DNA from: a virus
Length of the DNA stretch: 25,015 nt
IMG/VR virus record: IMGVR_UViG_3300035195_000561
Span: 1-25,015 of that record
Direction: 5' to 3' (one strand)
The notes under the pieces are model-generated. The model was not told where the DNA came from and did no database searches. It saw only the letters and a list, made by a program, of their open reading frames with translations. Of the stretch, positions 1 through 25,015 are shown piece by piece; within the stretch, counting starts at the first letter, position 1, and each line of letters begins with the position of its first letter. The translations under genes and the position numbers were made by a program.

Positions 1-152
1 ATGAGGTTTTAAAGAAAGCTTCTAAGATAGGTAAAGAAGGTGATGATAAACGTACTCAATCTATAATAGATAAGATGAGTGAAATGGATTTAGATAAACC
101 TGATTTAAAGGTTAAGAATCACAAAACGAATAGAGGCCAATGGCTAGAATAA
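1..152 (+). CDS. C-terminal fragment of an unidentified phage protein
   Basis: An open frame enters from the left edge (first whole codon at 3) and ends with TAA at 150-152, giving the last 49 residues of a protein whose start lies outside the window. The visible part is highly charged, rich in Lys and Asp/Glu, with no cysteine and no hydrophobic stretch, and ends in GQWLE. It is probably a soluble, helical tail. Nothing visible identifies the family. A weak AT-rich hairpin (159-172) followed by a run of T lies just after the stop, before the promoter of the next gene. Confidence 0.6.
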   Translation, partial: EVLKKASKIGKEGDDKRTQSIIDKMSEMDLDKPDLKVKNHKTNRGQWLE

Positions 153-158
153 ATTTTG

Positions 159-178
159 TAGAAATTTTTCTAATTTTT
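159..178 (+). terminator. Weak AT-rich hairpin plus T-run, possible terminator
   Basis: TAGAAA and TTTCTA at 159-172 can pair around a very short loop, and the stem is followed by ATTTTT. It lies between the end of one gene and a strong promoter, where a terminator would be expected. The stem is only 5-6 A/T-rich pairs, so the call is tentative. Confidence 0.3.
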
Positions 179-221
179 CACACTCTCTCCTACGGTTGGG
201 TAGATGTGGGTTGTTGATAAC

Positions 222-306
222 TTAACAATTTGTTAACATTGAAAGCTTGTTTAATCCAATTAATTGTCGTATCTTTACTATGTAGTAAAGAGGGAGAAAA
301 ACTCCC
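222..306 (+). promoter_or_regulatory. Promoter P1 with TTAACA boxes, operator-like palindrome and leader hairpin
   Basis: TTAACA boxes at 222-227 and 233-238 (11-bp period) lie 25 bp upstream of TTG at 247-249. Exactly 20 nt later comes TATCTTTA at 270-277, a Bacteroidota -7-type box. The start of transcription should be near 282. An 18-bp inverted repeat, CTTTACTATGTAGTAAAG (273-290), covers the -7 box and start point. GGGAG-A5-CTCCC (292-306) can form a hairpin in the leader. The 29-nt block 268-296 is repeated exactly at 8847-8875. It drives the gene at 340. Confidence 0.75.
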
Positions 307-339
307 AATAGTAATAGTAAAAATTTAAAATTAAAAATT

Positions 340-663
340 ATGATGAATATCGAAAAACCAAAATCAGTTAAACCTTGGAGTAATGAAATGTACGAATGGA
401 ATGATAAAGTTGCTGAACTAATGAAAGCTGAAATCAAAATCCAAATCGAAAAGAATAAAGATGATTGGGATAAACTAAACGAATTGGTAACACTATGTGG
501 TGGTATCAAATATGGAGAAGGTTATGAAATCGATGAGTTGTACGATGAGTGTTTGAAAGAGTTAGAGAATGTTCAAAACTATTGGTTGAACGAAGAGTGG
601 GATTGGAGTATTTCTAGAGGCATCGTTACTGATTGTATTAAGATTGAATTTGTTGGATACTAA
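340..663 (+). CDS. Small acidic protein of unknown function (107 aa)
   Basis: I do not recognise this protein. It is predicted soluble, rich in Glu, Lys, Asn and Trp (for example EEWDWS near the C-terminus), with a helical middle part (about residues 20-45) and no signal peptide or membrane segment. Two ATG codons are adjacent at 340 and 343; the first is used here. It is the first gene behind promoter P1, whose leader carries a hairpin, and the start is preceded by an A/T-rich stretch ending AAAAATT rather than a Shine-Dalgarno sequence. Strong promoter control suggests a protein wanted early and in quantity, but its role is unknown. Confidence 0.75.
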   Translation: MMNIEKPKSVKPWSNEMYEWNDKVAELMKAEIKIQIEKNKDDWDKLNELVTLCGGIKYGEGYEIDELYDECLKELENVQNYWLNEEWDWSISRGIVTDCIKIEFVGY

Positions 664-673
664 AAATATAGAT

Positions 674-1105
674 ATGAAAAACTTAATGACTAAAGAAGAA
701 GTTCAAAAGATTGTTGATGAGGTTTATCCTAAGATTGAGAAACACTACGGAACTTCTAAGTTCCATGAGTGTACTCCTTATACGGAACTACACCACAACA
801 TCTATCTACGAATCATCGGTGAGGATTTAGAAATGGGTGAAGATGATTATCCAGTCGAAGTAGAAGAGTATGGAGAATGTGACCCAGCTGCAGAATTCGA
901 TAGAGAGATGAATACTATTGTTGTTTATCATCCTAAGATGAAGAACCGACAAGATGTTATCGAAACGTTAGTTCACGAATACCAACATCACTTACAATCT
1001 CCAATATGGATGAAACGATATTACAATATGGGACACACTTACGATACTCACCCATATGAAGTACAGGCTACGGCTAAAGAAAAAGAATGGGTATTGTTTA
1101 ATTAA
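674..1105 (+). CDS. HExxH zinc-metallopeptidase-like phage protein
   Basis: A 143-aa protein whose second half holds VHEYQHHLQS, a classic HExxH zinc-binding motif (H-E-Y-Q-H), followed about 25-30 residues later by YEVQATAKE. That glutamate could supply the third zinc ligand, as in gluzincin-like peptidases. The length is small for a full peptidase, about that of SprT/M78-like minimal domains. The N-terminal half is acidic. I prefer the ATG at 674, 10 nt after the previous stop and preceded by A-rich DNA. An in-frame ATG at 644 would add ten residues and overlap the upstream gene. The substrate is unknown, and a non-catalytic zinc-binding role is possible. It sits in the P1 operon of small genes. 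Confidence 0.7.
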   Translation: MKNLMTKEEVQKIVDEVYPKIEKHYGTSKFHECTPYTELHHNIYLRIIGEDLEMGEDDYPVEVEEYGECDPAAEFDREMNTIVVYHPKMKNRQDVIETLVHEYQHHLQSPIWMKRYYNMGHTYDTHPYEVQATAKEKEWVLFN

Positions 1106-1117
1106 TAAATAAAAATT

Positions 1118-1309
1118 ATGTTTAAGAAAGTAAAAAGTAAACTACTAACCTATCTATTTACTGATTGGGTTAATAATGAAAAGGATGTTGAAACGTTAAT
1201 GTTAACGAAACAACTAATCGATATTCAAAAGAATAAGATTACAGGCCATATACCAATCATCGGATTCAGAACTCATTCCGATGTAACTAAAGATGGGAGT
1301 ATAGTTTGA
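1118..1309 (+). CDS. Small protein of unknown function (63 aa)
   Basis: A short basic/amphipathic protein beginning MFKKVKSKLL, with a helical first half and a Gly/Ile/His-rich tail. No family is recognised. It starts 12 nt after the metallopeptidase-like gene, behind the same AAAAATTATG context as the genes at 340 and 8920. Its stop codon (TGA at 1307-1309) overlaps the TTG start of the next gene, so the two are probably translationally coupled. The next product is an envelope lipoprotein, so this could be a partner or regulator, but that is a guess from position only. Confidence 0.6.
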   Translation: MFKKVKSKLLTYLFTDWVNNEKDVETLMLTKQLIDIQKNKITGHIPIIGFRTHSDVTKDGSIV

Positions 1310-1668
1310 GAAGATTGAAATTACTAATCGTATTATTGGTTGCATGTCAATCGATGTACGGACAGTTATACCATCATGGTGATTTTATATTAACTGAGAA
1401 AGATAAACAATATCACTTTACCGCTGGAGTAATCGTTACCACTATTGGATACGAATGGGCTCTACGAAAATACGGAAATAAGAAGAAAGCTTTCTTCATC
1501 GGATTGGGAGTAGGATTAACTGCAGGTATAGCAAAAGAATCGTTTGATAATTGGAGAGCAGGAAACTACTTTGATGAAAGAGATTTACTCGCTACTATGA
1601 TGGGAAGTTTAGCTGTAACCATTCCGTTATCAATATTTAGAAAACCAAAAGTAAAATATACACATTAA
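1306..1668 (+). CDS. YfiM-like envelope lipoprotein
   Basis: A 120-aa exported protein. The N-terminus has two Arg, a hydrophobic stretch LLIVLLVAC fitting a lipobox (L-V-A-C, Cys14), then QSMYGQ. Lipid attachment at Cys14 or signal-peptidase I cleavage after GQ are both possible. The mature part carries the YfiM pattern: DKQYHFTAG, a Gly-rich hydrophobic segment FFIGLGVGLTAG, AKESFDNW, then DLLATMMGS and a last hydrophobic segment. Escherichia coli YfiM, a small lipoprotein of unclear role, shows the same order (DKAQHF, GASKELWD, DLAWD). The start is TTG at 1306, overlapping the upstream stop. In a phage, a lysis, envelope-modifying or exclusion role is conceivable. Confidence 0.65.
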   Translation: MRRLKLLIVLLVACQSMYGQLYHHGDFILTEKDKQYHFTAGVIVTTIGYEWALRKYGNKKKAFFIGLGVGLTAGIAKESFDNWRAGNYFDERDLLATMMGSLAVTIPLSIFRKPKVKYTH

Positions 1669-1679
1669 ACGGAGATAAA

Positions 1680-2093
1680 ATGACAGAATCTAAAAAAATA
1701 GAGTTAGTTAAAACTCAACTGAAAGTTCACATCACTCACGATGCAAATCAATGGGATAATGTAGACCTTAAAGTATATACTGAATCTACTGCCGACGGGT
1801 ATGAGGTTTTTATAATAACATCGGATGATAATCCAATTATAACTGAAGATGTACACTACTACGATAGTGAACTTGCATCATCTGTATTGGATTCAATTGA
1901 TAACTTCGAACAATCAGAAGATAATGAAGGCATACCTATGTTGATTTATATGGAAGATGATTTGTATGAAGATTGTTATATGGATGATGAACTTATGAGT
2001 TGGTTAGAAGATAACGTATCTGATGTTATTGATAACGCTGAGAACTTAGAGTTAACTGAAGATGAAGTTATATACTTAAAAGAAACATATTAA
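1680..2093 (+). CDS. Very acidic protein of unknown function (137 aa)
   Basis: The protein is strongly acidic, with dense Asp/Glu in its second half (such as EDDLYEDCYMDDEL). It has no signal peptide or membrane segment and is probably a soluble alpha/beta fold. I do not recognise the family. Extreme acidity is common among phage proteins that mimic DNA or bind basic host proteins, but nothing here proves that. The start ATG at 1680 follows GGAG (1671-1674) at a normal Shine-Dalgarno distance, unusual for this part of the window. It is the last gene before promoter P2. Confidence 0.7.
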   Translation: MTESKKIELVKTQLKVHITHDANQWDNVDLKVYTESTADGYEVFIITSDDNPIITEDVHYYDSELASSVLDSIDNFEQSEDNEGIPMLIYMEDDLYEDCYMDDELMSWLEDNVSDVIDNAENLELTEDEVIYLKETY

Positions 2094-2125
2094 TTAGGAT
2101 ATATGGAATTAATTTTGTATATTAC
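2094..2125 (+). promoter_or_regulatory. Promoter P2 (TTAG-N20-TATATTAC)
   Basis: TTAG ends at 2097, then exactly 20 nt, then TATATTAC at 2118-2125, matching the spacing of the other nine promoters of this type in the window. No TTAACA boxes lie upstream. The expected start of transcription (about 4-6 nt after the -7 box) falls at or next to the ATG at 2130, so the first transcript may be leaderless or nearly so. Confidence 0.6.
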
Positions 2126-2129
2126 ATAG

Positions 2130-2294
2130 ATGAATAAGAGTTATGTACACAGTTTAGATAAACTTAAAGCTATGGATGATGAGCGTATTCATTCATTATA
2201 CCACAAAAAAGAGTGGTTAATAGGTGATGGTAATAGTATTGAGTACATATATAAAGTTTTGAAACGATGGAACAAAAAAGAAACGGAACTGTAG
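2130..2294 (+). CDS. Small protein of unknown function (54 aa), possibly from a leaderless mRNA
   Basis: The frame ATG 2130 to TAG 2292-2294 encodes 54 residues starting MNKSYVHSLDKL and ending KRWNKKETEL. It is charged and helical, with no membrane segment. Support comes from promoter P2, whose -7 box ends only five bases before the ATG, and from the fact that this frame fills the gap between the promoter and the next gene. It overlaps the start of the nucleotidyltransferase gene at 2267 by 28 nt, which would couple their translation. No family is recognised. Confidence 0.5.
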   Translation: MNKSYVHSLDKLKAMDDERIHSLYHKKEWLIGDGNSIEYIYKVLKRWNKKETEL

Positions 2295-2722
2295 GGTTCA
2301 CTGCTGGTAATTTTGATTTAATACATCCTGGTTACATACATACATTTAAAGAGGCTAAACGCCATTGTGATACATTTATCATATTTCTACAGATAGACCC
2401 CTCTGCTACTAGATATACTAAGTATAAACCTGTCATTCCTTTATATGATAGACATACCACTTTAATGGCATTGGAAGATGTTGATGAAGTATATACATAC
2501 CAAACCGAAGATGAACTATATAAACTAATAGAGTTCTTCAAACCAGATATCAGAATCTTAGGTGATGATTACATTGGTAAATCATTTACAGGTGATGACC
2601 TTCCACCAAAAGTTATATACACCACCAGGTCTCATGGATGGAGTACAACCAAATTAAAGAATTTAATAACATTACAAACAATTAAACAAAACCCAAACAT
2701 ATTAAATAATGAAGAAGATTAA
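2267..2722 (+). CDS. TagD-type cytidylyltransferase-like nucleotidyltransferase
   Basis: A 151-aa Rossmann-like nucleotidyltransferase. The N-terminus reads GFTAGNFDLIHPGYI, matching the (G)xFDxxHxGH signature of the glycerol-3-phosphate cytidylyltransferase/PPAT superfamily. The last His of HxGH is replaced by Tyr (HPGY). Later come IRILGDDYIG and TTRSHGWSTTKL, equivalent to the family's second motif (RTxGISTT). The length is normal for TagD-like enzymes (about 130-150 aa). Such enzymes activate a phosphate-bearing alcohol or cofactor with CTP or ATP; the substrate cannot be read from sequence. In a phage it could serve envelope or cofactor metabolism or virion decoration. It overlaps both neighbours in the P2 operon. 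Confidence 0.8.
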   Translation: MEQKRNGTVGFTAGNFDLIHPGYIHTFKEAKRHCDTFIIFLQIDPSATRYTKYKPVIPLYDRHTTLMALEDVDEVYTYQTEDELYKLIEFFKPDIRILGDDYIGKSFTGDDLPPKVIYTTRSHGWSTTKLKNLITLQTIKQNPNILNNEED

Positions 2723-2825
2723 AGCATTTGTATCTAAAGTAGATACAGTTGATGTAGTTCTAATGAGTGCACTAGGATTATATCTATCACTATTAGTGCA
2801 CGCCGTATTACAGATAACATTATGA
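2709..2825 (+). CDS. 38-aa single-pass membrane protein
   Basis: The frame ATG 2709 to TGA 2823-2825 encodes 38 residues: a short basic N-terminus (MKKIKAF) and one hydrophobic helix (about residues 16-38, VVLMSALGLYLSLLVHAVLQ). It overlaps the nucleotidyltransferase stop by 14 nt and the next ATG by an ATGA, the arrangement of translationally coupled genes, and it exactly fills the gap between them. The charge pattern suggests an inner-membrane micro-protein. The function is unknown; small holin-like or inhibitory proteins have this shape, but one helix alone does not identify it. Confidence 0.5.
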   Translation: MKKIKAFVSKVDTVDVVLMSALGLYLSLLVHAVLQITL

Positions 2826-3187
2826 AATTAGATTTTAGAACCAGAACATCATACACCATTACTCAAGTTGGTAAACCATGTACATTAAACTCCGAAGATT
2901 TCAAAAACGCAGTACCACCATATGAAGGTGATACCGAAGAAGATTTTTGGAACTATATAAATGATAACCTTTCCGATTGGGAGGCTGAAGAATACATCGG
3001 AGATAACGAAGATATTTTATCAGAAGAATTATTAGATACCTTAGAAACAACATTTGTAGATTACCCAACTGATGTAATGTTTGATTCACGAAATAAGAGT
3101 GATGAGATTACTATGGATGCTGGTGAACTTGATAAAGAGTACACAAAATGGAATGGGTTTAATATTAAATATTCAAACGACGTATAA
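2822..3187 (+). CDS. Acidic protein of unknown function (121 aa)
   Basis: A soluble acidic protein with no signal or membrane segment. The N-terminus is beta-like (KLDFRTRTSYTITQVG) and the middle is Asp/Glu/Trp-rich (EEDFWNYINDNLSDWEAEE). No family is recognised. It starts in an ATGA overlap with the 38-aa membrane gene, and its TAA overlaps the next ATG by one base (3187). It therefore belongs to the same translationally coupled run from P2 through 3735. Confidence 0.7.
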   Translation: MKLDFRTRTSYTITQVGKPCTLNSEDFKNAVPPYEGDTEEDFWNYINDNLSDWEAEEYIGDNEDILSEELLDTLETTFVDYPTDVMFDSRNKSDEITMDAGELDKEYTKWNGFNIKYSNDV

Positions 3188-3735
3188 TGGCGAATATAGT
3201 TAATACGCATTTTAAAATAGATAGTATGAACAAAGAAGCTTCTACTTTCTTAACAACACTATTGGGTGGTGAATCCTATAAAGAATGGCACGATACTATG
3301 TGGTTTTTTAATAAACTATATGGTGATAAGAAATACGATAGAACCGATTATGTAGATAAGATGGGAGCTAAATGGTGTTACATTACTGAGATTGAATTGG
3401 GTGATGATTACTGTATGATTAATTTAGAATCAGCATGGTATCCACCAATTGAGGCATTAGAAGAACTAACTAAGATACTACATCAATTTGATAATGATAT
3501 ACTAATGACATATCAATTTGAAGATGAGAACATTTGGGGAACACATGGTGGTGGAGCAGGAACTAAGGGTAAGTTTAAACGAAACGAATCTCACTTAGAT
3601 GAAGATAAATTTGGTGAAGAGCCAGACTGGGAAGATTCTGATAAGTATGAGGATTGGAATGAATCGGTTAGAGATGGGTTGGATAACTTACAGGCCGATT
3701 GTATAACAGATGCCATTGATGAATTAACTAATTAA
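3187..3735 (+). CDS. Api92/YubB-like phage protein (ferredoxin-like fold)
   Basis: A 182-aa protein beginning MANIVNTHFKI. It has GAKWCYITEIE and SAWYPPIEALEELTKIL in the first half, then a YQFEDENIWGTHGGG segment. This order (AN-x-V start, GxKW, then a WxPP segment before a helix) is typical of the Api92-like/YubB ferredoxin-like domain common in phages and plasmids, whose biochemical role is not established. The C-terminal third is very acidic (EEPDWEDSDKYEDWNE). It ends the P2 operon; tRNA-Arg follows 6 nt later and might be cotranscribed. The family call is from memory of the motif pattern and is moderately sure. Confidence 0.6.
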   Translation: MANIVNTHFKIDSMNKEASTFLTTLLGGESYKEWHDTMWFFNKLYGDKKYDRTDYVDKMGAKWCYITEIELGDDYCMINLESAWYPPIEALEELTKILHQFDNDILMTYQFEDENIWGTHGGGAGTKGKFKRNESHLDEDKFGEEPDWEDSDKYEDWNESVRDGLDNLQADCITDAIDELTN

Positions 3736-3741
3736 CCCAAC

Positions 3742-3815
3742 GGACGAGTAGCTCAGCTGGATAGAGCAATACCCTTCTAAGGTATCGGTCAAAGGTTCGA
3801 ATCCTTTCTCGTTCA
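3742..3815 (+). tRNA. tRNA-Arg (anticodon UCU)
   Basis: A full cloverleaf can be drawn: acceptor GGACGAG/CTCGTTC (one G-U pair), D stem GCTC/GAGC (3751-3754/3764-3767), anticodon stem ATACC/GGTAT with loop CTTCTAA (anticodon TCT at 3776-3778), variable CGGTC, T stem AAAGG/CCTTT with loop TTCGAAT, discriminator A at 3815. CCA is not encoded. It reads AGA, a codon used very often in the genes of this window, so it probably supplements the host tRNA pool. Confidence 0.93.
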
Positions 3816-3833
3816 CTATAGTTACTAACTATA

Positions 3834-3847
3834 TTTTAATACTTATT
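3834..3847 (+). promoter_or_regulatory. Candidate late promoter L1 (TTTTAATACTTATT)
   Basis: TTTTAATACTTATT occurs 22 nt upstream of the ATG at 3870. The same core recurs at 12138, 15248 and, in slightly altered form, at 21253. It shares AATACT with the extended T4 late promoter (TATAAATA then CTATT), and a gp55-like factor is encoded at 18549. No -33 box at the 20-nt distance is seen, so it is distinct from the P1-P10 class. Confidence 0.45.
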
Positions 3848-3869
3848 ATAAACAATAAAACATTTTATT

Positions 3870-4148
3870 ATGAATCACAAAATTGCAAGAAGGTTGTATC
3901 AGGCTATAGAAGCTAAGTACACCGCAGATATAATGGATGCGAGAGCTCGATTATCTATCTATTTCGAATCACCTGTAGCTATAGGTGAACACCCTCAACA
4001 TACAGAGGAAATCGATAACCTCGTTGACCAACTGGCCAACGCAACTGACAAGTTGGAATGTCTCTCTAATAATTTCGGAAACGAATACGGAGTGAATATC
4101 CCAACTACTGAAGTTGATGAGAAAGGAAAGGAGCTTCTCAAAGGATAA
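3870..4148 (+). CDS. Helical phage protein of unknown function (92 aa)
   Basis: A soluble protein that appears wholly helical, with a basic N-terminus (MNHKIARRLYQAIEAKY), a central ESPVAIGEHPQHTEEID stretch and a probable coiled helix LVDQLANATDKLECLSN. The IGEHPxHTE phrase reminds me of small unnamed proteins in marine T4-like phages, but I cannot attach a function. It lies alone between two tRNA genes and behind candidate late promoter L1; the start is the only ATG consistent with that spacing. It could be a small virion-assembly or DNA-associated protein. Confidence 0.7.
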   Translation: MNHKIARRLYQAIEAKYTADIMDARARLSIYFESPVAIGEHPQHTEEIDNLVDQLANATDKLECLSNNFGNEYGVNIPTTEVDEKGKELLKG

Positions 4149-4155
4149 TGGATTG

Positions 4156-4226
4156 CTCCGTTCGTCTAACGGTTAGGACATATGGTTTTCATCCATAAAA
4201 TAGGAGTTCGATTCTCCTACGGAGTA
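4156..4226 (+). tRNA. tRNA-Glu (anticodon UUC)
   Basis: Cloverleaf: acceptor GCTCCGT/ACGGAGT (G-U closing pair), D arm with the GGTTAGGAC segment, anticodon stem TATGG/CCATA with loop TTTTCAT (anticodon TTC at 4189-4191), short variable region, T stem AGGAG/CTCCT with loop TTCGATT, discriminator A at 4226, no encoded CCA. It reads GAA, the dominant Glu codon in these very Glu-rich genes. The TTAACA boxes of promoter P3 begin only 5 nt after its end. Confidence 0.92.
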
Positions 4227-4231
4227 CTAAC

Positions 4232-4286
4232 TTAACAATTAATTAACATTAAAGCTTGTGTACGTCAAATAATTTTCGTATATTTG
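4232..4286 (+). promoter_or_regulatory. Promoter P3 with TTAACA boxes
   Basis: TTAACA boxes at 4232 and 4243 (11-bp period) lie 24 bp upstream of TTG at 4256-4258. After exactly 20 nt comes TATATTTG at 4279-4286, a perfect Bacteroidota -7 consensus. The transcript should start near 4291, only a few bases before the ATG at 4295. The TTG of the -33 box is also an in-frame potential start codon, but it cannot be used because it is not transcribed. Confidence 0.8.
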
Positions 4287-4294
4287 TATATAAT

Positions 4295-4555
4295 ATGAAG
4301 TGGGACAAGATACATATAAGTGATAAAATCGTATATCTCAAAGATATAGTGATGAACTCTACCAACTATAAAGATGGTGATGAGTATATTATCAACGCTT
4401 TAATTACAGGTTCTAACAATACCTTTAGTGGTGAGATGGGATTTAATATTAAACCACATCATATGAAGTTTATGAGAGGATTGTGGGATGAACATATACA
4501 TACCCAAAAAGATAATACAGTAATTGAATTAATAAAGAAGAACAAAACACAATGA
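4295..4555 (+). CDS. Small protein of unknown function (86 aa)
   Basis: A soluble protein starting MKWDKIHISDKIVYLKDIV, with a His-rich segment IKPHHMKFMRGLWDEHIHTQ near the C-terminus. No family is recognised. The ATG at 4295 is chosen because promoter P3's -7 box ends at 4286; longer readings of the frame would begin inside the promoter. The mRNA leader would be about 4-6 nt, so initiation is nearly leaderless. It is followed by a 4-nt overlap (ATGA) with the first of two paralogous genes and is presumably coupled to them. Confidence 0.7.
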   Translation: MKWDKIHISDKIVYLKDIVMNSTNYKDGDEYIINALITGSNNTFSGEMGFNIKPHHMKFMRGLWDEHIHTQKDNTVIELIKKNKTQ

Positions 4556-4890
4556 GTGAATTAACAAAAATAGAAGAGATTCTAACGGAGGCAGGTACAG
4601 TTGGACTTAGAAGTAGAACTATAGAATCTGCTTACAACATACTAAATAGAAATCCTAATATAGATAGGGTGTCTGCATATACTATAGCATTTGAAACATT
4701 AATATCTAATACCGAATCAGGAGATGATAGAGATTTAGAATTTGAATCAGCTATAGCATCTCCTATATCTGATACTGAGGATTATCTTGAAGATGAAGAA
4801 TCCGATTCAGTATCTCAATCTAAATTTGATTTATTTGGAGAAATTGATGATATCGATATGGAATCAGAAACTTTACCAGAAGATGAGTAA
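4552..4890 (+). CDS. Paralogue A: EEIL/NP-DRV helical domain plus acidic tail (112 aa)
   Basis: The first ~50 residues (TKIEEILTEAGTVGLR, then NRNPNIDRVSAYTIAFETLI) match the gene directly downstream in the pattern IEEIL-x-EA, G-x-R, NP-x-(I/L)DRV-x-AY, FE-x-LI. The pair looks like a tandem duplication. The remaining ~60 residues are an acidic, serine-rich, probably disordered tail absent from the second copy. The domain is all-helical and not one I can name. The ATG overlaps the upstream stop (ATGA), and the stop overlaps the next start, so the three genes are coupled. Confidence 0.7.
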   Translation: MSELTKIEEILTEAGTVGLRSRTIESAYNILNRNPNIDRVSAYTIAFETLISNTESGDDRDLEFESAIASPISDTEDYLEDEESDSVSQSKFDLFGEIDDIDMESETLPEDE

Positions 4891-5059
4891 TGAGCAACAA
4901 ATAGAAGAGATACTATGGGAAGCTCACTCATACGGAATCAGAGAAAAGGTGATGAATGATGCAATCAAAATGATGGTAATGAATCCAAAGTTGGATAGGG
5001 TTAATGCGTATAACCAAAGTTTTGAAAGGTTAATAGAAAAGTATGATAGACAAAAGTAG
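4883..5059 (+). CDS. Paralogue B: EEIL/NP-DRV helical domain (58 aa)
   Basis: It begins at the ATG at 4883, which overlaps the end of paralogue A by 8 nt. A longer reading of this frame would lie almost wholly inside paralogue A and is not credible. The sequence QQIEEILWEAHSYGIR, NPKLDRVNAYNQSFERLIEKY aligns over its whole length with the N-terminal part of paralogue A but lacks the acidic tail. It is a compact helical domain of unknown function; two copies might form a heterodimer or act as full-length and tail-less versions. The next gene starts inside its last codons at 5043. Confidence 0.7.
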   Translation: MSNEQQIEEILWEAHSYGIREKVMNDAIKMMVMNPKLDRVNAYNQSFERLIEKYDRQK

Positions 5060-5615
5060 TACGTTGATTGTATGTGCTTTGGAAAAGGAAACTAATAATC
5101 AATTAGATGATTACAATGTTTTATATACAGGTGTAGGTAAGATTAACGCCGCTATGAAGTTAACAAAATACTTGGTAACATTTGGATGTCCTAAGTTAGT
5201 AGTCAACTACGGTACGGCCGGAAGTAGGAATATACCTATAGGTGATTTAGTAGAATGTAGAAGGTTTATGCAAACGGATATGGATGTAACAGCGTTAGGT
5301 TTAGATATAGGTGTAACTCCATTTGAAAACGATATACCTAAGATTCTCGGTGATGATAGTGATTACATCACATATATAAACAGAGAAGGATTACTCTGTG
5401 GTTCAGCTGATTCATTTACTACATACGTTAATAAAGATTTAACAAAAGTAGATGTATATGATATGGAAGCTTATTCCTTAGCTAAAGTGTGTAACCATTT
5501 TAATGTACCATTTGTTTCATTCAAATATATTACAGATAATGTAAATGGTGATTCACAAGGTGATTGGAATTCTAATTTCAAAAAAGGTATTCACAAATTT
5601 AAAAAAGTTTTATGA
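5043..5615 (+). CDS. MTA/SAH nucleosidase-like (PNP/UDP-phosphorylase superfamily)
   Basis: A 190-aa nucleosidase/phosphorylase-fold protein. Signatures in order: ALEKE near residues 12-16 (position of the acidic residue after strand 1 in MtnN-type enzymes), TGVGKINAA at 29-37, VVNYGTAGSRN at 53-63 (glycine loop), CGSADSF at 119-125, DMEAY at 140-144 (Met-Glu ribose-binding pair) and KYITDNVNGDS at 161-171, with Asp165 as the probable catalytic acid. These fit 5'-methylthioadenosine/S-adenosylhomocysteine nucleosidase, which cleaves adenine from MTA or SAH; the fold also covers other nucleosidases, so the substrate is uncertain. It is slightly short for the family (about 230 aa). It overlaps both neighbours and runs directly into the thioesterase gene. 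Confidence 0.75.
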   Translation: MIDKSSTLIVCALEKETNNQLDDYNVLYTGVGKINAAMKLTKYLVTFGCPKLVVNYGTAGSRNIPIGDLVECRRFMQTDMDVTALGLDIGVTPFENDIPKILGDDSDYITYINREGLLCGSADSFTTYVNKDLTKVDVYDMEAYSLAKVCNHFNVPFVSFKYITDNVNGDSQGDWNSNFKKGIHKFKKVL

Positions 5616-6013
5616 AGTACATAACACAACACCCGATTAAGAAATCCGATTTAGGATTCCACGGAAACTTATTCGGTGGTAAGTTATTAGCATGGTTAGA
5701 TGCAGCAGCTGCTGGATTTGCCTCTGAGTTTTGTGATACTCCTAGAATGGTAACTAAAGCAATTGATAAGTGTATATTCAATAAACCAGCAAGAGAAGGT
5801 CAACTCTTAAAGATATATGGTGATGTTGAATCAGTAGGTGGTTCATCAATAAGATTAATATTAGAGGCCCGTTCACATAACGTTTACAATGGTAAACAAA
5901 ACTTAATCCTACGAACAAATATAACCTTTGTTAGAATAGATGAGATGGGTGATGCAATCCCTATATCTGATAGGGTTAAGGATAAATTACCGAATAGAAA
6001 AATATTAGATTAA
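5612..6013 (+). CDS. Hotdog-fold acyl-CoA thioesterase (YciA-like)
   Basis: A 133-aa single hotdog domain with the acyl-CoA thioesterase pattern: GNLFGGKLLAWLDAAAAG at residues 18-35 (Asn19 to Asp30, the central-helix active-site region), MVTKAIDKCIFNKPAREG, then a beta-rich part GGSSIRLILEAR and RTNITFVRIDEMGDAIP. This is the arrangement of YciA/acyl-CoA hydrolase family members, which hydrolyse acyl-CoA to free acid and CoA. Its ATG overlaps the nucleosidase stop by an ATGA, so the two are coupled. A host-derived metabolic gene is unusual in a phage; it may redirect fatty-acyl or branched-chain acyl-CoA pools during infection. The substrate is unknown. Confidence 0.8.
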   Translation: MKYITQHPIKKSDLGFHGNLFGGKLLAWLDAAAAGFASEFCDTPRMVTKAIDKCIFNKPAREGQLLKIYGDVESVGGSSIRLILEARSHNVYNGKQNLILRTNITFVRIDEMGDAIPISDRVKDKLPNRKILD

Positions 6014-6207
6014 TGATAGGTTGGTACTTTATATTAGGAACTGTATTTGCATTCATTATGGAATATGCATTAGATAACAATTGGAATCCTAAACAGAATA
6101 ATAGTAAACGAATTCACTTCAATAACTTAGAACGTATTATAATGGTTATCGGATGGCCTATATGGTTAGTTCAAATAATCAAACGTTATATCAATAGAAA
6201 TCTTTAA
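6013..6207 (+). CDS. Small membrane protein with two hydrophobic helices (64 aa)
   Basis: Residues 2-19 (IGWYFILGTVFAFIMEYA) and 42-57 (IIMVIGWPIWLVQIIK) are hydrophobic enough to cross the membrane, joined by a polar Asn/Lys-rich loop. The tail is basic (KRYINRN), suggesting a cytoplasmic C-terminus. The start overlaps the thioesterase stop by one base. It is the last gene of the operon before promoter P4. No family is recognised; a holin-like or superinfection role is possible but unsupported. Confidence 0.65.
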   Translation: MIGWYFILGTVFAFIMEYALDNNWNPKQNNSKRIHFNNLERIIMVIGWPIWLVQIIKRYINRNL

Positions 6208-6216
6208 TCAAAAGAT

Positions 6217-6272
6217 TTAACAATTTCTTAACATTAGAAATTAGGTTATATCAAAAAATTGTTGTACTTTAG
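6217..6272 (+). promoter_or_regulatory. Promoter P4 with TTAACA boxes
   Basis: TTAACA at 6217 and 6228 (11-bp period), 25 bp upstream of TAG at 6242-6244, exactly 20 nt, then TACTTTAG at 6265-6272. The sequence after the -7 box (TAGTGTAATAA) resembles that after P5, P7 and P9. The ATG it serves is at 6301, giving a leader of roughly 24 nt. Confidence 0.75.
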
Positions 6273-6300
6273 TAGTGTAATAATTAATAAGAGATATAAT

Positions 6301-6498
6301 ATGAAAAATTATCAGTCAATTTTAACGGTAGCAGTAGGATTAGGAGTTGCACTCCTTACAATTAACGGAACTATTCAACAATATATCACATTTAGTGGTG
6401 TTTTGAATGAGATAGGGTTCACATTTATGGGTTTAATGATAGCTATATGTGGATTATTATCGGTAGATTATAAGAAATTAATGAAAGGTTTACTGTAA
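6301..6498 (+). CDS. Small membrane protein with two hydrophobic helices (65 aa)
   Basis: The start is the ATG at 6301, because promoter P4's -7 box ends at 6272 and an upstream in-frame TTG lies inside the promoter. Hydrophobic segments span about residues 6-24 (SILTVAVGLGVALLTING) and 36-54 (EIGFTFMGLMIAICGLLS), with a short lysine-rich C-terminus. The shape suits an inner-membrane protein; two-helix proteins of this size include holins, but there is no lysin next to it. It is the only gene between promoters P4 and P5, so it has a private, strongly marked promoter. Confidence 0.65.
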   Translation: MKNYQSILTVAVGLGVALLTINGTIQQYITFSGVLNEIGFTFMGLMIAICGLLSVDYKKLMKGLL

Positions 6499-6500
6499 TT

Positions 6501-6575
6501 GTTAACAACTTGTTGATAACTTTTGAAAATAAAGGTTAAAAAGCTTGTTTAAATGGAAAAAAAGTCGTACATTAG
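6501..6575 (+). promoter_or_regulatory. Promoter P5 with an imperfect palindrome upstream
   Basis: TTG at 6545-6547, exactly 20 nt, TACATTAG at 6568-6575. The TTAACA boxes are degenerate here. Instead GTTAACAACTTGTTGATAAC (6501-6520), an almost perfect 20-bp inverted repeat, lies further upstream. TGTTGATAACTT also occurs at 211-222 and 8791-8802. It drives the 721-aa VWA protein gene at 6611. Confidence 0.7.
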
Positions 6576-6610
6576 TAGGGTAATAAGGGTTAATACTAAA
6601 TAAAAAATAT

Positions 6611-8776
6611 ATGAATAGAGTAGAAAGAGATAGTAAAAAGTATAGTTCCTTTTGGTTAAAGGATGATTTGTTTGATGATGTAGATGATGGGTTAAATCAC
6701 ATTGAATCTAAACATTCAAATCTGATGGCACTAGCATCTTATAAGAAATCAATAGGTAACTTTGTTAACATCGTTACTAACGATAACATTCCAGTTACGT
6801 TTGATGTAAGAGGTGGTGATTCTTATACCGATGGTAAATCGGTTGTGATATCCGCTAAGATGGATGGTAAGGATTTTGATTCAACTGTTGGACTAGCACT
6901 GCATGAAGGTTCTCACATTAAGTTAACTGATTTCAATTCGTTAGATACACTTAACAATAATATAGAAGAGGTTGTTGGTGTTCCCTTCATTACAGAGATG
7001 ATGGAGAAACATTCTATGGAAGAGTACCAAGCTGAGAACTACATCAGAGGTATTGTTAAGAACTTACTTAACATTATCGAAGATAGAAGAATTGATAACT
7101 ATATTTATTCTACCTCTCCTGGCTATAAGGGTTACTACCACTCTATGTATGAGAAGTACTTTCATTCTAAGGTAGTTGATAAGGGTTTACAATCCTCTGA
7201 GTATAGAGATTTAGATTGGGAATCTTATATGTTCCGTATTATCAATATCACCAATTCACATAGAGATTTAGATGCACTTCCATTGTTAAGAGAGGTGTGG
7301 AATCTAATGGATTTAAAAAATATTAAAAGGTTAACTAATACTAACCAATGTATGGAGTTGGCATCTGAGATTTTCAAACTGATTGAGAACTCACTTCCAG
7401 CTAATCAAAAACCAATTGAATCACCTAACCAATCCAATGGTGAAGGTGAAGGTGGTGGTACTGAAGATGAAGAAACTTCTGAAGGTAGTGGACAAGGTGG
7501 TGGTGGAGATAACTCTGAAACTAATGGTACTGATAACACCGAAGGTAATGGTGGTGAACCTAAAGATGGTTCTGATGAAGGTGATGAATCTAAGGGTGAT
7601 GCTGAAGGTAGTGATGTAATGAAGGGTTCTTCTTCTTACAATCCTAATGGTGCTGGTGGTGATGGTTCTGATAATCAAATCACAGATACCCAAACTCAAA
7701 CTACCAAAGGTGATGGTATGATGAGTGATAGACAAAAGAAACAATTGGATAACGCTATTGAGAAACAAAAGAAGTTTCAAAATGGTGAGATTAAAAAGAA
7801 GATGGTTTCTAAAGGTGAGGCTAAGAAATTAGATACATTGGTTAAAAGTGGTGTTGAAGAAAAGTTAGTTGGTAAAGATTACAAATCTGATTATTGGAGA
7901 AAATCAAAACAAACTCCTGTAATGATTATAAGAAATTATTCTAAATCATTAGTTGATTCTAATATGATATCAATGTTATCTTCTTACTCTTGGGCAACCG
8001 ATAGAAACGAAGGAGCTGTTCAAAAGGGTATTTCATTAGGAACTGTATTAGGTAAGAAACTTAAACTCAGAAATGAAGAAAGAAGTTTGGTTACTCCTAG
8101 AATGAAGAGTGGTAAAATCTCAGGTAGATTATTACATGAATTAGGAATGGGTAACTTTAATGTGTTTGACCAGATAGTAACTAATAAACACAATCCCGCT
8201 TTAGTTCACATCTCAATAGATGCTAGTTCATCGATGGGTGGTAGAAAATGGGAACAAACACAAACTTCCGCAGTTGCTATCGCTAAGGCAGCTTCAATGA
8301 CTTCTAATTTAGATGTGGTTATATCTTACAGAAGTATTCAACATGACGGAACTTGTCAACCACTTATGTTAATCGCTTACGATAGTAGAAAAGATAAGTT
8401 CTCTAAGATTCAACAAACATTCAAATATCTTAACCCCTGTGGAACTACTCCTGAAGGTTTATGTTTTGAATCTGTATTAGATGAGATTGTTAAAACTAAC
8501 AAAGGTGTTGATTCTTACTTCATTAATTTTTCAGATGGATGGCCAGGTTTCTCTAATAGAGATATCGATTATGGTGGTAGTGAGGCTGTGATTCACACAG
8601 CACAACAGATTAAAAAGATTCAACAGGCTGGTGTAAAAGTTCTTTCATACTTTGTGTACGAAGGTTACGAAGGTGGTATTGAGAACTTCAGAGCGATGTA
8701 CGGTAAATCAGCAACATCAGTAGATTGTACTAATCTAATGGCGTTAACTAAGACATTGAACAAATTGTTCCAATAG
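6611..8776 (+). CDS. HExxH metallopeptidase-like plus VWA-domain protein (CobT/MoxR-partner type)
   Basis: A 721-aa soluble protein in three parts. N-terminal part: LALHEGSHIKL with H98, E99 and H102 as an HExxH zinc motif, then NIIEDRRID near 154-162, where E157 may complete the site. Middle: about residues 266-372 form an acidic Gly/Asp/Glu/Ser/Asn-rich linker. C-terminal part: a VWA domain with an intact MIDAS, IDASSS (D537, S539, S541), T at GTTPEG (612-613) and SDG (D642). This resembles CobT-like and DUF2201-like VWA proteins that work with MoxR/CobS AAA+ ATPases, and just such an ATPase is encoded at 9239. Together they probably form an ATP-driven remodelling or insertion machine; the target is unknown. 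No CobN-type chelatase subunit is in the window. Confidence 0.85.
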   Translation: MNRVERDSKKYSSFWLKDDLFDDVDDGLNHIESKHSNLMALASYKKSIGNFVNIVTNDNIPVTFDVRGGDSYTDGKSVVISAKMDGKDFDSTVGLALHEGSHIKLTDFNSLDTLNNNIEEVVGVPFITEMMEKHSMEEYQAENYIRGIVKNLLNIIEDRRIDNYIYSTSPGYKGYYHSMYEKYFHSKVVDKGLQSSEYRDLDWESYMFRIINITNSHRDLDALPLLREVWNLMDLKNIKRLTNTNQCMELASEIFKLIENSLPANQKPIESPNQSNGEGEGGGTEDEETSEGSGQGGGGDNSETNGTDNTEGNGGEPKDGSDEGDESKGDAEGSDVMKGSSSYNPNGAGGDGSDNQITDTQTQTTKGDGMMSDRQKKQLDNAIEKQKKFQNGEIKKKMVSKGEAKKLDTLVKSGVEEKLVGKDYKSDYWRKSKQTPVMIIRNYSKSLVDSNMISMLSSYSWATDRNEGAVQKGISLGTVLGKKLKLRNEERSLVTPRMKSGKISGRLLHELGMGNFNVFDQIVTNKHNPALVHISIDASSSMGGRKWEQTQTSAVAIAKAASMTSNLDVVISYRSIQHDGTCQPLMLIAYDSRKDKFSKIQQTFKYLNPCGTTPEGLCFESVLDEIVKTNKGVDSYFINFSDGWPGFSNRDIDYGGSEAVIHTAQQIKKIQQAGVKVLSYFVYEGYEGGIENFRAMYGKSATSVDCTNLMALTKTLNKLFQ

Positions 8777-8790
8777 AATTGTTAATAACG

Positions 8791-8885
8791 TGTTGATAAC
8801 TTAACAATTATTTAACATAGAAACCTTGGAAAATCCAACTAGTTTCCGTATCTTTACTATGTAGTAAAGAGGGAGTTAACACTCC
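8791..8885 (+). promoter_or_regulatory. Promoter P6 with TTAACA boxes, operator-like palindrome and leader hairpin
   Basis: TGTTGATAACTT at 8791, TTAACA at 8801 and 8812, TTG at 8826-8828 (25 bp from the first box), 20 nt, TATCTTTA at 8849-8856. The palindrome CTTTACTATGTAGTAAAG (8852-8869) covers the -7 box and start point. A leader hairpin GGAG/CTCC (8872-8875 with 8882-8885) has a different loop from its P1 counterpart. The block 8847-8875 is identical to 268-296. It serves the gene at 8920. Confidence 0.75.
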
Positions 8886-8919
8886 GATTAAGAATAGTAA
8901 AAATTAAAAAATAAAAATT

Positions 8920-9144
8920 ATGGGTAAATTAAAATTAGTAAACACATTGAGTTCTCAAAAAGTTGGGGAAAGAGCAACTGGATTTTATAACACTAAAAAA
9001 ACTATTGGTAGAGAATCCAAAGTTAGTGTTTATAGTAGGTTAGGTTTATCGGATGAACAGATAATCGCTCCAAAGTACATCACCATTGGTGGTAATCCTC
9101 ACAAATTGGTAGATGGTAATTGGATTCCACTAAAGAAGATTTAA
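8920..9144 (+). CDS. Small protein of unknown function between VWA and MoxR genes (74 aa)
   Basis: A basic, soluble 74-aa protein (GKLKLVNTLSSQKVGERATGF at the start, an IGGNPHKLVDGNWIPLKKI tail) that looks beta-rich. It has no recognised family, signal or membrane segment. It has its own elaborate promoter (P6) and an AAAAATTATG start context like the gene at 340. Its stop codon is embedded in the TTAACA box of promoter P7. Its position between the VWA and AAA+ genes suggests an adaptor or substrate for that pair, but separate promoters mean it could be unrelated. Confidence 0.7.
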   Translation: MGKLKLVNTLSSQKVGERATGFYNTKKTIGRESKVSVYSRLGLSDEQIIAPKYITIGGNPHKLVDGNWIPLKKI

Positions 9145-9196
9145 CAATTTGTTAACATTAAAAATTAGGAATTGTAAAATATAAGTCGTACTTTAG
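9141..9196 (+). promoter_or_regulatory. Promoter P7 with TTAACA boxes
   Basis: TTAACA at 9141 and 9152 (11-bp period); the outer arms also make the palindrome TTAACAA-T-TTGTTAA. TAG at 9166-9168 is 25 bp from the first box; then 20 nt, then TACTTTAG at 9189-9196. The box overlaps the stop codon of the preceding gene. It drives the AAA+ ATPase gene at 9239, with a leader of about 38 nt. Confidence 0.8.
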
Positions 9197-9238
9197 TAGA
9201 GTAATAAGAGTTAATAGTAATAATTAAATAGTAAATAT

Positions 9239-10525
9239 ATGAGTAATAAAAGTCAAAGAAGTGTTTTCCTTCAATCAAAGAAAAATGAGAATAAGGAGAT
9301 TATCCTTATCGATACCAATGGAACTGAGTTCTTCATTCCACAATTAAATGAAGTAGGTTCTTCACTTTATAAAAGGTGTATATCCGCCGCTAACAATCCA
9401 ACTAAGTATTGTATCAAAGCTAGAATCAAAGGTAATCTCTCTGAAGGTTCTGTTGAGTTCAACAGAGTTCCAGGTGAGAAGTTCAATGGTTCTGAACCTG
9501 TAACAAACTTCGATAAACCTAATGGTGGGTTGGAACAATTCCAAATGAAATCAGTACCTCTTCCAACTGAGGCGGTTGAGAAACCAATGGAAGAAGATTT
9601 CCTAAAGTTCATCCACAATGAATCCAAAGATTTAAAACCACAGATGTTGTTTATGAACGAACTGAAGTGGAAGTACCTAATCAGAAACATTCTGAGAGGT
9701 AAGAATATTATGATGACCGGACCGGCTGGTTGTGGTAAAACTATGGCCGCCAAAGCAGCCGCTAATTCCATTGAGGGTTACTCTATGGAAATATTCAACT
9801 TAGGTTCTACACAAGACCCGAGAGCTACTCTAATCGGTAACACTCAGTTCGATACTAAGAAAGGTACTGTGTTTTCTCCTTCACCATTTGTGAAAGCTAT
9901 TCAAACTCCAAACACCGTTGTTGTTTTAGATGAGTTGACCAGAGCACATCCTGAAGCTCACAACATTCTAATGAGTGTGTTGGATGCAGGACAAAGGTAT
10001 TTAAGATTAGATGAGGCATCTGATTCACCAATTGTAAAAGTTGCTGAAGGTGTTTCCTTTATCGCTTCCGCTAACATCGGTAACGAATACACATCGACTA
10101 GACAATTGGATAGAGCAATCGTTGATAGATTTACAATCATCGAAATGGATACTCTAACTTCAGAAGAAGAAACTTCATTACTTATGATGATGTATCCTTC
10201 TGTTGATGAAGTTGTTCTAAAGAATGTAGCTAAGATTACTTCAATGACTAGAGGTGATGTTAAGAAAGAAACTCCAACTCTATCGAATTCACTTTCGACT
10301 AGAACGGCAGTTGAGATTGGTTCTCTACTGTACGATGGTTTCAATCTGGCTGAGGCCGCTGAAATTACTATCTACCCATTGTTCGAAGATGCAGGTGGAG
10401 CACAATCAGAAAGAACTTTTATTAAACAATACGTTCAAAAGTTTGTTGGTTCTGATGATGTAGAAAATCTATTCAATGTAGAAGAAGATTCAACTGATGA
10501 AGTTGATGTTTCAAACCCATTTTAA
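9239..10525 (+). CDS. MoxR/CobS-type AAA+ ATPase
   Basis: A 428-aa protein. Residues 1-120 form an unrecognised N-terminal region; the AAA+ core starts near 140. Walker A is GPAGCGKT (161-168) and Walker B is VVVLDELTRA with D231 and E232. They are followed by HNILMSVLDAGQRYLRLDE (the MoxR-type insert region), sensor-like ASANIGNEY and DRAIVDRF, which fits the arginine-finger region of MoxR-family ATPases. MoxR/CobS/RavA ATPases act as hexamers with VWA partners to remodel or activate target proteins; the VWA protein at 6611 is the obvious partner. Cyanophages are known to carry a CobS-like ATPase, so phage carriage is not unprecedented. The gene has its own promoter (P7) and ends at a hairpin terminator. 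Confidence 0.9.
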   Translation: MSNKSQRSVFLQSKKNENKEIILIDTNGTEFFIPQLNEVGSSLYKRCISAANNPTKYCIKARIKGNLSEGSVEFNRVPGEKFNGSEPVTNFDKPNGGLEQFQMKSVPLPTEAVEKPMEEDFLKFIHNESKDLKPQMLFMNELKWKYLIRNILRGKNIMMTGPAGCGKTMAAKAAANSIEGYSMEIFNLGSTQDPRATLIGNTQFDTKKGTVFSPSPFVKAIQTPNTVVVLDELTRAHPEAHNILMSVLDAGQRYLRLDEASDSPIVKVAEGVSFIASANIGNEYTSTRQLDRAIVDRFTIIEMDTLTSEEETSLLMMMYPSVDEVVLKNVAKITSMTRGDVKKETPTLSNSLSTRTAVEIGSLLYDGFNLAEAAEITIYPLFEDAGGAQSERTFIKQYVQKFVGSDDVENLFNVEEDSTDEVDVSNPF

Positions 10526-10552
10526 TCATTACTCTTAATTACTCCCAAAGAA

Positions 10553-10590
10553 CTCCCACCGACCTCATTACAAATAGGTGGGAGATTATT
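10553..10590 (+). terminator. Hairpin terminator after the AAA+ ATPase gene
   Basis: CTCCCACC (10553-10560) pairs perfectly with GGTGGGAG (10577-10584), a GC-rich 8-bp stem with a 16-nt loop, followed by ATTATTT. It is one of only two GC-rich stems seen in an AT-rich window and sits 27 nt after the stop. The downstream tract is not a pure T-run, so termination may be partial. The -33 box of P8 begins within the tract. Confidence 0.65.
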
Positions 10591-10620
10591 TGGAAATTAA
10601 GAAATTATTTTGTATATTAG
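10589..10620 (+). promoter_or_regulatory. Promoter P8 (TTTG-N20-TATATTAG)
   Basis: TTTG at 10589-10592, exactly 20 nt, TATATTAG at 10613-10620. No TTAACA boxes are present; the space they would occupy holds the terminator stem. Transcription should start near 10625, about 10 nt before the ATG at 10635. It opens the operon of small genes from 10635 to about 12117. Confidence 0.7.
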
Positions 10621-10634
10621 TAAAAAGAATTATT

Positions 10635-10937
10635 ATGAAAAAAATAGAAGTAGGATATAAAGTTATATTAGAAACACTAACCGAAGATGGATTCTTCGAG
10701 AATGAGTGGATTGATGAAAATAAATTCCGACCTCGTTTTATTAACGCGGCAACTAAACTCAATGAGGATACCACAACATTCGGAAAGTTGTTTGAGTTAG
10801 CAGAGAGTATCTCAAAAGATATCGTTAGAGAGAACATAGATTCAACTATGAAAACTTTAATAGATAAGGGGTTAGTAGATGAAGTTACCGACTCTGATGT
10901 AAAAACGTATAAATTAAATATAAATAAAAATGAGTAA
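10635..10937 (+). CDS. Soluble protein of unknown function (100 aa)
   Basis: It begins MKKIEVGYKVILETLTEDG and continues with a helical, charged body (TFGKLFELAESISKDIVRENIDS) ending NINKNE. It may be a small alpha-helical domain with a short beta N-terminus; no family is recognised. The ATG at 10635 is chosen because promoter P8 lies directly upstream; an in-frame GTG further upstream sits inside the terminator stem. The gene overlaps the next one by 8 nt (ATG at 10930), so translation is coupled. Confidence 0.7.
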   Translation: MKKIEVGYKVILETLTEDGFFENEWIDENKFRPRFINAATKLNEDTTTFGKLFELAESISKDIVRENIDSTMKTLIDKGLVDEVTDSDVKTYKLNINKNE

Positions 10938-11337
10938 AGATTTACTAAAAGGTAATCCAATTCCAGATGATTTTTGGAATGAATTATCAGAAGAAGAAAA
11001 AGATGCATTAACTAAGGCACAGGCAGAGGCCTCAGAAGAATATCAAAACTACGATGAGTGGAAAGAAATGAACGAAGAATACTTTGAACATTTAAGACAA
11101 CGATTCGATAAAGGGCCAGATGAAATTGGACCGAGGGTATGGAAGTCATACCACAACAGATTCCTTCCTCTTCAAATGATGGTTATCCCAGCGGGTAGAC
11201 AACATGATGGAGATAAAGTAGTTCAGATGTTTCACATTATTGTGGAAGATATGGAAGGTGGTGAATGTAATGGAGAGTATTCTCTTATATCGGAAACCGA
11301 ACTATTAGACAAGTATAATTTAACATTTAATAATTAA
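10930..11337 (+). CDS. Acidic protein of unknown function (135 aa)
   Basis: The N-terminal half is a Glu-rich helix region (ELSEEEKDALTKAQAEASEEY, EMNEEYFEHLRQRF). The C-terminal half looks beta-rich with LQMMVIPAGRQHDGDKVVQMF. No signal peptide, membrane segment or recognised motif is seen. Second gene of the P8 operon, overlapping the first. An acidic helical N-terminus plus a compact C-terminal domain suggests a binding protein, but the partner is unknown. Confidence 0.7.
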   Translation: MSKDLLKGNPIPDDFWNELSEEEKDALTKAQAEASEEYQNYDEWKEMNEEYFEHLRQRFDKGPDEIGPRVWKSYHNRFLPLQMMVIPAGRQHDGDKVVQMFHIIVEDMEGGECNGEYSLISETELLDKYNLTFNN

Positions 11338-11350
11338 TAAAAAAGTAAAG

Positions 11351-11548
11351 ATGAAGTATTACAAAGCAAAAGTAAAAGTTATCACACAAGATGATAAAGG
11401 TAGACAAAAGAAAAACGTAGAAGAGTATTTAGTACACGCCGTATCTGTAACAGATGCTGAAACTAAAGTACATGAAGAGTTTAAAAATGATTCTGTAGAA
11501 TTCGAAGTTACATCTGTATTAGAAACTAGAATCATAAAAGTAATATAA
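11351..11548 (+). CDS. DUF4494-like protein (65 aa)
   Basis: YYKAKVKVITQDDKGRQKK, then VEEYLVHAVSVTDAETKVHEEF, then a beta-strand FEVTSVLETRIIKVI. This order (YKVKV start, GxxKKV, YLVDAxSFTEAExRIxEE, FEVT) is the DUF4494 pattern that I associate with Bacteroidota genomes and their phages; its function is not known. The fit is good along the whole length, though this copy is shorter than usual. Its presence supports a Bacteroidota host. The stop overlaps the next ATG by one base, continuing the coupled P8 operon. Confidence 0.65.
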   Translation: MKYYKAKVKVITQDDKGRQKKNVEEYLVHAVSVTDAETKVHEEFKNDSVEFEVTSVLETRIIKVI

Positions 11549-11820
11549 TGGCAGTAGAAAGTTATAACAAAGGAGATACCGTAGTTATCAATGTTTATGG
11601 TAAACGACAAGTTGGTATAGTTGCAGATAAAGCTAAAACTGTTAAAGGTTTTAGATACTATATCAACTCAGAAGATGGTAAAGAGCATGAAGGTGTTTAC
11701 GTGGATACTAATGATGTTACTGTCTTTATTGATAGTAGGTTAACAAAATCATTTACCAAACACCAAACGGCAACTAATAAACTTATGGATGATGCTATTG
11801 ATATAGTAAATAATAATTAA
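11548..11820 (+). CDS. SH3/KOW-like small protein (90 aa)
   Basis: The first 60 residues look all-beta: YNKGDTVVINVYGKRQVGIVADK, FRYYINSEDGKEHEGVYVDTNDV. A KGDxV start, a Gly-Val-turn and a second hairpin are what an SH3- or KOW-like barrel shows. A short helical tail (NKLMDDAIDIVNNN) follows. No named family is recognised. Such domains bind nucleic acid or peptides. Fourth gene of the P8 operon, overlapping the DUF4494-like gene by one base. Confidence 0.65.
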   Translation: MAVESYNKGDTVVINVYGKRQVGIVADKAKTVKGFRYYINSEDGKEHEGVYVDTNDVTVFIDSRLTKSFTKHQTATNKLMDDAIDIVNNN

Positions 11821-11823
11821 GAA

Positions 11824-12117
11824 ATGGAAATAGAAAAAGCTAAATTTAAAAGATTACAAAAGAAAGTAATCAGTAAATACCCAAAGGCTAAAACTATGGT
11901 GGATTCAAATGGTTTATATTATGTACACGATGGTGAGGATAACTTCCTCACCAAAGAGTATATGATTCCTAATCAAAAAACCGTAGCAGGAGCTTGGTTC
12001 TGGCTGGCAGATACAATGAAAGTTAATCAGAATATAGAACGAACTCATCCTAAGAGAATGGATTTAAAATCATTCGAAGCTAAGTTCGCTAGAATCTCTA
12101 AAAGAAATAAAAAATAA
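11824..12117 (+). CDS. Basic protein of unknown function (97 aa)
   Basis: A lysine-rich protein: KAKFKRLQKKVISKYPKAKT at the N-terminus, FLTKEYMIPNQKTVAGAWFWLAD in the middle, KFARISKRNKK at the end. The high positive charge and lack of a membrane segment suggest nucleic-acid binding, but no motif proves it. It begins 3 nt after the previous stop and appears to end the P8 operon, since candidate late promoter L2 follows. Confidence 0.65.
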   Translation: MEIEKAKFKRLQKKVISKYPKAKTMVDSNGLYYVHDGEDNFLTKEYMIPNQKTVAGAWFWLADTMKVNQNIERTHPKRMDLKSFEAKFARISKRNKK

Positions 12118-12137
12118 TATAGTTTCATTAACTTAGA

Positions 12138-12150
12138 TTTAATACTTATT
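12138..12150 (+). promoter_or_regulatory. Candidate late promoter L2 (TTTAATACTTATT)
   Basis: TTTAATACTTATT lies 29 nt upstream of the ATG at 12180. Same core as L1 and L3. The following AGTATAATAA resembles the initial transcribed region of the P-class promoters, but no TTG/TAG box lies 20 nt upstream of a -7 box. The 62-nt gap between two tightly packed operons supports a promoter here. Confidence 0.45.
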
Positions 12151-12179
12151 AGTATAATAAAACAATTAAATTTAAACAC

Positions 12180-12473
12180 ATGAAAAGATATTCAGGAAAA
12201 CCGAGAGGTACAGTAAATCAAGGTGGAGCTACACATCAAAAAGATAGAGATAAGTTCAAGTCAATGGGCAAGAATTATAACTCTATTGATTTTGAGATGA
12301 GTGATAAGGTTACATTAAGTAATTATAAAGAACGAAGTAACCCTATTGGTGATTTAGTTGTTGGTAATCAAAAAGTAGAATTAACCTGGTCGGAGTGTAA
12401 CAAAGTTATACAAACACTAGAAGATGCTAAATCTACTCACCACAGAAAAATACAATTAGGATTGTTTGCATAA
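12180..12473 (+). CDS. Basic protein of unknown function (97 aa)
   Basis: The N-terminal ~35 residues are basic and Gly-rich (KRYSGKPRGTVNQGGATHQKD), probably disordered, followed by a small mixed alpha/beta region with VELTWSECNKVIQTLEDA and a His-rich end (STHHRKIQ). I do not recognise it. It is the first gene after candidate late promoter L2, 9 nt before the next gene. A nucleic-acid-associated role is plausible from composition only. Confidence 0.65.
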   Translation: MKRYSGKPRGTVNQGGATHQKDRDKFKSMGKNYNSIDFEMSDKVTLSNYKERSNPIGDLVVGNQKVELTWSECNKVIQTLEDAKSTHHRKIQLGLFA

Positions 12474-12482
12474 AACAAAACA

Positions 12483-12893
12483 ATGAACGCAGAGGAATTA
12501 TTTAAGGAATTAGGATTAGGAGATAAGGATATGAATTCAGCCAGAGAATGGGTGAACTATAAACACTTCTCTGAAACTGTTCCTGATATTCTATCTTTAA
12601 AAGAGTACGTTGATACTGTTTATAAACACGCCGTTACTATAGATGCTAAACCTCATCAATGGTTTTCTGAAAGGTATATGACTGAGCGATACTTAGAATC
12701 TGATGTAACTATTGATTCAAAGTACATTACTAATTTAGTAGAACGTGTTGATACTATTTTTGAAAGTGGTAGAACACTTGAACTGCATATTCAAAAGTTT
12801 TTAGAGTTAATTCTAAACACAGTACAAAAATCTAAACTAGCCCTAACCAAAGAAACTTTATTATTTCTTAACCAAATATATAAAGGAAAATAA
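12483..12893 (+). CDS. Helical protein of unknown function (136 aa)
   Basis: Predicted almost entirely helical (AEELFKELGLGDKDM, VERVDTIFESGRTLELHIQK, FLELILNTVQKSKLALTKET). The Leu-rich C-terminal helices could support oligomerisation. No signal peptide, no transmembrane-length hydrophobic run, no recognised family. Second gene of the operon behind L2; the start follows an A-rich gap of 9 nt. Confidence 0.65.
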   Translation: MNAEELFKELGLGDKDMNSAREWVNYKHFSETVPDILSLKEYVDTVYKHAVTIDAKPHQWFSERYMTERYLESDVTIDSKYITNLVERVDTIFESGRTLELHIQKFLELILNTVQKSKLALTKETLLFLNQIYKGK

Positions 12894-12915
12894 CCTAACC
12901 CAATAGTTATATTAA

Positions 12916-13101
12916 ATGAGTATAGAATATATAGATAAACCATATAGAGATGTTGTTGTTGAAATCCTATCAACTGATGATAGTACCGATACTAAGCAAT
13001 CAAAACTAAAACTCTATTTACTAAAAGAGAATTACTTCAAAAAATTCTCAAAAGAACCCACATGGTTGACTAGACAGATTATAACAGATTTCAAAAAATG
13101 A
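12916..13101 (+). CDS. Small protein of unknown function (61 aa)
   Basis: A charged, soluble 61-aa protein with a Ser/Thr/Asp-rich middle (STDDSTDTKQSKL) and a basic, aromatic C-terminus (YFKKFSKEPTWLTRQI). No family is recognised. TATATTAA lies directly before the ATG, but there is no -33 box at the right distance, so I do not call a promoter. Its stop overlaps the next ATG by 4 nt (ATGA), indicating coupling with the 151-aa gene. Confidence 0.6.
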   Translation: MSIEYIDKPYRDVVVEILSTDDSTDTKQSKLKLYLLKENYFKKFSKEPTWLTRQIITDFKK

Positions 13102-13553
13102 GTGGAGAACAGCAAATGGAATGGGCATTACTTTGGGATGAATCCGAATTTGATTTTTACAAAACGTTAGAAGATGAAGATAAGCTTATGTACATATATG
13201 ATTTATGTTTAGGTGAGTTTGAATCGGATTTTCATAGATTCATCGATGATGAAGAAGCGGAAATGAATAGCGATTTGGATGATGCAATCCGTTCTATGGG
13301 ACAATCACTTGAAGATGTAGATTCCGAATCCGAAGAACCATCATTCAGAAATGAGATTAAGGTTGAGATTGGTTTTGATAAACTTAAAATCGAAGGCCCA
13401 ACGTTGGATGTTATACTTAAAGTATCATCAGATATGATAATGAATGGTATGATTCTTATGGATAGGAATATTGAATTTACAAAATTCGAACCTTGGAATG
13501 TGATTCTCACTTATAATATCGTTGGAAACGGATTACCCATCTCTCTAAATTGA
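13098..13553 (+). CDS. Acidic protein of unknown function (151 aa)
   Basis: Residues 1-80 are very acidic and helical (WDESEFDFYKTLEDEDKLM, FIDDEEAEMNSDLDD). Residues 85-151 look beta-rich (KVEIGFDKLKIEGPTLDVIL, WNVILTYNIVGNGLPI). No family is recognised. The stop codon TGA (13551-13553) is also the first three bases of a 20-bp repeat belonging to the hsp20 control region, so gene end and regulatory DNA are packed together. Confidence 0.65.
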   Translation: MSGEQQMEWALLWDESEFDFYKTLEDEDKLMYIYDLCLGEFESDFHRFIDDEEAEMNSDLDDAIRSMGQSLEDVDSESEEPSFRNEIKVEIGFDKLKIEGPTLDVILKVSSDMIMNGMILMDRNIEFTKFEPWNVILTYNIVGNGLPISLN

Positions 13554-13655
13554 CATTTTGTCATCTTATAAGTTGACTTAACTGACATTTTGTCATCTTA
13601 TACATTGACAAATCCCTTTGGTACACATTTGGTACTATAGATAAACGTATATTAA
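13551..13655 (+). promoter_or_regulatory. hsp20 control region: two 20-bp repeats with TGACA-N3-TGTCA palindromes
   Basis: TGACATTTTGTCATCTTATA occurs exactly at 13551-13570 and 13583-13602, a 32-bp period (about three helical turns). Each contains the palindrome TGACA-TTT-TGTCA, and a further TTGACA lies at 13605-13610. Downstream are two copies of TTTGGTAC (13617-13624 and 13628-13635) and a -7-like TATATTAA at 13648-13655. The standard TTG-N20 geometry of P1-P10 is absent. This looks like an operator array for a dedicated, perhaps stress-responsive, regulator of the small heat-shock gene. Confidence 0.65.
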
Positions 13656-13685
13656 AATGTTTAACTAAAATAAAAAGGAATAAAA

Positions 13686-14030
13686 ATGATTTACAACATG
13701 AATAACGTATGGAATGTGTTAGATGAATTAGCTGAACGAGCTAAACCTATCACACCAAAACAAAACAATATCGATATTATAGATGATGTATTAACTATGA
13801 GCTTTGATGTACCTGGTTTATCTAAATCAGATATTACAATTAAAGTTGAGGATAGAGTTATATCAATAGAAGGTGAGAATGATGATAGAACATTCAACAA
13901 ACAATATAAGTTAACTGAAGATTGGGATATCAATCAATCTGAGGCTAAGGTTAAGAATGGAGTTCTAACATTATCTATTCCAAAGTTGAAAGAAAAGAAA
14001 AAGAAAGTATTAGAAATTATAGTTAAGTAG
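13686..14030 (+). CDS. hsp20: Small heat-shock protein (Hsp20/alpha-crystallin)
   Basis: A 114-aa protein made almost entirely of an alpha-crystallin domain: LTMSFDVPGLSKSDITIKV, VISIEGE, then ANVKNG-type motif AKVKNGVLTLSIPK, and a C-terminal LEIIV tail that could serve as the I-x-I/V motif for oligomer assembly. It is shorter than most bacterial Hsp20 (about 140-150 aa), with a brief N-terminal arm. Small heat-shock proteins hold unfolding proteins in an ATP-independent way; phage versions are known in T4-like cyanophages. The start ATG follows AAAGGA (13674-13679) at a good Shine-Dalgarno distance. It is controlled by a distinctive repeat array upstream. Confidence 0.9.
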   Translation: MIYNMNNVWNVLDELAERAKPITPKQNNIDIIDDVLTMSFDVPGLSKSDITIKVEDRVISIEGENDDRTFNKQYKLTEDWDINQSEAKVKNGVLTLSIPKLKEKKKKVLEIIVK

Positions 14031-14215
14031 TGAACGGAAGGCAGGTTTTAAATATAAATAACACCCTATGGATAGTTCAAAGAAAGATTCGAATAGATGA
14101 TAGACCTATTGTAGAGACTTGGAGAGAACATCTTCACTGCGATAAAGTATTCAAAAAAGAACCTTACTATTATTTTTGTCAAGAAGTTACGGATATAGAG
14201 TGGGAAGAAATTTAA
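14030..14215 (+). CDS. Small protein of unknown function (61 aa)
   Basis: The frame starts with GTG at 14030, overlapping the last base of the hsp20 stop, and encodes 61 residues with aromatic and charged segments (TLWIVQRKIRIDDRPIVETW, EPYYYFCQEVTDIEWEE). It is mostly beta-like and not recognised. The overlap with hsp20 supports coupling. Its TAA stop (14213-14215) lies within the TTAACA box of promoter P9. The GTG start is the only plausible one near the overlap, which lowers certainty about the exact N-terminus. Confidence 0.55.
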   Translation: MNGRQVLNINNTLWIVQRKIRIDDRPIVETWREHLHCDKVFKKEPYYYFCQEVTDIEWEEI

Positions 14216-14267
14216 CAATTTGTTAACATAGGGGGCTTGTATAAGTCCCCTTTTTTCGTTATATTAG
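14212..14267 (+). promoter_or_regulatory. Promoter P9 with TTAACA boxes, interlaced with a terminator
   Basis: TTAACA at 14212 and 14223 (11-bp period, also the palindrome TTAACAA-T-TTGTTAA), TTG at 14237-14239 (25 bp from the first box), exactly 20 nt, TATATTAG at 14260-14267. The -33 TTG sits inside the hairpin stem of the terminator at 14231-14256. It serves uvsE at 14304 with a leader of about 30 nt. Confidence 0.8.
14231..14256 (+). terminator. Intrinsic terminator overlapping promoter P9
   Basis: GGGGGCTT pairs with AAGTCCCC around a GTAT loop (14231-14250; one G-U pair), followed by six T (14251-14256). This is a textbook intrinsic terminator and the clearest in the window. It should end transcripts from the hsp20 operon while its DNA also provides the -33 box and spacer of P9. 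Confidence 0.85.
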
Positions 14268-14303
14268 TAGTATAATAATAATTAATAATTAAACAATAAA
14301 AGT

Positions 14304-15209
14304 ATGGAGTTAGGATATGCATGTATCAATATGACATTAGGTTCACAGAAACCTAAGATTACTACAAACCGTAGTATGATTAAAAAAACCTTTAAAGAAA
14401 AAGGTATCCCCTACGCATCTGAGTTAGGGATTCAAAACTGTAGAGATTTAGTAGAGATTATTAAATGGAATCATCAGAATGGTATTAACTTCTTTAGGTT
14501 AAGTTCCGATTTGTTCCCTTGGGCATCTGAGTATAACCTCACAGAACTACCCCATTACAATCGTATCAAAACTTTATTAGCAGGTGCAGGACATCTCGCT
14601 GATAAATACAATCAACGTATCTCATCTCATCCAGGCCCATTCAATGTATTGGTATCACCGAGAGAGCACGTAGTACAAAATACTATTACCGACCTTACAA
14701 TCAATGGTGAGGTATTTGATTTAATGGGATTATCTCGTACTCCTTATAATAAAATCAATATACATTGTAATGGTGTGTATGGGGATAAGATATCTGCTAT
14801 GGATAGGTTCTGTAAGAACTTTGAGAGGTTACCAGAATCCGTACAAACTCGTCTAACGGTAGAGAACGATGATAAAGCTAGTATGTACTCAGTTAAAGAT
14901 TTAATGTACATACATGAACGTATTGGGATTCCAATAGTTTTCGATTATCATCATCACCAATTTTGTACTGGAGATTTATCAGAGGAAGAAGCTCTTAATC
15001 TTGCTGTAAGTACCTGGCCTAAAGGTATAACTCCCGCTGTACATTACTCAGAATCTAAAGCTTTAAACGAAAATCTTAAAGTAAAACCTCAAGCTCATTC
15101 AGATTACATTAAAAAGATTCCTAATACATATGGTTTAGATGTAGATATTATGGTAGAGGCAAAAGCTAAAGAGTTAACCGTATTAGAACATCTTCAGTCG
15201 ATAGCATAG
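14304..15209 (+). CDS. uvsE: UV-damage endonuclease (UvdE/UvsE family)
   Basis: A 301-aa TIM-barrel DNA-repair nuclease, normal length for bacterial UvsE. It starts ELGYACIN, has FRLSSDLFPWAS (64-75), HPG (His109), LTVENDDKASMYS (Glu187), a FDYHHHQF cluster (Asp214, His216-218), PAVHYSES (His247), AHSDYI (His265) and DIMVEAKAKE (Glu285). These are the metal-binding signature positions of the family. UvdE nicks DNA 5' of cyclobutane dimers, 6-4 photoproducts and some abasic sites. A phage facing sunlight would use it to repair its own DNA in the host. It has a private strong promoter (P9). Alternative identities such as EndoIV-like AP endonuclease are less likely given the HHH and HSDYI motifs. 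Confidence 0.93.
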   Translation: MELGYACINMTLGSQKPKITTNRSMIKKTFKEKGIPYASELGIQNCRDLVEIIKWNHQNGINFFRLSSDLFPWASEYNLTELPHYNRIKTLLAGAGHLADKYNQRISSHPGPFNVLVSPREHVVQNTITDLTINGEVFDLMGLSRTPYNKINIHCNGVYGDKISAMDRFCKNFERLPESVQTRLTVENDDKASMYSVKDLMYIHERIGIPIVFDYHHHQFCTGDLSEEEALNLAVSTWPKGITPAVHYSESKALNENLKVKPQAHSDYIKKIPNTYGLDVDIMVEAKAKELTVLEHLQSIA

Positions 15210-15210
15210 T

Positions 15211-15327
15211 ATGTGCGTTTTGCTTGTTTTAGTATTAATTATTAATATTTTAATACTTATTGATATAGGTTATTTGGTTGTCGTCAACCTAATTACTTAT
15301 TGCTTATTTAATAATAGTTGTAAATAA
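15211..15327 (+). CDS. Possible 38-aa hydrophobic micro-protein
   Basis: The frame ATG 15211 to TAA 15325-15327 begins one base after the uvsE stop and reads MCVLLVLVLIINILILIDIG, followed by YLVVVNLITYCLFNNSCK. It is nearly all hydrophobic, enough for one long or two short membrane helices. Coupling to uvsE is possible. Against it, the DNA is simply A/T-rich and also holds candidate late promoter L3 and a hairpin, so the frame could be accidental. No family is recognised. Confidence 0.35.
   Translation: MCVLLVLVLIINILILIDIGYLVVVNLITYCLFNNSCK
15248..15261 (+). promoter_or_regulatory. Candidate late promoter L3 (TTTTAATACTTATT)
   Basis: An exact second copy of the 14-base motif at 3834. It would give a roughly 90-nt leader before the ATG at 15360. 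That leader contains TAGGTT/AACCTA (15266-15271 with 15286-15291) and the alternative GGTTG-TCGT-CAACC stem. The 150-nt region between uvsE and the membrane-protein gene holds no other clear promoter. Confidence 0.4.
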
Positions 15328-15359
15328 ATACAAAACACGAAGTTAATAAAACTAAAAAT

Positions 15360-16403
15360 ATGGGAATTGTTAAGAACTTTTTTTCAAAAAGGGTAGGATT
15401 TGGATTTTTGATGGTGTTTTCAACACTATCCTTAGCTGGAACTGCCGCATATTACTCAGTATTCGGACTGAGTTCATTATTTGCTGGAGCAAAGACTGAA
15501 GTTATTATAATGGCATCTGCATTAGAGTTAGCTAAATTAGTTGTAGCATCATATCTACATAATCATTGGAGTAAGTTAGGATTAATTTTAAAATCATATC
15601 TTACATTAGGTGTTGGTATCTTAATGATAATAACATCAGCTGGTATATATGGATTCTTAACATCAGCATATCAAACAACTGCAGACCAATTAACAATTAT
15701 TGATAAACAAGTTTTAGTAGTTGAGATGAAGAGAGATAGATTCTCAGAACAATTGGATGATTATAAGTTAGAAAAAACTCAACTAAATAGTAATATATCA
15801 GAACTATCCAAAGGATTAGCTAATAATAAAATTCAGTATAAGGATACGTTAGGTAACATTATAACAACTACATCCTCTTCAACACGAAGAGTTCTTACAA
15901 CTCAGCTAAATGATATGAAAGAGGAGCGTAATAAGGTTTCTATTAAGATGGAAACTCTCACAGATTCAATTACTTCTTTAGATTTAAAAGTATTAGATAT
16001 GGAATCCAATAATGAAGTAGCTGCAGAGATTGGGCCACTAAGATATATGGCAGAGATTACAAATAAACCAATGGCAACAATTGTAAATTGGTTTACCCTA
16101 ATGATTGTATGTGTGTTCGACCCGTTAGCAATTGCTATGGTTCTTGCTGTAAATAAATTCTTTGGTAGAAGAGAAGAAGAAGTTATTGTTAAAAAGGAAT
16201 CACCAATCATAGAAGAAGTTTTAAGTAAAGAAGATATAGGTTCTGTTGAAGAAATGATAAAAAAGAATGAAGAAATTTTGGCAACTAAAAGGGTAGAACC
16301 AAAACCTAAAAAGAAAATATATGGTGGGTATTCAAAACCATATAATGATGGTACGGTAATCAATGAAACTGATACCGAAGAAGATGATGTAAAAACTTAC
16401 TAA
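15360..16403 (+). CDS. Membrane protein with coiled-coil loop (347 aa)
   Basis: Hydrophobic segments lie at about residues 13-40, 44-65, 80-103 and 243-266, so probably four membrane passes. Between the third and fourth is a ~130-residue coiled-coil-like loop rich in Lys/Glu/Leu. The first region has FGLSSLFAGA and ALELAKLVVASYLHNHW; the fourth segment contains FDPLAIAMVLAVN. The C-terminal ~80 residues are charged, with repeated Glu and a KPKKKIYGG patch. I have a sense of similar proteins in marine T4-like phages, where they have no assigned role. By topology the loop would project to one side of the inner membrane. Candidate roles are superinfection exclusion, a membrane scaffold or lysis control; none is shown. 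Confidence 0.7.
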   Translation: MGIVKNFFSKRVGFGFLMVFSTLSLAGTAAYYSVFGLSSLFAGAKTEVIIMASALELAKLVVASYLHNHWSKLGLILKSYLTLGVGILMIITSAGIYGFLTSAYQTTADQLTIIDKQVLVVEMKRDRFSEQLDDYKLEKTQLNSNISELSKGLANNKIQYKDTLGNIITTTSSSTRRVLTTQLNDMKEERNKVSIKMETLTDSITSLDLKVLDMESNNEVAAEIGPLRYMAEITNKPMATIVNWFTLMIVCVFDPLAIAMVLAVNKFFGRREEEVIVKKESPIIEEVLSKEDIGSVEEMIKKNEEILATKRVEPKPKKKIYGGYSKPYNDGTVINETDTEEDDVKTY

Positions 16404-16407
16404 TAAA

Positions 16408-16439
16408 TTTGGTAATGTTAATTATATTTCGTATATTTG
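16408..16439 (+). promoter_or_regulatory. Promoter P10 (TTTG-N20-TATATTTG)
   Basis: TTTG at 16408-16411, exactly 20 nt, TATATTTG at 16432-16439, a perfect match to both Bacteroidota boxes. No TTAACA boxes. It serves clpP (ATG at 16472) and probably groES. Confidence 0.8.
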
Positions 16440-16471
16440 ATTAAATATAAACATAAAAAGTTACAAAACAT

Positions 16472-17113
16472 ATGAGCGATTTATACAATGATGGCAGAAC
16501 ATCAACGGCTGGTGATATAGAAACTACCTATGATGTTAAAAAAGCTAGTGAGAGGGAAAAACACTTTCAAGAGTTTAGAGAGTTTGATTATGGGATTGAC
16601 ATACAATCAAACATTATTTTAATTCAAGATGAAATATCACAAGGTATGGTGTTTGATACTATATCTAAAGTTAGATTACTAAGAAAGATTAATACTGATT
16701 TAAAATCAGTAACACTATTACTAAATTCACCAGGTGGTGATGTAGTAGAAACTCTAGCACTTATTGATTACATTAGAACAATAAAAGACAATGATGGGAT
16801 TGATACGAACATCGTTGTAAGAGGTTCAGCTATGAGTGCAGCAGCACTCCTTCTAACCGCAGGAACAGGTCTTAGAGCAGCATCTAAACATTCTAAGATT
16901 ATGGTTCACCAATTATCAACATTCAATATGGGTAAGTTGGAAGATGTTAAATCTAACGCTAAATTCGCAGAACAATTAGAAGAAGATTGTAACACCATTA
17001 TGGCTGAATGTACAAACAAAGATAAAGAGTTTTGGAAAGAAACTCAAAGAACAGACACCTTCCTTTCTTCGGAAGATGCATTAGAATTAGGAATAATCGA
17101 TAAAATTATATAA
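16472..17113 (+). CDS. clpP: ClpP-family serine protease
   Basis: A 213-aa protein of normal ClpP length. After a ~50-residue polar N-terminus come LLLNSPGGDV (oxyanion glycine loop), GSAMSAAALLLTAG with Ser122 as nucleophile, KIMVHQLS with His146, and RTDTFLSSEDALELGIID with Asp195. The spacings (24 and 49 residues) match the E. coli Ser98-His123-Asp172 triad, so the protease should be active. ClpP forms a barrel fed by a Clp ATPase; none is encoded here, so it may use the host ClpX/ClpA or act as a prohead protease, a job done by ClpP-like enzymes in some phages. It is followed 12 nt later by groES and driven by P10. Confidence 0.92.
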   Translation: MSDLYNDGRTSTAGDIETTYDVKKASEREKHFQEFREFDYGIDIQSNIILIQDEISQGMVFDTISKVRLLRKINTDLKSVTLLLNSPGGDVVETLALIDYIRTIKDNDGIDTNIVVRGSAMSAAALLLTAGTGLRAASKHSKIMVHQLSTFNMGKLEDVKSNAKFAEQLEEDCNTIMAECTNKDKEFWKETQRTDTFLSSEDALELGIIDKII

Positions 17114-17125
17114 ATAAAGAAAACT

Positions 17126-17434
17126 ATGGAATACAGTTACAGGCCGTTAGGCGACAGAGTAGTAGTAGAGATACTAAAAAGACATGATGAAAAAACTAAA
17201 GGTGGATTATACAAACCATCAGGTTCAGAAACCACAATGATGGGAGTGGTAATTGCAGTTGGTAGTGGGTTATACACCCATTCAGGAGCAACAATCCCAA
17301 TGAGTACCAAAGTAGGGGATACAGTTCTATTAGATGGAACTGGTTTCAAACATAAAAATGGTGGTAAAACTTATAACATATATAGAGAGAGTGATTTCCT
17401 ATCTATATTAGATGAAGATACAACTAACTCATAA
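17126..17434 (+). CDS. groES: GroES-like co-chaperonin (Cpn10)
   Basis: A 102-aa protein with the Cpn10 pattern: YRPLGDRVVVEILKR, then a mobile-loop region DEKTKGGLYKPSG, MMGVVIAVGSG, IPMSTKVGDTVLLDGTG and a final YNIYRESDFLSIL. GroES caps the GroEL folding chamber; T4 (gp31) and other large phages encode their own version to fold the major capsid protein. No GroEL is encoded in the window, so the host chaperonin is the likely partner. It shares the P10 transcript with clpP. The stop codon lies in the loop of an 8-bp inverted repeat (17422-17444). Confidence 0.9.
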   Translation: MEYSYRPLGDRVVVEILKRHDEKTKGGLYKPSGSETTMMGVVIAVGSGLYTHSGATIPMSTKVGDTVLLDGTGFKHKNGGKTYNIYRESDFLSILDEDTTNS

Positions 17435-17444
17435 TCAGTTAGTT
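17422..17444 (+). other. Perfect 8-bp inverted repeat at the end of groES
   Basis: AACTAACT (17422-17429) and AGTTAGTT (17437-17444) pair perfectly around a 7-nt loop containing the groES stop codon. No T-run follows, so a simple intrinsic terminator is unlikely. It could be an mRNA-stabilising hairpin. Confidence 0.35.
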
Positions 17445-17505
17445 ACACTATCACTATCATCACAACACATTGATAATCAATTACTTACAATAAAAAATAA
17501 AAAAT

Positions 17506-18273
17506 ATGATACACATTTTAGATGAAAATAAAATAAAAGAGAACTATGAGAAGTTCAGAAAACTAATCAACCAAACCTTTGAAGGGGAGAGATTAGAAAG
17601 GTTAAACAAGATGTATGATGAGTTAGAGGATAGAATCATCCTTACACCAGCATCATCTACAGAGTGGTTTCACAATGCATTTGCAGGTGGATACCTCGAC
17701 CACATTCTTAGGGTTACATTCAACTCCGTTAAGATTTATGATTTATATAAAGAGTTAGGAATGCCTTTAGGATTCGATAAACAAACTGTAATCTTTACAG
17801 CACTTCACCATGATTTAGGTAAGGTTGGTAATCACGAAGAGAATTGGTATATTCCAAATGATTCACAATGGCATATAGAAAATCAAGGAAAGATTTATAA
17901 AACTAATCCTTCAATGCATTGGATGAATATGAATGATAGAACTACTTGGATGTTAAATCACTATGGGATTACCGTTACTGAGGAAGAGTTTATAGCAATC
18001 AAACTTACAGATGGGTTATATGATGATAACAATAAAGAATACTTTATGACATATAATAAAGATAATGTTCTTAAAACTCAGTTACCATTCATAATGCATC
18101 AGGCAGATTTAATAGCTACTAATTGGGAACGAGATAGAGTGGTTAATTCTGATAAGAAACTTCCTACCAAAAATGTCGGTGGACGACCTACCACAAAAAA
18201 GAAACTAGAAAATGTAATAATGCCAGAGAAGATTGATTTTAAATCTATCTTTGGAGAAGTTACTGAAGATTAA
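17506..18273 (+). CDS. HD-domain phosphohydrolase
   Basis: A 255-aa protein with the HD-superfamily metal motif: GGYLDHILRV (His66), TALHHDLGKVGNHEEN (His102-Asp103) and, later, MHQADLIATNWERD (Asp201). HD enzymes remove phosphate from nucleotides or cleave cyclic nucleotides and (p)ppGpp. The exact substrate cannot be read here, though the arrangement resembles HD hydrolases seen in marine T4-like phages. It might adjust nucleotide pools or quench a host alarmone. It starts 71 nt after groES; the gap holds a 13-bp palindrome, ATTGATAATCAAT (17469-17481), which could be an operator. The C-terminus is lysine-rich. Confidence 0.8.
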   Translation: MIHILDENKIKENYEKFRKLINQTFEGERLERLNKMYDELEDRIILTPASSTEWFHNAFAGGYLDHILRVTFNSVKIYDLYKELGMPLGFDKQTVIFTALHHDLGKVGNHEENWYIPNDSQWHIENQGKIYKTNPSMHWMNMNDRTTWMLNHYGITVTEEEFIAIKLTDGLYDDNNKEYFMTYNKDNVLKTQLPFIMHQADLIATNWERDRVVNSDKKLPTKNVGGRPTTKKKLENVIMPEKIDFKSIFGEVTED

Positions 18274-18277
18274 TACG

Positions 18278-18577
18278 ATGATTATAATAAACATTATATT
18301 ACCATTATTAACTATAGCAATCTTAATTTACATAGTAATAAATTTACTTCGTAAGGTAGAGGCATTGGAAGATGATGTAGATGACTCAACTAAATTAGTT
18401 GAATCGATGAACGAATCAATAACTAAGGCTCTATCAAGAATGAGAGAGGTTGATAGATTAGGTTCGTTTGAAGCGGATGATGAAACCTCTTTTGTATTTA
18501 CAGAGATTCAAACCGCATTAGATAAGTTAAACAACGAAATAAACCCAAATGGCGAAGAAACGAAGGAAGAGAAGTAA
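18278..18577 (+). CDS. One-pass membrane protein with cytoplasmic coiled region (99 aa)
   Basis: The N-terminal 23 residues are a hydrophobic helix (IIINIILPLLTIAILIYIV) followed by RKVEALEDDVDDSTKLVESM (coiled-coil-like) and an acidic stretch GSFEADDETSFVFTEIQ. Similar single-helix proteins sit next to the late sigma gene in marine T4-like phages, as I recall, without assigned function. The ATG at 18278, 5 nt after the HD gene stop, is preferred over an in-frame TTG inside the HD gene. Its last 29 nt overlap the start of the sigma-factor gene. Confidence 0.65.
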   Translation: MIIINIILPLLTIAILIYIVINLLRKVEALEDDVDDSTKLVESMNESITKALSRMREVDRLGSFEADDETSFVFTEIQTALDKLNNEINPNGEETKEEK

Positions 18578-19271
18578 AAGATATTTTACAAAAATAACAG
18601 AGATGGCTATAAACGCTTACAATGGTTCTGATGACCAGGTAGTAAAGAATAAAGTTTATAATAGATTCATCCACTATCCATTTGATAAGTTAGCTGAGAA
18701 TGTAATACATACTTACAAAACATATTATTTTGATGTACCATATGAAGATGTGAAGGCAAACGTAGTTGCATTTCTTAATGAAAAGATTCATAAGTTCAAT
18801 GGAGAAAATGGTAGAGCCTTTTCATACTTTACAGTTGTTGCACGAAATTATTTATTCAATGAGAATAATGCAAACTACGCTAGAATGAAATCAAAAACTG
18901 AAGTAAAACATATTGATACACAACGAAATATTACAAATGAAGTTGTTGCTCAAAACAATAAAGAAGCTAAATCTGATTTTATAGACCATTTTACAAAATA
19001 CATAGACCATCATCTTTACACTTTATTTTTAAAAGATAGAGATAGAGCAATAGCAGATTCTATAAATGAATTATTTAAGAATAGATTAGACCTATATTCG
19101 TACAATAAGAAAGCTCTCTACATACTTATTAGAGAACGAACAGGTGTACATACTCAATACATTACTAAAGTGGTTGGTAAACTAAAGGGTATTTATGTAG
19201 AATTATATACTGAATATAATAAAACAGGTCACCTCACCGTAAATTATAAATTAAAGGCTAGTAATGGATAA
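18549..19271 (+). CDS. gp55: gp55-like late-transcription sigma factor
   Basis: A 240-aa protein with a very basic start (KKRRKRSKRYFTK). It then has YNRFIHYPFDKLAENVIHTYK, a region-2-like ANVVAFLNEKIHKFNGENG, and RAFSYFTVVARNYLFNENN, the most conserved block of T4 gp55-type factors. The C-terminal half is helical and charged. gp55 is a minimal sigma that directs host RNA polymerase to TATAAATA-type late promoters together with the sliding clamp. The protein is longer than T4 gp55 (185 aa). Its location directly before the virion genes is as expected. Candidate target sites are L1-L4. It overlaps both neighbours, so expression is coupled to the preceding membrane-protein gene. Confidence 0.85.
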   Translation: MAKKRRKRSKRYFTKITEMAINAYNGSDDQVVKNKVYNRFIHYPFDKLAENVIHTYKTYYFDVPYEDVKANVVAFLNEKIHKFNGENGRAFSYFTVVARNYLFNENNANYARMKSKTEVKHIDTQRNITNEVVAQNNKEAKSDFIDHFTKYIDHHLYTLFLKDRDRAIADSINELFKNRLDLYSYNKKALYILIRERTGVHTQYITKVVGKLKGIYVELYTEYNKTGHLTVNYKLKASNG

Positions 19272-19632
19272 AGATTCAGAGTTATTTAAAGGAAAAACAT
19301 TCTCAGATATAATGTCTGATGTTTACAACAATTCAAAAAAGAAGGATAGACAGTTAAAACTTCTTATTGCACAATTAGAGCCATTGGTTAAGAACCTACA
19401 GGATGCTACTGTGATTGTTCCTTTAATAAAAGAGTATATGGAAGTATCCATCAGAAATGATGACCAGATTGTTAAGTTAGCTGCAATCGTACAACGAATG
19501 ATGAAAGATGCTAACTCAGGTGATGAAGGTGGGTTTGGGTTAACTCCAGAAGAAAAGAAACAATTAATGTCAAATGCGGAAGCAATTGATAAATCGATTG
19601 AGGCACTTGAACCAATTGAAGGAGATGAATAA
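19264..19632 (+). CDS. Conserved phage protein between sigma factor and baseplate genes (122 aa)
   Basis: It is helical and charged (FKGKTFSDIMSDVYNNSKKK, LIAQLEPLVKNLQDATVIV, DQIVKLAAIVQRMMKD), with an acidic tail. A KxFxDIxxxVYxNxKKK start followed by an LVKLAAIVQRM segment is a pattern I associate with an unnamed gene in the same place in marine T4-like phages. Position before the hub gene suggests a baseplate-assembly or small structural role. It overlaps the gp55-like gene by 8 nt, and its stop overlaps the next ATG (AATAATG). Confidence 0.6.
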   Translation: MDKDSELFKGKTFSDIMSDVYNNSKKKDRQLKLLIAQLEPLVKNLQDATVIVPLIKEYMEVSIRNDDQIVKLAAIVQRMMKDANSGDEGGFGLTPEEKKQLMSNAEAIDKSIEALEPIEGDE

Positions 19633-20624
19633 TGAGTACATTTAAAATTGGTACAGTTCAGAAAATAAATCTATTAGATGATGATGTAAATGAACTGTAT
19701 AGTATTGAGGTATTAACATCACAAGGACAAGGACAATTTGAAACGTGCTATCCAGTTGATACTAATATAAAAAGAGTACCACTATTAGGTGAATCCGTAT
19801 TGGTGTTTCCTGGCTTGGGACCTGAAGCATCAGGTGGTAGTAGAAGGTCTAAACAGTATTATCTCGCACCAACCTCTGTACAATTAAGTATTCACAATAA
19901 TGCATTACCCAAAGGTTCTATATTAGAAAAAACACCATCAGCTGGTGGTAATGTTGGTGATACATCAGCGGGCAATCCCAATACCTCAGGAGGAGATGAA
20001 GAAGCTAAATTAGGTGTGGGGTTTACAGAAAGAACTGATGTAGGTTCGTTACAACCATTTATAGGTGATATATTAATAGAAGGTAGGTTTGGACATTCAT
20101 TACGATTTGGATATACGCCAGTTGGGTCTGAAACTACACAAGAACCATCATGGAGTGCTGGTACTGATAATGACCCAATAACAATTTTAACGAATGGTAG
20201 AAGTGAGGCCGGTGAGTTCAATAAATTTATTATAGAATCAGTTGATGATGATTTATCATCCATCTACCTAACATCAAGTCAGAAAGTATCCATAGGTACA
20301 TCTCAAAATAATTTAGGTTCAGGTATAATGCCACAATCAGTATTTTCAGACCCAACGGTGATTATCACATCAGATAGGATATTACTAAACTCAAAATCAG
20401 ATTGTGTAATCTTATCATCAGCAAGTGATATTATAAACGCAACACCAGGTTGGGCAATGGAAATGGATAAGTTTTTTACATTAGTAGAAAGTTTAGCGAG
20501 TGAGTTAGCAGATTTAACATCAGCTACTGCCACATACGCAACAGGAGTTGGACCAACTGGGCCAGCAACAAACGCAAGTAAAGTAGCTAAGATACTTAGT
20601 GATATAAGTGCAATGAAACAATAA
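19632..20624 (+). CDS. Baseplate hub/spike protein (gp5-like, no lysozyme domain)
   Basis: A 330-aa protein. The N-terminal ~100 residues look like an OB-fold hub domain (FKIGTVQKINLLDDDVNELY, TNIKRVPLLGESVLVFPG). Next is a Gly/Ser-rich linker (residues ~105-130), then QPFIGDILIEGRFGHSLRFG and DPITILTNG, a block I recall from gp5-type proteins of marine T4-like phages. Beta-rich repeats follow (FIIESVDDDLSSIYLTSSQK), as in spike stems. The C-terminal ~60 residues are helical and Ala/Ser/Thr-rich. No lysozyme motif is visible, unlike T4 gp5. The role would be the central piercing device of the tail. The start is preceded by GGAG. Confidence 0.65.
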   Translation: MSTFKIGTVQKINLLDDDVNELYSIEVLTSQGQGQFETCYPVDTNIKRVPLLGESVLVFPGLGPEASGGSRRSKQYYLAPTSVQLSIHNNALPKGSILEKTPSAGGNVGDTSAGNPNTSGGDEEAKLGVGFTERTDVGSLQPFIGDILIEGRFGHSLRFGYTPVGSETTQEPSWSAGTDNDPITILTNGRSEAGEFNKFIIESVDDDLSSIYLTSSQKVSIGTSQNNLGSGIMPQSVFSDPTVIITSDRILLNSKSDCVILSSASDIINATPGWAMEMDKFFTLVESLASELADLTSATATYATGVGPTGPATNASKVAKILSDISAMKQ

Positions 20625-20634
20625 AGGATAAATT

Positions 20635-21243
20635 ATGCCAGCAATATGGCCAGCATTCATAACATCTGTTGGTGGGTTTTTAGATGACCCATCTGAAGGT
20701 AAAACACATACGGATACCGCTGAAAAGATTTCATCGGAATACCATAAGGCTGTAAAAACAGCTCAGGTAACTTTACATGCAACCTTAGTTAGTGTACAAC
20801 CACCATACATTCCTATTAAGATGGCAATTGAAAAATGTTTAAATGATATTACAGAATCTGAGGGAGAACCTCAACTATTTCATTTTACAGATTGGGCAGC
20901 AAAAACAGTATCATATTGGATGAGTGTACAATATCAAATAGTACCATTCCATCCAATAGCAATGGCCACCTCAACAGGTACGGCAGGTATTCCTGTTCCA
21001 GTTACAAACGTTACAACAGTAGGTGGGATTCCACCAGCACTTGCAAATGATTTGTTAACAGCATTTACACATCCCAAATCATCAGTACCATACGGAATTC
21101 CATTTGCAACAAAATTATCAACAGCATTTATAAATCATTTAACCACCGTACAAGGATTACACACCCACGTAGTAACGGCAGGTTCACCAATAACACCAGT
21201 CCCATTGGGCCCAATACCATATCCTTGGGCGGGATTAGTATAA
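20635..21243 (+). CDS. Virion/baseplate-associated protein of unknown function (202 aa)
   Basis: A 202-aa protein rich in Pro, Ala, Thr and Gly, beginning MPAIWPAFITSVGGFLDDPS and ending ITPVPLGPIPYPWAGLV. The middle has FTDWAAKTVSYWMSVQYQI and a PVPVTNVTTVGGIPPALANDLL segment. It is a mix of amphipathic helices and proline-rich loops, with no signal or clear membrane helix. Its location between the hub/spike gene and gp25, with the same tight spacing and an AAAGGA ribosome-binding site, makes a structural or assembly role likely. No family is recognised. Confidence 0.6.
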   Translation: MPAIWPAFITSVGGFLDDPSEGKTHTDTAEKISSEYHKAVKTAQVTLHATLVSVQPPYIPIKMAIEKCLNDITESEGEPQLFHFTDWAAKTVSYWMSVQYQIVPFHPIAMATSTGTAGIPVPVTNVTTVGGIPPALANDLLTAFTHPKSSVPYGIPFATKLSTAFINHLTTVQGLHTHVVTAGSPITPVPLGPIPYPWAGLV

Positions 21244-21252
21244 AAATAAACA

Positions 21253-21265
21253 TTTTAATATTTAT
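21253..21265 (+). promoter_or_regulatory. Candidate late promoter L4 (TTTTAATATTTAT)
   Basis: TTTTAATATTTAT lies 17 nt upstream of the ATG at 21283, in the only gap longer than 12 nt within the virion block. It differs from L1-L3 by C to T and at the last positions. It probably serves the genes from 21283 through gp25 and gp6. Confidence 0.45.
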
Positions 21266-21282
21266 ATGTAAAGTACATCACT

Positions 21283-21777
21283 ATGAAAGCAAAACAATTA
21301 GCACAATTATTAGAAGTTATCGTAAGAAAGGTAGTTAGAGAAGAACTAAAACCTATCATTACGGAAGTTAGAAATGCATCTAAACCACTTCTAAAAGAAA
21401 CAAAAAAGAAAACCAAAAGAACATCAAACAGAATACAAAAAGACCCATTGGATATTAATTTATCTGAAATTCTTTCATCAGAACCAAATGTAGAAACGAA
21501 ATCAGAAAATAAAACGTATGTAAAGAACCCAATGTTAAACGAAATGTTAAATGATGTTGCAGATAGTGGTGAGTGGAGAAGTATGGATTCAACTTCATAC
21601 ACATCCAATCAGGCTCAAAACTTTATGGTAGGTGGAGGTCAATCAGTTACTCCATCTGTAGATATTGATGGTAGACCCGTTGATACAAATAACGAAAATG
21701 TTGCAGCAGTTTCTGCGGCTATGACTAAAGATTACTCTCAATTAATGAAAGCAATTGATAAGAAAAAGGGAAAGTAA
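21283..21777 (+). CDS. Basic-headed structural or assembly protein of unknown function (164 aa)
   Basis: The N-terminus (KAKQLAQLLEVIVRKVVREE) is an amphipathic basic helix, followed by a KETKKKTKRTSNR cluster. The middle is polar and probably disordered. SMDSTSYTSNQAQNF and the Ala/Val-rich NVAAVSAAMTKDYSQLM precede a lysine-rich C-terminus. Genes with a similar basic VVREE start occur in baseplate clusters of marine T4-like phages, as I recall. The function is not known. It lies directly behind L4 and 3 nt before gp25. Confidence 0.6.
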   Translation: MKAKQLAQLLEVIVRKVVREELKPIITEVRNASKPLLKETKKKTKRTSNRIQKDPLDINLSEILSSEPNVETKSENKTYVKNPMLNEMLNDVADSGEWRSMDSTSYTSNQAQNFMVGGGQSVTPSVDIDGRPVDTNNENVAAVSAAMTKDYSQLMKAIDKKKGK

Positions 21778-21780
21778 CAA

Positions 21781-22224
21781 ATGGCTATTAAACCGAGAAA
21801 AGAATATTTCTACAATCCAATAGATTTTGAACCAGATGTAGCAGTTGGAATAAAACTACCATTCTCTAAGAATAGTGGTTTATTTGATTTATCATATTCA
21901 ACACAAGAACAGGCTGTATCTAATTTAAAAAATCTATTATTGACTAGAAAAGGTGAACGAGTATTTCAACCAACATTCGGTTCTCAGATTTATGCTCTGT
22001 TATTTGAACCAATAACATTAGATTTAAAACAAAGATTACAAGAAGGTATATTAGCAGATGTTAATTTCTGGCTTCCCTACATAATTATTGATGAGGTAGT
22101 GGTTACTCCTGATGAAGATAAAAATTATGTTGGTATAGTTCTTAGATTCAGAGTTACAGAACAAGGTGCAAACCAAGAAATAATATTATATGTAGATTCC
22201 ACTGGGTCTGCAACAATTGAATAG
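21781..22224 (+). CDS. gp25: gp25-like baseplate wedge protein (GPW/gp25 family)
   Basis: A 147-aa protein with the GPW/gp25 core: QAVSNLKNLLLTRKGERVF, QPTFGSQIYALLFEP, then a helix and beta strands (IIIDEVVVTPDEDKNYVGIV, LRFRVTEQG). The RKGER-x-x-x-P-x-(F/Y)G pattern is the hallmark of the family. T4 gp25 is 132 aa, so the size fits, with a slightly longer N-terminus. gp25 is a small wedge component that links baseplate and sheath and helps trigger sheath assembly. It is followed 8 nt later by gp6, the usual order in T4-like phages. Confidence 0.9.
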   Translation: MAIKPRKEYFYNPIDFEPDVAVGIKLPFSKNSGLFDLSYSTQEQAVSNLKNLLLTRKGERVFQPTFGSQIYALLFEPITLDLKQRLQEGILADVNFWLPYIIIDEVVVTPDEDKNYVGIVLRFRVTEQGANQEIILYVDSTGSATIE

Positions 22225-22232
22225 GAAATTAA

Positions 22233-24212
22233 ATGGCAAAAGCAAACAAATCAGATTTAGTCCAAAAGGATGTTAAACTTGTTGGTAAGGATTTTGGAGA
22301 GTTAAGAAAAAACTTAATTGATTTTTCTAAAACATACTTCCCAAATACTTTTAACGATTTTAATGAATCATCACCAGGTATGATGTTTATAGAAATGGCA
22401 TCTTATGTTGGAGATGTACTATCCTTCTATACGGATACTCAATTGAGAGAATCTCTCTTAACCAATGCTGAAGAAAAGGCAAACCTTTTTAATCTGGCAG
22501 CTGTACGTGGTTATAAACCAAAGAACATTGTTCCAGCCTCAGTAGAACTTGATTTGTTTCAGGTACTACCAGCGAAGGGGAGTGGTGATAATGTAAGACC
22601 TGATTATGATTACGCTCTAAAAGTGGAAGATGGTATGAAGGTTGGTTCTGATTCAAACTCCAATGTTGAATTCTCAACTAACTTTGATGTAGATTTTGCA
22701 GTATCATCATCATTTAACCCAACGGAAGTTTCAGTTTATCAAATTGATGAGAACAACAACGAACCTATTTACTATTTAATAAAGAAAAAAGTAAAAGCAT
22801 CAAGTGGTACTGTTAAGAAATCTCAGTTTGTATTTACATCTCCAAAGATATATGATAAGATAAGAATAAGTGATTCTAAAATAATTAAGATTAAATCTAT
22901 TAAAGATGATGATGGAGATTTGTGGACTGAAGTTCCTTATTTAGCACAAGATACTGTATTTGAACAAATAGAAAACAACGAAGATAATTCTACAAGTTTA
23001 CAACCGTATAGTGGAGAGACTCCAATGTTGTTAGAACTAAAAAGAGTTCCTAAAAGATTTATAACTAAATTTGAATCTGAAAAAGATATAGTAATTCAAT
23101 TTGGAGCAGGTGTTTCTGCAAACGCTGATGAAGAAATTATTCCTAATCCTGATAATGTAGGTTCTGCATTATATCAGAACACAGGTAGATTAGACCAGGG
23201 GTTAGACCCATCTAATTTTTTATATACAAAAACTTACGGAGTTGCTCCAGCAAACACAACACTTGATGTTGAATACTTAGTTGGAAATGGAGTTGAAGAT
23301 AATGTACCTGCTAAGGATTTAATTAACATTAATAGTAGAATATTCTCAAATGATAATACTATAAATCTAAATCAATCTACTTTAAGATTTATACAAAACT
23401 CACTAGCGGTTACAAACCCAAAACCAGCAGTTGGTGGTAGGAGTAAAGAAACCGATGATGAGATTCGTAATAATGCAATGGGATACTTTGCGGCTCAGAA
23501 CAGAACTGTAACGAGAGAAGATTATATTATGAGATGTTACGCATTACCACCACAGTTTGGTTCAATAGCTAAGGCATACTTAGTACAAGATTATCAAATC
23601 GAAACAAAGGGCAATGGGAGTTTCTCACCACACGCAATATTACCAGATGACCCGGTACGAACAGTAGTTGAAACGGAAAGTCCAAATCCATTGGCAATTA
23701 ATCTATATACATTAGGTTATGACCATAAGAAAAAACTTACTCAACTAAACCCTGCTACTAAAAATAATTTAAAAAATTATCTATCATATTATAGAATCTT
23801 AACAGATGCTGTAAATATAAAAGATGCATACATAGTAAACATTTCAGTTAACTTTGATATTGTTGTTCTACCTGATTACAATTCTAATGAAGTTCTTCTT
23901 AGATGTATAAAGGCATTACAAGAATACTTCAATACTGATAATTGGAAAGTAAATCAACCAATAAACGTATCACAGGTTTATGTTTTATTAGATAAGGTGG
24001 ATGGGGTTCAAACAGTCCCAAGACCTAATACTGATGGAGAAGGTGGTTTACAGATTAAAAATAGGTTTAATGGAAACTACTCACCAAACAAATATGATTT
24101 AAGTACGGCAACTAGATTGGGTGTTATATACCCACCTAAAGACCCTGCTATATTTGAAGTTAAGTATCCTAATGTAGATATAAGGGGTAAGGTTGTAACA
24201 CAATCTTTCTAA
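22233..24212 (+). CDS. gp6: gp6-like baseplate wedge protein
   Basis: A 659-aa protein (T4 gp6 is 660 aa). The N-terminus has SSPGMMFIEMASYVGDVLSFYTD, then RESLLTNAEEKANLFNLAAVRGYKPKN, the conserved entry region of gp6-type wedge proteins. The middle is beta-rich with an RSKETDDEIRNNAMGYFAAQ segment and VTREDYIMRCYALP, typical of baseplate-J/gp6 cores. The C-terminus has the VNISVNFDIVVLPDYN domain. gp6 forms the inner wedge ring that widens when the tail contracts. A Shine-Dalgarno-like AGGAAA precedes the ATG. The next gene starts 10 nt later. Confidence 0.88.
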   Translation: MAKANKSDLVQKDVKLVGKDFGELRKNLIDFSKTYFPNTFNDFNESSPGMMFIEMASYVGDVLSFYTDTQLRESLLTNAEEKANLFNLAAVRGYKPKNIVPASVELDLFQVLPAKGSGDNVRPDYDYALKVEDGMKVGSDSNSNVEFSTNFDVDFAVSSSFNPTEVSVYQIDENNNEPIYYLIKKKVKASSGTVKKSQFVFTSPKIYDKIRISDSKIIKIKSIKDDDGDLWTEVPYLAQDTVFEQIENNEDNSTSLQPYSGETPMLLELKRVPKRFITKFESEKDIVIQFGAGVSANADEEIIPNPDNVGSALYQNTGRLDQGLDPSNFLYTKTYGVAPANTTLDVEYLVGNGVEDNVPAKDLININSRIFSNDNTINLNQSTLRFIQNSLAVTNPKPAVGGRSKETDDEIRNNAMGYFAAQNRTVTREDYIMRCYALPPQFGSIAKAYLVQDYQIETKGNGSFSPHAILPDDPVRTVVETESPNPLAINLYTLGYDHKKKLTQLNPATKNNLKNYLSYYRILTDAVNIKDAYIVNISVNFDIVVLPDYNSNEVLLRCIKALQEYFNTDNWKVNQPINVSQVYVLLDKVDGVQTVPRPNTDGEGGLQIKNRFNGNYSPNKYDLSTATRLGVIYPPKDPAIFEVKYPNVDIRGKVVTQSF

Positions 24213-24216
24213 GGAG
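24211..24216 (+). promoter_or_regulatory. Strong Shine-Dalgarno sequence AAGGAG
   Basis: AAGGAG ends 6 nt before the ATG at 24223. It is the most complete ribosome-binding site in the window and fixes the start of the following structural gene, in contrast to the A-rich, Shine-Dalgarno-free starts in the accessory half. Confidence 0.7.
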
Positions 24217-24222
24217 AAAAAT

Positions 24223-25015
24223 ATGATTTATAGAATATACGGATACAAAGATACTACAATATACGAAGAGAACCTTCGTAAAGAACAGAATACAGGTAAA
24301 GATGAAATTCTGGAAGTTAAAAAATGCTATGATGAGGATTCTAATAGTGTTTGGACTGGTAATAGTAGAATACTAACTCAGTTTAATTTAACATCAATTT
24401 CACAATCAGTTTCTGCAGGTGATATTAGTAAGAATATAAAATATTATCTTAACCTTACATCGGTAGAAGAGGTAGGAGTACAATCTGAATTTGATTTAGA
24501 TATATTTCCTGTTTCACAAAGTTGGTCTGAAGGTTTGGGTAAATATATGTGGACACCTACTGTAAAAGAAGGATGTAGTTGGAAATACCCATCGGGCACA
24601 ACCCTATGGAATACAAATTCTGCAAGTGTATTTAATGATAATATTAAAATTGCAATTCCTGATGAAGGATTAGTATTATCTCAAACATTTGCAAACGGAA
24701 CTGGTTCTACATCTTTAACAGAATCAATTAATGATATAAGTGGTAACGTTCCATTTATGTTTGTACAAGATGAAAGATTAATTATATCAGCTTCTAACTT
24801 TGCAGGTACTACTTTAATATTTCCACTTGAATTAGAAAACAGCTTAAACTATAAAGTACAATTTCAAATTGACCCCAAAGATTTTACAGATGTTCAGTTT
24901 AGAATTGAAAACCCTGCAGGTGTAATTCAGAATGAAGATTCTTACGCTAATATGGTTGGAAATATTACAACTCCATCAACACAATCTTTTGAAATAACTG
25001 CAGCATCATCTGGCC
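24223..25015 (+). CDS. Virion structural protein, DNRLRE-like N-terminus (partial)
   Basis: It starts at ATG 24223 and stays open to the right edge (264 whole codons visible); the rest lies outside. The first ~120 residues read YRIYGYKDTTIYEENLRKEQ, LEVKKCYDEDSNSVWTG, SRILTQFNLTSIS and IFPVSQSWSEGLGKYMW. This is the layout of DNRLRE-type beta-sandwich domains (a disulfide-free, Trp-containing cell-surface or virion fold). The rest is beta-rich with Asn/Ser/Thr. Position after gp6 fits a baseplate or tail-fibre-proximal protein, perhaps replacing T4 gp7/gp8. The total length is unknown. Confidence 0.75.
   Translation, partial: MIYRIYGYKDTTIYEENLRKEQNTGKDEILEVKKCYDEDSNSVWTGNSRILTQFNLTSISQSVSAGDISKNIKYYLNLTSVEEVGVQSEFDLDIFPVSQSWSEGLGKYMWTPTVKEGCSWKYPSGTTLWNTNSASVFNDNIKIAIPDEGLVLSQTFANGTGSTSLTESINDISGNVPFMFVQDERLIISASNFAGTTLIFPLELENSLNYKVQFQIDPKDFTDVQFRIENPAGVIQNEDSYANMVGNITTPSTQSFEITAASSG

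Follow-up and report, generated by a model that had tools for sequence, protein, structure and literature searches.

Do two enzyme genes that overlap in a phage genome serve one pathway, or are they simply neighbours? This question is raised by a virus fragment of 25,015 bases with 33% GC (IMG/VR record IMGVR_UViG_3300035195_000561; the whole stretch analysed is referred to below as the window), in which a gene for a short MTA/SAH-nucleosidase-like protein overlaps a gene for a thioesterase-like (TE) protein. The window as a whole yielded no match to phage records by megablast. An earlier note on this DNA had read the two genes as a coupled pair acting in SAM salvage and acyl-CoA metabolism.

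Arrangement of the gene pair

Six-frame open reading frame analysis placed the nucleosidase-like gene (5043..5615, ATG start, 190 aa) and the gene for a 4HBT hotdog TE-like protein of the ACOT7/YciA type (5612..6013, ATG start, 133 aa) on the forward strand, with an ATGA overlap at 5612-5615, thereby bearing out the earlier note on position and junction; both are real genes. The flanking genes on the same strand overlap the pair as well: a small ORF upstream (4883..5059) shares 17 bases with the nucleosidase gene, and another downstream (6013..6207) shares one base with the TE stop, neither having an assigned function. In a hand-made gene list of the window, 15 of 43 neighbouring pairs overlap by at least one base and four by exactly four bases. 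Since about one third of neighbouring genes in the window overlap, the ATGA junction is unremarkable in this setting.

The forward-strand ORF 5′ of the 4883 ORF (4552..4890), for which no confident family was obtained, is similar to it at the N-terminus, and in several relatives a single stretch is matched by both. Further upstream of the pair lie tRNA-Arg (tct; 3742-3816) and tRNA-Glu (ttc; 4155-4227) as well as a cytidylyltransferase-like gene at 2267-2722 (PF01467; phrog_7878, 1e-29), which is 95% identical in the related locus L001. Downstream of the TE, positions 6611-10525 encode an AAA_5 ATPase and a long clade-conserved protein that is VWA-like by eye and has no Pfam match; a VWA protein and an ATPase also lie near the TE of Xanthomonas phage XacN1 (L191). 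Genes for HSP20, a UvdE UV endonuclease, a ClpP-like protease and a GroES-like co-chaperonin are clustered at 13686-17434.

Family, fold and active-site residues

The nucleosidase ORF matched PF01048 (PNP_UDP_1) at 1.2e-17 (64.6 bits against a Pfam cut-off of 25.1) and the NCBIfam nucleosidase models NF004168, NF004079 and TIGR01705 at 3e-16 to 4e-21 (1e-19 to 1e-21 for the best nucleosidase models), while the NCBIfam futalosine-hydrolase models matched it weakly. As its scores fall below the MtnN equivalog cut-offs (70.1 against 169 for NF004079, 50.7 against 73.8 for TIGR01704 and 75.7 against 129 for NF004168), the protein is filed here as MTAN-like rather than as a confirmed MtnN. An AlphaFold model built from 27 phage sequences (pLDDT 82.5) superimposed on the MTAN structure 3bl6 with a Z score of 18.7 (2.5 Å over 177 residues); the best 50 structural matches were all MTAN or futalosine-hydrolase entries, and Foldseek likewise matched MTA/SAH nucleosidases. 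The best PDB sequence match was the Brucella protein 4pr3, of the short MTAN form NF004168/PRK05634.

By alignment, E16, E142 and D165 of the nucleosidase correspond to E12, E174 and D197 of E. coli Mtn, which we take to be its catalytic residues, and none of the three varies among the short MTANs aligned, 27 from phages and 25 from bacteria. Mutants of MTAN at Glu12 and Asp197 are named in the titles of PDB entries. The window protein shares its fold, these residues and the equivalent of the adenine-pocket F151 with both MtnN/Pfs (PF01048) and the short form, but it has approximately 40 residues fewer than E. coli Mtn, roughly half of which (some 20) are missing between E12 and I50. It further differs from bacterial MtnN in that R193 is replaced by Lys and F207 by Trp, replacements found across the whole short class of 27 phage and 25 bacterial sequences, in which E172 is mostly Asp. 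Sequence and model mark the protein as a short MTAN-like form and a predicted hydrolase, and because of the sub-threshold scores and the R193K and F207W replacements the substrate preference of this class may differ from that of MtnN.

In a quick tree the nucleosidase joined L061, L063 and L064 with a support of 93, within a larger group (29 rows, mainly from phages) that had a support of 83; this tree is too weak to name a donor. In many phages among L065-L085 (e.g. L068:5893-6576), a DUF5522-like leader rich in cysteine (GYCCGHGCLMCPY) runs on into the nucleosidase ORF; it forms a separate ORF in L081 (3640-3870), and in the others both a fusion and an internal start are possible.

The TE ORF matched PF03061 (4HBT) at 1e-12 (48.6 bits, Pfam cut-off 20.6) and PHROG 18230, and its model (pLDDT 87.9) matched HI0827/YciA with a Z score of 18.4 in addition to ACOT7-type thioesterases. 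Homologues were found at 56 loci in viral contigs at 57-98% identity, and one is present in Flavobacterium phage immuto; plasmids gave two weak partial matches only. The TE shares with YciA/HI0827 and ACOT7-type thioesterases the hotdog fold and the catalytic Asp and Thr positions: D30 and T48 occupy the positions of Asp43 and Thr60 of a S. aureus thioesterase and are invariant in 24 phage homologues. However, the conserved active-site Asn of these enzymes (S. aureus Asn28) is Gly15 in the TE and Gly in all 24 aligned phage homologues, whereas the TE of XacN1 retains the Asn. Asn28, Asp43 and Thr60 mutants of the S. aureus enzyme are named in PDB titles; no direct report of the Asn28 or Asp43 mutants was found in the papers searched.

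Since the conserved Asn is replaced by Gly15, it is uncertain from the sequence whether the TE hydrolyses acyl-CoA. The invariant Gly raises the possibility, serious although short of our favoured expectation, that the protein is a binding or altered-chemistry hotdog protein rather than an active acyl-CoA hydrolase; the retention of D30 and T48 throughout, and the strong conservation of the family, argue against it. This reading of the TE is compatible with any reading of the nucleosidase. The enzyme classes of the earlier note therefore stand at the level of family, the nucleosidase falling below its equivalog cut-offs and the TE being without the conserved Asn.

Genomic partners of the nucleosidase and the thioesterase

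Thirty-nine nucleosidase loci were obtained by scanning viral contigs with a three-sequence alignment, a single-sequence scan with over-specific exact peptide patterns having given none. The resulting 39 records and a set of 49 records were found via the nucleosidase and the TE, respectively, and are therefore not random samples; they are fragments, so that the absence of a gene from them is weak evidence, and neighbours were counted with a custom ORF caller. With these limits, a PF01048 protein occurs in three of the 49 TE-bearing records, adjacent to the TE in each, and a 4HBT protein in four of the 39 nucleosidase-bearing records, adjacent in three of the four. The two genes are thus not conserved together across phages, an outcome that the earlier note had itself named as refuting its reading, and the functional pair of SAM-salvage and acyl-CoA enzymes that had been proposed finds no backing in these counts. 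The order of nucleosidase followed by TE is seen in the window, L002, L012 and L031, and the neighbourhood has persisted for some time, because the nucleosidases of the three other paired records are only about 54-57% identical to that of the window.

Comparison of TE loci revealed what lies at this position in relatives. L001 carries a TE that is 98% identical and has flanks collinear with the window, including the 6013-6207 ORF directly after the TE, but it has no nucleosidase, and a homologue of the 4883 ORF abuts the TE directly. In L003-L007 the slot 5′ of the TE is filled by methylglyoxal synthase, with thyA after the TE; in L012 and L031 it holds apt (the adenine phosphoribosyltransferase gene) followed by the nucleosidase, and in L002 metK, apt and the nucleosidase. 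The slot 5′ of the TE is therefore a variable cargo space and the TE is the more constant gene, and the nucleosidase and TE are probably chance neighbours, tightly packed and with no common pathway. The methylglyoxal synthase genes (L003:5630-6004 and also L004-L007; NF003559 at 3e-47, over cut-off in L003) are an observation in their own right, and no direct report of a phage methylglyoxal synthase was found in the papers searched.

When the neighbours of the 39 phage nucleosidases are sorted into families, apt forms the largest, at 27 loci. By whole-record search, 27 of the 39 records with a nucleosidase contain apt, 26 of them scoring above the NF002636 cut-off, as against none over cut-off among 46 TE-only records, a difference (Fisher p 1.6e-12) to be taken as descriptive, the sequences being related and the records fragments. 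Twelve of the 39 records, several of them short fragments, show no apt. When the set was reduced at 85% identity, apt lay within 6 kb of the nucleosidase in 14 of 22 representatives, as compared with two of 22 for the TE. It is located directly 5′ of the nucleosidase at ten loci (L061-L063, L077, L078, L080, L086-L088 and L091), and also in the complete 156-kb phage C48C1 (OQ984149.1; L190:4484-5543), where both genes are annotated as hypothetical and lie just after the ribonucleotide reductase genes. At 38 of 80 bacterial loci of nucleosidase relatives, the flanks covered include an apt-like gene, which mostly ends just before the nucleosidase. Based on these data, we conclude that the conserved partner of the nucleosidase is apt and not the TE.

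These bacterial pairs (SAR116, SAR86, Porticoccaceae, Neomarinimicrobiota and others) resemble those of the phages in both gene families and mostly in gene order; the window differs from them, as no apt was found in its 25,015 bases, a fragment of the phage genome, and as a TE-like gene lies downstream. The papers searched contained no direct report of a bacterial apt-mtnN operon. Viral mtnN has already been reported: Lake Baikal viral population VP_139 carries a methionine adenosyltransferase and an MTA/SAH nucleosidase (PMC7678222), and mtnN/pfs is known from marine viromes (PMC10653327). The window resembles these SAM-cycle auxiliary genes in its virus-borne nucleosidase, which is sometimes accompanied by metK, but those reports describe no apt partner (PMC7678222 never mentions phosphoribosyltransferase), and metK and apt are both missing from the 25 kb of the window. 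None of the papers searched, a limited, open-licence set, describes an apt-mtnN module in phages.

In the phage set, metK lies close to the nucleosidase in L063, L074, L076 and L079, and is present in four of 38 records searched. Short phage methionine adenosyltransferases, with open frames of about 326 aa that score below the TIGR01034 cut-off, adjoin or lie near the nucleosidase at L074:5151-6008, L076:5037-6008 and L079:1136-2002.

Proposed role of the nucleosidase

Taken together, the findings argue with good probability for an auxiliary MTAN-like gene that occupies the variable slot directly upstream of the TE in one marine phage clade and serves adenine salvage. From residues and neighbours we infer that the enzyme would hydrolyse the N-glycosidic bond of MTA, SAH and/or 5′-deoxyadenosine to release adenine, which adenine phosphoribosyltransferase would then combine with PRPP to form AMP for the nucleotide pools. 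Because no apt lies in the 25 kb of the window, the second step in this phage would have to be supplied by the host APRT or by a phage copy outside the fragment. A bacterial precedent for such logic is available: impaired growth of a spermidine-synthase mutant was relieved by MTA, adenine or adenosine, and MtnN and Apt were placed in the proposed route (PMC13192272). Polyamine synthesis is not a general source of MTA in these phages, SAM decarboxylase (PF02675) being present in two of 38 nucleosidase records.

A broader version of the proposal, to which we give slightly less than an even chance, is that apt and the nucleosidase, sometimes preceded by metK, form a transferable operon of diverse marine phages that acts as an adenine-recycling loop around SAM use, the window gene having lost its link to apt and become attached to a TE-like gene with an altered active site. 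The association with apt is the most useful outcome of following the nucleosidase of the window, and a testable story, a two-step phage route from SAM by-products to AMP, replaces the unsupported two-enzyme one. If it is true, a phage can gain enough during infection from clearance of SAH or supply of adenine to carry a gene for it, and a likely function would be at hand for the genes annotated as hypothetical in the complete phage C48C1.

Removal of SAH and 5′-deoxyadenosine would also relieve the inhibition of methyltransferases and radical-SAM enzymes. Relief of SAH inhibition of methylation, which the earlier note had considered, is possible since a DNA-methylase-like gene family occurs at 17 of the 39 nucleosidase loci (the one member tested has a DNA-methylase domain, PF01555 just over cut-off). 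That such detoxification is the main function, and recovery of adenine secondary, appears rather unlikely: the methylase family, the radical-SAM domain over cut-off in nine of 38 records searched and the four cases of nearby metK speak for it, but APRT is more frequent and spread across more lineages than either methylase or radical-SAM genes, most of the methylase-family loci belong to a single set of close relatives, and no radical SAM was found in the window record, G002, G012 or G027.

Less probable still is that the short MTAN-like protein has shifted to a different PNP-family substrate, such as aminodeoxyfutalosine or a nucleoside-based defence signal. The sub-equivalog scores, the weak futalosine-hydrolase matches and the R193K, E172D and F207W replacements would be consistent with it; yet the same replacements are present in the 25 aligned bacterial short MTANs, and the bacterial relatives adjoin apt too, which fits the release of adenine. 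Joint action of nucleosidase and TE, on acyl-homoserine-lactone by-products or on coupled SAM and acyl-CoA pools, is disfavoured and very improbable, as the translational overlap and the gene order repeated in four records are outweighed by the rarity of the pair in both record sets, the frequency of overlapping genes in the window and the TE of L001 that stands without a nucleosidase. Clearance of quorum-sensing signals by the pair was likewise rejected, as there was no supporting gene and nothing pointed to the acyl-homoserine-lactone link that the earlier note had suggested; adenine salvage thus continues to be the reading of the nucleosidase that best fits its recurrent neighbour.
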